From the NCBI GenBank assembly GCA_021324755.1, contig JAJPIL010000022.1:109277-173276 (forward strand): a stretch of 64,000 nucleotides of DNA, written 5' to 3'. Source of the stretch: Pseudomonadota bacterium. Its GTDB lineage: Bacteria > Desulfobacterota > Binatia > Binatales > Binataceae. Under the pieces are notes generated by a model. The model saw only the letters and a list, made by a program, of their open reading frames with translations. It searched no databases and was not told where the DNA came from. The translations under genes were made by a program, and so were the position numbers. Position 1 is the first letter of the stretch. Each line of letters starts with the position of its first letter. Below, in pieces: positions 1 to 64,000 of the stretch.

Positions 1-545
1 CCCATTTGGCGCCCACCGACGCGGGATACGTGATGTTGCTAACCAAACTTGTCCATCAGCGGTCGCTGGGCTTCTTGGCGTTCGTCGTAGCCACGACAAT
101 CATCGTCGCCGTGACCAGCGCAGCGCTATGGCGTGGCCTTTATTCGGTTTCGACCCTTGGAATTGGCCTTTTGGCTCTGACCGGCGTGGGTCTTTGGCTT
201 GACGTGCTCAAGCCTGCTCACGCGTATCTGTATTCGCTCAAATCCTTTGTCGCCGAAATCAGTAGGATTGCCGACAGCTCGCAGGTGTATGTCCTGGGCG
301 GAGAGAACTACCAGGTCTCGTTTTACTGGGGTGGACCGGTTCCCGTTTTCCGGCCGGAGTCGTTGCGAGAGTTCGCTGGGGGTAAATTTTACATTGTCGG
401 CTTGAGCAGGGAGTTGTCACGGCTTGCTCTTCCCGAGCACTACCGGCTTGTCCTTCGCCAGAGCTCGGGAGTATATCGCGCAGGCAGTGACGAGATTGTG
501 TTGGCGCAAGTAGTCCCCGTGGGCGAGCGCACCACAGCGCCCTGA
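1..545 (+). CDS. C-terminal part of a membrane glycosyltransferase (GT39/ArnT-like), truncated by the window edge
   Basis: Frame is open to the left edge. TM helices are followed by a soluble C-terminal region (VYVLGGENYQVSFYWGGPVPVF) of the type that ends ArnT/PMT-like proteins. Confidence 0.55.
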   Translation, partial: HLAPTDAGYVMLLTKLVHQRSLGFLAFVVATTIIVAVTSAALWRGLYSVSTLGIGLLALTGVGLWLDVLKPAHAYLYSLKSFVAEISRIADSSQVYVLGGENYQVSFYWGGPVPVFRPESLREFAGGKFYIVGLSRELSRLALPEHYRLVLRQSSGVYRAGSDEIVLAQVVPVGERTTAP

Positions 546-844
546 AGCTTCTTGCTGTCGCCCTGTGGACGAACATCCAGGGCATGTGGGATCCTGTGGC
601 AAGGTATTCTCTAGCACGACGCTGTTGCGGGCCGATATGGCGAGCACGAAGTTCGGCGGCAGCGGCAGATCGATTGCTGACTCGCTGATCGAGCAAAAGA
701 GAGTTGTGGTCTATGTTCCCGGCGACCAGCTTTCCGCGACCCTGGCCCTTTGGCGGGCTGTTTAACTAGCCCACTGTGCAGATAATGATGTGCTCAATCG
801 GCATCGTGTAAGAGTTAGGTGAAAGGCGACACGAGGATATTTGA

Positions 845-1063
845 ATGAAGTTTGCGCACTTCGTTAATTTCGTTGCGTCATTAGTGCTTCCGGTGTGGAG
901 CTTGTCTGTAATTGGCCTGGGCTTGGCCTATATGAGTTTCGCTTGGCTAGTCTGTGGTGCTGGAATCGGCGTGGTAGCATTCGTCCTTCTTGCAGGAAAT
1001 CCTGTTTTTGCTCGCTGTCCCTCTGAAACAGGCTGCGACCAAGTCCAAACAGCAAGCCGATAA
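845..1063 (+). CDS. Small putative two-TM membrane protein
   Basis: 72-aa ORF with ATG and two hydrophobic segments; no family recognised. Overlapped by a +1-frame ORF at 990..1193. Confidence 0.3.
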   Translation: MKFAHFVNFVASLVLPVWSLSVIGLGLAYMSFAWLVCGAGIGVVAFVLLAGNPVFARCPSETGCDQVQTASR

Positions 1064-1234
1064 AAGCTTATTAGCGCAATCGATTGATAAGTTCCTGGCA
1101 GAAAAGACAGCGCTTCTTCGAGTTCGCTGGGTTCGACGGCACGACGATGACTTTCTCTTTCCGAGATTGCTAATCGAGCGTTTATTGGGGTAGGCTCGTA
1201 ATTGCCGATATCGGATAAGTTCCGCCGAAAGCGT

Positions 1235-1570
1235 ATGCCGATTTACGAGTATCAGTGCGAGGAATGCGGGACGATTAGCGCACATGTAGTGCTTGGCGCT
1301 CAGCCATCGGCTGAACTTAGTTGCCCAAGCTGTGGGTCGCCTGAGCTTAGACGGGTGTTGTCGAGCTTTGCTGTGGTCGAGAGCGAGGCGTCAAGGCTTG
1401 CAAACTTTGACCCCTCAAGGCCGCGCGATGAATCGTTTTACCGAGATTCACGCAACGTAGGCCTGTGGGCAAAAAAGCGTGCCCAACAGATGGGAATAGA
1501 CCTCGGGCCGAAATTTGAAGAGACGGTCGAGAAAGCTCGAAGCGGCAAGCTGATCAAGGAAATGCTCTGA
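1235..1570 (+). CDS. FmdB family zinc-ribbon protein
   Basis: MPIYEYQCEECGTISAHVVLG...LSCPSCGSPELRRVLSSF is the canonical FmdB-type CxxC...CxxC start. Confidence 0.9.
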   Translation: MPIYEYQCEECGTISAHVVLGAQPSAELSCPSCGSPELRRVLSSFAVVESEASRLANFDPSRPRDESFYRDSRNVGLWAKKRAQQMGIDLGPKFEETVEKARSGKLIKEML

Positions 1571-1599
1571 GCGGCCGAAGCCCGCAACCGGGGGGCGAC

Positions 1600-1962
1600 T
1601 TGACTGCGTGGATCGCCGAACTAGTGGGCTTGCGTGGAGTAGTCCGCGGGTTTGTGAAACTAATGAAGACCAGGGTGCCCATCGAGGACGAAAAAGACCG
1701 CCTGGGACGTAAATTGCGCGACGTCGAAAAGGCGCGCGAGGATCAATGGGCGGCTGAGCGCGACAGGGAGCTGCTGGAGAAGCTTCGTAAGAAGATGGGC
1801 TTGCAGAGTTCGCCTGAACTACAATGCCCCGTCTGCGGCAAGACGCTGAAGCCCGTTACGTTAGGCGAGATCAAAGTTGACGAATGTCAAGAGCATGGCG
1901 CTTGGCTTGACAGGGCTACCCTTCAGCACCTGTTGACGGAGATTCTCAAAAAGCCCGAGTAA
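1600..1962 (+). CDS. zf-TFIIB-type zinc-ribbon protein
   Basis: C-terminal LQCPVCGKTLKPVTLGEIKVDECQEHGAWLDRATLQHLL matches the zf-TFIIB pattern; N-terminal half is charged coiled coil. Confidence 0.75.
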   Translation: MTAWIAELVGLRGVVRGFVKLMKTRVPIEDEKDRLGRKLRDVEKAREDQWAAERDRELLEKLRKKMGLQSSPELQCPVCGKTLKPVTLGEIKVDECQEHGAWLDRATLQHLLTEILKKPE

Positions 1963-2193
1963 GCGTCCCGGTGCGCGTCTAAAGTAGGCGGTTTCGGTTG
2001 CTGGTTGACGCTTACGGTTTCGCGGGGCACCGCCGAAGCGCTTACACGTCTGGAGCGACGTGTTGACCTGTGGCCTACCGCTGGTTTCCAAAAGGTGGCT
2101 CCTAGACTAGCGCAAAAGCCAGGTTCGCCTGCGCTCGACTCGCCTTGGCTAAATTCGGACCGATAAGCATAAGGTCTGTCGAGACTGAGCGGC

Positions 2194-3057
2194 CTACTCG
2201 AAGACTATCGTGCGGTTGCGATGGACGAGAACCCGCTTGAGCAGGTGAGCGCGGACCGCTTTGGCGAGAACGCTTACCTCGATGTCTTTCCCTTTGCGCG
2301 CGATATCCTTCACCGTGTCGCGATGGGTTACGGGCGTGGTCGCCTGAGCGATGATCGGACCGGCGTCGAGCTCTTCGGTGACGTAATGGGCGGTAGCTCC
2401 CACGAGTTTGACACCACGTTCGTAAGCCTGCCGGTAAGGATGGGCGCCCACGAAAGCGGGTAGAAAGCTGTGGTGAATGTTGATTATCGGTTTGCCCCAG
2501 GCGCGCAGAAAGTCGCCCGTGAGAATTTGCATGTAGCGCGCAAGCACTACCAGTGTGCAGTTCAGCTGGTTTAGGGTGTCGAGCAGTTTAGCTTCCGCCT
2601 GGTGCTTGCGGTCCTTTTCCACCGGAATGGTGTAGAACGGCACCTCGAAGGGCTTGACTAACGGCTCCAAATCGGGGTGGTTGCTGATTACCGCCACGAC
2701 GTCACCCCCAAGCTCGCCCAGATGATGGCGGCTTAGGAGATCGATCATGCAGTGGGGTAATTTTGACACCATGATAACGATACGCTCGCGGTCACGATCG
2801 TCGAAGAGCTGCCAACGCAAAGAAAGATCTTGAAGCACGCGCGGAAGCTCTGCAGCTAAGATGGTGCGCAAATGGGCTATCGGGTGGTTCATGCTTTCGA
2901 AGTAGATGCGCCAGAAAAATTGGCCGTCGTCGCGGTCCGTATCCTGGTCGGACTCGATAATGTTGCAGCCGTTGTTGTATAAAAGGGTGGAAACTCCGGC
3001 GATTATCCCTGGGCGATCCAAACACGAGATGAGCAACGTGCCCCTTTGCGACTCCAT
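2194..3057 (-). CDS. purU: Formyltetrahydrofolate deformylase
   Basis: N-terminal ACT domain (LLISCLDRPGIIAGVSTLLY) plus formyltransferase core (INIHHSFLPAFVGAHPYRQAYERGVKLVGATAHYVTEELDAGPIIAQ). Confidence 0.95.
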   Translation of the reverse strand: MESQRGTLLISCLDRPGIIAGVSTLLYNNGCNIIESDQDTDRDDGQFFWRIYFESMNHPIAHLRTILAAELPRVLQDLSLRWQLFDDRDRERIVIMVSKLPHCMIDLLSRHHLGELGGDVVAVISNHPDLEPLVKPFEVPFYTIPVEKDRKHQAEAKLLDTLNQLNCTLVVLARYMQILTGDFLRAWGKPIINIHHSFLPAFVGAHPYRQAYERGVKLVGATAHYVTEELDAGPIIAQATTPVTHRDTVKDIARKGKDIEVSVLAKAVRAHLLKRVLVHRNRTIVFE

Positions 3058-3258
3058 CCGAAACCAACCTCCGTACTGCCTGAACCTTCTGCCCTACGAT
3101 CCTAATCGATCGATTGTAGCGTGCACAGGCCGCTCGAGCTCGCGAACCATTCGGTGGCGGAAGTTTTGAGAAAGAGAATTTAAACCGTAAAGACTACGTA
3201 GGAACGGCCAGCTCGAACGTGGTACGCCGAGTCCGTCAGGTCAAGCTTACAACAGGCG

Positions 3259-4029
3259 ATGAAAGAAAAGCCTAGTATCGACCGAGGTGCGCTTTTCGTG
3301 GTTGCCACGCCAATCGGCAACCTAAAGGACATCACATTGCGAGCGCTCGAAGTCTTGGCGCAAGTTGATTTGATTGCCTGCGAAGATACCAGGCGCACGG
3401 CGCGGCTTCTTGCCGCGCACGGAATAAAGAAGCCTCTGGTGAGCTATTTTGAACACAACGAAGCCGAGCGCGCGCGGGAGTTGCTCGCTCGCCTGGGCGA
3501 AGGTGCCAAGATTGCTTTGGTCACGGATGCCGGAACGCCAGGAATCTCCGATCCTGGATACCGACTGGTGCGTGGCGCGCGCGAGGCCGGCCTTTCGGTT
3601 TTCGTCGTACCCGGAGCTTCCGCGCTCACGGCGGCGCTCTCCGTTGCAGGTATCAGCGCGCCTACTTTTTGCTTCGAGGGCTTTTTACCTCCAAAAGCTG
3701 GTCAACGGCAAAGGGCATTGCAAAAACTCGTGAACGAAACAAGAACTATGGTTTTCTTCGAGGCGCCCCACCGCTTGGCTCAAGCGCTATTCGATATGGC
3801 TACCATCTTGGGTGCCGACCGCGAGGCTGCTGTTCTTCGAGAATTGACCAAAATATTCGAGGAGGCGCACTTGGGAAGCCTAGGCGAGCTTGCCAGAAAA
3901 TATGCCGGAAAACGCGTGCGAGGCGAGGCAACGATTATCGTCGCCGGAAAAAAGGCGTCTGGTGCGCCGGAAGCGAGGTTAAGTGACGCTGATGAGCGGT
4001 TGATGCAAGACGTTCGTTCTAATGACTGA
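3259..4029 (+). CDS. rsmI: 16S rRNA (cytidine(1402)-2'-O)-methyltransferase
   Basis: LFVVATPIGNLKDITLRALEVL...CEDTRRTARLLAAHGI...LVTDAGTPGISDPGYRLV motifs. Confidence 0.95.
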   Translation: MKEKPSIDRGALFVVATPIGNLKDITLRALEVLAQVDLIACEDTRRTARLLAAHGIKKPLVSYFEHNEAERARELLARLGEGAKIALVTDAGTPGISDPGYRLVRGAREAGLSVFVVPGASALTAALSVAGISAPTFCFEGFLPPKAGQRQRALQKLVNETRTMVFFEAPHRLAQALFDMATILGADREAAVLRELTKIFEEAHLGSLGELARKYAGKRVRGEATIIVAGKKASGAPEARLSDADERLMQDVRSND

Positions 4030-4304
4030 ATTTTTAGGAGCTGATAACTGAGGCTTAACGCCGCCCCGGGCCAGCGCTGATTGGGTTGCCGCATGCATTC
4101 AATCGGGCTGCTTACGACAATGAGTAAGTCTTTCAATTCGTGTGCAGAAGCGAGCGCTCGATTGCCGGGCGGCACTAGAGCGTTAGGGCGATCTGGCGTC
4201 TAACTGCTGCCCAAAATAGTTAATTCTTGAAACAAGCGCAACGCTAAGTTTCAATGCCGCAAAGGAGGCTAGAGAAGATCCGTAATCGATAGGGAAGTCG
4301 GAAA

Positions 4305-4832
4305 ATGGAAGCGAGCGATAAGCTATCCCAAGGCCAAGGAGGACATAGCACGTCCAAGGACGAAAACGTTGTTTTGGTAATCCATGGGCCAAATCTTAAC
4401 CTTTTAGGCGAGCGGGAACCCGAAATTTACGGCCGAACGACCCTCCATGAAATCAATCTTCGTATTCGAACTCTCGGCCGGGAATTAGGTCTTGAAGTGG
4501 AAACGTTTCAATCAAACAGCGAAGGCGCTATCGTCGATCAGATTCAATCGCAACGGGGGCGCGTCAAGTTGGTCATAATCAATCCTGCCGGCTACACCCA
4601 GTACGGGGTTGCCATCCGCGACGCGCTTCTTGCGATTCACGTACCGGTGATTGAAGTCCATATGACCAACGTGTACCGCAGAGAGCCGCTGCGTCACGGT
4701 TCGGTTTTCGCCGATATCGCGTATGGCAGAATCATGGGATTCGGCGCCGACAGCTACGTACTGGCGATCCGCGCGGCTGCTTCGATCTTGTTAGGTGGCG
4801 ATTCGAAGGCGGCCAGCAAAACTGGCTCGTAA
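4305..4832 (+). CDS. aroQ: Type II 3-dehydroquinate dehydratase
   Basis: IHGPNLNLLGEREPEIYG ... NSEGAIVDQI ... EVHMTNVYRREPLRH. Confidence 0.9.
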   Translation: MEASDKLSQGQGGHSTSKDENVVLVIHGPNLNLLGEREPEIYGRTTLHEINLRIRTLGRELGLEVETFQSNSEGAIVDQIQSQRGRVKLVIINPAGYTQYGVAIRDALLAIHVPVIEVHMTNVYRREPLRHGSVFADIAYGRIMGFGADSYVLAIRAAASILLGGDSKAASKTGS

Positions 4833-4837
4833 CGCAT

Positions 4838-4888
4838 GCCTTGCCACAGCCGAGCAGCCTTGGACGGCTCAACAAGGCTCGGTAAGGC
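4838..4888 (+). terminator. Imperfect long hairpin after aroQ, possible terminator
   Basis: GCCTT..GCCGAG..CCTTG-loop-CAAGG..CTCGGT..AAGGC arms with G-U pairs; no strong U-tract. Confidence 0.35.
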
Positions 4889-4932
4889 AAGAGGCTAGTT
4901 TAATTGTACCCAGGGCATCGGTGAGCGATTTG

Positions 4933-4950
4933 AACCGGTTGTAACCGGTT
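4933..4950. promoter_or_regulatory. Tandem AACCGGTT palindromes, candidate operator upstream of accB
   Basis: Two identical 8-bp palindromes (4933-4940 and 4943-4950) at 10-bp period, ~70 bp before the accB ATG. Confidence 0.35.
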
Positions 4951-5019
4951 TTAGCCGAGCAAGGCTGGTCGCCATCCGGGGAACTCCTAAAACCGTGTGG
5001 TGGGACTTGGACAGAAACG

Positions 5020-5508
5020 ATGGAGCTTCGAGAGTTAAAGGCTTTGGTAACCCTAATGCGCCAGAACGACCTGGTTGAACTTGAGCTGGAAGATGGCAAA
5101 AGTCGTATCAGGCTTGTGCGTCAAGCTGGCTCCTCCGCGCCGACGACCCACGCTGGGGGCAAAATCGGCGCGGTTAAACCGCTCGAGGTGCAGCGCGCTT
5201 CGGCTCCCGCCGTGGCCGCAAACGCGTCGCCAGACGCGGGCAGTGACGAACCTCATCTAGCGCCCAACCAGGTTTTGGTGCGAAGCCCTATGGTTGGAAC
5301 CTTTTATCGCGCGCCTTCGCCCGATGCTCCGCCCTTTGTTGAGGAGGGAGATATGGTGCGAAAAGGCCAGCCACTGTGTATTATCGAGGCAATGAAGATG
5401 ATGAATGAGATTACGGCCGAAGTAGAAGGGCGCGTCGTCCGAATTCTGTGTCAGAACGCACAGCCCGTCGGCTACGGTCAGCCGCTGATGGTATTGGAGA
5501 CGGGGTAA
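5020..5508 (+). CDS. accB: Acetyl-CoA carboxylase biotin carboxyl carrier protein
   Basis: C-terminal biotinyl motif [34 protein letters not shown]; directly followed by accC. Confidence 0.95.
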
Positions 5509-5530
5509 GGCGCGAATAAGAAGACTAGCT

Positions 5531-6925
5531 TTGAGCGGAGCGGTTAGCACGGTGTTTAAAAAGGTTTTGGTGGCAAACCGAGGTACGATCGCGATTCGCA
5601 TAATTCGCGCGTGCCGCGAATTGGGTATTAAGACGGTCGCCGTATATTCGACCGCGGATCGGCGAGCTTTGCATGCCAGAATGGCAGATGAGGCAGTCTG
5701 TATCGGGCCTGCTGCGGCCGAAGACAGCTACCTGAATATTCCCGCGATCATCAGCGCCGCGAGGGCCTACGGAGCTGATGCTGTTCACCCAGGGTACGGT
5801 TTTCTCTCAGAAAACGGGGACTTCGCCGAGGCCTGTCAACGCTCAGGGCTCCATTTCATCGGCCCGCGAGCTCGACACATAAGGCTGATGGGAGACAAAC
5901 CACGCGCGCTTCGGATAATGCGGCGTTATGGAGTCCCAGTTTTGCCGGGCAGCGAGGGTACCGGAATAGTTGAACTTAAGCAAGCGCTCGAGCAGGCCAA
6001 AAGGATCGGATACCCGGTATTGATCAAGGCCGCAGCCGGAGGTGGCGGCAAAGGTATGCGAATAGTGCGAGACGGCGACGAATTGGCACGTCTGTTTCCG
6101 CTGGCTCAGGCTGAAAGCGAAGCCGCGTTCGGATCGCGCAAGATGTATCTGGAGAAGTACGTCGAAAAGGCCCGCCACGTCGAGTTTCAGATCCTTGCCG
6201 ACAACTACCGGCACGTAATCCATCTGGGCGAGCGCGATTGCTCGATTCAACGCCGCCATCAGAAAGTGGTCGAGGAAGCACCGTGTCCGGTTCTGACCAG
6301 CCGTCTGCGGGAAAAAATGGGGCGTGCCGCCGTGCGAGCGGCAGAGGTGGTCGGGTATTCCAACGTCGGCACAGTAGAATTTCTCCTGAGCGACTCAGGC
6401 GACTTCTATTTTATCGAGATGAACACGCGGATACAGGTCGAGCACGGGGTTACCGAGATGGTCACCGGGGTCGATCTGGTCAAAGCAAGTATCTTGCTTG
6501 CCATGGGGGAACGGCTTTGGCTCAAGCAACGAGATGTCGCCTTTAATGGAGCAGCCATCGAATGCCGGATCTACGCAGAGGATCCCGAAACTCATCTGCC
6601 CTCGCCCGGAGTTGTCTCCAATCACCATCCGCCTGGCGGTCTCGGTGTACGTGTCGAGACCGCGCTCTACGACGGATACCATGTGCCGATGCATTACGAC
6701 CCGTTGATAGCAAAGCTCATCGTGCATGGCGAGACCCGACCTCTTGCAATAGCGCGAGCACGTGCAGCCCTGCGTGAGTACGTGATCGATGGGATCAAGA
6801 CGAACATCCCGCTCCATCTGAAAATTCTCGACGACAAGGACTTTCAGCGCGGCGACGTGCACACCGACTTTCTAACCCGCTTCGAGCCTAAAGAAGAAGT
6901 GCGGCAGCTTCGCAAAGCCGGATAA
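5531..6925 (+). CDS. accC: Acetyl-CoA carboxylase biotin carboxylase subunit
   Basis: KVLVANRGTIAIRIIRACRELGI, ATP-grasp GGGGKGMRIV, GERDCSIQRRHQKVVEEAP, FIEMNTRIQVEH. Confidence 0.97.
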   Translation: MSGAVSTVFKKVLVANRGTIAIRIIRACRELGIKTVAVYSTADRRALHARMADEAVCIGPAAAEDSYLNIPAIISAARAYGADAVHPGYGFLSENGDFAEACQRSGLHFIGPRARHIRLMGDKPRALRIMRRYGVPVLPGSEGTGIVELKQALEQAKRIGYPVLIKAAAGGGGKGMRIVRDGDELARLFPLAQAESEAAFGSRKMYLEKYVEKARHVEFQILADNYRHVIHLGERDCSIQRRHQKVVEEAPCPVLTSRLREKMGRAAVRAAEVVGYSNVGTVEFLLSDSGDFYFIEMNTRIQVEHGVTEMVTGVDLVKASILLAMGERLWLKQRDVAFNGAAIECRIYAEDPETHLPSPGVVSNHHPPGGLGVRVETALYDGYHVPMHYDPLIAKLIVHGETRPLAIARARAALREYVIDGIKTNIPLHLKILDDKDFQRGDVHTDFLTRFEPKEEVRQLRKAG

Positions 6926-7140
6926 GCGACCGGGGCGTGCGTATGGGGGCCTTTTGGCGCTTGGCTCTTTGAGGTGCTTATAGTGCTCGTTGCGATTTGA
7001 TTTTTCGCTGCGCTCGTCTGCATTTACTTGGATGGATTAGTGGTGATAGGTGGACCGTTTAATCTGGCGCTGGTTATGAGTTACCACGATCGCCACGCTA
7101 CGATGAGCCAATTTGACGATAATCGATCAAGCGATTTGGG

Positions 7141-8310
7141 TTGCTGATGGTGTCAGTAGGTCGCTTCCGCTTGTTTGCGCTATGGATTACAGCGGCGTGC
7201 TTAGCTCTTGCAGTGCTTTGCGCGAGAGCTGAGGGGCCGCCGTTGGCTAACAAGCCATCATCGATAAGTCAAACGCCATCGTCTGGTGATTCTGGACAAA
7301 ATACGGCTCCCGCCAAACGGGCTCTGGGAGTTGATTCGCAGCAGTCCTCGACTGCGACGCCATCTTCACACTCTCAAAGTTCAATTCCGGTGCCTAAAAT
7401 CGAGGTGGTATCGCCTCGCTACAATTTTGGCTCAGTGTTAGAGGGTACGCTTATTCGCCACGCGTTTACTCTGCGCAACGCGGGTCAAGCAGACCTCGTG
7501 ATCAAGGCCGTCCACGCCGCTTGTGGATGCACGGCGGGAAAACCGGCACGCCAGATACTCAAGCCCGGCGAATCTACGGATCTGGATGTCACTTTCGACA
7601 CGCACTTTGAAAAAGGCTATCGCTCGCGTACGGTTACGGTCTATACCAACGACCCAGTGAACCCGGCTGTAGACCTCATTTTGGAAGGTCAAATTAGGGT
7701 AGAACTCGAAGCAAGGCCTTCGGAGTTAAATTTCGGTACGGTGCGCCGCGGCCAAGAGCTGACCCGCGATGTTGAGGTGGTATTCACGGGTGAGGGGCCT
7801 TTCGAGATAAGGGGAGTTTCCAATTCCAATTCGAACATCGAGGCGCAAGTCATTTCCTCGGCGAAGGCGAGCAAAGCTAATTCACGGTTGCGAATCACTT
7901 TGCGCAAAACGATGCCGGTCGGGCCTTTTTACGATACGGTCCAGGTCGTGACCAGTCGAGAGACACTGGTCGTGCCGGTCTTTGGTCGAGTCATCGGCGA
8001 CTTGATAGCCGACCCGCCTCAGGTTTCCTTTGGCGTCGTCGGCCGAGGACATCCCACAGAGCGGATTTTACGGTTAACTAACGCCGGTCAAAAGCCGATT
8101 AAGATAATCGCTATTTCGAGCTCGAATCCTAGCGTCACGGCTAAAGCCGAGGAAACTAAACCCGGAAAAGAGTATAAAATCGTTGTAGAGCTGCTGAAAG
8201 ACGCTCCCGAGGGACAGGTGCGTGGGGCATTGCGTGTGGTTACGGACAGTCCGACTGAGACCTCTCTTACAATACCGTTTTACGCTATAGTCGGTGGCCT
8301 ACGCAGCTAA
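7141..8310 (+). CDS. Secreted DUF1573-type protein with ASH/MSP-like Ig repeats
   Basis: Signal peptide, Ser/Thr-rich linker, then repeats of the type FGSVLEGTLIRHAFTLRNAGQADLVIKAVHAACGCT / LNFGTVRRGQ / VSFGVVGRGHPTERILRLTNAG. Confidence 0.8.
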   Translation: MLMVSVGRFRLFALWITAACLALAVLCARAEGPPLANKPSSISQTPSSGDSGQNTAPAKRALGVDSQQSSTATPSSHSQSSIPVPKIEVVSPRYNFGSVLEGTLIRHAFTLRNAGQADLVIKAVHAACGCTAGKPARQILKPGESTDLDVTFDTHFEKGYRSRTVTVYTNDPVNPAVDLILEGQIRVELEARPSELNFGTVRRGQELTRDVEVVFTGEGPFEIRGVSNSNSNIEAQVISSAKASKANSRLRITLRKTMPVGPFYDTVQVVTSRETLVVPVFGRVIGDLIADPPQVSFGVVGRGHPTERILRLTNAGQKPIKIIAISSSNPSVTAKAEETKPGKEYKIVVELLKDAPEGQVRGALRVVTDSPTETSLTIPFYAIVGGLRS

Positions 8311-9079
8311 TCACATGATTGTGGCGTCGGATGTTTTTCCGCAGCTGAAACAGTCGATAGCGTAGCTAGTCTCGCGGTGCCAAAAGTTTGCCGGCTGAGA
8401 CCGGAGCGAGTAGCGCTGTTGGGAGAGTTCGTGGTTCGAGTACTGCTTTGGAAAGCCGAAGCCAACCTTTTTTGTGTCAGCTTTCCAGGTGGCATATTCT
8501 GGATGCGCTTCAGAGTAGCGGCTAGCGATGCAGTAGGGAGGCAGCTTTTTGGTGGCGCTTAACAGTGTAGTTACCGTACGAGTTGTCAGCTCGACTTCAA
8601 GTGATGACGAATATGTGCCACGGCGAATTGGATCGCTGGTGGGAACAGGAACAGTTCCGATCGTGATCCTCGAGAAAGCCGAGAAAACCGGTAATGAAGA
8701 AAACTTGTGATTTTCGGTAAAGTTCTTTTCGGTGCAGCTTGTGCTGAACCTGCACAGTTGAGCCTTCCAACGCGATTAGTTTCAAGTTCTCTACCGCCTA
8801 GCAGGCCGCCTCACCTGAGAAGGTATGCGCTTTGCTCTTACACAAGGAAAGGTATGGTTTTATTTTTGGTTTTAAAATCGGGCTTTCCGGCACGACAGTT
8901 GAAAGTCTGATCAGTTTGATCTTTGAAAGCGCGGTCGTCCGGCCCTGTTAGCGTTTGAGCTTTACGTGGGCGAATTTAAGCTTTTAAAGTTTTGTTAGCA
9001 GAAAGGTTCCGGTTGGCGACATGAAGTTAGGCGTGCGTTGAATCGACGTAGCCCGGGAAGGAAAAATCCAGGAGGCCTA

Positions 9080-9346
9080 ATGCCGGGGCAGTTAATTCAT
9101 CTGTTGATTAAAGCGTACGACATCGTAACGCACAGTTATGATGGGTGGGTTCGGCGTGGGTCGAAGGATCGCAAACAACTGGAGATATCGAGCGACGAAC
9201 TTGACGAGGTGTTGAAAGCGGTAACTGGTGGGCTTCAATTCGTTCGATGTATCTGGTTTTGCCCCGAGGATCATAAGTTTGGTATTACGTGTCAGTACGG
9301 TGAAACGACGATAGACCTCAGTATGCAGGTCCGTGATGCTCACTAG
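9080..9346 (+). CDS. Hypothetical small protein (88 aa)
   Basis: ATG preceded by AGGAGG; complete ORF MPGQLIHLLIKAYDIVTHSYDGW...; no family recognised. Confidence 0.5.
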   Translation: MPGQLIHLLIKAYDIVTHSYDGWVRRGSKDRKQLEISSDELDEVLKAVTGGLQFVRCIWFCPEDHKFGITCQYGETTIDLSMQVRDAH

Positions 9347-9666
9347 CCTTTTCGCTTGCGATTAAAAGCGATTGAAGGTTGGCCGGGGGCGCGGGCGGTC
9401 TTAATGGTCCGTTAAATGGGCGAGCCTCGAGGCAGCGGAATAGCTTGGGGACCGTGCGCTTGCTTTAGGAATTACTGGTCGGGATTGAGTTGTGGTGGGA
9501 GCGCCTTTCAGACTGCGGCGATGTATAATCGGCTGTAGACGCGCTTGACCGTCCTGAGATTCGCGCTTTTTACGACGAGAAGGTAATTTCTTTCGGCCGA
9601 GCGCGTGGGGATAGCACAAGAGATAAGCGGTGACCAGAGTGAAAGTGTCCCCGAGAAGGGGCTGCG

Positions 9667-10602
9667 ATGGGGCTACGGGCGAAACGTTACTTGCATGACG
9701 CGATAAGGCGCTACGATCTGCGAGGTTGGCTGACGCGCGCTCTCACTAGGGCTTGTATCCGTTTTCTTACCCGCCCTGTCAAACAGTATCAGCTTAAGAT
9801 TCCTGTCGATACGGCTCGCCTTAAGCGATTTATCGCGAAGGGAGATGTAGTGCTGGTCGAGGGTAACGAGCGAATCAGTGAAATTATCAAGTACTTGACC
9901 CAAAGCTCGTGGTCGCATGCCGCGCTTTACGTTGGCGATGAACCTTTAAAGCGCTTGCCCGCTCTTAAGGATTCGCTTATCGAGCGTTTTGGGGAGGAGT
10001 CTAAGTACTTGCTCGTTGAGGCGCTACCAGACCAAGGGGTGGTGCTCTCTCCGCTGGTAAAGTATAGCTCGTTTAATATTCGAGTGTGTCGACCTTACAA
10101 TTTGACCCGCCGCGATTTAGACCGGCTCTTGACGATGGCGCTTGCTCAAGTTGGACATCAGTACGACCTCAAAAACGTTTTGGATCTGGCCCGTTACTTT
10201 TTCCCCTTTACTCTTTTGCCTAGGCGTTGGCAGCGCCAAGTTTTCAACTTCGGCAGCGGCGAGCCGACGCGCGTAATCTGCTCCAGTATGATCGCGTCTT
10301 TGTTTCATGAGATAAAATTTCCGATCATTCCCCACATCGAGTTGGTAAACGATAGCGCACCCGAAGAGCCACGGTTTTTGGCGGTGCTGAGGGAGTGGCT
10401 TGGTTGGCGTCCTGCCGGGCGGTTAGAGGTATTCAAGCCCACGCCGTCAACACTTATTATTCCGCGCGACTTTGATTTGTCTCCTTATTTTGAGGTCGTA
10501 AAGTTCAACATTATCGAGGAGCTCAAGTTCGACTATCGCCGCATCGCGTGGGTCGACGAGCTTGGGCAGTCGCATGAGACTAAGCTAAACGGTTCTCGTT
10601 AG
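9667..10602 (+). CDS. YiiX/YebB-like permuted NlpC/P60-type cysteine hydrolase
   Basis: GDVVLVEGNERISEIIKYLTQSSWSHAALYVGDE (His block) and VICSSMIASLFHEI (Cys block), permuted papain-like order. Confidence 0.8.
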   Translation: MGLRAKRYLHDAIRRYDLRGWLTRALTRACIRFLTRPVKQYQLKIPVDTARLKRFIAKGDVVLVEGNERISEIIKYLTQSSWSHAALYVGDEPLKRLPALKDSLIERFGEESKYLLVEALPDQGVVLSPLVKYSSFNIRVCRPYNLTRRDLDRLLTMALAQVGHQYDLKNVLDLARYFFPFTLLPRRWQRQVFNFGSGEPTRVICSSMIASLFHEIKFPIIPHIELVNDSAPEEPRFLAVLREWLGWRPAGRLEVFKPTPSTLIIPRDFDLSPYFEVVKFNIIEELKFDYRRIAWVDELGQSHETKLNGSR

Positions 10603-10617
10603 CCGGTGATTGCGTAG

Positions 10618-10670
10618 CCCCAAAAGGTTTGCCAAGCTAGTTGTTGTTAGCTGCCTTAACCTTTTTGGGG
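10618..10670. other. Strong two-part stem-loop between the hydrolase and the next small ORF
   Basis: CCCCAAAAGGTT ... AACCTTTTTGGGG outer arms (one extra T) and AGCTA-gttgttgt-TAGCT inner arms. Confidence 0.55.
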
Positions 10671-10677
10671 ATACACG

Positions 10678-10965
10678 TTGCGACAGAGCATGAGGGACAA
10701 CAATGGCTCACTGGAGCGAGAGGCTTTGGAGCGCCGTATCGCGAAAATACTCCATCGTCACTGCAATTTTGGCTGGGCGCACTACTACATCCCGAGCGAA
10801 AAGTTTCCAAGCCTAATTGAGGAGTTAGTAGAACTGCTCGCCCCGCAGGGCGAGGTTTGCCATGAGGAAGTAGTGCGGGCGCTGCTCAAACTAAAGCACG
10901 TGGGGTCGGAGCAGGAGCGAGCCGAAGCTCTGCAACGTGAATTCGTGATTTGCAAAAGGAAATAA
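10678..10965 (+). CDS. Hypothetical small helical protein (~91-95 aa)
   Basis: Complete ORF with coding-like composition (LEREALERRIAKILHRHCNFGWAHYYIPSEKFPSLIEELVELL); TTG at 10678 or ATG at 10690. Confidence 0.5.
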   Translation: MRQSMRDNNGSLEREALERRIAKILHRHCNFGWAHYYIPSEKFPSLIEELVELLAPQGEVCHEEVVRALLKLKHVGSEQERAEALQREFVICKRK

Positions 10966-11042
10966 GGCGGGCGCAGTTCACCAAGGTTTGTCTTCTCACT
11001 GTAACGATAATACCGGTTGAGTTATCAATTAGCCTTATCCTT

Positions 11043-13853
11043 TCAGCACAGAGGGACTTTTCTCGCCGTAAGTTCGTGTGCTTCGGCTAGGGCGACTCTG
11101 CCGGCGTTTGTGGCAAAGCGTTCGTGCAGAGGACTGATCATCGTCCCAACCGCCACCATTCTGAACGCCATACGGGCAAGGTTGGTAAACGGCGCCGGCA
11201 CCAGCTCAGCCGCGTCTTTGAACTCCGCCAGCGTCTGGTTATCCCAGCCGAACAAGCCGGTCAAAAACATGTAAATCGGTAGCGAGCCGAATAGACATAT
11301 AGCGACCAGCGCCCATGAACCGATCGGATGATCGGCGCCGCTAGGCAGTAGACGAACGATCGTCGCCAGAATCGAGTAGCTTGCTATCCCAGAAAGCAAC
11401 GGATTGACCAGGGTTTGCCACACGCTGAGCGCCGGAGTGATTACCCTAGACACCATCAATGTCCATCCGACAACCGCCTTTAGCAACGAGGAGAGGCCAA
11501 AGGCATAGAACAAGCCCGGAAAGCCAAAATGCTTCATGAGCGCCCAGGCGAGTACGATTCGCGAACCGTGTTCCAGAGCGGCCGCCCATGTAAATAGCCC
11601 GGTGTTTCCTACGCCTTGGAAAACCTGATCAGGGAGCCGACCCGCGAAATCGATCGCCCGCCAGAGATGCGCAAGAAATAGCACCTGGGCGACGCGAGAA
11701 AACTGCGCCGGCAACAAGCCGTGAACCATCACAGCGCTGAATGCGATAAAAGCACCGCCCAACATCGTCGTTACCATCGCTCCCCATCGCAGCCCTTGGT
11801 CCAGGTAGTAGCGAGTTAGCCCGAGCATACCGTGCGAGTAGCTCTCCGAGATGCTGGGCATCAGGGTGATGAATATGTACGTGCCGGTTTCGATATATGC
11901 GAAGGTAAGCATGTAGCATATGACCCACAGCTCATTCAGTTCCAGAAAGTCCGGCAACGCCAGTACCATCAAAAGCGGTATCAACGCCCAACTAAGCGCG
12001 GTTATCAGCGAACCCAAAGTCAGCTTAAAGCCGTAGATAAGCGAACGCCTGACCGTGTCGCGGTCGAAATGGGCTAGAAATAGGGTGCTCAGCTTAAAGC
12101 CCACCGCTCGGTAAAACAGTGCGCATAAAGCAGCGATCGACAAGTTCGCGATCACGCCTCCGATCGCGGCACCGAACGCCGCTCCCATTCCTTCGCCGTA
12201 GATGGGATGGGCTAGTCCCCATTTGCGTCCCAAAAGGCTGCATACCATCGAAGGTACGGGCGCAAGCACGTAGGTCAAAACGATAAGAAACTGGGAGTAG
12301 TCGAATCGTTGAAGCGCACGAAAAAAGTTGAAGAAAATCGACACAAACCCCGGAAAAAGAGTATAGGCGTGCAAAACTACAAGCCACGCTAAAAACGCCA
12401 TTGAGGTGCGCGGCAACCAGACGGCTGCCCCCAGGGCGAGAGCTGTGACCGCGAGACTTCCGGTCAAAGCATGGAACCAGACAAAAAACTGGGCGTACGC
12501 GATCGCTCGGGCAGGGTCGGTCACGCGAAACTCGGCAAAATACTTCACCATCGCCTGTCCGGTCCCCAGGTCAAGGAGCGCAAAGAAGAAAGGCATAAAT
12601 TGGCTCACTGCCGCAGCTGCACCACGCGCTTCCACGAAGGGATTTATGAAGTTGCGCTCGATGTAAAAAGTCGTGGCAAAGTTAAAAGGGATCATTACAA
12701 AAAGCGCGAGCAGGTAATTGTAGAGAAATCCGCTAAGTGGACGGTGAAAACCAATCAGTTCCCATCTGGGATCGCTTCGGTCGCCTCGTAATTTGTTCGA
12801 AACGGCATATCTAAAGGCGTTATTAGCGGACGATTCGTCTAGCTGCGGGTCTGATTCGAGCGAACGCTTAGGTGCCTGGCGGCCAGACGCTACCGGTAGA
12901 CGAACTTCGAGCAACTTTTCGGGATGGTTTAAACTTGTCCGGCGGACGATCACGAACGCGACCGACAAAAGGGCGCATATCGTAATTAGGAATATTGCGA
13001 GCACTACGACGTCGCCGCGCTTAGGCACGGGCGAGGCCACCCACTGGCTGAAGTTCGAAACCTTTAGCCGCGCAGCGTCGCGACTCAAGAAATAAAGAAG
13101 CCAGTTGAAGTACGGCCAGCGCTGCAATTCGTAGTTCTCGCCCGTCTCGTTAAGGCTCAATAACTCAAGTAGACCGACCGATTGGGTGGTCTGGGTAGCT
13201 GGTTGGAGCCAAGTCGTCAGAACGTAGATGCGGCCTTTGGCGATTTCGAGCCGAAGCAGAATTGGTGTGCCTGGGCTTACGCGATCGCTGCGAGCTGTGG
13301 CAACTAGAACCTCGCCCCTTGTGCGCGTGCTTGAAGAAAGCCGGACCACAGTCCGCTGATAAACTCTTCCCGCAGAGCGCCAATTGGCCTGTGAGGCAAG
13401 AGCGCTCGTGGGCGGGCCCACGTACTGGAGTATCGCAGCTATCTCTTCCAGTCGCTGCGCGCGCCCTTTTCCCCCTCCGACGTTCACTTGCGCGCTTTGA
13501 GTGAGAGCGTTGTCCGTCAGGAAAGCTACTGAAGCGGACGGAGTGTGCTCGCCTAAAATCAGCAACATTCCAGTCCCCTGTTCGACCTGCGTCTTCAACA
13601 GCTCGAGTTCGCGCCCTGGTGCAGGCAGCGCTTCTTGAACCACGACGGTTTGGGCCTGGCTAAGTGTGCTTGTGCGCTCGGCTGAAGGATCGAGCAAAAG
13701 GCGGTCGAGTACGGACTTCTCGCTTCCCAGGTAGTAAAAACGAAATTTCTCGGTAGATGCCCAAGTTGGAGAACAAGTTGGCGCCAAGATTGACAGGAGC
13801 CATACCAACGTTAGTTGGAGAAAGGCACAAATCGCTCTGGGTTTAGTTAACAT
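11043..13853 (-). CDS. Fusion: extracytoplasmic GATase-like domain + MOP-superfamily polysaccharide flippase
   Basis: Likely start at internal ATG (13853) with signal peptide MLTKPRAICAFLQLTLVWLLSILAP; ~270-aa soluble domain (VVVQEALPAPGRELELLKTQVEQGTGMLLILGEHT), TM anchor, then many-TM Wzx/MATE-like region (FNFATTFYIERNFINPFVEARG...). Confidence 0.75.
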   Translation of the reverse strand: MLTKPRAICAFLQLTLVWLLSILAPTCSPTWASTEKFRFYYLGSEKSVLDRLLLDPSAERTSTLSQAQTVVVQEALPAPGRELELLKTQVEQGTGMLLILGEHTPSASVAFLTDNALTQSAQVNVGGGKGRAQRLEEIAAILQYVGPPTSALASQANWRSAGRVYQRTVVRLSSSTRTRGEVLVATARSDRVSPGTPILLRLEIAKGRIYVLTTWLQPATQTTQSVGLLELLSLNETGENYELQRWPYFNWLLYFLSRDAARLKVSNFSQWVASPVPKRGDVVVLAIFLITICALLSVAFVIVRRTSLNHPEKLLEVRLPVASGRQAPKRSLESDPQLDESSANNAFRYAVSNKLRGDRSDPRWELIGFHRPLSGFLYNYLLALFVMIPFNFATTFYIERNFINPFVEARGAAAAVSQFMPFFFALLDLGTGQAMVKYFAEFRVTDPARAIAYAQFFVWFHALTGSLAVTALALGAAVWLPRTSMAFLAWLVVLHAYTLFPGFVSIFFNFFRALQRFDYSQFLIVLTYVLAPVPSMVCSLLGRKWGLAHPIYGEGMGAAFGAAIGGVIANLSIAALCALFYRAVGFKLSTLFLAHFDRDTVRRSLIYGFKLTLGSLITALSWALIPLLMVLALPDFLELNELWVICYMLTFAYIETGTYIFITLMPSISESYSHGMLGLTRYYLDQGLRWGAMVTTMLGGAFIAFSAVMVHGLLPAQFSRVAQVLFLAHLWRAIDFAGRLPDQVFQGVGNTGLFTWAAALEHGSRIVLAWALMKHFGFPGLFYAFGLSSLLKAVVGWTLMVSRVITPALSVWQTLVNPLLSGIASYSILATIVRLLPSGADHPIGSWALVAICLFGSLPIYMFLTGLFGWDNQTLAEFKDAAELVPAPFTNLARMAFRMVAVGTMISPLHERFATNAGRVALAEAHELTARKVPLC

Positions 13854-14473
13854 AGTGATAGGTACTTCTCGGAGAAAGCTCGGTCTGGGACATTGTCTAC
13901 CCTCCGCGACCGAATGTAGCGAACATAGCATGTCCATGCGCCTTGGGAGCCGAGGGATCCGGCTTGCCGACCAATTTGACAGTTGATAGCGTGGCTGCCA
14001 ACTCTTACCGTGCATGCCGTCGCTTTGCGCGACATTTTACTTGGTTTTGAGCAAGCATTGTCCTACCGAGCACAAATCCGGGCGGGTATCAATCGTTTAA
14101 GGACGTCCCCGATGCGGAAAAGAGGTTAGCTGTGGAGCGGCGAGTCTGTAAGCGCGGTTCAAAAACCGGTTAAACGGCGAAAAAGTGGGGACTGATTGCC
14201 TGAACGTTCACGACGTTGTCGTTGGGTTAGAACCTGCTTGCGGATGATATAAGGCCGCCTTTTGCAATCTCGTTCAATAGTAACTGTGGCGCATTTTTAA
14301 GGGCCAAAGTAAAAACCGATATGCACGCGCAGGTCGATACTATCAGGCGAAGTAGTGCGTCTTGCAAGGCGCGTTGCAAGAATTGAAATAGTCCGGTTGG
14401 AGGTGAGTTAGCCGGCTGCGAGCTCGTTTGAGGGTGTACATCTTTAAGTAAGAAAAGATAGGAGGTCGTTACA

Positions 14474-14992
14474 GTGGAAGCGTTAGAAGCGATTTTAAGT
14501 CGGCGAGTCGTCAGAGCATTTTCGAATAAACCAGTTCAACTGAGCGACCTCGTAAAAATTATCGATGCTGGCCGACATGCGATGAGCGCCCGAAACCTTC
14601 AGCCTTGGCATTTTATCATTGTGCGAGATGTTGCCACGATCCGAAAACTGGGCGAGCTTTGCTCGACCGGCCGTTTTGTGGCTGACGCGCCTTGTGCCAT
14701 AGTTGTGTTGAAAGATAAAACTAACGTCCGCTGGGCCGATATAGATTGCGCCCAAGCGGTGCAGAACATGGCCAATGCCGCGTGGGCTCTTGGTCTGGGG
14801 ACCTGTTGGGTGGGCAACTTCGACGGGCAGAAGATAGCAGAGATACTCGGTGTGTCGGATAATTGGGCAGTTTTTACCGTGCTTCCCTTTGGCTATCCCA
14901 GTCCGAACCAGCCGCCCTCGAGTCAGCGCCTGCGGCCACGCTCGCAGACGGTCGATTTGGAGAGATTCGGCCAACCGCTGGCAAGTGTTTAG
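14474..14992 (+). CDS. Nitroreductase family protein
   Basis: EAILSRRVVRAFSNKPV...ARNLQPWHFIIV...ADIDCAQAVQNMANAAWALGLGTCWVGNFD; GTG start with upstream AGGAGG. Confidence 0.88.
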   Translation: MEALEAILSRRVVRAFSNKPVQLSDLVKIIDAGRHAMSARNLQPWHFIIVRDVATIRKLGELCSTGRFVADAPCAIVVLKDKTNVRWADIDCAQAVQNMANAAWALGLGTCWVGNFDGQKIAEILGVSDNWAVFTVLPFGYPSPNQPPSSQRLRPRSQTVDLERFGQPLASV

Positions 14993-15288
14993 GCACTTTA
15001 GCTCGCGGTTTTTGACGCGGCCATCGGGTGCGGCTCCTCGAACTATCTTCGCGTAAGATACGGGTAGGTTTGGACGCCGCTTAGTAGCTATACTAGGTTT
15101 CGGGTCAGGTCGGTTGTCTGGATCGGGCCGCGCCTCGAAGAGTTTAAGCTTTTGCAGCTAAGTGGTTCCTTTTAAAAGGCGAGTCTTTGTTAGGCGGCAG
15201 CGGTTTGTTCTTTTAATCTGGTTTTTGTTTAGGGTTGAAGCTTCTCTGATGTGTCCTCAGCGTTAAATGGAGGGGATTTGGGTTTACG

Positions 15289-15726
15289 ATGAAGGTGCAA
15301 GAAGTAGAACCTCGCCAGGCGTTTGAACTTTTGCAACAGGACCCGCAAGCGGTCTATCTCGATGTGCGCACCGAAGAAGAGTTTGCCCGTGGCCATGTAC
15401 CGCGGGCGCTTAACATTCCGGTGGTTTTTCCCAAGGGGCCCGGTCAGTGGGAGCCTAACGAGAAGTTCTTGGCGGCAGTAGAAGCTCTGCTGGACAAGGG
15501 TCAGAGGATAGTAGTTGGATGCGCCATGGGCGGAAGGTCGCGCAGGGCGTGTGAGATAATGATGGAGGCTGGCTTTGAGCGGGTTGTGAACTTGCGCGGA
15601 GGATTTTCGGGGCAGCGGGATCATAGCGGTCAAATCGTTGCCCAAGGGTGGTGTGACGCGGGCCTTCCGGTGGCTCGCGACGGAACGCCCTACAGCGAGA
15701 TTCTTGCCAAATTAAAACTCGCTTAA
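15289..15726 (+). CDS. Rhodanese-like domain protein
   Basis: VYLDVRTEEEFARGHVPRALNIP and catalytic loop VVGCAMGGRSRRAC. Confidence 0.88.
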   Translation: MKVQEVEPRQAFELLQQDPQAVYLDVRTEEEFARGHVPRALNIPVVFPKGPGQWEPNEKFLAAVEALLDKGQRIVVGCAMGGRSRRACEIMMEAGFERVVNLRGGFSGQRDHSGQIVAQGWCDAGLPVARDGTPYSEILAKLKLA

Positions 15727-15974
15727 GCCTTGAGCTGACTAAAACGTTGTGGTGTAGACTGGCACGAATTCGGTTCTGTGCGTTCTCCGACAATGGGAAA
15801 GGGCGTTTAGCTTACTTTATTCGCCAGGGAGTGACGCCCACTCCCGCCGACACATGCATTCCTTGGATATTTGTGTTCCTGGCGAAGCTGCAGATGAGAC
15901 GCCTCGGCAGGGCAAGGGTTTTGCAACAGTAGACAGTCGGCCTTGCGGGCCAATAGCGTAATTTTTATAAGCAC

Positions 15975-16625
15975 ATGGCGATAAGACTCACCCGTATTTA
16001 CACTCGAAGCGGAGACAAAGGGCTTACCGGCTTGGTCGGCGGAGCCCGTGTACCGAAAGACAGTCTTAGAGTGGAAGCCTACGGCACCGTCGACGAGTTG
16101 AACGCGGTGGTGGGAATCGTTCGCACCCTTACGCCGAATTTCCGGGAAAAGCTCGGAGACGATTATCAGTGGTACTCAGACATGCTGAGGCGGCTTCAGA
16201 ACGAACTTTTCGACGTGGGTAGCGAGTTGGCGACGCCACCGGGTTTGGATTACCCAGGACGCTACCAGATAAGCCAAGCCGAGGTCACGGCGCTTGAGCG
16301 GGAGATCGACCGCATGCAGGAAGAACTAGAGCCGCTTAACTCGTTCACGCTTCCCGGAGGCGGACAGTTGAACGCGATGCTTCATCTGGCGCGTACCGTA
16401 TGTCGGCGAGCCGAGCGCGTATGCTGGGCTTTGCGCCGCGCCGAAGAAGTAAACGAGCATCTGCTGGCTTACCTCAACAGGTTAAGCGATCATCTTTTCG
16501 TGCAGTCGCGTTGGGTGGCTAAAAGGCTGGGCGAGCCGGAATTTCTGTGGGAGCGCGGTTTGCGGCGCGACCCCAAAGCGGCGCGCGAAGCTCGACGAAA
16601 ACAGGCACAAGAGTCTCAAGATTGA
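15975..16625 (+). CDS. PduO-type cob(I)alamin adenosyltransferase
   Basis: RIYTRSGDKGLTGLVGGARVPKDSLRVEAYGTVDELNAVVG...FTLPGGGQLNAMLHLARTVCRRAER. Confidence 0.93.
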   Translation: MAIRLTRIYTRSGDKGLTGLVGGARVPKDSLRVEAYGTVDELNAVVGIVRTLTPNFREKLGDDYQWYSDMLRRLQNELFDVGSELATPPGLDYPGRYQISQAEVTALEREIDRMQEELEPLNSFTLPGGGQLNAMLHLARTVCRRAERVCWALRRAEEVNEHLLAYLNRLSDHLFVQSRWVAKRLGEPEFLWERGLRRDPKAAREARRKQAQESQD

Positions 16626-16653
16626 GCAGGCGGGCACGAATCGAACACGGCAT

Positions 16654-17349
16654 ATGGAAAAACAAAACAATATATATCTGCGTCAGCTCCAGATCGGTCC
16701 GATGGCCAATTACGTTTACTTGATCGGAGATCCAATCACTCGCAAGGCCGTCGCGGTCGATCCAGCCTGGGATCTCGCAAGAGTTGTCCATACGCTTGAA
16801 ACCGACGGATACGAACTCGACAAAGTGCTACTAACGCACTATCACCCGGACCATCTTGGCGGCGAGCTAATGGGCCAGAAGATCGAAGGCGCGGCCCAAC
16901 TGCTTGCCTCGGCCAAGGTCAAGCTTTACGTCAATCGAGCAGAAGTGCCCTGGGTCAAGCGTGTGGCCGGCCTTTCGGACTCGGACCTGGTCGTGGTCGA
17001 TAGCGGTGACGAAACGCAGGTAGGCAATTTGCGGATAAAATTTATCCACACGCCTGGCCATACGCCCGGATCGCAATGCTTTTTGATCGACAATCTGCTT
17101 ATTTCGGGCGACACGCTTTTTATCGGATCCTGCGGGCGAATTGACTTGCCTGGGTCGGACCCTGAGCAGATGTACTACAGCTTGAACCATAAACTTCGCA
17201 ACCTGAGCGACGATACGATTGTCTATCCAGGCCACGCTTACGCCCCCGAGCCGTCTTCGACCATCGGTAGGGAAAAGCGACACAATCCCTACATGCGATT
17301 TGACTCATTGGATGAGTTTTTACGCGCGATGGGTTACGGTCGTCGTTGA
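16654..17349 (+). CDS. MBL-fold hydrolase, glyoxalase II-like
   Basis: LLTHYHPDHLGGE, FIHTPGHTPGSQCFLIDNLLISGDTLFIGSCGRIDLPG. Confidence 0.92.
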   Translation: MEKQNNIYLRQLQIGPMANYVYLIGDPITRKAVAVDPAWDLARVVHTLETDGYELDKVLLTHYHPDHLGGELMGQKIEGAAQLLASAKVKLYVNRAEVPWVKRVAGLSDSDLVVVDSGDETQVGNLRIKFIHTPGHTPGSQCFLIDNLLISGDTLFIGSCGRIDLPGSDPEQMYYSLNHKLRNLSDDTIVYPGHAYAPEPSSTIGREKRHNPYMRFDSLDEFLRAMGYGRR

Positions 17350-17713
17350 TGGCGTTGCAAGCTGGTTTCATCAGAAGCGATTCAACGAATTAGTTCTCAG
17401 TTCCAGGGTTGTTTTTATTCCCGTCTGGACAGTTTTGGCGTTTCCTTGACAACGTCTCGCCGGCCGTGCCGGTGCTTGGTTCTGCCACGGTGGACTCTAA
17501 GCTTACCGTGATAAGCGCGCATGGTAGGGATGCTCTAAAGAGCGGCAGCCAAGAGCCCATAGGAGGGTTACCGATCAGATGTGGATTGGTTTCTTTAACT
17601 GAATCGGTGTTAAGTCTTCGAACGTTGCTGATACCGATGTGGGGCAAGGGGCGGTTGGCGGTCGAGAAGTGGGCGGTTTGGTCAAGTCAGACCTAAAAAA
17701 GGAGACTTGGTGA

Positions 17714-19741
<2,028 letters not shown>

Positions 19742-19752
19742 GGATAGCGCTG

Positions 19753-20040
19753 ATGACGGAAGGCTCTCAGCTCGCCTGCCTACATCTACTGATCAGCGGA
19801 CGCGTGCAAGGGGTAGGTTTTCGCTTCGGAGCAGCTAAGGTCGCACGTGACCTAGGACTACGAGGATGGGTCAGAAACTTGCCCGATGGACGTGTCGAGA
19901 TAATGGCCGAAGGCGAGCGTGCAAAACTTCAGGCATTGCGCGACTGGACAGCTCAGGGACCGCCACTGGCAAAAGTCACAGAGGTCAGGGAAGAATGGCT
20001 CGAATTTAAGGGTAAATTTAGTAGATTCGAGGTACGTTAA
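19753..20040 (+). CDS. acyP: Acylphosphatase
   Basis: [43 protein letters not shown]. Confidence 0.93.
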
Positions 20041-20072
20041 AGCGGGCACATGCGCCTAGTTGTGCCGCTTTT
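20041..20072 (+). terminator. Putative intrinsic terminator after acyP
   Basis: AGCGGGCACA-tgcgcctagt-TGTGCCGCT (one bulged G) followed by TTTTGTGT. Confidence 0.55.
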
Positions 20073-20168
20073 GTGTGCAGCGAAGTTTATTATAGAATGC
20101 TTGCTTGAGACGAAAGCGCGGGCGCCGAAGATGCGTCCGAGTTAGTAGAAAAAGCGGGAGAATAAGTC

Positions 20169-22067
20169 ATGTCGGTGCCACCAGAAGGCGTTCACTCAGC
20201 TTCTGATGAGACCTACGCCAAGATTCCGCCGCCTTCGAAGCCTGTAGTGGAGCGATCGCAAGTTGTTATTCGCTTTGCCGGCGACTCTGGCGACGGGATG
20301 CAGGTCACGGGGAGCCAGTTCACGGCGGAGTCAGCGTTGGCGGGCAATGATATCGCCACTTTGCCCGACTTTCCGGCGGAAATCAGAGCGCCCGCAGGAA
20401 CGATCGCGGGTGTAAGCGGTTTTCAAGTTAACTTCTCAAGCCACGATATTTTCACGCCAGGCGATGAGCCCGATGTGTTGGTCGCCATGAACCCGGCGGC
20501 GCTTAAAGCGAATATCGGGGATCTTGCGCCTAACGGCGTGCTGATCGTCGATAAGGAGACTTTCACCGAAGCGAATTTGAAGCGTGCGGGCTATGACAGC
20601 AACCCGCTCACTGATGGTTCGCTGGCCAAGTATCAGGTTTTCGCGATCGAGGTGGGCAAGCTTACGACGCTTGCGCTGCGCGATCTGGGGCTTAACAACC
20701 GGACGGTCAGTCGGTGTCGAAACTTTTTCGTCCTGGGCTTGGTGTCATGGCTGTACCAGCGCCCCACCGAACGGACGGTCGAGTGGATAAAGAACCGCTT
20801 CCGAAAGGTTCCCTCCGTGATGGAGGCTAATCTGCGAGCCTTTCGAGCGGGTTACAATTTCGGCGAAACGACCGAGCTTTTTGCGAGTGCTTACAAGGTT
20901 CCGCCAGCGAAAATTGCGCCTGGACTGTACCGGAGCATCACGGGTAACTCGGCCACTGCTTTAGGATTCGTTGCAGCTGCAGTCAAATCGGGCAGGCCAC
21001 TGTTTCTTGGTTCGTACCCAATAACTCCCGCAAGCGACATTCTGCATGAGCTTGCGGCTTATAAGAACTTCCCGATTTATACGTTCCAAGCGGAGGACGA
21101 AATTGCGGGCGTTTGCGCCGCGATCGGGGCTGCCTTTGGAGGGGCAATCGGTGTAAGCACTACGTCGGGCCCAGGGATGGATCTGAAGGCCGAGGCGATT
21201 GGGCTCGCGGTTAAAGTTGAACTGCCGGTCGTGATCACTGATATTCAACGAGCTGGGCCGTCGACCGGGATGCCGACCAAGCCCGAGCAGGCCGACCTGC
21301 TGATGGCGATGTTCGGGCGCCATGGCGAGTCCCCTTTACCGATAATCGCTGCTGCTACGCCTGCTGATTGCTTTTACTGCGCTTACGAGGCGGTGCGGAT
21401 CGCCATAAAGTACATGACCCCGGTGATTTTGCTAAGCGACGGCCATCTGGCCAACGGCGCAGAGCCGTGGCTGGTGCCCGACGTGAGCGAGCTGCCCCCG
21501 ATCGAGGTCAACTTCCGCACCGACCCGAACGGCTTCATGCCGTATGCGCGCGACGAGGTCACGCTGGCCAGGCCGTGGGCGATCCCCGGAACCCCCGGCT
21601 TGGAGCATCGAATCGGTGGTTTGTCGGGCGAGCATCTGACCGGTAACGTGAGCTACTCACCGTCGAACAACGAAATGATGGTGCGGCTGAGAGCGCGGAA
21701 GATCGCTGGGATAGCCCGTGAGATTCCGCCAACTGAGGTCTACGGCGATCCCGCCGGTGGAGAGCTACTGATTCTTGCCTGGGGCTCGACTTATGGCACC
21801 GTAAGGGAGGCGGTCGACCATTTGCGTAGCAAGGGCAAGAGCGTCTCCCACGTCCATCTGCGTTTCTTAAATCCGCTGCCTTCGGATCTTGGAGAAATCC
21901 TTAGGCGATTTAAGAAAGTGATGGTGGCCGAAATGAACATGGGCCAGTTGCTTAAACTGGTGCGGGCCGAGTATCTGGTCGACGCCTTTGGCTGCAACAA
22001 GATTCAGGGTCGCCCCTTCAAGGTTTCCGAAATCGTCAACCGCGCGATGCGAGCACTGGAGGAGTAG
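20169..22067 (+). CDS. korA: 2-oxoacid:acceptor oxidoreductase, gamma-alpha fused subunit
   Basis: VIRFAGDSGDGMQVTGSQFTAES gamma domain plus YPITPASDILHELA and ISTTSGPGMDL-like alpha-domain motifs. Confidence 0.92.
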   Translation: MSVPPEGVHSASDETYAKIPPPSKPVVERSQVVIRFAGDSGDGMQVTGSQFTAESALAGNDIATLPDFPAEIRAPAGTIAGVSGFQVNFSSHDIFTPGDEPDVLVAMNPAALKANIGDLAPNGVLIVDKETFTEANLKRAGYDSNPLTDGSLAKYQVFAIEVGKLTTLALRDLGLNNRTVSRCRNFFVLGLVSWLYQRPTERTVEWIKNRFRKVPSVMEANLRAFRAGYNFGETTELFASAYKVPPAKIAPGLYRSITGNSATALGFVAAAVKSGRPLFLGSYPITPASDILHELAAYKNFPIYTFQAEDEIAGVCAAIGAAFGGAIGVSTTSGPGMDLKAEAIGLAVKVELPVVITDIQRAGPSTGMPTKPEQADLLMAMFGRHGESPLPIIAAATPADCFYCAYEAVRIAIKYMTPVILLSDGHLANGAEPWLVPDVSELPPIEVNFRTDPNGFMPYARDEVTLARPWAIPGTPGLEHRIGGLSGEHLTGNVSYSPSNNEMMVRLRARKIAGIAREIPPTEVYGDPAGGELLILAWGSTYGTVREAVDHLRSKGKSVSHVHLRFLNPLPSDLGEILRRFKKVMVAEMNMGQLLKLVRAEYLVDAFGCNKIQGRPFKVSEIVNRAMRALEE

Positions 22068-22071
22068 AAGG

Positions 22072-23070
22072 ATGGCTAGCGCGCTGAGCCGTAAGGATTT
22101 TGTCTCCGACCAGGAAGTACGGTGGTGTCCTGGATGTGGAGATTACGCGATTTTAGCCCAGGTGCAAAAGCTAATGCCCGAGCTGGGGGTGGCAAGGGAA
22201 AACGTGGTGTTTATTTCCGGTATCGGATGCTCCAGCCGTTTTCCGTACTACATGAATACCTACGGTTTTCATACCATCCACGGTCGCGCTCCCGCGTTTG
22301 CCACGGGTCTCAAGATAACGCGCCCAGAGCTCGACGTCTGGGTCGTGACCGGGGACGGCGACGGACTTTCGATAGGTGGTAATCACCTGATCCATGTGCT
22401 GCGTCGCAACGTGGATTTGCGAATCCTTTTGTTCAATAACCGAATCTATGGGCTTACAAAAGGACAGTATTCGCCGACCTCTGAACTCGGCAAAATTACT
22501 AAGTCGACGCCCTTTGGTTCGGTAGATTATCCGTTCAATCCGATTGCCGTCGCGCTCGGCGCCGGTGGCAGCTTCGTGGCGCGTTCGATCGACGTCGAGC
22601 AAAAACATCTGGGCGAAGTGCTAAAGCGCGCCCATAACCATCGTGGGGCGGCCTTTGTGGAGATTTTGCAAAACTGCAACATCTTTAACGACGGAGCCTT
22701 CAACGATTTGACCGACAAGGCCGTAAAAGCCGATTATCAGCTTATCCTCGAACACGGCAAACCGTTGATTTTCGGCAAGAACCGCGATCGAGGGATTAGA
22801 CTGAATGGGATGAGGGCTGAGGTGGTTCAGCTCGGAAACGGTGTGCGCGAAGAAGACCTGCTCGTGCACGACGAGACAAATCTGATCCAAGCGTTTCTGC
22901 TCGCTAGCTTTGAGCCGCCGCTGCCGACACCGATCGGCGTTTTCTATGCGGTTGAACGACCAACCTACGACGCCAGCGTAAATAAACAGCTCCAAGACGC
23001 ACGCGAGCGCCTTGGGGAAGGAGATTTGCAGAAACTTCTTCGAAGCGGCGACACCTGGGTGGTTCACTAG
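22072..23070 (+). CDS. korB: 2-oxoacid:acceptor oxidoreductase, beta subunit
   Basis: VRWCPGCGDYAILAQVQK...GIGCSSRFPYYMNTYGFHTIHGRAPAFATG...GDGDGLSIGGNHLIH. Confidence 0.93.
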   Translation: MASALSRKDFVSDQEVRWCPGCGDYAILAQVQKLMPELGVARENVVFISGIGCSSRFPYYMNTYGFHTIHGRAPAFATGLKITRPELDVWVVTGDGDGLSIGGNHLIHVLRRNVDLRILLFNNRIYGLTKGQYSPTSELGKITKSTPFGSVDYPFNPIAVALGAGGSFVARSIDVEQKHLGEVLKRAHNHRGAAFVEILQNCNIFNDGAFNDLTDKAVKADYQLILEHGKPLIFGKNRDRGIRLNGMRAEVVQLGNGVREEDLLVHDETNLIQAFLLASFEPPLPTPIGVFYAVERPTYDASVNKQLQDARERLGEGDLQKLLRSGDTWVVH

Positions 23071-23201
23071 TCTCACCAAACTCGTTGATCCTGCTGCGCT
23101 GGCCTTGAGTCGCTGGCATCAACGGCGACAATCTAGGCTGCCTGCGTGGGCAGTAGTTCGTTTGCGTTTCCGAGCCGCCCCGTAAAAAGCCAGGAGAAGA
23201 A

Positions 23202-23219
23202 AGCTTGCTATCGCAAGCT
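23202..23219. other. Hairpin downstream of korB
   Basis: AGCTTGC-tatc-GCAAGCT, perfect 7-bp stem with 4-nt loop. Confidence 0.4.
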
Positions 23220-23488
23220 CTCAGTCTGAACTAGGTGACCGCGCTCGGGCAGCCCGCGATATCTCACCAAAAGGAGCTCTCTGGTCTCCCTGTCCATTAT
23301 CCGCTACAAGTAGCTTTTTTGGCTTCAAGTTCACTAAATTCACGGCTAGACTTATCCCATAACGTGTAATTTGTGCAATAATTTCTGCCAGGTATCGGAT
23401 TTGTTGGATCGTTTTCGGCGCTGTCGAGAAATTGGCTTTTGGTTCTGTCGTTTTGGCGTCGAAGCGAAAACGCTTTGCTCGTAAATGA

Positions 23489-24745
23489 TTGAGCGTGAAG
23501 CTTGAGGGACGGCGCTTAGCAGGCGAGGCGCTGCTCGGGCCAACACTGGAACAACTTAAAGAACGCCTGCCAGTCTGGCTTCGTGCCGCTTTGCTGCTTG
23601 TTGCGGTCGGTAGCATATGCGAGGCGTCTTTCGGTGGACAGTGGACGAAGTTCGTCGTTTCTGGGGCGGCGGTGCAGGTTTTGGGGATCGTCCTGTTATG
23701 GTGGTTGACCAGGCGAATATCAGCAAAACTGACGCTTTGGTGGGGTCTTCTTGCAACTTGGATTTATTTGGCGGCTGTGTGGGGATGGATGGTATGGGAT
23801 ACCCGTAAGCTCTTAATCTTGGCGGTTCTGATTTGTCTCCTTCACGGATTGACATCGCTGGTACTGGTACGAGACTGGTGGACTCAAACGATATTTTCAG
23901 CGGCTGGAAGTTTGACTTTTATGGGCGTTGCTGCGGTGCTCCCAGCATCGTGGTCGGAGTTTGGCTGGGGATTGGCTTTTGTTCTAGTTGGCGTCGCATT
24001 CGGCTATGGAGTGCTTTCAATGTTGAAAAAAGAATTTAATAAGGCCGAGGAGACACGAGCTTTGATGCGTGCTTTGCCCGCTTCTTTGGGTCATGAATTG
24101 AGATCCCAAGCCGGTGCGATAGCGATGCGCGCGGCGCTGCTGCGAGAAAGTGCTTCTGACCGTGAGCTCTCGGGTTCGCTCGAAGCTATCGAGGCAGCCG
24201 CGCTGAGAATTCTCAACGTCACCGAGAATCTATGTGACGCGCTCCAGCTCGAGACCGGCCAGATGTCGGTGCGACCACGCGCGATCAATCCGAATCAAGT
24301 CGTCGCCGACGCGGCGAGCGAGCTTGCCGCAACCGCGCGTACAAGAGATGTCGAGGTCGAGGTTTCTTTGGACCCAAATCTGCCGACCGTATGGGTTGAC
24401 CCGAACTACTTTAAGCGTGTTACCGCTAACCTGTTAGATAACGTTTTGAGAGCCGCACCTAAGGGCGGGCGCGTGGTGGTGAAAACCGCATTTTCGGATC
24501 AGTGGGTCAGAGTTTCGTTTGGCGGCGCAGGGCTGGCTTTCAATTGGAATAGCACGCCTAAAGTTTTTAGTGAAGCCAAGATCTCGCTGGCTGACGCTGT
24601 GCGAGAGAATTTTGGTTTGGTCGTGGCGAAGCGGATGGCTGAGCTTTGCGGAGGAGAGGTCGTCTTCGAAGGAAATCCTGGGGGTGAAACAAAGTTTACG
24701 CTCAATCTACCTCACAAGCCTTACTCAAGCTCGTCAAGCGATTGA
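23489..24745 (+). CDS. Membrane sensor histidine kinase, orphan, with degenerate G1 box
   Basis: Six-TM-like N-terminus, H box LPASLGHELRSQAGAI, N box NLLDNVLRAAPKGGRV, then VSFGGAGLAFN where DxGxG is expected. Confidence 0.8.
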   Translation: MSVKLEGRRLAGEALLGPTLEQLKERLPVWLRAALLLVAVGSICEASFGGQWTKFVVSGAAVQVLGIVLLWWLTRRISAKLTLWWGLLATWIYLAAVWGWMVWDTRKLLILAVLICLLHGLTSLVLVRDWWTQTIFSAAGSLTFMGVAAVLPASWSEFGWGLAFVLVGVAFGYGVLSMLKKEFNKAEETRALMRALPASLGHELRSQAGAIAMRAALLRESASDRELSGSLEAIEAAALRILNVTENLCDALQLETGQMSVRPRAINPNQVVADAASELAATARTRDVEVEVSLDPNLPTVWVDPNYFKRVTANLLDNVLRAAPKGGRVVVKTAFSDQWVRVSFGGAGLAFNWNSTPKVFSEAKISLADAVRENFGLVVAKRMAELCGGEVVFEGNPGGETKFTLNLPHKPYSSSSSD

Positions 24746-25064
24746 ACCTAACTTGCTAAAAATGAAATTCCACTTTTTGCCGCCGACATCGTAGCTGCTG
24801 CCGAGCGCAAGGTCTACCAGTGAGGGCGAGAGCCATCAGGTGCTTGCAAAATCGGCGCCGTGGCGCGGCTAACTCGGCGAGGGGCGCTACCAGTTGGTCG
24901 CGTTTTTTGCAGGCTTAGATAACGGAGACCCGACCTGCGAAGGCAGAAGCGCTCACAGGCGAAGGGTAGGGCGTGGCTTGTCGCAAAGGGATGCTAGACA
25001 GAGGGGACGGACTGCAGGTTGCTCCTAAACTTGGGTTGCAGGAGCTGTCAGGCGCGCTCGGCGG

Positions 25065-25811
25065 CTAAAATTCTATGCGGTTAAACAAACTGTCTGGAAT
25101 TGCCCGCACCACCGCCATTATAGGCCGCCAGAACGAGGGCACGTAAACCTCAGACGCTCTTCTACGCCACGCCCGATGAATTCTCTCAGCGGCGAACTCC
25201 GGCGATACCGCTAGTAGCCGCGGCACTCGCCCGTAAGTCATTCGCGTGTCAACGAAGCCCAGCTTTACTGTTAGGACGCGTACGTTGAAGCGGTTAAGAT
25301 AAGCCCGAAGCCCCTGAGCGAACACGGCAAGTCCAGCCTTGGCACATCCGTACACGTAATTGGCTTTGCGTCCGCGATCGCCCGCAACCGATGCCAATAC
25401 GACTATGAACCCCGAGCGCTGACTAGCCAGCCGTTGCGCAGCCAACGTTAGGAGCGAGACGGAGGCCGTGAGGTTTTGCTCGATGAGTAATCGAGCGTAC
25501 GCAGCGTCGGTTCTGGCGCGCTCTTCGTCGCCTAGGTTTCCGAATGCTAGTACTACGCCGTCGAGACCACCAAGCTCGGCCGTCGCGCGATCGAGCAACG
25601 CTTCATGGGAGGCATAGTCGGTAGCTTCAAAGCCGCTCCAGCACGCTAGAGCCTCGGTGCGCAGCGCGACGTCGGCGGCAATTCGCGCGGCTTCGCTTTC
25701 TTCTCGTGCAGCCAAAAACAGGCTTGCGCCGTCTTTTGCGAAGCGCATCGCCAGCGACCGAGCAATGCTGGAGGAAGCACCCAAAATAATGATTCGCGAC
25801 ACGTGGCTCAA
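25065..25811 (-). CDS. SDR family oxidoreductase, DprE2-like
   Basis: IIILGASSSIARSLAMRFAKDGASLFLAARE, YGCAKAGLAVFAQGLRAYL, VRVLTVKLGFVDTRMTYGR; next to a DprE1-like gene. Confidence 0.85.
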   Translation of the reverse strand: MSHVSRIIILGASSSIARSLAMRFAKDGASLFLAAREESEAARIAADVALRTEALACWSGFEATDYASHEALLDRATAELGGLDGVVLAFGNLGDEERARTDAAYARLLIEQNLTASVSLLTLAAQRLASQRSGFIVVLASVAGDRGRKANYVYGCAKAGLAVFAQGLRAYLNRFNVRVLTVKLGFVDTRMTYGRVPRLLAVSPEFAAERIHRAWRRRASEVYVPSFWRPIMAVVRAIPDSLFNRIEF

Positions 25812-25872
25812 ACCTTTTCACATAAGGGACGTTCTCTCAGGTCGGCACAGGGCTGGCCCCGTTTGCAAGCTG

Positions 25873-27246
25873 TCATGAGGCGAGAGCCGCGTCGATGCCC
25901 AGGCGGCGCGACAACTGAGAAGAAAACGATCCTAGCGGATCGACCTGTTTTTTTACGTTTAGCCAGGCGTTGAAATCGGGATACATCCGCCTAAAGCTTT
26001 CCGGGCTCATGCTCGCATCTTTGGCCAAGTATATGCGGCCGCCGTAGCGCAAGACGATTTCGTCGAGCTGCTCGAAAAGCTTAAGCGATGCGTCTCTAGC
26101 TGGAAAATCCATCGCTAAGGTATAGCCCGGCACCGGAAAAGTAAGCATTCCTTCCTGGCGGCCAAGCTTTTTAAGCACGGCTAGCGATGAAGCTACTCTG
26201 CTGCGGGCGAGCTGCTCGAGGATTTCAATTACCGCACGCTGCCCGTCCCGGTTAGGAAGCGCGCATTGGTACTGAAGCAAGCCGCGCCGGCCGTAAAGTC
26301 GGTTCCAATTGCCAAGTCGATCGAGTGGGAAGAAGAAACTTTCAACGTGTACGAACCTAGGCTGGGTACGTCGGCGATGCAAATTGTAGTACGCCTCATT
26401 AAACGCTCGCACAGTAAAGTCGTTGATCGCCCCGGTAGGAAAATCAAACGGAATTGTCAATGGACGCGTGCGATGGACGTCGAGCGGTAACCTGATGCCT
26501 GCTTTTTCGACTTCGGCTCGGGTTGCGAAATTGGCAAACATGGCGACACTCCGACCGAACTTAGGCCCAAAACTGGCGCAATCGATCCATGCAACGGAGA
26601 ATTCGTAGTCTCGTTCCAAAAGGTCGAGCATCTTTACGGTGTTTTCTAGACTGTCGAGGGGCCGTATCTCCTCGCGCAGATAGGCGGAGTCGATCGGTCG
26701 AAGCCTGAATTCGAGGTCGATGATTATACCAGTGAGGCCCATGCCTCCGACTGTTGCCCAAAATAGCTCGCTATGTTCGCTACGGCTGCATTGCTTGATC
26801 TCGCCGCAGGCGGTCAGCAGGCGGAAGGAATCGACATGTGCGGAGAAGGATGAGTCGCGATGATGATTCTTGCCGTGAATATCGGCCGCCAGCGCTCCGC
26901 CCAAGGTGACGAATTTAGTCCCCGGAATAACCGGCGGAAAAAAGCCGCGCGGCAGAAAGCTTTCGAGTAAATCTGCGAAGGTCACTCCGGCCTCGCAGCA
27001 GAGCTTGCCGCTTTGACGATCGAAGGAAAGTATTCGGTTAAGCCTGGTTAAGTCGACTACGATCCCGCCATCATTTAGCGCGGCGTCACCATAAGAGCGG
27101 CCGAGACCTCGTGCCAGAATCGGTCGATGGCCCGCATCTAGGACTTCTTTGAGTTCTGAAAGTTTTTCTGGCCGTACAACCAGGGAAACGCCCTGGCGGT
27201 AACGCCCCCATCCAGTAAGCCTCATGCGGGCCGGACGCAAGGGCAT
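25873..27246 (-). CDS. FAD-binding oxidoreductase, DprE1-like
   Basis: LARGLGRSYGDAALNDGG, GGALAADIHGKNHHRDSSFSAHVDSFRLL, IYLAKDASMSPESFRRMYPDFNAW. Confidence 0.88.
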   Translation of the reverse strand: MPLRPARMRLTGWGRYRQGVSLVVRPEKLSELKEVLDAGHRPILARGLGRSYGDAALNDGGIVVDLTRLNRILSFDRQSGKLCCEAGVTFADLLESFLPRGFFPPVIPGTKFVTLGGALAADIHGKNHHRDSSFSAHVDSFRLLTACGEIKQCSRSEHSELFWATVGGMGLTGIIIDLEFRLRPIDSAYLREEIRPLDSLENTVKMLDLLERDYEFSVAWIDCASFGPKFGRSVAMFANFATRAEVEKAGIRLPLDVHRTRPLTIPFDFPTGAINDFTVRAFNEAYYNLHRRRTQPRFVHVESFFFPLDRLGNWNRLYGRRGLLQYQCALPNRDGQRAVIEILEQLARSRVASSLAVLKKLGRQEGMLTFPVPGYTLAMDFPARDASLKLFEQLDEIVLRYGGRIYLAKDASMSPESFRRMYPDFNAWLNVKKQVDPLGSFSSQLSRRLGIDAALAS

Positions 27247-27303
27247 AACGGGCTTCTAGGTGAACTGTTGCAAAAGCGCCATCGACCGCAAAACACTGCC
27301 TCC

Positions 27304-28494
27304 TTAGCCTTTAGGCAGTCCGAGCACCCGTTCCCCAATGATATTGCGTTGAATTTCGCTAGTGCCGCCAGCGATGGTCAAGCCGCGGGCTGCAAGGGCG
27401 CGGTAGGTCCAGATGCCGCTATCGACCGCGTACGGGGCGTGATGCTCAAGTTGGCTGTACGGGCCTAGCAGATCCAAGGCGAATTGGCTGATTCGCAGGT
27501 TAAGTTCGCTTGCCGCAAGTTTCAGTATGGAGCCCTCTGGGCCTGGTGGCAGGCCTTTCAATTGGCGCGTGATCTGTCGATAGGTGGTAAAGCGAAGCGC
27601 CTCGGCTTCGCAGGCAAAACGGGCGATAGTCTGACGCACCCAAGGGTCCTCCCACGCAGGGCGTCCATCGCGCTCGACCTTCTGGGCAAGCGCGATCAGT
27701 TCCTCCACCAATCCGACCATGTTGGCGCGCTCGCCGATCCCCACGCGCTCGAACATCAGCGTTCCGACCGCCACCTTCCATCCTTGGTTCTTCTCGCCGA
27801 CAAGGTTTTTCTTCGGCACTCTTACGTCCTGGAAAAAGACTTCATTAAAGCCTCTTGCTCCGGTCATTTGAACCAAAGGTCGCACGGTGACGCCCGGGCT
27901 GTGCATGTCAACCAGCAGGTAGCTCAGACCCTGATGCTTTGGGGCATGGGGGTCGGTGCGAACAAGCAGGATACACATGTCGGCGCGGTGTGCCTCGGAG
28001 GTCCAGACCTTTTGTCCGTTCACGATGAAGTAATCGCCATCTTCGACTGCCCTGGTTTGCAACGAAGCGACATCCGAGCCCGCATTGGGCTCCGAGTACC
28101 CTTGGCACCAAATTTCTTCGGCCGACAAAATCTTGGGAATGTAGCGCTTTTTTTGTTCTTCGGTCCCGAACTGCATCAGAGTCGGGCCTACCATCATGAT
28201 ACCCAGCGTATTGACCAAACGCGGCGCGCGCGCTCGCAAAAGCTCTTCGTGGTAAATGAGGGTCTGCGTCAAAGTTGCTCCCCTGCCGCCATATTCCTTG
28301 GGCCAACTGATGCCGACCCAGCCCGCAGCGTGCATCTTGCGATGCCATTCCAAGCGAAGCCGATAACCCTCCTCGCTCTCTTCGGTCGTCGGATCCGGGC
28401 GGTAATTGGGGTCTCGCGGCGGTAAATTCGCCTCGAGCCATCTGCGAAATTCCATTCGAAAAGCCTCATCCGCGGCGCTGTAGCTGAAATCCAT
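27304..28494 (-). CDS. Acyl-CoA dehydrogenase
   Basis: WCQGYSEPNAGSDVASLQTRAVEDGDYFIVNGQKVWTS and C-terminal IAGGTSEIQRNIIGERVLGLP. Confidence 0.95.
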   Translation of the reverse strand: MDFSYSAADEAFRMEFRRWLEANLPPRDPNYRPDPTTEESEEGYRLRLEWHRKMHAAGWVGISWPKEYGGRGATLTQTLIYHEELLRARAPRLVNTLGIMMVGPTLMQFGTEEQKKRYIPKILSAEEIWCQGYSEPNAGSDVASLQTRAVEDGDYFIVNGQKVWTSEAHRADMCILLVRTDPHAPKHQGLSYLLVDMHSPGVTVRPLVQMTGARGFNEVFFQDVRVPKKNLVGEKNQGWKVAVGTLMFERVGIGERANMVGLVEELIALAQKVERDGRPAWEDPWVRQTIARFACEAEALRFTTYRQITRQLKGLPPGPEGSILKLAASELNLRISQFALDLLGPYSQLEHHAPYAVDSGIWTYRALAARGLTIAGGTSEIQRNIIGERVLGLPKG

Positions 28495-29190
28495 ATTAAC
28501 CCTCCCACCTCTTGCTGTCCGCTTTTAGGCCGAAGTGGCAATTTCCGAGCACTACTAAAGGAATTACCAAGATCATAGCCAAACCGACTGAGGCTTGCAG
28601 CCTGATGAGCCCCGCAAAACTTTCCTAAAACGTGTAAGCGCGAAGTCTTGTAAAATAAGCTCGTACGCCGCGTTCCTCGAGCGCAGACCCGAAGAAAGCA
28701 AAACTCCTCTAATGTCGCTTCGAGGGTCGCAAAAGGCAACACGATAGCGTGTCATTAACGGATAAGCGTCAAGCCCCATCGCCTAAACGTAAATTAGCTT
28801 GCTCAAGCTTTTCTGATGGTCAAACGGTTTCACCGGTTATGGCTACATCGCCGTTACCGCCTGAGCTCGAAAAATTTGGAGCCGGCGAGGATAGTATCGG
28901 CGACAAGGTTAAGGCTATTTTAGATTGCTGAGGGCAATCATTGAACTATCGAATCATGGCAGGTGGGGCACTTGAACCGGTCAGGCGCCACGGTCCTCTA
29001 AGCGGAATTTTTGTCAAGCCTCCGTGGTTTTCCGCCAATGCGGGTCTAGCGTAAACTTTTGCGCGTGTCACACAATAGCGCTTCGGAACGTTTTTGGTCA
29101 GCACGAACGTTCGGTGTTTGTGCCGCTGGCGACTGAGCGCGGCTTTGTGACTCATCTTTGGCGCAAGAATTGCTTTGCAGAAGTCCAGTT

Positions 29191-29820
29191 ATGTTTCATG
29201 TTTTGACTCCGTCTTACATAGCCGACTTGATAGCGACCTACGGTTACCTTGGTATCGCGGTTATCGTGTTTCTCGGCAATCTCGGGGTTCCGGTGCCAGA
29301 GGAAACCGTGGTGCTCGCTGCCGGCTTCGTCGCTGGGCGGGGAATTCTCGACCCACGGATAGTCTTTGCCGTTGCTTTAACAAGCGCGATCTTTGGCGAC
29401 AGTGTGGGATACTTTATCGGCAAGACCGGCGGGCAGCCCCTGCTCGAGAGCTTGTCGAGTCGTTTTAAGTTCGTCGCCCATCGGCACCGCCGCTTTAGGC
29501 AATTTTTCGTCAAGCATGGCAACAAGACCGTGTTTTTTGCCCGCTTTGTTCCTGGATTGCGTTTTATGGCGGGCCCGATGGCTGGTGTGGCAGGTATGAA
29601 GTTTTGGCGTTTTTTGGCTTGGAACGTGTGTGGTGCTACGACTTGGTGCGCCACGATGGTGACCGCCGGTTATCTGCTTGGCGACGAGTGGGAAACGGTG
29701 GCGCATCTAATCCGGCGAGCCGGCTATTGGTTGCTTGTGGCCCTGCTAGTCGTTATGGGAGTAGCGGTGACTTTATGGTGGCGCGAGCGCCCGCGCCCCG
29801 AGCCACGGGCGGAGTCCTAG
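29191..29820 (+). CDS. DedA family membrane protein
   Basis: FLGNLGVPVPEETVVLAAGFVAGRG, GDSVGYFIGKTGGQPLLE, FVPGLRFMAGPMAGVAGM. Confidence 0.9.
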   Translation: MFHVLTPSYIADLIATYGYLGIAVIVFLGNLGVPVPEETVVLAAGFVAGRGILDPRIVFAVALTSAIFGDSVGYFIGKTGGQPLLESLSSRFKFVAHRHRRFRQFFVKHGNKTVFFARFVPGLRFMAGPMAGVAGMKFWRFLAWNVCGATTWCATMVTAGYLLGDEWETVAHLIRRAGYWLLVALLVVMGVAVTLWWRERPRPEPRAES

Positions 29821-29898
29821 GTCAAGACCTTTTAGCGCTAAAAGGCTGCGGTCTGCATGTTCGATTATCCGGCCGCGCAAGCGCACCGCTGCTTTTGC

Positions 29899-31575
29899 TC
29901 AAGCACGAGCATCGCGAGGAGGCTGAGAGCGCTTGGCAGCGGCTTTAATGTACTTCTGAGTGATTGGCGAGAGATCGTTGTAGCCTACCTCGACCTCGAT
30001 TATCGAGAACGTGCTAGACGCCTCCGCCTGTTCGAGCGCGTTGCGCAGCTCGCCGACCGTTTTTACCTTGAATCCTCGACCACCCCAAAGCTCGGCCAGT
30101 TTGGCATACGGCCACGGCGGAATTCTTAATAGTTCTGGCCGTTGTGCCACGGGCCGGAAAATGCCCCATCCTCCGTTATTGATTACCAAGACGATCGGAT
30201 TTGCGCCGAAGTCAGGCGCGTGGGAAATTTCGGGCCCAGTCATTTGGAAGCTACCGTCGCCGCAAAGCACCAAGGGGCGGTATCCCGTGCCAACTTGCGC
30301 GCCAAGAGCAGCTGGAATCGAAAACCCCATCGAAGCGTAATACCCTTGGGCCAGGTAAATTCCGTCGTGATGAAGTCGAATATCGAGCCCAGCGAACAGC
30401 ATGTCTCCAGATTCGGCCACAACCACGTATTTGCGCTTTCCTGCAAGAAAATCGTTAACCGTGGTCAGAAGGCTCATCACTCTGACCGGCTCATTGTCAC
30501 CGGGTTTACCCTCTTGCAAATTGTCTGCGTAATGAACGGTTTCGCGATGCTGGCGCAGTTCCTGGCGCAGCAGAGCTCGGACGAACTCGCGAATCCCCAC
30601 ATCGGTGTACGTATGGAAGCTCACGTCCACGCGCCGATCCACCGCCCAAACCGTGCGCTCCATCACGATATGGGGCGGGCGGTTGCCGAAGTTCATGTCG
30701 GTCTTGAGGCATCCGAGGTTTATTATCAGGTCGGCGGCATCCATCCGTTCGACGATTTTGCGTGGGCTTATCTCGCCGATGTGAACGCCCATGTAGAGCG
30801 GGTGGTCCATCGGAAAAGCGCCCTTGCCTAGAACGGTGGTAAGGACCGGTGCGCCCATCCGTTCGGCCAGCGCAATCAGGTCGTTGCCGACCTTGAAGCG
30901 GTGGATCTCGATTCCTGCGATGATGACCGGTGCTCGACTTTGGTTAAACAGTCGGGCGACCTCTCTGGCGGCCTCCTCGACCTTGCGCGGATGCGAGGGA
31001 GGAAAGTGCAGACGGCCGTCCCACTCGATGATCTCTTTGGGCACATCGATTTCGCGCTCGACCATGTCACGATGAATTTCGATGTAGCCGGGGCGCTGTT
31101 GAGCCCATACCTGTTGAACTACCTGGTGCAATTCCTGAGCGGCGGTATGTGGATTGGTAAGCACGGCCGAGGCACAGGTTACCTCTTGATAGATGCGATG
31201 CTGCGACTCGATTTCACGCGCTTGGTGATGAATGAGCGTTCCGAGCTTGCGTTCTTCTTCGCCTGGACCGCCAGAGAAGATTAGCACCGGCACATGTTCC
31301 GCGAACGATCCGGCTACCGGGTTTACCATGTTGTGTCCGCCTGCGCCGTAGGTTACGCATATCGTGCCAATATGTCCGGTGGCGCGCGCATAGCCGTCGG
31401 CTGCAAAGCCCACTCCGGGTTCGTGTGACAACGTGAGGATTTTAAGGCCGCGCTCTTGGCCCAGCCGGAAAAATAAGCTTAAGACGAGGTCGCCCGGGAT
31501 GCCGAAGATGTGCCGCACGCCAATTTTCTCAAGGTAGGCGACCACGAAGTCGCCCAACGTCATGCGCCGTTTCAT
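29899..31575 (-). CDS. ThDP-dependent 2-keto acid decarboxylase (pyruvate/indolepyruvate decarboxylase-like)
   Basis: IFGIPGDLVLSLFF, HEPGVGFAADGYARATGHIGTICVTYGAGGHN, VLCGDGSFQMTGPEISHAPDFGANPIVLVINNGGWG. Confidence 0.88.
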   Translation of the reverse strand: MKRRMTLGDFVVAYLEKIGVRHIFGIPGDLVLSLFFRLGQERGLKILTLSHEPGVGFAADGYARATGHIGTICVTYGAGGHNMVNPVAGSFAEHVPVLIFSGGPGEEERKLGTLIHHQAREIESQHRIYQEVTCASAVLTNPHTAAQELHQVVQQVWAQQRPGYIEIHRDMVEREIDVPKEIIEWDGRLHFPPSHPRKVEEAAREVARLFNQSRAPVIIAGIEIHRFKVGNDLIALAERMGAPVLTTVLGKGAFPMDHPLYMGVHIGEISPRKIVERMDAADLIINLGCLKTDMNFGNRPPHIVMERTVWAVDRRVDVSFHTYTDVGIREFVRALLRQELRQHRETVHYADNLQEGKPGDNEPVRVMSLLTTVNDFLAGKRKYVVVAESGDMLFAGLDIRLHHDGIYLAQGYYASMGFSIPAALGAQVGTGYRPLVLCGDGSFQMTGPEISHAPDFGANPIVLVINNGGWGIFRPVAQRPELLRIPPWPYAKLAELWGGRGFKVKTVGELRNALEQAEASSTFSIIEVEVGYNDLSPITQKYIKAAAKRSQPPRDARA

Positions 31576-31667
31576 AGGGGTTAAATAGGTCCTGTTCGAC
31601 AGTCAGTGTTCGCTTTCGAGTCAAAAAGTTGAGTCTACTTCGTCCGCAATTTCTAACTTAAACCTTC

Positions 31668-32021
31668 TTGTTTTTAGTGTCACGTCCTATATTAGTAATT
31701 GTGATGTGGTCCAGATTAGTAAGGGCGCGCCTTTTTCTCGATCCGATAAAAATTGCCAAGTTTTTTACCTATCTGCCTCAGTTTGTACGACTGTTTGTCG
31801 CATTGCTCAGGGACCGGCGCGTGCCGATTATCACCAAGCTCGTACCGGTGGCGGGCGGACTGTTTTTACTGTCGCCACCTGAGCTAGAAATTGAAGCTAT
31901 CCCGTTTTTGGGGGAACTCGACGTGCTGCTGATCGGATACCTCACGCTCAAGCTGTTCATCTGGTTGTGTCCGCCCGAGGTGGTTCGAGAGCACGTCTCG
32001 CGCATCGCGCGGGGTAGTTAA
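31668..32021 (+). CDS. DUF1232 (YkvA-like) domain protein
   Basis: DRRVPIITKLVPVAGGLFLLSPPELEIEAIPFLGELDVLLIGYLTLKLFIWLCPPEVVREH. Confidence 0.75.
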   Translation: MFLVSRPILVIVMWSRLVRARLFLDPIKIAKFFTYLPQFVRLFVALLRDRRVPIITKLVPVAGGLFLLSPPELEIEAIPFLGELDVLLIGYLTLKLFIWLCPPEVVREHVSRIARGS

Positions 32022-32023
32022 GG

Positions 32024-34774
32024 ATGTCCTGGTCAAGAAGGCTTGTGCTGGCAGTCGGCGTACTGCTGGCTCTGGGGGTTCTTGCCGCGCTCGGCACCTT
32101 GAGCGAGTTTTTGGTCGACCTTCTTTGGTTCAGCTCCCTCCACTATAGATCGACTTTCCTTACGATGGTGGCAGCGCGGTGGGTGGTGATGGTTGTGGTG
32201 GGGGTCGTGGCCTTCGGCGTTTTGGTGGTCAACGGCGCGCTGGCGCTCAGTTTGAGCAAAGAACACCGCTGGCCGCGCGTAGTAAGGCGTCCTGATGAGT
32301 TTGTGCAGATCAATCTGCCAGACTTGATTCGCGAATTGGAGGGCCGTATTCCCTGGCGCCTGCTGCTTGTGGTTGTGGCCGCCCTGATCGCGCTTTCGAT
32401 CGCAAGCAACGAGTCTTCGCAGTGGCCTGTTTACCTGAAAGCGCTGTATGCTGTCCCCTTTCATTACCAAGATCCCATTTATCATCGCGACATCGGCTTC
32501 TATATCTTCGTTCTTCCCTGGCTTCAGGATATCCGAGACCTTTTTTTCTGGTTGCTTCCGATTAGCGCGGTCCTTACTGGTGCGATCTATTGGCTGCGCC
32601 AGGCGATTGACTTCACCCAATCTCCGCCGCGTATTAGCCCCTCCGCCACCAAACATTTGTCTATTCTCCTGGGGCTTTTTTTCATTCAGCGCGCTTTTAG
32701 CTACTGGGTTTCCCGATTCGAGCTTCTTTTGCGCGGCAACGGTGTCGTATACGGCTTTCGCTACGTAGATAAGCTGCTTTGGCGCCCAGGACTTTGGTTG
32801 CTTTTGGTGTTGTCGCTTGTGGGCGCAGGCTTGTGTTTTGCCAACATAAACGAGCGCGGGGCGCGCAAGCCTGTCGCGGCGGCGCTCATAGTGTTCATCC
32901 CGGCCTTTCTTCTTAATTTGTTGCAGCCCGCTGTCGAGCAGTTCCGCGTCAAACCCAACGAGCTTTCGTTGGAACGCCCATATCTCGTCAATAACATCGC
33001 GTTTACCCGTCGCGCCTACAAGCTTGACGTCATCCAAGTGATTCCTTTTGCCGGCTTAGGCAAGCTCTCGCCCGAACTCATTAAAATCAACGAGCCCACG
33101 ATTAAAAACATCAGGCTATGGGATCCGCGCCCCCTTATCGCCACGTATCGTCAGCTCCAGGAAATCCGGCTCTATTACGACTTTCGTGAGGTAGACGTCG
33201 ATCGCTACACGATTCAGGGGCACTACACGCAAGTGATGCTTTCAGCTAGGGAGCTGAATCCGGCCCTTCTGCCTGAGAATGCGCGAACCTGGGTGAACCA
33301 ACACCTCGTTTACACCCATGGCTTTGGCTTGGTGATGAGTCCCGTTACGCAAAAAAATCAGGAAGGTTTGCCAATTTTGTTCCTCAAGGACGTGCCGCCG
33401 GTTTCGTCCGTGGGACTCGAGGTTAAAGAGCCTAGAATTTATTTCGGCGAGGAAGAAGACAACTACGTAGTAGTCGACACCGCCGCTCCCGAATTCGACT
33501 ATCCAAAGGGCGCAAGCAATGTGTTCGCCTACTACCAAGGCCGACTCGGTATAAACGTAGGCAGTTTTACCAGGCGCCTGCTTTTTAGCTATTACTTCAA
33601 AGACCTTAATCTGCTGCTGACTGATGCTGCCCGGGCTAACAGCCAGATTCTTATTCGGCGTAACATAGCCGACCGGGTCAACCGTCTTGCCCCGTTCTTA
33701 GTCCAAGACCGCGATCCGTATATTGTCCTGCATGACGGCCGACTGTCCTGGATAATCGATTGCTATACAGTAAGCGACCATTATCCCTACTCTGAGCCCA
33801 ACGTAGACAACATCAACTACATTCGAAATTCGGTCAAAGCGGTAGTTGACGCTTACACCGGCGAGGTCACCTTTTACGTGGCTGACGAGTCGGATCCGGT
33901 AATTCAGTGCTGGATGAGAATTTTTCCGAAAATGTTTCGCCCACTTGCCCAGATGCCAGCCGCGTTGCGGGCTCATATTCGCTACCCGGAGGACCTTTTT
34001 CTTATCCAGGCCGACATCTACCGCAGCTACCACATGCTGAATCCGGAAGTGTTTTATAATCGCGAGGACTTGTGGGGGTTTCCGCGGGAGAACTACGCGG
34101 GCCAGACGGTGACGATGCAACCCTACTACACGATAATGCGCTTGCCGTCCGAGCAAAAGGAGGAATTTATCTTGATGCTCCCGATGGTGCCGCGGGGACG
34201 CGACAACATGATCTCGTGGCTCGCAGCGCGATGTGACGGAGAAAACTACGGCAAGATGATAGAGTACGCGTTCTCGAAGGAAAAACTGGTTTACGGTCCC
34301 TACCAGATCGAAGCGCGAATCAATCAAAATCCTGTAATCTCGCGGCAGATCTCGTTGTGGAATCAGATGGGCTCGCGGGTCCTGTTGGGGAATATGATGG
34401 TAACCCCGGTCGTCGATACCTTGCTTTACGTCGAGCCTCTTTACCTGAGAGCCGAAAATGGTCAACTGCCCGAGCTGCAGCGCGTTATCGCAGCCTACGA
34501 CGATATGGTCACGATGGGCGTCGATCTGGATGACGCGTTGGCGCAGTTCTTCAACCAGCCACCATCGCCCGGCGCCGAGGTCGCCCAGAAGACAGTCACG
34601 CAAGTTTCGCCTCCTTCGGCTACTGTGCCAGCGACATCCCAAGGCGATCAACTCAAGGCTGCCAATAACGTCTACCATCAGGCGCTAGACGCCCTGCGCT
34701 CTGGCAACTGGGCGGAGTTCGGCACCCAAATGCAACGGCTCGGGGAAATTTTAAGTCAGGGCGGTGCCAAGTAA
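32024..34774 (+). CDS. UPF0182 family membrane protein
   Basis: TM-rich N-terminus and large soluble domain (ERPYLVNNIAFTRRAYKLDVIQVIPF, YYQGRLGINVGSFTRRLLFSYYFKDLNLL, DRDPYIVLHDGRLSWIIDCYTVSDHYPYSEP). Confidence 0.93.
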   Translation: MSWSRRLVLAVGVLLALGVLAALGTLSEFLVDLLWFSSLHYRSTFLTMVAARWVVMVVVGVVAFGVLVVNGALALSLSKEHRWPRVVRRPDEFVQINLPDLIRELEGRIPWRLLLVVVAALIALSIASNESSQWPVYLKALYAVPFHYQDPIYHRDIGFYIFVLPWLQDIRDLFFWLLPISAVLTGAIYWLRQAIDFTQSPPRISPSATKHLSILLGLFFIQRAFSYWVSRFELLLRGNGVVYGFRYVDKLLWRPGLWLLLVLSLVGAGLCFANINERGARKPVAAALIVFIPAFLLNLLQPAVEQFRVKPNELSLERPYLVNNIAFTRRAYKLDVIQVIPFAGLGKLSPELIKINEPTIKNIRLWDPRPLIATYRQLQEIRLYYDFREVDVDRYTIQGHYTQVMLSARELNPALLPENARTWVNQHLVYTHGFGLVMSPVTQKNQEGLPILFLKDVPPVSSVGLEVKEPRIYFGEEEDNYVVVDTAAPEFDYPKGASNVFAYYQGRLGINVGSFTRRLLFSYYFKDLNLLLTDAARANSQILIRRNIADRVNRLAPFLVQDRDPYIVLHDGRLSWIIDCYTVSDHYPYSEPNVDNINYIRNSVKAVVDAYTGEVTFYVADESDPVIQCWMRIFPKMFRPLAQMPAALRAHIRYPEDLFLIQADIYRSYHMLNPEVFYNREDLWGFPRENYAGQTVTMQPYYTIMRLPSEQKEEFILMLPMVPRGRDNMISWLAARCDGENYGKMIEYAFSKEKLVYGPYQIEARINQNPVISRQISLWNQMGSRVLLGNMMVTPVVDTLLYVEPLYLRAENGQLPELQRVIAAYDDMVTMGVDLDDALAQFFNQPPSPGAEVAQKTVTQVSPPSATVPATSQGDQLKAANNVYHQALDALRSGNWAEFGTQMQRLGEILSQGGAK

Positions 34775-34785
34775 GGGTCTAGGCT

Positions 34786-36435
34786 CTGAGCGACGTCAAC
34801 GCGCGTTTCAAAGCGATTCAAGAGTTTCCTCCATCCCATCTCGATCACGCCGAGCTTAAGGCACGGATAGACCATCTTGCCGGTCTGGGACGATCTTGTC
34901 TTAAAGCCGACGCCTGTGTCGTGGCTTTTCGTCTTTTCGATCAGCACGGCGTCTCTATCGCTCCGTTTGGAGACAAGCGTGCTGAAGCGGTGAAGCGATT
35001 GATCGGGAGCCTATGCGATGGGACTTCAGCTGAAAGCGGCCCGGGCTACGACGTGCAAATAATCGAGAGCCCGACTCTGCTTGGGCTAGTTTCGTTCTCC
35101 GAGGCTTTCGCCTTAACCCATAACCTTGTGATAGCGCGGGCAGGGGATGACGGTATCGCGCAGGCAAGGGCGGCTTTGTTAATCGACCTAAAACATGACA
35201 AGGAACAAGCGTGTGCGCTTGCAGAACTTCTTTCACGCGCCGCGCTTTTGACGTTACGCGCCGCTGCGCAAGAGCATCAGCTGTCGTTCTGGCGCGCTCG
35301 CGCGACGGCCGCGCTCGAAGACCTTCGGCGACTTCGAGTTGTCGCGCTCAAAGAAAAGCGCCTGCGCGAAAAAATAGCCCGAGCGACCAGTGAGATTGCT
35401 CGGCTTGCGCGGATCAAAAGATTTTCTGCTTTGGGGGCGCTAGCCGCGCAGCTAGGCGGCTTCGATGCTTGGCTTGTGGCTGTCAGGACCTCCGAGGGGC
35501 TCGTCGTCAAGGCCAACGCAACGGGACAAAAACTCAACGGAGTTCCGTCCTCAAGCGCTCTTGTCGCTAGCTATGAGCAACGCGCGGTTATCGCCCGACT
35601 AAACCCTACCTCCAGCTCGGCCCTTGCCCCAATAACCTACGCCGAAGACCGCATGGTGCGCGAAGGTAAGTTTGCTTGCTATGCGGTATTCCCGTTTGCC
35701 AGCGGCGCGCTCATGCTCTTGAGTTCGAGACCGCATGGGAACTTCGATTGCGAAGCTGTTCAAGCTTGCGTCGAGGCAGTGGCGCCGATCGTGCGCTCGT
35801 GGTTACTCGAAGAAGAGCTCGAGCGCTACCGCACAGTCGTGGCGGACCTTAGCCGGCGACTGCTGCGAGAGGCTGACGCAGAACGAGCCCGTATCGCACG
35901 GGACCTGCACGACGATCAGGCCCAGCTTTTGGCAGCCCTTAAGATAGTTCTCAAAGCGCCGAAATCAAAAGCAGCGCGCCTTGTCGAAGAGCTGGAAAAG
36001 GATTTGCGTCGAAAAATTTCAACCCTGCGCCCCAAGACGCTGGAAGGTTTAAGTTTAGAGCAAGCTATTCGTGCAGAGCTTGCCCGAATCGAGGCGGCTG
36101 GCGTAAAAACCAGGTTGCGATGGGAGATTAAAGAGCGCGCAGTGGCCAAGGACGTGCGCGAGCTCTGCTATCACGCGACGCGCGAAGGAGTAGCGAACGC
36201 TCTAAGGCACGCTGCGCCAAGCTGGGTCGAGATTGGGATTAAACGCGTCCAAGGTCATCTCGAGCTCAAGATCCGAAGTGATGTCTCGCGTAGTTTGCCT
36301 AAATCCATCGCCCGCAAAGGTTCAGGGCTCAAGGGCCTTCAAGAACGCCTCAATTTGTTCGGCGGAAACTGTCAATTGGAAATTGGGTCGGGCGAAAGTA
36401 CGTTGCGAGTAAAAATTCCGCTTATCAATAAATGA
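34786..36435 (+). CDS. GAF-type sensor histidine kinase (HisKA_3/NarX class); real N-terminus probably upstream of the called GTG at 34921
   Basis: H box ERARIARDLHDDQAQLLAALK, N box HATREGVANALRHAAP, GSGLKGLQERL; frame open back to TAG at 34780-34782 with coding-like peptide LSDVNARFKAIQEFPPSHLDHAELKARIDHLAGLGRSCLKADAC. Confidence 0.75.
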   Translation: MSDVNARFKAIQEFPPSHLDHAELKARIDHLAGLGRSCLKADACVVAFRLFDQHGVSIAPFGDKRAEAVKRLIGSLCDGTSAESGPGYDVQIIESPTLLGLVSFSEAFALTHNLVIARAGDDGIAQARAALLIDLKHDKEQACALAELLSRAALLTLRAAAQEHQLSFWRARATAALEDLRRLRVVALKEKRLREKIARATSEIARLARIKRFSALGALAAQLGGFDAWLVAVRTSEGLVVKANATGQKLNGVPSSSALVASYEQRAVIARLNPTSSSALAPITYAEDRMVREGKFACYAVFPFASGALMLLSSRPHGNFDCEAVQACVEAVAPIVRSWLLEEELERYRTVVADLSRRLLREADAERARIARDLHDDQAQLLAALKIVLKAPKSKAARLVEELEKDLRRKISTLRPKTLEGLSLEQAIRAELARIEAAGVKTRLRWEIKERAVAKDVRELCYHATREGVANALRHAAPSWVEIGIKRVQGHLELKIRSDVSRSLPKSIARKGSGLKGLQERLNLFGGNCQLEIGSGESTLRVKIPLINK

Positions 36436-37091
36436 GTGGTTGCAGAAGTGAACGAATTAGGGTGCTCATCGCTGACGACCACAAACTCGTGCGCCACCTT
36501 CTGCGTCTTGCCCTGGAGCCGCAGTGTGAAGTGGTCGCCGAAGCTGATGAAGGCAGCAAAGCGGTAGAGACTGCGGTCAAGACGCAACCGGACATCGTCG
36601 TGATGGACCTCGGGATGCCTGGCGTGGGTGGGCTCGATGCAGTGCGGCTTTTGGCCAGACGAGCGCCTCGCGTCAAAGTTATCGTGCTCAGCCAATACGA
36701 CGACGAGGAGTACGTGCTTGAAAGTTTCGGAGCGGCCAATGTAGGAGGTTATGTGCTCAAAAGTGACGCTGCCGAGGATTTACTTAGCGCAATATCGGCA
36801 GTGCAATCCGGAAAGCGCTTCATCAGCCCCTCGATCGCTCCGATAGTCTTGCGCCGGCTCAACGCGCAGGCGAAACGCTCATCTGACCCTGTCCAGCTTA
36901 CTGCGCGCGAACGCGCCGTGCTCAAGTTTGTTTGCGAAGGCGCAAGCGCAAAGGAAATTGCGAGCCGTCTGGGAATCAGCCCCAAGACCGTTCAAATACA
37001 TCGTGCGAATTTGATGGCTAAACTAAACGTTCGATCGACCGCGGGATTGGTGCGCTGGGCGATAAAACACAAAATAATTCGACTCGACTGA
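36432..37091 (+). CDS. NarL/FixJ-type response regulator
   Basis: REC domain RVLIADDHKLVRHLL...DIVVMDLGMPGVGG and LuxR HTH LTARERAVLKFVCEGASAKEIASRLGISPKTVQIHRANLMAKL; ATGA overlap with the kinase. Confidence 0.95.
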   Translation: MSGCRSERIRVLIADDHKLVRHLLRLALEPQCEVVAEADEGSKAVETAVKTQPDIVVMDLGMPGVGGLDAVRLLARRAPRVKVIVLSQYDDEEYVLESFGAANVGGYVLKSDAAEDLLSAISAVQSGKRFISPSIAPIVLRRLNAQAKRSSDPVQLTARERAVLKFVCEGASAKEIASRLGISPKTVQIHRANLMAKLNVRSTAGLVRWAIKHKIIRLD

Positions 37092-37152
37092 GAGTGTAGC
37101 ACGAAACTGAAGCTGCACGATCGCCCTTCTTCGACATCGCGCGCCGCTAAGC

Positions 37153-37184
37153 AAACCGCAAAAACCGATCGCCTTTTGTGGTTT
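37153..37184 (+). terminator. Possible terminator after the response regulator
   Basis: AAACCGCAAAA-accgatcgcc-TTTTGTGGTTT, 11-bp stem with one G-U pair. Confidence 0.45.
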
Positions 37185-37389
37185 AGCCCTTGACTTGCAC
37201 CAGATCGTCTTTAGCCCACGGACTCGTATCTGTCGAACTGCGCTAAGCTTTTTGCGAGCCTAATTTGGCGTTTGCTGAAAGCCGAGCCAATCGAGATCGA
37301 TGCCAACGAGTGATAGCGAAAAGCGTTAGAGCCTGATAATCTTTTACGGCGAAAAGCCCAAGCTAGCTTCTCAACTGACCTCGTCTAGG

Positions 37390-38124
37390 ATGTTTCCCCT
37401 CGGCAGCGATCCACCGGTTGCACGGATTAGCTTCACAAACACGCTTTTGGTGGTCGTGAACGTAGCTGTGTATGCCTATCAAGTTTGGGCTGCGCAGTCG
37501 GTGATTGTTTTAAGTCGCGCATTCGGGATGATTCCTGAGCGTCTGACACGATTTGTTTTAAGCCCAACGCTCGAGCTTTGGCGTGTGCCTGTTACTTTGT
37601 TGACCTCGCTTTTTCTACACGCGGGGGCGCTGCATTTGGCGGGCAATATGCTATACCTGCTTATATTCGGACCGCCGGTCGAGCGGCGGCTCGGAAAGGT
37701 ACGTTATCTTGCCTTCTACCTCGGCGCGGGCGTAATCGCGGGGCTAGCAATGGTGTGGATGTTTCCGCGTTCGAGTACGCCCGTAATTGGGGCCAGCGGA
37801 GCGATCGCTGGGGTGTTGGGCGCGTACTTCGTGATGTACCCGCGCGCGCGAATCGTTATGTTGCTACCGATGCCGTTCATGATAACGGCGATCCGAGTGC
37901 CAGCGGTTTTCTATTTGCTTGCGTGGTTCGGATTTCAGCTGTACGCCGGAACCGAGCGGCCAGGTGGCCTCGCCGCTCATTCCGTAGCGTGGTGGGCGCA
38001 CGTTGGAGGCTTCCTGTTTGGGGTGGCGGTAGGCCCGCTTATGGCCAAAACGTTTGCCGAAAAGAGGCGCCCTCGCGCTGCAGTTTCGTTGGGTATAAAA
38101 CCAGCGCGCAGACGGCAAAGCTGA
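37390..38124 (+). CDS. Rhomboid family intramembrane serine protease
   Basis: LFLHAGALHLAGNMLYLLIFGPPVE, GASGAIAGVLGAYF (Ser), WWAHVGGFLFG (His). Confidence 0.94.
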   Translation: MFPLGSDPPVARISFTNTLLVVVNVAVYAYQVWAAQSVIVLSRAFGMIPERLTRFVLSPTLELWRVPVTLLTSLFLHAGALHLAGNMLYLLIFGPPVERRLGKVRYLAFYLGAGVIAGLAMVWMFPRSSTPVIGASGAIAGVLGAYFVMYPRARIVMLLPMPFMITAIRVPAVFYLLAWFGFQLYAGTERPGGLAAHSVAWWAHVGGFLFGVAVGPLMAKTFAEKRRPRAAVSLGIKPARRRQS

Positions 38125-38259
38125 CAGCTTTTGATGCGCACGTGGCCAGTTGCATCTTGAGGCGGTCGAGAGTAATCGATTGAAACTTGATTAAAAAATC
38201 GCTCTGACGTTGGGCCTGGAGCTTGCGCGAAGCGATTTTTATCAGGGAGAGCAATAGCC

Positions 38260-39639
38260 GTGGCGGTCCAGACTGACGAAATACTGACTCGCGTTCCTCC
38301 ACAGAGTCTGGAGGCAGAGGAGTCCGTACTGGGAGCTATTTTACTTGCCAACGAAACGATCAACCACGCGCTTGAAATTATCGGGCCAGAAGACTTTTAC
38401 CGCGAAGCGAACCGGGCGATCTTCCAGACGATGGTGGAACTCTCGGAGCGAAACCAACCGGTCGATGCGATCACTTTGACCGAAGCGCTGCGCGCCAAGG
38501 GCTTGCTCGAGGAAGTGGGTGGGGCTGCTTATATCGCCCATCTCGTGACCCGCGTGCCGAGCGCAGCCAATATTGCCCACTACGCGCGGATTGTGCGCGA
38601 AAAGTCGGTTTTACGCAGACTCGTAAGCGTGACCACCTCGCTTGCGAATGAAGCTTACGAGCGCCAAAGCGACGTCGACGAATTCCTGGACGAAGCCGAG
38701 CATCGCATCTTCGAAATTGCCGAACGAAGAATCGCCCCTTCGTTTCACACGATGCAAGACCTGACACGGGAGTCGCTAAGGTTGATCGAGCAGCTCTATG
38801 AGCGGCGCGAGCTCGTCACTGGCGTGCCTACGGGTTTTACCGATCTAGATCGGCTGACCGCTGGTCTGCAGCCATCCGACCTGATCATCATCGCTGCTCG
38901 CCCAAGCATGGGCAAGACTGCGCTGGCCCTGAACATCGCAGCTTATGCCGCGCTCGAAGCTGACCCTCCAGTCGGGGTGGCTTTCTTTTCGCTCGAAATG
39001 TCCAAGGAGCAGCTCGTCTTGCGTCTTTTGTGTTCAGAGGCGCGAGTTGACAGCGCCAAGGTTAGAAGCGGTTATCTACGCGCGGAAGATTTTCCGCGCC
39101 TTGCTCAAGCGGCGGCGCGATTGTCCGAAGCGCCTATCTTCGTAGATGATAGCTCTGACATCTCGCCTATCGTTCTTAAAGCAAAGTGCCGGCGACTGGC
39201 GCGCGAACGTAGCGTCAGGCTGGGGCTTATAATTGTGGATTACCTGCAACTGATGCGGCCCTCGCGCCCGGCTGATTCGCGGGAACGGGAGATTTCCGAA
39301 ATCTCCCGTTCGCTCAAAGCTTTAGCCAAGGAGCTTAAAGTGCCGGTCGTGGCGCTCTCTCAGCTCAATCGCCAAGTGGAGAATCGGGCCGACCGGCGGC
39401 CTTTGCTGGCCGACTTGCGTGAATCTGGGGCGATCGAGCAGGATGCCGATGTAATCGCGTTTATCTACCGCGACGAAGTCTACAACAAGAATTCTAAGGA
39501 CGTGGGTGTCGCCGAGATTATCGTTGCCAAACAGCGCAATGGGCCGGTTGACACCGTGAAGTTAACCTTTTTACCTCAATACACGCGCTTCGAAAATTAT
39601 ATTTCCGAAGCTCCTTACAGCGACGAGGCGGAATTTTAG
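38260..39639 (+). CDS. dnaB: Replicative DNA helicase
   Basis: VPPQSLEAEESVLGAILL, Walker A IAARPSMGKTALALN, SREREISEISRSLKALAKELKVPVVALSQLNRQVE. Confidence 0.97.
   Translation: MAVQTDEILTRVPPQSLEAEESVLGAILLANETINHALEIIGPEDFYREANRAIFQTMVELSERNQPVDAITLTEALRAKGLLEEVGGAAYIAHLVTRVPSAANIAHYARIVREKSVLRRLVSVTTSLANEAYERQSDVDEFLDEAEHRIFEIAERRIAPSFHTMQDLTRESLRLIEQLYERRELVTGVPTGFTDLDRLTAGLQPSDLIIIAARPSMGKTALALNIAAYAALEADPPVGVAFFSLEMSKEQLVLRLLCSEARVDSAKVRSGYLRAEDFPRLAQAAARLSEAPIFVDDSSDISPIVLKAKCRRLARERSVRLGLIIVDYLQLMRPSRPADSREREISEISRSLKALAKELKVPVVALSQLNRQVENRADRRPLLADLRESGAIEQDADVIAFIYRDEVYNKNSKDVGVAEIIVAKQRNGPVDTVKLTFLPQYTRFENYISEAPYSDEAEF
39283..39311. repeat. 29-nt near-perfect palindrome inside dnaB
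   Basis: GAACGGGAGATTTC-C-GAAATCTCCCGTTC: 14-bp arms around a single nucleotide. Confidence 0.9.
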
Positions 39640-39864
39640 GGGTCTTCTCGGCGCGTGACGAGACAGACGCGATACATTGCTAGTGGCCCGCCGGTGCGTT
39701 ACCGATGCCCCGTACGCCTTGCGAATCGCTCAACGCTGGAGCAAAAATCTCGGGCCAATAAGGAGTTCTAACAGAGCTTGTTTCGCTACGTGCGTTTCGC
39801 CGACCCGCACGCTTTTCTTTTCCCATAATGTTACATCTTCGTTCAGCTGATCTCTCTCGCTCGA

Positions 39865-40674
39865 CTAATCTCTGCGGTGTGGGTCGGGAAAAGAGTTAGA
39901 ATCTGGTGGAGATTCTAGCTCAGCGTTATTCGAGCCGCCTCGGTGCGTTATATCTTCGTCTTTCTGGTCTTTGGCGCCAGCGGTTGCGGGCAAAGTTTTA
40001 GTGGGGGATAGAGCGAGGCGATCGTCACTTGAGCTGCTCGGCTCCTTTGCGCTTAAGCTTCCGGAGGCGTCTTGCTTTTGGCCGAAAGGCAGCGGTTCGC
40101 CGGACTGGTTAGATTCGCTTTCGCCAGCGGGCTGTTTAGCGGCGAGCCTTTCTTCGAGCGCGCGCAAGTCGTCGATTCGAGGGAGACTCGTCAGGCTATC
40201 AAGGCCGAAAACTTCCAGAAATTCTTGGGTCGTGGCGTACATGAGTGGACGGCCTGGGACCGGTTTTCTGCCCGCGACACGGATTAGGCGACGATTGAGA
40301 AGCGTATCTAAGACGCCCGCACAATCGACCCCGCGCAATTGCTCGATTTCTGATCGCGTGATCGGCTGCCGGTAAGCGATGATGGCCAGAGTTTCCAGCA
40401 CAGGACGACTGAGACGCGTCTGCCTAGAAGCTAGGAGTCGGCGAACATAAGGCGCGTTCTCGAGCGCAGTCCGAAGCTGGTAACCTCCGGCGATTTCCTC
40501 GAGCACGAAGCCACGGCGCGTGGCGCGATACTCTTGGGCAAGTTCCTCTAGCGCTTTTTTGACGTTCTCCACCGGCTCGTCGTCGCAAGCGGCTGCGAGG
40601 CGCGCAATCGAGACGGGTTCGCCTGATGCGAGCAAAAGGCTTTCCAGGACCGACTTCAGTTCCTGCAGCTCCAT
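39865..40674 (-). CDS. scpB: Segregation and condensation protein B with long C-terminal tail
   Basis: LESLLLASGEPVSIARLAAA...LAIIAYRQPITRSEIEQLRGVDCAGVLDTLLNRRLI; followed by scpA. Confidence 0.93.
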   Translation of the reverse strand: MELQELKSVLESLLLASGEPVSIARLAAACDDEPVENVKKALEELAQEYRATRRGFVLEEIAGGYQLRTALENAPYVRRLLASRQTRLSRPVLETLAIIAYRQPITRSEIEQLRGVDCAGVLDTLLNRRLIRVAGRKPVPGRPLMYATTQEFLEVFGLDSLTSLPRIDDLRALEERLAAKQPAGESESNQSGEPLPFGQKQDASGSLSAKEPSSSSDDRLALSPTKTLPATAGAKDQKDEDITHRGGSNNAELESPPDSNSFPDPHRRD

Positions 40675-40689
40675 CGACTTACGAGCTCG

Positions 40690-41454
40690 TCAGTTTTCCC
40701 TACGCTCGAACCAGATTGACCCAAGCGGTTCTTCTTGAAACGCGATAACCTCGCCTCTCCGTATGAGCTCGAGCAGAGCCAGAAAGGTTGCTACTATCAG
40801 AGGTCGACTCACTTCGCCGTCGAACAACGCGAAAAACTCCACTCGGCCGAACCGTGCGATGCTTTCCAGGATTACCGGCACGCGGCTTGCGACCGAGATA
40901 ACTGTGGTGGGGATCGTTTTTGGCAGCCTTTGAGCGAGGCGTTTAATTACCTTATCGAGGGCGTCCAAAAGGTCCCATACAGACACTTTGAGATACGGGC
41001 TCGCGGTTTCGACGCCCTCAACCGCTTGACCTGGAGGAGCAAACGAGTCGCGCCCCAGCAAGGGCAACTCTGCCAGATGCTCCGCCGCGCGTCGAAAGCG
41101 CTCGTACTCGACAAGCCTGTCGATCAGGTTCTCTTTTATTTCTTCAGCATCCTCGACCTCTGCCGCCGCTCCTTCGCGCTGTGGGAGAAGCGAGGCCGAC
41201 TTGATCAGCAAAAGCGTTGCTGCCATAACCAGGTATTCGCTTGCCACTTCCAAATCAAGCTCTTCCATTAGGGCGAGGTAGCGCATGTACTGTTCCGTGA
41301 TGACGCTGGCCGCCACTTCTTGCGGGCTTAGTTCGTTGCGCTTGATCAGATGCAGCAGCAGATCGAGCGGGCCCTCAAAGACTGGAAGATGGAAACGAAT
41401 GGATTGGCGCCAGTCAGCAACCGGCGTGAAATCTTCGCGCGGCTCCTCGCTCAC
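40690..41454 (-). CDS. scpA: Segregation and condensation protein A
   Basis: FHLPVFEGPLDLLLHLIKRNELSPQEVAASVITEQYM; C-terminal FLALLELIRRGEVIAFQEEPLGSI. Confidence 0.95.
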   Translation of the reverse strand: MSEEPREDFTPVADWRQSIRFHLPVFEGPLDLLLHLIKRNELSPQEVAASVITEQYMRYLALMEELDLEVASEYLVMAATLLLIKSASLLPQREGAAAEVEDAEEIKENLIDRLVEYERFRRAAEHLAELPLLGRDSFAPPGQAVEGVETASPYLKVSVWDLLDALDKVIKRLAQRLPKTIPTTVISVASRVPVILESIARFGRVEFFALFDGEVSRPLIVATFLALLELIRRGEVIAFQEEPLGSIWFERREN

Positions 41455-42086
41455 AGCAGTATCCGTGCCAGGGCGTCGATCGCTAGGCTAAATACCTTCT
41501 CAAACGATCGCGTCGATAGCAACAACAGCAAGATAAGCATGCCATATCGCTCAATTCGAGCAAATCTCACTCCGAGCCACTTCGGCAACAGCGCGCACAA
41601 CACTCGACCTCCGTCAAGCGGCGGCAGTGGAATTAAGTTGAAAACCGCAAGCGTGAGGTTCAAAACCGCCGAAACTTGTAACGCTCTTATCAACCAAAGA
41701 CCCGTTAGTCCAAGCTCCCCCAGCTGTGGCATCCGCAACAAGTAGGCACTCGTTGCCGCAAGCGCAAAGTTGGTAATAGGACCAGCTGCCGCAACGGCAA
41801 TCATCCCAGCGCGAACAGGCTGCAAGCGATCGAAGCTTACTGGCACCGGTTTGGCATAGCCAAACACAGGCAGCCCCAGAAACAACAGCATAATCGGCAT
41901 CACTACCGTCCCGAACGGGTCGATATGCCGCAGTGGGTTGAGCGTAAGTCGCCCCGCGCGATAGGCAGTGTCGTCACCTAGAAGATAGGCTACGCCACCG
42001 TGGGACAGTTCGTGCAAAACTATGCCAAACAGGGCCGGCAAGCCCCATACTGATAGTTTGAGCGCGAATTGGCTAGGATCGGTCAC
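41451..42086 (-). CDS. Site-2 protease (M50) family membrane metalloprotease
   Basis: GIVLHELSHGGVAYLLGD (HExxH-type) and FNLIPLPPLDGGRVL. Confidence 0.94.
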   Translation of the reverse strand: MTDPSQFALKLSVWGLPALFGIVLHELSHGGVAYLLGDDTAYRAGRLTLNPLRHIDPFGTVVMPIMLLFLGLPVFGYAKPVPVSFDRLQPVRAGMIAVAAAGPITNFALAATSAYLLRMPQLGELGLTGLWLIRALQVSAVLNLTLAVFNLIPLPPLDGGRVLCALLPKWLGVRFARIERYGMLILLLLLSTRSFEKVFSLAIDALARILL

Positions 42087-42091
42087 CTTAG

Positions 42092-43039
42092 TTAACCTTT
42101 ATCGCACTCGCTTGGCTCATTGCGCTCAATCATCGCTCGAGGATGGCAGGCGCGATAAACCTTGCGCAGATGACTTTTTGACAGATGGGTATAGATTTGC
42201 GTAGTTGAAATGTCACGGTGTCCCAGTAGCTCCTGGACAGCCCGCAAATCGGCGCCGTTTTCCAACATGTGAGTGGCAAACGAGTGGCGCAGCGTATGCG
42301 GGCTGACCCAGGCTAGGTTCGGGTCAGCGGCCGCCCACTTTTTAAGCGCTTTAAAAAAAGCTTGCCGGGTTAAGGGCCGTCCGCCGCGGCCGACGAAAAG
42401 CCACCGGCTTGTCTTTGCTTTCTTCAACAAGATTGGACGCCCATTAGTCAGGTACTCTGTCAAAGCAGCGCGGGCGTGGCGCCCAATTGGCACTATCCGT
42501 TCCTTGGAGCCTTTGCCCTGGACGAGCAATACACTTTCTTCGAGCTTTAGTTGAGAGAGCTTGAGCGTGACTAGCTCGCTAACCCTAAGGCCGCTTCCGT
42601 ATGCGAGCTCGAGCATCGCTCTATCCCGCAAACCTTGAGGCTTGCTAATGTCGATAGCCTCTAAGAGGCGTGTGATGTCGCGCTGGCTCAGTGTCCCGGG
42701 CAAGGGTCGCGGCAGAGCTTTGAGCTTTATCGCGACAGTCGGGTCATCGCTCAGCTCACCGAGGTCAATTAGCGTCCGGATAAGGCCACGGAGGCTTGAT
42801 AAGTATCGCCGCTGACTTGTAAGTCCTAAACCTCTCGCTGCAAGACTTTGCAGGTAAAGGCTAATCTCGTGTGCGTTCAGTTCGCGCGGCTCAATTTGTC
42901 GTTGCACGCAAAAAGCTGCGAAATCCCTAAGGTCGCTTGCATACGATTCGATCGAGTTTGCGGCAAGCCCGCGTTCCGCCGCGAGCAGAGCAAGGTGTCG
43001 GTCAATAAGCTGATCCCACGGGGTCGATACTCGCTCCAT
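42092..43039 (-). CDS. xerD: Tyrosine recombinase XerD-like
   Basis: LAYGSGLRVSELVTLKL, HTLRHSFATHMLENGADLRAVQELLGHRDISTTQIYTHLS. Confidence 0.93.
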   Translation of the reverse strand: MERVSTPWDQLIDRHLALLAAERGLAANSIESYASDLRDFAAFCVQRQIEPRELNAHEISLYLQSLAARGLGLTSQRRYLSSLRGLIRTLIDLGELSDDPTVAIKLKALPRPLPGTLSQRDITRLLEAIDISKPQGLRDRAMLELAYGSGLRVSELVTLKLSQLKLEESVLLVQGKGSKERIVPIGRHARAALTEYLTNGRPILLKKAKTSRWLFVGRGGRPLTRQAFFKALKKWAAADPNLAWVSPHTLRHSFATHMLENGADLRAVQELLGHRDISTTQIYTHLSKSHLRKVYRACHPRAMIERNEPSECDKG

Positions 43040-43072
43040 CGCTACTCTGCACCGATTCGCCCCAGGCGCTAA

Positions 43073-45814
43073 TTACTGGCTTCGCACAGCCAGAGCCTCT
43101 GACGTCTCGTCGGAATCGGTGGTTAGCTCGGCGAGAAGTCGGCTGCGGATTTCGTCCTGTTTTGCACGGTCTAGGATTTTTTTGCCGTCTTGGTCGCTTA
43201 CGTAAAAAACGTCGAGAGCTTGCCCGGCGTAAGTCGAGATTCGCGCTAGATGAATACTGACGCTAAGTTTGTAAAGCAAGTTCGTAATCCTAAATAAAAG
43301 CCCTAGTCGATCCTCGGCGAATACTTCGATTACCGTAAAACGTTCGGATGCCCGATTGTCAACCGAGATCTCGGGTGAGATTCTCGCGGTAGGCTTGCGA
43401 ATCCAGGGTGGCCGGTGGTGGGTGCGAGCGACGAGCGTCTCAACGTCCTGGCGGTTCGTCAGCACGGCCATGAGGTCGTTCTCGACGCGGTTCCATCGTG
43501 ATTCTTCGAGCGCAAGCGCAGCTTGCTCGTGTTGATGCGAGACGCGAAAGATGTCCAGCGCTATCCCGTCGGTGGTCGTCGTGATCCGGGCCGAAATGAT
43601 ATTGAGATTGTTGGCAGTCAGTACCCCGGCAATCTTCGAAAATAGACCGGGCTGATCCCGAGTCACCACGATAAACTCCGTGTACTGAAGCTCAGGGAAG
43701 TGCCGATGGCGACATTTGAGTGTTTGTTCGCCAAGGCTATTGACCAGCTCGAAATGGAGAGGGATGTCGTGCTCGGCCACGCTCAGGAAATAGCGCTCAG
43801 GCATACGCCGCAAGAACTGCTCGACCATTTCAGGGTCGTTGCCGACGAGTTTGTCGCGTGCGATTTGCTTCGCGATGGCCAAGCTGCGGTCGGGATCGAC
43901 AGTTTCCCGATCGTCGCGCTCCAGCTCGCGCAGCGCACGCATGTAAAGTTCGCTCAACAGAATATCGCGCCAGCTGTTGTAGACGTTAGGTCCCACCGCC
44001 CGCATATCGGCGTAGGTGAGCACGTACAAAGCCTTGAGCCGCTCGACCGAGCCGACCTTGGAGGCAAAATCTTTTACTGTGCGCTCGTCGGCAAGGTCAC
44101 GTTTGTTAATTACTTCCGACATCAACAGATGGTTTCTCACTAGAAAAACGACCAGTTCGGCCTTCTCGCTATCAAGTCCGAGTCGGCGGGTTATGGCGAG
44201 GGCCATCTGGGCACCGCGTTCGTGATGGTGCGCGCCGGAGCCTTTGCCGATGTCGTGAAGGAGCAGGGCCAGGTAAAGCGCAGCTGGGCATTTGATGTCG
44301 CGCGCCACTTCGGTTAACAAAGGTGCCTGGTCGCGGCGCAGCCCGGCGCGCAGTTCCTCGAGTTCGCGCACTGCCGCAAGCGAATGCCGGTCAACTGTGT
44401 AGATGTGATATAGGTCGTGCAGCGAACGCGCATAGAGCTTGCCGAACTCCGGAATCAAGGCGCCGAGCACGCCTGCTCGATGCATCAGCTCCAGTGTGCT
44501 CGCAACGTTACTCTTGCCTTCGAGGATTTGCCACAACGCGGCCCCCGTGCGAGGGTCGTTGCGCATCGCATCGTCGATAAGATGCAGATTGTCCCGTACG
44601 AGCTGGTAAGTGGATCCAGAAAGGTCTACTCCGTGACGCTGGCAGTCTTGGAAAATCGTGACGAGATTCAGCGGGTCGCGCCGGAAAAAGTCAGCCCGAG
44701 ATAACGTCAAAAGATCGCGCTGAATAAACACGTATGGCCTGACCTGGCGACTCGGCACCCGGCCGTAAAGGCCAGGAGCGCGGGCTTCGTCGATGACGCG
44801 CGCGATAAAGCTTTCGGCGAACATGTGGATGGTATTGGCGTGTTGATAGTAGGTACGCATCAGCACTTCGCTCGGACTTAAGCCGTCGGATTCCTGAAAG
44901 CCGAGCAGCGGTGCGATCCTGTCCTGGTATTCGAAAGTCAATTGGTCGACATGCCGGCCGCTCAAATAATGTAGGGAATTTCGCACGCGCCAAAGGAAAT
45001 CTCTGGCTTCCAGCACCCGGCTCAACTCCTGCTCGGAGACAATGGCGCGTTGCGCGAGTTCCTCGAGCGAGGAAATCCTATATTTGACCTTTGCCACCCA
45101 CATCGCCGTGTGAAGGTCACGCAACCCACCTTCGCCTTCCTTCACGTTGGGCTCGAGAAGATAGACCGAGCCGCCGTAGCGCGCATGCCGTGCCCGGCTT
45201 TCTTCGAGCTTTGCGCGGAAGAACTTTTGCTGCCCCCGGGCGATTACCTCTTCCGCCAGCATCGTGCGAAACTCGGCATATAAACTTTCGTCGCCGGCGA
45301 TAAAGCGCGAATCAAGCAGCGCAGTCTTTTCCTTGAAGTCGGCGTTGGCTGCAACCAACGTCTCGCGCAGCGTGCGTACGGCATGGCCGACCGTGATGCC
45401 CGCGTCCCACAAGGCGTGCAATATGACCTCGGCTACGATTTCGCAGTACGGTCCGGGCTTCCAGCTGTTTATGAAGACGAGATCGATATCCGAGCACGGG
45501 TTGAGCTCTGCCCGCCCGTATCCGCCGCGCGCCACCACGCTCAGGCTGCCGTGCAAACGAGGCATCCGGCGCCGATATTCGGCGTCGGCGTATCTAAAAA
45601 GGGCTTGTAGCAATCGATCGGCAGCAGCCGTAAGCTCGCGCACTATCTCGGTTCCGGTTGCGCCAGCAAAATGTCGCTCTCTGAGAGCGCCTTTGACGTC
45701 CGCCCAAAACTCGGACGCTATGGCTCCCGGCTGGCGAGACGCCTCCATGCGCTCGAATAACTCGTCGCTCGAGGCGTGAGTTAACTTGCTTTTAGCCTTG
45801 ACACTTAGGTCCAT
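43073..45814 (-). CDS. glnD: [Protein-PII] uridylyltransferase / uridylyl-removing enzyme
   Basis: NT motif ARGGYGRAELNPCSDIDLVF, HD domain LLLHDIGKGSGAHHHERG, two C-terminal ACT domains. Confidence 0.95.
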   Translation of the reverse strand: MDLSVKAKSKLTHASSDELFERMEASRQPGAIASEFWADVKGALRERHFAGATGTEIVRELTAAADRLLQALFRYADAEYRRRMPRLHGSLSVVARGGYGRAELNPCSDIDLVFINSWKPGPYCEIVAEVILHALWDAGITVGHAVRTLRETLVAANADFKEKTALLDSRFIAGDESLYAEFRTMLAEEVIARGQQKFFRAKLEESRARHARYGGSVYLLEPNVKEGEGGLRDLHTAMWVAKVKYRISSLEELAQRAIVSEQELSRVLEARDFLWRVRNSLHYLSGRHVDQLTFEYQDRIAPLLGFQESDGLSPSEVLMRTYYQHANTIHMFAESFIARVIDEARAPGLYGRVPSRQVRPYVFIQRDLLTLSRADFFRRDPLNLVTIFQDCQRHGVDLSGSTYQLVRDNLHLIDDAMRNDPRTGAALWQILEGKSNVASTLELMHRAGVLGALIPEFGKLYARSLHDLYHIYTVDRHSLAAVRELEELRAGLRRDQAPLLTEVARDIKCPAALYLALLLHDIGKGSGAHHHERGAQMALAITRRLGLDSEKAELVVFLVRNHLLMSEVINKRDLADERTVKDFASKVGSVERLKALYVLTYADMRAVGPNVYNSWRDILLSELYMRALRELERDDRETVDPDRSLAIAKQIARDKLVGNDPEMVEQFLRRMPERYFLSVAEHDIPLHFELVNSLGEQTLKCRHRHFPELQYTEFIVVTRDQPGLFSKIAGVLTANNLNIISARITTTTDGIALDIFRVSHQHEQAALALEESRWNRVENDLMAVLTNRQDVETLVARTHHRPPWIRKPTARISPEISVDNRASERFTVIEVFAEDRLGLLFRITNLLYKLSVSIHLARISTYAGQALDVFYVSDQDGKKILDRAKQDEIRSRLLAELTTDSDETSEALAVRSQ

Positions 45815-46249
45815 ACGTAAGCTCAATCAAACGACAACGCTAACTACCCGTTTGGCGTGCCGCCGTTTACGCGAATGCTTGCTTATCCTTCCGCCTTCCA
45901 TTTGAAAAGATGTGTTTGGCGCTCAATAGACTAGCACAGAAATGCCGGTCTATGCGCATGGCTTCGATAAACGTCGAACACCTGAGCCGTCGCTGCGCCA
46001 GACTGCCCAGTAACAGGGCGAATTGTCTAAAGCCAGATACCGAAAGCGGGCGAGAATGGCGCCCTGCTTTACCGATGCAAGGCCATTTTCATTGGTAAAA
46101 AGCGAGAGAAAAGCTGCCAAGGTCCTCAAAAATAAAAAAATTGGGACGCAAGACTGTGCATTTGAAACACCGCAAGCTCATCCGGTCGACTTACGTACAT
46201 AACGATCGCTGAAGAGCAAAACCGGCGACTGAAACTGGGTAAGAGAACG

Positions 46250-47575
46250 TCACAACGCTCCCTCCCTTACGTCACTGCGAAGATATTCGGTCAAAGCGTC
46301 GGCGATCGCCTGTGCTATCAGCTGCTGGTAAGATGGCTGGGTCAGCCGCAGCGCTTCCTCCTGATTAGACAGAAAGCCGCATTCAATCAAAACCGATGGC
46401 GCATGGCTGCCGACCAACACGAAAAAAGGCCCCTTGCGAGCGCCCAGATGGTTCAGTCGCAGGCCGTAGCGTGTGCTTAAAACCTGCATGATCCGCAGGT
46501 CGATCAGGCGGGCAAGCTCAGCCGATACGTCCGCCTTATACTCCTGTCGTAGGTCGCTCAATATATAGTTAAGGCTTGGATTTCTCGTCGCCAGCGAGCT
46601 CGGGGCGTACGCGTTTTCGATCTGCGCTAGCCTTACGGTTGCGCGGTCTGTGGTGTTGTCCAAGTAAAACACCTCGACGCCAGATTGTCGAGGGTTGGGG
46701 CTCGAGTTCAGGTGGATTGAGACGAAAACGTCCACGTTCGCTTGATTAGCCAACTGAGCGCGCTGGGCAAGTGGCACGAAGTAATCCCCTTGCCGGGTAA
46801 GGAGCGCGGTCACGCCGCGCCGGCGAAGTTCTGCAACCAGACGCAGACTTATCTCGAGCGCGAGCGACTTCTCGGTCAAGCCATACGCTCCGATCGCGCC
46901 GGCATCTCGCCCGCCGTGGCCCGGGTCGACCATGACAACACCTAAGGAACCTTGCTCAGGGCTGCTTCGCGTTTGTGCCGCAAGCGAAGGAGCAAAGCTT
47001 AGCCCGGCTTGTGATGGCACCGTGGGTGCGCGCCGTAATGGGACAACCCGAGTAGGGCGAACTGGTTCTGCGCAAACGGCATTAGGTCTTAACTCCCTGT
47101 AAGGATCAAGTTCTACCGAGACGTCGGCAAGACTGACCACGAGACAGCGACCGACTCGCCCTACCAGATAATTTGACTTCGTTGCAACCTCTAGAACGAT
47201 TCGGCCGTGGCCGTTACCTAGGTTTTGTGTTCTAATTCTGCTCAATGGCGCGATCTGGGAGCTGGAAACAACGGGAACGAGAAGCTGCGAAGGCCAGCCC
47301 AATACGTCGATCCACAATTCGTCGCCGCGAGCTTCGAGCTTCCAACGCGGTTTTTTCGCAAGTGGGAAAAGAAGCTTCAGCACGGGCCCGTTTCGCGTAA
47401 TCTGAGCGTTTGTATGTGTTGTCGCTGAATCTAGGGCGAGAGCTTCGGCATGCAAAGCCGGATAACTGAGAAAGGCAATCACCAGCGAAAGTAAAATCTT
47501 TAACGAGGGTGCATACGGCTTGAGTGCTCGAGAACGTAGTTGAGAGTGACCATCTGTGGCTCTACCGAGCAACAT
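46250..47575 (-). CDS. N-acetylmuramoyl-L-alanine amidase with N-terminal AMIN-like domain
   Basis: VVMVDPGHGGRDAGAIGAYGLTEKSLALEISLRL, FVSIHLNSSPNP, VLIECGFLSNQEE. Confidence 0.93.
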   Translation of the reverse strand: MLLGRATDGHSQLRSRALKPYAPSLKILLSLVIAFLSYPALHAEALALDSATTHTNAQITRNGPVLKLLFPLAKKPRWKLEARGDELWIDVLGWPSQLLVPVVSSSQIAPLSRIRTQNLGNGHGRIVLEVATKSNYLVGRVGRCLVVSLADVSVELDPYRELRPNAVCAEPVRPTRVVPLRRAPTVPSQAGLSFAPSLAAQTRSSPEQGSLGVVMVDPGHGGRDAGAIGAYGLTEKSLALEISLRLVAELRRRGVTALLTRQGDYFVPLAQRAQLANQANVDVFVSIHLNSSPNPRQSGVEVFYLDNTTDRATVRLAQIENAYAPSSLATRNPSLNYILSDLRQEYKADVSAELARLIDLRIMQVLSTRYGLRLNHLGARKGPFFVLVGSHAPSVLIECGFLSNQEEALRLTQPSYQQLIAQAIADALTEYLRSDVREGAL

Positions 47576-47580
47576 CCTTT

Positions 47581-50184
47581 TTACGCTCCGCAGTCCGGCT
47601 CTCGCTTAGCCTGTTCAACCAGCTCGGCCAGGATGCTCAGCGCGTCGAGCGGAGTAATTCGATCGATTTCGATCTTCCGCAGCCTTTCGAGTATTGTACT
47701 TCTCGCTACGCCAAAGAGGCTCATCTGCTGCATCTGTGGGCCAACGGTTTTGTCCTCGCGTCGGCGCTTTTTCGCGTAAGCTACAGGAACTCCAAAAAGC
47801 TCCCCACGTTCGAGACTGTTTAGGATTTCGCGCGCTCGCGTAAGCAAACTTTGCGGCAAACCGGCAAGACGGGCAACCTCTATTCCGTAGCTTCTATCGG
47901 CAACGCCTTCGGCGATCCGGCGCAAAAAGATCACCTCGCCGTTCCACTCTCGGACCACCGCGCACATGTTCTTTACCCTGGGCAAATGGCGGCACAGGGC
48001 GGTTAGCTCGTGGAAATGGGTGGCAAAGAGCACCTTGGCGCGGGTTCGGTCGTGCAAGTGCTCGGCAAGCGCCCAAGCGATGGCAAGGCCGTCGTAAGTG
48101 CTCGTTCCTCGTCCCACTTCGTCCAGCAGTAACAGGCTGCGCTCGGAAAGCCCCTCGAGCAGTCGTGCCGTTTCCTGCATCTCCACCATGAACGTAGACT
48201 GACCGCGCCGCAAATCGTCGCGCGCGCCTATTCGGGTGGCAACTCGGTCGACAAGGCCGAGGCGCGCTTCGGCAGCCGGGACGAAGCTCCCCACCTGCGC
48301 CATGATAACGATCAAGGCGGTTTGACGTAGGTAGGTCGATTTACCCGCCATGTTCGGTCCGGTTATCAGAAGCAGTTGATGACGGTCGGGGTCGAGCTCG
48401 AGATCGTTGGGGACAAATTCACCTGGTCGCATCAAAGTTTCGAGCACGGGATGACGGGCTTCGCGCAGTAAGATGGCTGACGATGAGTCGAGCACCGGCC
48501 GAACGTAGTTATTCTTGCGCGCCACCAAAGCTAAAGACACTAACGCGTCGAATTCTCCCACCGCGGCGGCGCTCTCCTGGATCTCTGTTGCGTGGGCTGC
48601 AGCCTGTCGCAGCAGCCGATTGAATAGCTCGAGCTCCAATTGTTCGAGCCCCGTCTCAGCGCTTAAAATCTTGCGCTCGAGCTCTTTGAGCTCGGGCGTA
48701 GTAAATCGTTCGCTACCCACCAGGGTCTGTTTGCGCTCGTAATCGCTTGGGATGCGGGCAAGATGGGGACGCGTGACCTCTATGTAGTAGCCGAAAACCC
48801 GATTGTAGCGGACCTTGAGTGAGCCTATCCCCGTGCGTTCGCGCTCGCGTGCTTCAAGATTAGCCAGTACTTCGCGAGCGTTGTGCGCTAGGGATCGAAG
48901 CTCGTCGACGCGCGCGTCAAATCCCGGTCGAATGAAACCGCCGTCGCGCGCCGTCTGCGGAGCATCGTCACAAAGGGCGCTGGTGATAAGTGAAACCAAT
49001 TCCGCTTGAGGCTTGATTCGCTGCGCTATGTCGCATATCAGCTCGCTCGAGTACGCTCCAAGCGCGCGCTTAACCTCGTCCAATGCCGCCAGTCCATGCG
49101 CGAGCTTTACTAACTCTCGCGGGCCTGCCCGCAGCGTCGCGACCCGAGAGGCGATGCGCTCTAAGTCACCAATTGCGCGCATCGCTCGACTTACCTCTCC
49201 TCCCAGATCGGCGGCGACCAACTCTTCCACCGCGTCAAGCCTGCGGTTAATTTCAGCCAAATTGAGCAAAGGATGGAGCAGCCAATCGTGAAGTGTTCGC
49301 CCGCCCATCGGAGTTAGGCTCTGATCAAGAACGCCGAGTAGCGAGCCTGCTTTTGTGCCTTCGGTCGAAACCGTAAGCTCGAGATGGCGACGGCTGACTT
49401 CGTCAACCATCATGTATCGCTCGCTGTGATGTATGGCGGGCGGCCTGAGATGGGCTAGCTGGTTACCGAAGGTTCGTTCGATGTAAGTCAGTGCGAGAAC
49501 GCAAGCTGACCTAAGCAGTGGCTCGTCAAGGCTGAAGTCAGCGCCAAAGTACTGTGCTAAAATTCGTCGCGCCTGCGCGTCGTCAGGCTGATCCTCCTTG
49601 ACTGCCGTTCGCGGACAGCTTAGCCCCGTGTCGACGAGAATCTCGGATAAGGTCTCTTGGGTCGCATAGTAGACTATTTCGCGCGGCTCTAGGCGAGAAA
49701 TTTCTTCCTGCAATATTCGTCTATCGCGCTCGCGGGCGATCCTGAACTCTCCGGTCGAAACGTCAACTGCGGCCAGCCCAAAGCCGTCTTCAGCCGCAAC
49801 CAAAGCCACGAGGAAGCTCTTTTCGTCAGCACTTAGAATAAGCTCTTCGTCTACGGTGCCCGGCGTAATTATGCGAACGATTCGCCGCGGGATTAAGCCG
49901 CGGCCACTCGAGGCGTCGCCTTCCTGCTCACAGATCGCAACCTTGTGGCCTGCTTTGAGCAGCTTGGCAATGTATGGCTCGGCCGCATGATGAGGCACGC
50001 CGCACAGCGGCACGCCGTCCTTTGATCGAGAGGTCAGCTGGATGTCGAGTAAGCTCGAGGCAAGCTCGGCATCCTCGAAAAACATTTCGTAGAAGTCCCC
50101 CAAGCGAAAAAGCAGGATGGCATCGGGGACCTTTTCCTTGACACGCAGGTATTGCGCTATCAGGGGAGTGTTTTTAACTGCCAT
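47581..50184 (-). CDS. mutS: DNA mismatch repair protein
   Basis: FYEMFFEDAELAS, ITGPNMAGKSTYLRQTALIVIMAQVGSFVPA, LLLLDEVGRGTSTYDGLAIAWALAEHLH. Confidence 0.98.
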   Translation of the reverse strand: MAVKNTPLIAQYLRVKEKVPDAILLFRLGDFYEMFFEDAELASSLLDIQLTSRSKDGVPLCGVPHHAAEPYIAKLLKAGHKVAICEQEGDASSGRGLIPRRIVRIITPGTVDEELILSADEKSFLVALVAAEDGFGLAAVDVSTGEFRIARERDRRILQEEISRLEPREIVYYATQETLSEILVDTGLSCPRTAVKEDQPDDAQARRILAQYFGADFSLDEPLLRSACVLALTYIERTFGNQLAHLRPPAIHHSERYMMVDEVSRRHLELTVSTEGTKAGSLLGVLDQSLTPMGGRTLHDWLLHPLLNLAEINRRLDAVEELVAADLGGEVSRAMRAIGDLERIASRVATLRAGPRELVKLAHGLAALDEVKRALGAYSSELICDIAQRIKPQAELVSLITSALCDDAPQTARDGGFIRPGFDARVDELRSLAHNAREVLANLEARERERTGIGSLKVRYNRVFGYYIEVTRPHLARIPSDYERKQTLVGSERFTTPELKELERKILSAETGLEQLELELFNRLLRQAAAHATEIQESAAAVGEFDALVSLALVARKNNYVRPVLDSSSAILLREARHPVLETLMRPGEFVPNDLELDPDRHQLLLITGPNMAGKSTYLRQTALIVIMAQVGSFVPAAEARLGLVDRVATRIGARDDLRRGQSTFMVEMQETARLLEGLSERSLLLLDEVGRGTSTYDGLAIAWALAEHLHDRTRAKVLFATHFHELTALCRHLPRVKNMCAVVREWNGEVIFLRRIAEGVADRSYGIEVARLAGLPQSLLTRAREILNSLERGELFGVPVAYAKKRRREDKTVGPQMQQMSLFGVARSTILERLRKIEIDRITPLDALSILAELVEQAKREPDCGA

Positions 50185-50362
50185 TATGTGGCATTCAGGA
50201 TAGCTAGCAGCAATCGACGAGCAAAGCCCCGTCTAAGTCCGGACGCCGAACGCCCGTTGGCGGCGGCGAAAGGTACTTTGAATTTCAACAGGGTATGGGC
50301 AAGGCGGGCCGAGCGCGTCGCACGTTAGCTAGAGCCTAAGAGGGTTAAGCTTATGGGCGCGC

Positions 50363-52852
50363 TCAAGGAACGAAAAGGGCCGCGTTAGCGGAAGCTCCTT
50401 CCAAACTCAATCCTCCAGCTATAAGTACAGACGAGCTACCGAGCGGCGTCGTGGTGAGCCCCGCAACGGCTTGAAATAGGTTTCCAACAAAGCTGAACTT
50501 TTGCGTGCTGGGGTTAAAAATTTCGGCGTCGGTAAGTGGCGAACAAGCTGAGCCTGAGCTGGTCGGCGTGCACTGTTCGCCGCCTACAATCAACACCGTT
50601 CCGTTGGAAAGCAATGAGGCGCTCGCGCTATCGCGCGCCTGGGCCATCGAACCAGTGGTTAACGAGAACGTACCCGTTGCGGGATTGAAGATCTCAGCGC
50701 TGCTAAGCGACGTGCATCCACCTGAGGTGCAATCGCGGCCTCCTGCTATAAGCACCGTTCCGTCGTTGAGCAGGGTAGCGGTATGGGCGATTCGCGGGCT
50801 GTTCATCGGGCTTGCCGTGGGACTGAAAGTCCGGTTCGCCGGGTTGAAGAGTTCGGCTGCGTTTAGAGATACGCACCCCGATACGGTACATTCTTCCCCA
50901 CCCGCGATAAGGACCGTATTGTTTTGCAGGACGGTCGTGGTGAAAGTGTCCCGCGGAGTCAGCATCTGGCCGATCTGCACGAACGTCGCTTGCGCGGGCT
51001 GGTAGACTTCAGCCTGGGCTAGAGATACCTGATTCGATCCCACGCCGCCCACGATAAGCACCGTTCCGTCCGGGAGTGGAGCGGCGCCATGCGCAATACG
51101 CGCAACCGTCATCGGCCCGCTGGTAGCGCTGAATAGCCCCTGGGTCGGGTTGTAGAGTTCAGCACTGGCTAGGGCGCTGCCGTCTGCGGCTACCCCTCCA
51201 GCTATGAGCACTTGCCCATTGCCAAGCATCGTCGCCGTGTGAAACGCGCGCGACGCTGTCATCGTGCCTGTTGTGGGCGAAAACAAGCCCGTGCTCGGGT
51301 TGAAGAGCTCCGCGCTTGCAAGAGAAATGGCGCCATTGGCTCCCCCGGCCAAAAGTACCTGTCCGTTGGTCAGCAATGTGGCGGTGTGGGCGTAACGAAT
51401 ACTGACCATTGTGCGGAAAATCGTGAAGTTGGTGCTTTGCGGGTTATAAAGCTCAGCGCTGGCCAACGCCGTCCCGGTGCTGTCTTCTCCGCCTACGACC
51501 AGGACGCTGCCATCGGGCAGCGTAGCTGCTACCGCGGAGTCGCGCGCCTGAGTAAGTCCGTTCGAAAGCGAGCTAAAGCTCCCGGTCGAAGGATTGTAGA
51601 GCTCAGCGCTCGAAAGAGCACCGGTGGTATTGACCCCACCCACGATTAAAACTTCGCCACTTTGCAATAGCGAGGCGGTGTGAAGCTCTCGCGGCGTGGT
51701 CATTGAGCCGGTAGCCGTAAAGGCGTTGTTCGCCGAATTGAATAATTCAGCACTAGCTAGCACCGGTGTGGGGCATGCGCTCGAACTGGTGTTCGGCGGG
51801 CAGGGTGCTCCGCCGGCGATCAGAACTTGGCCGTCCGGCAACAGGGTTGCAGTGTGAAACTCGCGCGGCGAGGTCATATTTCCGGTCGAGGAAAAGCTTT
51901 GGCTGGATGGGTTATAAAGTTCGCTGCTCGACAAAACTTGCGGCGTGCATGCTCCGCCCTGTGGATTCGGTATGCAGTTTTCGCCGCCGGCGATCAGAAC
52001 CTGGCCGTCCGGCAACAGGGTTGCAGTGTGAAACTCGCGCGGCGAAGTCATCGTGGAACTCAAAGGGCTGAAACTACCCGTGGCGGGATTGTAAATCTCT
52101 GCGCTGGCTAAGGTTACGCCCTGAGAGTTCTGCCCGCCGGTTATGAGAACCGTTCCGTTTGCAAGCAATGTTGCAGTGTGAAAAGCACGCGCTGTGTTAA
52201 GCGATCCTGTGGCGACGAAGGCGGACTGTGTGGGTTCGAAAAGCTCGGCGGAGTTGAGATAAACGCAACCAGACGAACCAGGAGCGCCGCAGCTAAGTCC
52301 TCCCACAATCAATATGTTCCCGTTGGGAAGCAGCGTTGCAGTGGAACCGGCTCGTGAAGCGGTCATCTGACCTGCCGACCTGAAATTGGAGATAAGCGGA
52401 TCAAAATATTCGGCCGTCGAAAGGGAGTTCAGCACGCTGTTAAAACCGCCGGCGATGAAGACTCGACCATTGCTCATCGGCACCGCCATCGCAAGAATTC
52501 GCGCGTTGGCCATGCCGTCGCCCAAAGCCAGAAAACCGGTGGAGACAGGCGTTGGCGAAGAGCTAGGTGAAGGTGAGGCCGATGGCGTAGGGGTCGGCGA
52601 AGGAGTTGCAGAAGCCGAACTAGTCGGGCTGGGGGAAGATACCCCGGAATTTGGCGGCGAGGAGGTCGGTGCGCTCACAGGGGAGGATGATGCTCCTGAC
52701 GCTCCACTGCCACCTCCACCTCCGCCACCCATGCATCCAATCCCCAGCGCCACGAGGAACAGCGCCACAAGCAGTTCCCCTCGGAAAACCCGCTTCGCGC
52801 TCCGCGACGCCGACGCTTCGTGCTCCCGTGGCAGCATTCGACTCGTTGTCAC
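50363..52852 (-). CDS. Secreted kelch-repeat protein with ~14 repeats (two predicted 7-blade propellers)
   Basis: Repeats of HTATLLxxGxVLIAGGxxxxxxLxSAELYNPxTGxF; N-terminal hydrophobic segment, Cys, Gly7 run, then Ser/Pro/Thr linker. Confidence 0.88.
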   Translation of the reverse strand: MTTSRMLPREHEASASRSAKRVFRGELLVALFLVALGIGCMGGGGGGGSGASGASSSPVSAPTSSPPNSGVSSPSPTSSASATPSPTPTPSASPSPSSSPTPVSTGFLALGDGMANARILAMAVPMSNGRVFIAGGFNSVLNSLSTAEYFDPLISNFRSAGQMTASRAGSTATLLPNGNILIVGGLSCGAPGSSGCVYLNSAELFEPTQSAFVATGSLNTARAFHTATLLANGTVLITGGQNSQGVTLASAEIYNPATGSFSPLSSTMTSPREFHTATLLPDGQVLIAGGENCIPNPQGGACTPQVLSSSELYNPSSQSFSSTGNMTSPREFHTATLLPDGQVLIAGGAPCPPNTSSSACPTPVLASAELFNSANNAFTATGSMTTPRELHTASLLQSGEVLIVGGVNTTGALSSAELYNPSTGSFSSLSNGLTQARDSAVAATLPDGSVLVVGGEDSTGTALASAELYNPQSTNFTIFRTMVSIRYAHTATLLTNGQVLLAGGANGAISLASAELFNPSTGLFSPTTGTMTASRAFHTATMLGNGQVLIAGGVAADGSALASAELYNPTQGLFSATSGPMTVARIAHGAAPLPDGTVLIVGGVGSNQVSLAQAEVYQPAQATFVQIGQMLTPRDTFTTTVLQNNTVLIAGGEECTVSGCVSLNAAELFNPANRTFSPTASPMNSPRIAHTATLLNDGTVLIAGGRDCTSGGCTSLSSAEIFNPATGTFSLTTGSMAQARDSASASLLSNGTVLIVGGEQCTPTSSGSACSPLTDAEIFNPSTQKFSFVGNLFQAVAGLTTTPLGSSSVLIAGGLSLEGASANAALFVP
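51810..52060 (-). repeat. Two nearly identical kelch DNA repeats
   Basis: CCGGCGATCAGAAC(T/C)TGGCCGTCCGGCAACAGGGTTGCAGTGTGAAACTCGCGCGGCGA(G/A)GTCAT occurs twice, ~180 bp apart. Confidence 0.9.
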
Positions 52853-52924
52853 CGCCTCCTCCCAGGCGGCAACTAGCTAGAGGCGTGCCGACCACCGCAA
52901 GAGCGCCGGACCAAGCTAATCGGC

Positions 52925-52968
52925 CAAAAAATTAAAAAACGGCACCCGCCAATTCGGTCTCTGGTGCC
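52925..52968 (-). terminator. Intrinsic terminator on the minus strand between dedA-2 and the kelch gene
   Basis: Minus strand reads GGCACC...GGTGCC-GTTTTTTAATTTTTT. Confidence 0.6.
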
Positions 52969-53181
52969 AAAACTTTGTCGCTAAGTTTGTGACACGAGCC
53001 AAATAATTGTCGGCTGATGGTGAAGTGAGAAACGGTTAGTCTTATGACAAAGGAAAACAGTCAATCACAAGCACAATGTGCAAAATGCGACTGTGTGGTT
53101 TGAATTCGATCTTGCCTTCGCGCACTCTCTAATGGCGTAAGGAAACTGGAGAATAAAAAGGATCCTACTGTTCTCCTATTT

Positions 53182-53808
53182 TTAAACAGCTTCTTTGCGC
53201 AGCGTCCTAATTCTGCTCACAAGGAAGATGGTTAACGCCAGAAGGAAGAGAAGGGCGATTAGCCCTTGGAATCTGCGAAACACTGGTTCTAAATCGAGCC
53301 AGTGCTGTCCCAATTTCATGCCAGCGTAAGCGAGCGCGAAACACCAAACGTACGAGCCTATGAGCGTGTAAAGCGTAAAGGGCCACAGTTTCATCTTCGC
53401 AACTCCCGCTGGCAGCGCAATGAAGGTTCGTATAGCGGGGAGTAATCGACCGATCAAAATCGCCAGCGAACCCCATCGCGCAAAGAACCGATCGGCCAGC
53501 GCGAGCTCGTGACGCGTGATCAGCAGGTAGCGGCCGTATCGCTCGATAAATCTGCGGCCCCCAGTGGCGCCGACCCAGTAGGCCACGTACGAGCCCAGAA
53601 GGCAGCCAACCGCACCGGCCAGCGCCACGCCGTTTAGACTAAAACGCCCGTTTGCCGCAAGAAAGCCCGAAAATGGCATAATTATTTCGGAGGGAAGCGG
53701 TACACAGGCGCTTTCGATGGCCATAGCGAGCACCACTCCGCAGTAACCAAACGTTGAGATGAGTCCGATTGCAAAGGTAGCGCTAGCCTTGATGATTCGG
53801 TCAAACAT
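53182..53808 (-). CDS. DedA family membrane protein (second copy)
   Basis: MAIESACVPLPSEIIMPFSGFLAANGRFSLNGVALAGAVGCLLGSYVAYWVG, GRLLPAIRTFIALPAGVAKM. Confidence 0.92.
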   Translation of the reverse strand: MFDRIIKASATFAIGLISTFGYCGVVLAMAIESACVPLPSEIIMPFSGFLAANGRFSLNGVALAGAVGCLLGSYVAYWVGATGGRRFIERYGRYLLITRHELALADRFFARWGSLAILIGRLLPAIRTFIALPAGVAKMKLWPFTLYTLIGSYVWCFALAYAGMKLGQHWLDLEPVFRRFQGLIALLFLLALTIFLVSRIRTLRKEAV

Positions 53809-53946
53809 ACAACGGCCGTTTATCGCCAATTTATCGGTTGTATCGACTATCTTGCGAAAGAGCCTTAGCCTTAAAGCGACTCGTCCAAGCGTGCTCGCGC
53901 GATACCGAACGTTGTAGAGAGCATAGCGGTCTTGGTTTACTGGTGT

Positions 53947-55788
53947 TTATTTCGCCTGTGACGGGTAGGCTTGCATTTGAGAAGAGGACTGATTTAGGTT
54001 GCGCTCGAGATCAAAGGCCGCGCTAATGACCGCTAGATGGGTCAGCGCTTGAGGGAAGTTGCCGAGATGCTCGCCCTGGGGGCCGAGCTGTTCAGAGTAA
54101 AGCCCAACATGGTTGGCATAGCTCAGCATCTTCTCAAAGCACAGTCGAGCTTTGTCGAGCTGGCCAGCGCGCGCCAGTGCTTCCACATACCAGAAGGAGC
54201 ACAGGGAAAAAGTCCCCTCGTCTCCCCGCAGGCCATCAGTGCCTTCTCCTTCTATTTTATAGCGGTGAACGAGCGCGTCGCATACGAGGTCCTCTTCGAT
54301 CGCCCGTATCGTCGACAGCCAGCGCGGGTCGACCGGACTTACGAACTTCACCAACGGCATTAGAAGCAGCGCCGCGTCAGTTGACTGACCACCTTTGTAC
54401 TGCGCGAAGGTGTTTCGTTTCTTGTTGTAGTAATGCTGATTGATTTCGCGGTGAATTTCGTCGCGCGCGGCAAGCCACTTATCGAGCGGCGCAGGCAGCG
54501 AGCGCGCCACGGCGATTCTAACGGCACGGTCCAAGGCTACCCAGCACATCAGGCGCGAAAATAAAAACTCTCTACCCGGGCTGCGGACCTCCCAAATACT
54601 TTGATCTTTCAGTCGCCAGTTAGCACACACCCAGTCGGTAAGTTCCGTAAGGTCATTCCATAGTTCGTACGATACGGGCTGAGCATATCGGTCGTACAGG
54701 TAAACCGAATCCATAAGTTCGCCGTAGATGTCGAGCTGGAGCTGGCCTTCGGCGGCGTTCCCGATTCGAACTGGCGCTGATTTTCTATAACCCTCAAGAT
54801 GGCTCAAGACTTCTTCGTTTAAGCCTGAGCTTCCATCCAAGCGATAAACTATCCTTAATGGTCCGTTGCCATGGTCCGCGCAGCGGTCGGTGCAGCGGGC
54901 ATGAATCCATTTCATAAACGCTGCCGCCTCGTCCGTGTAACCCAGTTGCAGCAGACAGTAGACGGTAAAAGCTGAATCGCGAATCCACGCGTAGCGATAA
55001 TCCCAATTGCGCTCGCCTCCGATATTTTCTGGCAGACCAAACGTGGGCGCCGCAACGATCGAGCCGTATTTGCGTGAGATAAGAAGCTTTAGTGCTAGGG
55101 CGGAGCGATTTACCATCTCGCGCCAACGTCCTCGATAGTTGCATCGGCTAATCCAGGAGCGCCAAAAATTGTTCGTCTCGTTGAAGTTTTTGAAAACGAA
55201 GTCCTGACCAGAGGCTGGGGATTGACGAGAAGAAGCCTTCTCCAGGATGAAATCGGCGCTTCGACCGGCATGCAGCGTAAACTCGGCATGCGCTTGGCCG
55301 TCAATCACCTTCAGTGGAATTGTCGATCTAAGACACAAATCGACCTTATGGCGACAGGTTGACACAAAGCGCACGCAGTTACGGCTTTGTTCCACTTGAT
55401 GGCTGCCGCGGGCGTAGTCGAAGCGAGGTGCGCATAGCATCGTAAAGCGAATCTCGCCTCGAATGACGCTAGCTCGACGCACCACGGCGTGTTGGTGCCC
55501 CGACTCTTCGACCGGCATATAGTCCATTACCTCCGCTACGCCGTCGCCACAAAAAAACCTGGTCAGGAGCACGTTGGAATCGGGAAGGTAGATTTGTTTG
55601 GTGCGTCCGTATCCGCCCGCCGGTGCGATTACGAAACGGCCACCCCTCTTATCGTCTAGCAAGGCCGCAAAAATGGTGGGCGAGTCAAAATAAGGAAAGC
55701 ACAGAAAGTCGATCGAGCCGTTGAGCCCGACCAAGGCGACGGTGTTTAGGTCGCCGACCACTGCGTAGTTTTCTATTGGCTGATACAT
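53947..55788 (-). CDS. Glycoside hydrolase family 15 protein (trehalase/glucoamylase-like)
   Basis: YQPIENYAVVGDLNTVALVGLNGSIDFLCFPYFDSPTIFAALLD, GGERNWDYRYAWIRDSAFTVYCLLQLGY, EGTFSLCSFWYVEALARAG. Confidence 0.94.
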   Translation of the reverse strand: MYQPIENYAVVGDLNTVALVGLNGSIDFLCFPYFDSPTIFAALLDDKRGGRFVIAPAGGYGRTKQIYLPDSNVLLTRFFCGDGVAEVMDYMPVEESGHQHAVVRRASVIRGEIRFTMLCAPRFDYARGSHQVEQSRNCVRFVSTCRHKVDLCLRSTIPLKVIDGQAHAEFTLHAGRSADFILEKASSRQSPASGQDFVFKNFNETNNFWRSWISRCNYRGRWREMVNRSALALKLLISRKYGSIVAAPTFGLPENIGGERNWDYRYAWIRDSAFTVYCLLQLGYTDEAAAFMKWIHARCTDRCADHGNGPLRIVYRLDGSSGLNEEVLSHLEGYRKSAPVRIGNAAEGQLQLDIYGELMDSVYLYDRYAQPVSYELWNDLTELTDWVCANWRLKDQSIWEVRSPGREFLFSRLMCWVALDRAVRIAVARSLPAPLDKWLAARDEIHREINQHYYNKKRNTFAQYKGGQSTDAALLLMPLVKFVSPVDPRWLSTIRAIEEDLVCDALVHRYKIEGEGTDGLRGDEGTFSLCSFWYVEALARAGQLDKARLCFEKMLSYANHVGLYSEQLGPQGEHLGNFPQALTHLAVISAAFDLERNLNQSSSQMQAYPSQAK

Positions 55789-56036
55789 TGCGTGGTTTTG
55801 GCCTTTACGTAGCGGGGCGCAAGGCTAACTTGTACGGTTTTGAGTAGTAGCTAACTTGCGCGATCAATCGGTTATCCACCTCGTCGCTGCAGCTAGAGGA
55901 TCATGCGTCGGCACCGTTCCATTAAAAGTAAGACGTCGCGACTTCGTCTCAAAAAGCCAACAAAAGCGGGAATCTACGTACTTAAAGCCTTTGAACGCTC
56001 GTCTGGCCAAAAAACTTGAAGAAACCGACGCAAGTT

Positions 56037-56987
56037 TTACGCCGTGAAACTAAAGGTCGAACCTGCACTGCTCGGCTCGAAGGCGTCAGGCATCTCACGG
56101 GCGATCGCTTGGATTGCTTGCCATCCCGTACAATGCCCAGGAACGATCACCTTTGGAGCGATCTCTTTGAGAGCGGCGACCGTCGGCGCTATACGTGGCT
56201 GGAAGATCGGGCCAGTTAGATGAAAGCCGCCCAAGATCGCGTAGACGTCCTTTACTCCGGTAACAGTTTGAGCGTGACGAACCGTATTAATCACGCCTGC
56301 GTGGCCACATCCCGTCAGGATCACCAATCCCTTGCCTCTGAGGTGCGCAACTAAAGCTTGGTCGTCATGGATCCAGGGGTCAGGCGTCCACTCATGGTTA
56401 CGCCTGGCATAGTGTATAGGAAAGCCAGTTTCGAAATCGGTCGAGCGGTGGATCTGTCCCGTGACCATCAAAAGGCCACCTAGCAGGTACGACGGAGCGC
56501 GTTCTTCGATCAGCTCTATTCCCTCGCTCTGCAGCACATTGCGTTCGGGTGGGGGGAGCATGATTTCGTGCCCGTCCGCTAGGACCACTTTTCGCTCCAA
56601 GAAAGCGTCGGGATGAAGTAAAAGGGGCATGCGCCGCGGCCCGAGCTGTCCGAAAATGCCGACCAGTCCGGTTGTGTGATCAGCGTGGCCGTGGCTAAGA
56701 ACGATAGCGTGGGCCTCGTTGACTTTGTAACCTAGAAGGTCGAGGTTGTGAGCAAGCCCGTTTTCACTCAATCCGGCGTCAAAGAGAACGGACTCAGTAT
56801 GTCCTTGCGTGCTGACTTTGACCCACGCCGAAAAGCCATGCTCGGCAATGAAAGTTCTCCGGCCGCGCCACGGACCGCTGGATAAGCTTGCGCGGCGCAC
56901 ATGCGCCTTATTAGGAAGCAGAAGGTCGATGGCGTTGTCGATGACGATCGTAATCTCGATTCGGTCTACCTCTTTGAGCTCCGCCAT
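56037..56987 (-). CDS. MBL-fold metallohydrolase
   Basis: LFDAGLSENGLAHNLDLLGYKVNEAHAIVLSHGHADHTTGLVG, GCGHAGVINTVRHAQ, VIVPGHCTGWQA. Confidence 0.9.
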   Translation of the reverse strand: MAELKEVDRIEITIVIDNAIDLLLPNKAHVRRASLSSGPWRGRRTFIAEHGFSAWVKVSTQGHTESVLFDAGLSENGLAHNLDLLGYKVNEAHAIVLSHGHADHTTGLVGIFGQLGPRRMPLLLHPDAFLERKVVLADGHEIMLPPPERNVLQSEGIELIEERAPSYLLGGLLMVTGQIHRSTDFETGFPIHYARRNHEWTPDPWIHDDQALVAHLRGKGLVILTGCGHAGVINTVRHAQTVTGVKDVYAILGGFHLTGPIFQPRIAPTVAALKEIAPKVIVPGHCTGWQAIQAIAREMPDAFEPSSAGSTFSFTA

Positions 56988-57040
56988 GGTTCTAGCCTTA
57001 AATAGTCGACGTCCGTTTTTGGCCTGTTCGACTTGTCAAC

Positions 57041-57060
57041 GCGAAATCTCTGCATTTCGC
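57041..57060. other. Perfect 7-bp hairpin in the divergent MBL/thiI intergenic region
   Basis: GCGAAAT-ctctgc-ATTTCGC. Confidence 0.35.
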
Positions 57061-57285
57061 ACCAAGCGATTTTAAACTCCCATATAATATCACCCACTCT
57101 AATCCTATGCCGAGAAGCCTAAATTCGCGAGCTGAACGTTTTTCATGCAAACCTTATTATTCGATCTGCTCGGGCCAACTTCGTATGTGGCAAAAGTTGC
57201 CTCGGGGGGCGGCAAGTTTTTGGCGGTGATGGGACGACGATGTGTTGCAGGCTAGCTTATCTTTAAAGGCAAAAATTTAAGTCGG

Positions 57286-58488
57286 ATGCGTTATCTAATC
57301 GGCCGTTTACACGAAATTGCGCTAAAAGGGAGAAACCAATGGCGCTTTGTCGCACAATTGGAACGCAATTTGCGCTCGCTGACGGCCGACCTCGAGCTGG
57401 GCAAGATACGGGCACGCGGGCCGCGACTTGAAATCGAACTGCCTGACGAGGTCAGCGAGGAACTTGTCAGAGAGAGGGCCAGGCTAACGTTTGGCTTTGC
57501 CAACTTCTCCATCGCTCGGCTCGTTGAACCAAAAGTTTCGGGAATCGCCTCTGCTGTTGTTGAAAACCTCGACAGAGCACGAGCCACAAGCTTTGCCGTG
57601 CGCGCAACTCGCGCAGACAAAAAGCTGCCGTTTCGATCGATTGATGTCGAGCGGGAAGTCGGAGCGGCGGTGGCACGGAGCTTCGGTTGGAAGGTCGACC
57701 TTGAGAATCCCGAGCTTACCATTTTTGTCGAGGTTTTCGCCGACGGCGCCTACATATCGTTCGAAAAAATTCGCGGCGCTGGTGGCTTGCCGGTCGGAGT
57801 CAGCGGTCATGGGATGGTTCTGCTTTCGGGCGGTATCGATTCCCCAGTAGCAGCGTATCGAATGATGCGGCGCGGAATGCGCCTGACGTATGTTCATTTT
57901 CACAGCTATCCGTTAGTCTCGGGCGCGAGCAAGGAAAAAGCCTGCGAATTGGTCGAGACGCTGGTGCGCTATCAAGCTAGCGCCGAGCTTATTTTGGTAC
58001 CTTTTGGCGAACTTCAACGTCAAATCGTCGCCCACATCGAGCGCCCCCTGCGAGTCGTCCTTTACCGCCGTTTTATGCTGAGAATCGCCGCCAATTTGGC
58101 CGAGGTTCGGGGCGCTAAGGTTTTGGTGACTGGCGAGAGCCTGGGTCAAGTGGCCTCCCAGACGTTGGATAACATGATCGTGATCGAAAAGGCGTCGCCA
58201 CTCCCCGTGCTGCGGCCGCTTATCGGGATGGACAAGGACGAGATTGTAAAACAGGCGCGAGCTATCGGCACTTTTGACATCTCGATTCTACCTGACGAGG
58301 ATTGTTGCACGCTGTTTGTTCCACGCAATCCTGATACCCATGCCAAAGCATGGGAGGTCGAGGCGGCCGAAGCAAAGCTCGACCTCGAGCGTCTTGTCGG
58401 CGAAACTGTCGCCCGCGTCGAGTCGCGCCAGTTTCGCTTTCCTAAGCGCTTGACGCGCGGGTCGGACAAGGATGAAGATCGCCTGTAG
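57286..58488 (+). CDS. thiI: tRNA 4-thiouridine sulfurtransferase, short form without rhodanese domain
   Basis: THUMP region and PP-loop VLLSGGIDSPVAAYRMMRRG; TGESLGQVASQTLDNM; ends at 400 aa. Confidence 0.94.
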   Translation: MRYLIGRLHEIALKGRNQWRFVAQLERNLRSLTADLELGKIRARGPRLEIELPDEVSEELVRERARLTFGFANFSIARLVEPKVSGIASAVVENLDRARATSFAVRATRADKKLPFRSIDVEREVGAAVARSFGWKVDLENPELTIFVEVFADGAYISFEKIRGAGGLPVGVSGHGMVLLSGGIDSPVAAYRMMRRGMRLTYVHFHSYPLVSGASKEKACELVETLVRYQASAELILVPFGELQRQIVAHIERPLRVVLYRRFMLRIAANLAEVRGAKVLVTGESLGQVASQTLDNMIVIEKASPLPVLRPLIGMDKDEIVKQARAIGTFDISILPDEDCCTLFVPRNPDTHAKAWEVEAAEAKLDLERLVGETVARVESRQFRFPKRLTRGSDKDEDRL

Positions 58489-58533
58489 ATTCGGTCGGGC
58501 TGGGCGACGTCGTTTTTCTAGGGGGAAAGCGCG

Positions 58534-58938
58534 ATGAAGCCGGTTTTGCGCGTAGTTGAGCTGGACCACGTGGTACTGAGATGTAGGGATATACAAAAGA
58601 TGCTCGAGTTCTATTGCTCGGTGCTCGGATTACGCGAAGAGCGTAGGCTTGAGGAGTTGGGGCTCATCCAGCTGCGAGCCGGCCAAAGCATGGTGGATCT
58701 TGTTCCTGGTCGGGGCGAGGTTTCAGACGCGACGGCCAACAACGTCGACCACTTTTGCCTGGGAGTGGAGACGGAGGATGCCGGCGCGATGGCGTCTTGG
58801 TTGCGCGCGCAAGGGGTTGAAGTGTTGGGCGACCCACAGATGCGCTACGGCGCGCGTGGAATGGGGTATTCGATCTACATCCGTGATCCGGAAGGCAACG
58901 TTATTGAGCTCAAGCGTATCGAACCGACCGGGTCCTAA
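58534..58938 (+). CDS. VOC superfamily (glyoxalase-like) protein
   Basis: LDHVVLRCRDIQKMLEFYCSVLGLREERR ... GYSIYIRDPEGNVIELKR. Confidence 0.92.
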   Translation: MKPVLRVVELDHVVLRCRDIQKMLEFYCSVLGLREERRLEELGLIQLRAGQSMVDLVPGRGEVSDATANNVDHFCLGVETEDAGAMASWLRAQGVEVLGDPQMRYGARGMGYSIYIRDPEGNVIELKRIEPTGS

Positions 58939-59040
58939 CCCTTTCGCCGGTCAGCATAATCCAAGCAGCCAGCTTGTCCTCGCGTCCGGATATTTTCCTG
59001 TGCCTGACTTAAAGTTGCTGCAACCTTTTTCGTCCAAGCG

Positions 59041-59853
59041 ATGCCAGACCCGAGACTTGTCAAGGCCGTTCTAAGTCTTGTCGAGGAGCTGACGCCCAGA
59101 CCGCGAAACGTGCTCGACATAAGCTGCAAACGAGGGGAGCTCCTGTTGGAATTGGCACGCCGCGGATTTCGGGTGCGGGGAACCAACTTTGAGCGCGAAC
59201 CGGCACCTCCGTCGGAGATCCAGGTCGATTTCGACGTCGATCTCATGAAGGGGCTGCCGTATCCCGATGAAAGCTTTGACCTGGTGTGTTTAATCGAGGT
59301 GATCGAACACTTGGAAAACCACCGGGTGGCGGTCTCGGAGATGGCGCGCGTCACGCGACCGGGCGGCGCGATTATCATCACGACGCCCAATATCATGCGC
59401 CTTAATTCGCGGCTTGCATTTCTACTATCTGGCTTTCACAAGACAAAGCGGCGGTTGACGCCGCTTGATACACCTATCGAGCAATCCCACCGCTATCACA
59501 ATTATCCGATCAGCTTTCCCCTGCTTTACTATCTGTTGTTAAGCCACGGCCTTCGAGTCGAACGCCTGGGTCATGGCCGGGTCAAGGCGATCGCGTACGT
59601 GCTTTATCCGCTGCTTTATCCTTTGGTAGCAGCGAATACTAGGTTTCGTTTGCTCAGGCGTGAACGCGATCCTAGCCAGCGCGAACGCAACCGCGAGCTA
59701 ATGGAATGGATGCTGAATCGCCGACTGCTGATGGAAGATAACCTTATCGTTCTCGCTCGCAAGGTCGCTAAGCCTTCGGGCAGCGAACATGACCTTGCGA
59801 CGCGCGATCCATCGTTATCTGCGTCCCAGCTCGGAGCGCGAGATGCTGTTTAG
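59041..59853 (+). CDS. Class I SAM-dependent methyltransferase
   Basis: VLDISCKRGELLLELARRGFRVRGTN, SFDLVCLIEVIEHLENHRVAVSEMARVTRPGGAIIITTPNI. Confidence 0.9.
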   Translation: MPDPRLVKAVLSLVEELTPRPRNVLDISCKRGELLLELARRGFRVRGTNFEREPAPPSEIQVDFDVDLMKGLPYPDESFDLVCLIEVIEHLENHRVAVSEMARVTRPGGAIIITTPNIMRLNSRLAFLLSGFHKTKRRLTPLDTPIEQSHRYHNYPISFPLLYYLLLSHGLRVERLGHGRVKAIAYVLYPLLYPLVAANTRFRLLRRERDPSQRERNRELMEWMLNRRLLMEDNLIVLARKVAKPSGSEHDLATRDPSLSASQLGARDAV

Positions 59854-61015
59854 CCTGCGCGGCGAGCACTACCGGCTGCTTGGATCGGCTTTGGTGTTGG
59901 CGTTCGTCTGTGTACAGTGCCTGGCCGGATGTGGAGAGCGGCCCAGTGAGGTTGCAGAAAATTACTTGTCGAACCTGAAAACCGGTCGCTATAGCGCCTG
60001 CTATCGAATGTTGTCGCGCGAGGATCGTCGGGCGCAAAGCTTTGAGGAATTTGTCAACAACATTCCGCTAGCCCCCGATGTCGACCGCGATTGGTTCGAG
60101 GCGGTGGAAGGAAGAACGGAGTACGTATTGGCGAGCGACGCCCGCGTCCATGGCTACCAGGCGGTGCTGCCGGTCAAGGTAAGCTCGGTCGATCTCAGTC
60201 TTTGGGAGCGCGCTCTCGAGGCTGTATACGGTCCGGAGGACGCGGTGAAGGAGGCTCGAAAATCGCTCGAGCGTAGGGAGTATCCCCATCTGACTTATCA
60301 GGACCAATTTATAATGCTCAAGGAATTCCATCGCTGGAGGATATTTGCGAATCTCGCTTCGTACGAAGAAATTTTTGAACTTCACCGCAGAGCTTTAGCC
60401 TTTTACCACCAACATGAACTCGACCGCGCGATCGGCAACTATAAGGTTTTGCTTAAAACCCTCGAGCATAAACGCGGCACCGGTAGTATGGGGGTCGCCT
60501 ATCGGTATGCTCGTGAGCTGGCGTTGGTCGAGGTGGCGCGGGCACGTCTTTTTGAGGCTCAGCAGTATCTGCGTAAGATAGAGCTTACGCGCGTTCGGCG
60601 AGATATGGCTGCTGACGGCGAACCAGGTATTTTCGGCGATGTCACCAATCTCGGCGACCAGTGGGTCGACGAAGTGCGAATAACCGTTTCTTACTATCTA
60701 AGCCCGGACCAAAAGCCCGTCTATATCGAAAATCACAGTATAGTTGCGAATCCAATCGAGTTCTCAGGCTTCGCTACGCCACCGCGGCCTCTCAAGCCGG
60801 GCGAAACCAGACATTTCGGCGTCCATCTGAGCGCACCCGTCTGGGTTCAAGAAAGAGCTGAGCCTCGCGTGAAAGTGAGCAGCCTCATTTTCACCCCTTG
60901 GTCGGCACAGACTTTAAAAAACGCGCTCTTCGTTCCACAACTGGCTGATAAGCTTTGGCGGGACCTCTTTGTTGGAAACCAGCTTGCGCCAGCTCGGATG
61001 TCCCGAAGCCCTTGA
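59843..61015 (+). CDS. Putative lipoprotein of unknown function, overlapping the methyltransferase gene
   Basis: MLFSLRGEHYRLLGSALVLAFVCVQCLAGC lipobox; NTF2/DUF4878-like N-terminal region and FxLYD-like C-terminal region. Alternative start at 59789. Confidence 0.7.
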   Translation: MLFSLRGEHYRLLGSALVLAFVCVQCLAGCGERPSEVAENYLSNLKTGRYSACYRMLSREDRRAQSFEEFVNNIPLAPDVDRDWFEAVEGRTEYVLASDARVHGYQAVLPVKVSSVDLSLWERALEAVYGPEDAVKEARKSLERREYPHLTYQDQFIMLKEFHRWRIFANLASYEEIFELHRRALAFYHQHELDRAIGNYKVLLKTLEHKRGTGSMGVAYRYARELALVEVARARLFEAQQYLRKIELTRVRRDMAADGEPGIFGDVTNLGDQWVDEVRITVSYYLSPDQKPVYIENHSIVANPIEFSGFATPPRPLKPGETRHFGVHLSAPVWVQERAEPRVKVSSLIFTPWSAQTLKNALFVPQLADKLWRDLFVGNQLAPARMSRSP

Positions 61016-61218
61016 AGTTACAACTTGTACAAAAAGAAAGAGAAAGCGCCGAGGTGGACGAAGTGCCGCACATCTCGTTCCAGGTGCTAAACAAACGCCC
61101 ACGAATTCGTGGCCGGTAACCAGTTTTCCGATCAAACAGTCGCCTGCCCTTACTAAACAACTGTTGTTAGGGCTTGCCCCTGTTCAGAGCGGATCGGCTC
61201 ATCACTCGCTTAGGGTTT

Positions 61219-62229
61219 TCAAACCTCGCGGTAAACCTGTTCGTTGATTAGACGGGCGAGCGCGTCTTTGAAGGGCGAGGGTTTGAGCACTTCGAGCATC
61301 TGATGAGCAATCGCGATTTGTTCAAGGGCGAGGTTTCGCGCGCGGCCTACGACGTCGGCCGAGCGCAGAAGCTCAAGGGCGCGCTCGAGCGCGGCAGGGT
61401 CGACCTGCGCGCCGTTTAGCAGCAAGCTCTCGAGCGCAGGGTATTTCTCTACGCCTAAAACCAGAGGCAGTGAGGGGACTCCCGCTCGCAGGTCTGCGCC
61501 GACCGGCTTGCCGATCTTCTCCTCAGGCCCTAGCACGTCGAGCAAGTCGTCGATCATCTGGAAGGCTAGGCCGACCGCGTCGCCTAGACGAGCCATCGTC
61601 GCGGCCGTCGCGTCGTGTGCACCTGCCAGTAATGCGCCGACCTTGGCGCCAGCACGGAAAAGCGAAGCGGTCTTACGGCTGATCACTCCCATGTAGTCGT
61701 CTAGCGTAACGCGGGAATTTCGGCGCAGACGACCTTCCATAACTTCGCCCTCGGTCAACTGGATGCAGGCTTCGGCCGCGATTTTGACAAGGGGTTCTTC
61801 AAAGCGACCGCACAGCTCAAACGCTCTGGCGAACAGATAGTCGCCCGCGACCAGTGAAGGCGCAAGTCCCCACAGAGCGAAAGCCGATGGTTTACCTCGG
61901 CGAAGTGTCCCGGTATCGATTATATCGTCGTGAAGTAGCGTTGCCGAATGAATGAGCTCCATCGCGATTGCGGCGTCGATCGCGTCGTCGAGTCTACTTT
62001 CCCGTCCGCCACACGCTCTGTACACCAGAAGCACAAAAGTCGGCCGCAAACGCTTGCCGCCGGCGCTGACCAGATATCGACAGATCTCCCCAATGAGTTC
62101 CTCGCGCGAGTCGAGAAGGCTAAGCAGTTTAGCCTCAGCCTTGGCGAGTTCCGAGGCGATCGGTTGCGCGGGGCCTAAGCCGGGATCGTTGCACGGAGAG
62201 GTTTGCCTACGATGTTTCACGATAGTCAT
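61219..62229 (-). CDS. Polyprenyl (long-chain) diphosphate synthase
   Basis: LLHDDIIDTGTLRRGKPS (first DDxxD), AFQMIDDLLDVLG (second), GGKRLRPTFVLL. Confidence 0.94.
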   Translation of the reverse strand: MTIVKHRRQTSPCNDPGLGPAQPIASELAKAEAKLLSLLDSREELIGEICRYLVSAGGKRLRPTFVLLVYRACGGRESRLDDAIDAAIAMELIHSATLLHDDIIDTGTLRRGKPSAFALWGLAPSLVAGDYLFARAFELCGRFEEPLVKIAAEACIQLTEGEVMEGRLRRNSRVTLDDYMGVISRKTASLFRAGAKVGALLAGAHDATAATMARLGDAVGLAFQMIDDLLDVLGPEEKIGKPVGADLRAGVPSLPLVLGVEKYPALESLLLNGAQVDPAALERALELLRSADVVGRARNLALEQIAIAHQMLEVLKPSPFKDALARLINEQVYREV

Positions 62230-62248
62230 TGAGTAAAAACTAACAACG

Positions 62249-63031
62249 CTAGCGGAACAAGTCAGTCCCGGGCTCTCTTATTAGCGCCTTGGCGCTACCG
62301 GACCCGAAGCGGTATTGGTAGCCTCGCACCAGTACCGCAGGAATTCCATCGGCTTTGCCCATCAGCAAGCCAGCGGCGGCGGCGATCTGATCAGCAACAG
62401 CCATAACGGTGTGATGGAGCTCTCGTCCGGTTAAGTCGCGACTCCCCCGCAGATCGAGAAGCGGTTCCATGCCGGCGATCCCTAGGCAGAAGTCAATCAG
62501 TCCCACCCGCCACGGGCGGCCGAACGTGTCAGTGATTATCACGGCTATGTCGACTCCGCAAAGCCTTCGGATCTCGTTTCTCAGGGCTTGAGCCGAGCGG
62601 TCCGGGTCAAGTGGAAGAAGGGTTACTTCGTCCGGGCTGGACAGGTTGGACTCGTCGATACCGGCATTGGCGCATACCCATCCAGGGCCAGTCTCCACGA
62701 TGAGAAGACCGTGATCCATTCGCACGATGCGTCTACTTTCTTGTAGAACTAGTTCGACGACTCGGGCGTCCTTCTGCCACTGCCTTGCGAATTTTTGCGC
62801 GAACGCAGACGGTTGCACCTCGGATAATCGACGGATTCTTCCCTCGGCCTTGGAAACGATCTTTTGGCATACGACCAGGATGTCGCCGCTGTCGAATCGA
62901 AGCCCCTGCGCCGCCATCCCGCGTACGATAATCTCGCCCAGATTGTCACCGGGGCGAATAAGCGGCAGACCCTCGATCGCTGTGTAAGTTACTGTACGCA
63001 CCGAAACTTTGCCGGATTCGTCAGACGACAT
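62249..63031 (-). CDS. cofE: Coenzyme F420-0:L-glutamate ligase
   Basis: [63 protein letters not shown]-type motifs, standalone CofE length. Confidence 0.93.
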   Translation of the reverse strand: [260 protein letters not shown]

Positions 63032-63980
63032 CCAATGCAGCAAGAACCGCGTTCGCAAGGCGCTTGGCGCGCGCCGGGCTATCGATGATTGCGTCGGCGA
63101 CCACAGGTCGTAGCCCGAGCCTCAAAATACTCTGCTGATAGTGCGAGTCAACTTTATCTATCACGAAAACACTGACGAAGTCACGATAAAGGCGTGCCAC
63201 CCCCAGTGCGGAAACCTCGTAACCCAGCGCGCGCATCATTTTGTCCAAGGGGCCTTTGACCGGTCGGTCTCCCACAAGAGGGCTAATCGCAGCCACCCGC
63301 TCACGCTTTGCAGCAAGTACTTCTCGTATGCCTCTAAGCTTGAGAATAGGCCCCACCGACACGATCGGGTTTGAGGGCGCAACGATCACGGCCGCGGCTT
63401 GTTCGAGCGCTTTGATCGCTGCTTGGTGCGGCGTGGCCTTATCCGCGCCCCTTATTTCGATTCGCTCGATCACTCCTCGAGCCCGATTTTTCACCAAGAA
63501 CTCCTGAAACGGCATCGGCGGCTTTCCCGCCACCTTGACGAAGGTTCGCACCGGGTCGTCCGTCATAGGCATGATGCGGGCCTGAACGCCAAAACGTTGG
63601 ACGATTTTCGCTGTGACCTCGCTAAGTTTAAGTCCCCTGCGTAATTGGTCTGTTCGAAAGATGTGCGTAGCTAGGTCACGGTCGCCAAGATTAAACCATG
63701 GAGGGCCGTAGAAACGCGCTAAAGCTTTGAGAGTAGTGAAGGTGTCGCCCTTGAGTCCCCATCCGGTCTGTGGGTTTGCCAAGTCGGCTAGCGTGTAGGT
63801 AATCGTATCCAGGTCAGGAGAGACGTGCAGACCGTAAAATTCTTCGTCGTCGGCGGTGTTGACAATGACGTCGAGCAACCTTTGCTCGACGCAGCGGGCT
63901 AGTCCGCGCAGGAACCTAGCCGCACCCACTCCACCCGCAAGCGTGGCGATCCGCGCTCGTCCCGTTCGGTCGCGCCCCAT
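63021..63980 (-). CDS. cofD: 2-phospho-L-lactate transferase (CofD/FbiA family)
   Basis: LAGGVGAARFLRGLARCV, VNTADDEEFYGLHVSPDLDTITYTLA, WFNLGDRDLATHIFRTDQLRRGLKLSEVT, VAPSNPIVSVGPIL. Confidence 0.95.
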   Translation of the reverse strand: MGRDRTGRARIATLAGGVGAARFLRGLARCVEQRLLDVIVNTADDEEFYGLHVSPDLDTITYTLADLANPQTGWGLKGDTFTTLKALARFYGPPWFNLGDRDLATHIFRTDQLRRGLKLSEVTAKIVQRFGVQARIMPMTDDPVRTFVKVAGKPPMPFQEFLVKNRARGVIERIEIRGADKATPHQAAIKALEQAAAVIVAPSNPIVSVGPILKLRGIREVLAAKRERVAAISPLVGDRPVKGPLDKMMRALGYEVSALGVARLYRDFVSVFVIDKVDSHYQQSILRLGLRPVVADAIIDSPARAKRLANAVLAALDVV

Positions 63981-64000
63981 TGGGAGCCTTCTTTCCGTAA

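Follow-up and report, generated by a model that had tools for sequence, protein, structure and literature searches.

The locus studied here raises the question of whether a membrane flippase can carry a periplasmic domain of its own within a single chain. The gene lies in a 64,000-nucleotide stretch of DNA (hereafter, the window) from a bacterium of the family Binataceae, and an earlier note, made from the sequence alone, had read its product as an extracytoplasmic GATase-like domain fused to a polysaccharide flippase of the MOP type.

Gene model and domain layout

The features of the gene are presented in Table 1. An alternative in-frame ATG at 14015 adds 54 residues upstream; the ATG at 13853 opens straight onto the signal peptide, as in the relatives, and fits those proteins better. 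Hydropathy averaged over the family upheld the proposed order of signal peptide, soluble domain, TM anchor, linker and polytopic part, and the topology predicted from it places the N-terminal domain outside the cytoplasm, as the earlier note had it. The architecture thus stood, and two of the proposed sizes were revised: the linker measures about 55 residues rather than about 70, and the range of 12-14 TM segments is best read as about 14.

Table 1. Features of the fusion gene and its common neighbours (window positions).
Feature	Position	Strand	Description
Whole gene, periplasmic-domain / MOP flippase fusion	11043..13853	(-)	936 aa + stop; single uninterrupted ORF
Signal peptide, residues 1-33	13755..13853	(-)	Hydropathy and sequence; h-region 13-25; AxA-like end in relatives
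Extracytoplasmic N-terminal domain, residues 34-276	13026..13754	(-)	Probable alpha/beta (flavodoxin/GATase-like?) fold; 0 Cys; AF2 model
TM anchor, residues 280-304	12942..13016	(-)	Ends in RR (positive-inside); hydropathy
Variable linker, residues 305-360	12774..12941	(-)	Presumably cytoplasmic; fast-evolving, alignment gaps
MOP-superfamily transporter, residues 361-870	11244..12773	(-)	~14 TM; hhalign, Foldseek
Conserved C-terminal cytoplasmic tail, residues 871-936	11046..11243	(-)	Alignment
Neighbour string			DUF1573 protein, C92-family peptidase, small conserved ORF, nitroreductase, rhodanese, cobalamin adenosyltransferase, MBL hydrolase, LigA

In the family-averaged profile, the anchor appears at residues 285-300, with a peak of 2.61 at residue 294, and is followed by RR. 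The linker is charged, with 13 K+R in the stretch between TM segments, and the roughly 14 TM segments of the transporter extend from ~377 to ~867 in the averaged hydropathy. A soluble tail of ~65 residues closes the protein after the last of them. Given that the N-terminal domain is predicted to be periplasmic and is followed by a single TM segment, the transporter would begin on the cytoplasmic side, as is the case for MOP proteins. A transporter of 12-14 TM segments with cytoplasmic N- and C-termini, about 14 being predicted, agrees with the hydropathy, the positive-inside signals and the helices of the model.

Reality and distribution of the fusion

The fusion protein was found in 8 of the 41 genomes, and in 5 of the 17 genera, of one bacterial family (the window's own genome included), with the whole architecture retained at 44-55% identity across copies. 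Six of the seven further genomes hold a full-length relative as a single ORF on one contig. In the seventh (G036), contig C371 ends within the gene, and the N-terminal piece is found at one end of C304, where it adjoins the expected neighbour gene, so that the two pieces are most simply one gene. Conservation over several genera, which the earlier note had asked for as support, is therefore borne out by a single ORF in five of them. That an assembly or gene-calling artefact fused two genes, a danger named in the same note and suggested only by the draft state of the sources, which are in multiple contigs and in at least one case derived from a metagenome, has practically no probability and is refuted by multi-genome conservation and synteny, with the same single ORF in six other assemblies and a seventh having it split at contig ends.

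The public genome collection yielded a single relative, in a MAG from palsa peat labelled 'Deltaproteobacteria'. No true relative of the whole profile or of either half was found in 297 genomes of the phylum or in 148 genomes of the class, nor in plasmids (scanned with tblastn) or viral contigs; the ten weak matches to either half that were inspected (E 0.001-1) are chance similarities to unrelated or out-of-frame ORFs. In 143 class genomes there is likewise no relative of the N-terminal domain, whether standalone or on another protein, which speaks against the other objection that had been foreseen, namely that this domain is a standard flippase extension. The carriers are several related uncultured soil-type bacteria, and the combination is lineage-restricted. 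No published description of the fusion was found in the full-text literature searched, which is weak evidence, since coverage of that literature is partial. The domain combination is thus real, lies in a known transporter superfamily and is apparently undescribed.

The transporter half

Eight family members were compared by hhalign with a Wzx-type set composed of 29 PF01943-matching ORFs from related genomes, which yielded a probability of 99.1 and E=4e-18 over 510 columns. The controls were negative: the reversed profile gave E 0.29, the best block-shuffled profile E 4e-4, and NuoN failed. Individually, no member of the fusion family has a Pfam match even at E<10, and NCBIfam returned nothing but two spurious matches. 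With the full-length AF2 model as a query in Foldseek, the top 50 matches are all MOP proteins (MurJ, WzxE, MATE), MurJ being first; this model and that of the N-terminal domain were both built on 7-sequence alignments and are of low confidence (pLDDT 48 and 54, respectively). The PF01943 profile match and the Foldseek matches together indicate that the transporter half is a member of the MOP superfamily, PST/Wzx-like, and forms a divergent branch of about 14 TM segments. The MOP/Wzx-type transporter of the earlier note is hence confirmed by profile comparison and, structurally, by Foldseek.

Two more specific identities were considered. MurJ is ruled out, as the match to its profile (PF03023) is insignificant (hhalign E 0.053 over 34 columns) despite a working Wzx-MurJ control (5.6e-52). 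An identity as PelG is unsupported: no Pfam match to PelG exists, and the PelG profile (PF16933) gave hhalign E 0.42 in a comparison of low power, its profile having 4 members and the Wzx-PelG comparison failing too.

Among known systems, the Wzx/PST flippases (PF01943, COG2244-like) share the MOP fold, the 510-column profile match and a polytopic part that starts in the cytoplasm. They have 12 TM segments, however, against about 14 in the fusion, which also differs in having no HMMER Pfam match, in bearing an N-terminal periplasmic domain and in lying outside a glycan gene cluster. The 14 TM segments of the MOP flippases TacF and MurJ agree with the predicted number; the best Foldseek matches are MurJ structures. 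A study of TacF places PST proteins of 14 TM segments near MurJ and proposes that arginines in TM1 and TM8 (R15 and R269, at the lateral entrance) bind the diphosphate (PMC13385700). In the family alignment of the fusion, an invariant GFHRPLSGF, with an invariant R371, is found at the entry of TM1. An invariant K610 lies in TM7 and an invariant Glu655 in TM8 (~640-663), the helix register being approximate in both cases, yet TM8 has no invariant Arg or Lys. The fusion further departs from TacF and MurJ in its insignificant MurJ profile match and its extra domain, and its host has a MurJ of its own.

The N-terminal domain

No meaningful sequence match to the N-terminal domain was obtained in Pfam, NCBIfam or the PDB, for Pfam and the PDB even at E<10. 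When the domain was modelled alone (AF2, pLDDT 54), its first ~80 residues reached a pLDDT of ~70-85 and formed a beta-alpha-beta-beta-alpha-beta arrangement, and the later part a beta hairpin and a terminal helix. The modelled order of strands and helices is probably that expected of a flavodoxin/GATase-like fold. Foldseek matches to the PDB are weak, the best being GH42 beta-galactosidases at E 0.03-0.1 (best E 0.033, probability 0.85). Enzymes of the GH42 type account for most of the first fourteen PDB matches, as counted at the level of whole targets, and the middle (trimerisation) domain of GH42 beta-galactosidases is GATase-like. A search against viral models gave noise.

The domain was also compared with DUF4350, a GATase-like family, by hhalign with DUF4350-type sequences from the class. 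The alignment is local, with residues 47-93 of the domain in the register that would be expected, and the same score or better is reached by 21 of 150 shuffles. TM-anchored periplasmic GATase-like domains of the DUF4350 / GldG type share the expected location and a similar helix-strand motif (E..L...V..G.GMLLILG), although the similarity is insignificant against shuffles; proteins of this type are not known to have a MOP transporter. A GATase-like domain is a plausible lead from the models, and the GATase-like/DUF4159 assignment of the earlier note is not established, given the lack of a sequence match in the databases searched, a DUF4350 score no better than shuffles, and weak GH42 model matches. 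A catalytic glutamine amidotransferase (i.e., one with a Cys nucleophile acting with His and Glu) is excluded, since the domain has no Cys, and no invariant His, in eight sequences, one of them partial.

MviN is a homologue of MurJ. The mycobacterial protein serves peptidoglycan synthesis and carries a pseudokinase (residues 710-942) as well as carbohydrate-binding domains (PMC12599244). It is the nearest precedent, being a MOP-type flippase whose single polypeptide also includes domains for regulation and carbohydrate binding. In contrast, the extra domain of the fusion is N-terminal, secreted and unrelated.

Genomic context and inheritance

In four genera (g1, g2, g15 and g17), the fusion gene occupies a shared locus, on the opposite strand to the common neighbours listed in Table 1, whose names come partly from reading of the sequences and not all of which are present or called in every copy. 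Eleven other loci keep this string, in whole or in part, without the fusion gene. The gene has hence either been inserted into a stable locus or been lost from it, and is no member of an operon there; an operon link to the C92 peptidase and nitroreductase neighbours is ruled out, since the locus is unchanged without the flippase. In almost all of the family members compared, the C92 peptidase is accompanied by a conserved ORF (53-70% identity), which in the window is 95 aa long, lies at 10678-10965 (+) and has no Pfam match.

The absence of an adjacent glycosyltransferase cluster, already remarked on in the earlier note, was confirmed: no glycosyltransferase or polymerase cluster lies beside the gene in the window, and none is evident near the other copies, whose neighbours are partly annotated. 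The left edge of the window (6-545, continuing as L181:10927-12822) holds an ORF of 631 aa that matches no Pfam family at E 0.001 and whose C-terminal sequence suggests a putative membrane glycosyltransferase of the ArnT/PMT type. It is ~10 kb from the flippase gene, and Nuo-like genes stand at the corresponding place in several family members. Elsewhere in the window are a 408-aa ORF with no Pfam match (59789-61015, +), which overlaps the last part of the methyltransferase gene at 59041-59853, and an 829-aa Kelch-repeat protein adjoining mutS (50363-52852, -).

Identity in the MOP domain tracks that of LigA among syntenic copies, and the fusion is mostly vertically inherited at one locus. The non-syntenic copy of genome G019 has 51-55% MOP-domain identity against 67-78% for LigA; given this divergence, far above that predicted by LigA, it points to horizontal transfer or an older paralogue. 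That copy is intact and lies at another locus (G019:C236, L031, 9741-12581). Genome G036 holds a decayed second copy (G036:C514, L032, ~10484-11739), in which residues ~28-175 are joined to ~656-917 with frame breaks and the middle missing, and which is 31-56% identical to the intact copies.

Selection and rival readings of function

For three close pairs, dN/dS is 0.04-0.08 in the transporter, 0.09-0.22 in the N-terminal domain and 0.016-0.17 in the C-terminal tail; it is 0.11-0.31 in the linker (close pairs) and ~0.55-0.64 in the signal peptide (two pairs). Both folded halves are, by these estimates, under purifying selection, with the transporter more constrained.

The best explanation, to which we give a probability of about one half, is that the gene encodes a glycolipid flippase of the PST/Wzx-like kind whose own chain includes a periplasmic domain for regulation or docking. 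Counted against it are the lack of an adjacent glycan cluster and of an invariant basic residue in TM8, the low-confidence models, and the insignificant MurJ and PelG matches.

A possible, though tentative, alternative is that the N-terminal domain docks rather than senses, recruiting a periplasmic polymerase, ligase or glycan-binding protein as a hand-over station without gating. The predicted placement of the domain on the exit side and its lack of a Cys nucleophile or invariant His agree with this, as does the fact that it evolves 2-3.5 times faster than the transporter, as might suit a partner-adapted binding surface; the locus, however, offers no conserved partner gene, the C92 peptidase, nitroreductase, rhodanese and ATR being the same without the fusion. 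It is unlikely that the transporter half works in the manner of MATE proteins and exports a small molecule or lipid instead of flipping a glycolipid, with the N-terminal domain as a substrate trap or adaptor. Although MATE structures are among the Foldseek matches and adjacent glycan genes are absent, the significant match among the profiles compared (Wzx, MurJ and PelG) is to Wzx-type PF01943 members, and about 14 TM segments are predicted against the 12 of MATE. Very unlikely is a loss of transport that would leave a degenerate MOP scaffold acting as a membrane-bound sensor: divergence beyond the reach of Pfam at E<10, a patchy distribution and the one decayed copy would suit it, but the MOP half is the more constrained of the two, the reverse of what a sensor scaffold would lead one to expect.

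Proposed mechanism and implications

Under the preferred reading, the signal peptide would export the N-terminal domain, and the anchor helix would bring the chain back to the cytoplasm, so that the MOP part has the cytoplasmic N-terminus predicted for it and found in known MOP flippases. That part would flip an isoprenoid-linked glycan, presumably synthesised by enzymes whose genes lie in other parts of the genome, across the inner membrane. On the exit side, the N-terminal domain would probably bind either the product of flipping or a partner in the periplasm, and this binding would probably regulate flipping or couple it to the next step. The fusion protein would be an accessory flippase, since the same genome also codes for one MurJ and two ordinary Wzx-type (PF01943) proteins.

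A stronger version, which we regard as rather doubtful, is a class of self-regulated glycolipid flippases, with flipping under the control of the chain's own periplasmic alpha/beta domain, which would read either the glycan after export or its acceptor; if true, this would be exit-side feedback on a Wzx-type transporter. The family adds a divergent MOP branch, missed by the Pfam and NCBIfam models, in an uncultured lineage with little-known envelope glycans. With an exit-side domain attached covalently, such a flippase would allow two open questions to be tested directly, namely the regulation of Wzx/PST flippases and the passing on of the lipid-linked sugar once flipped.
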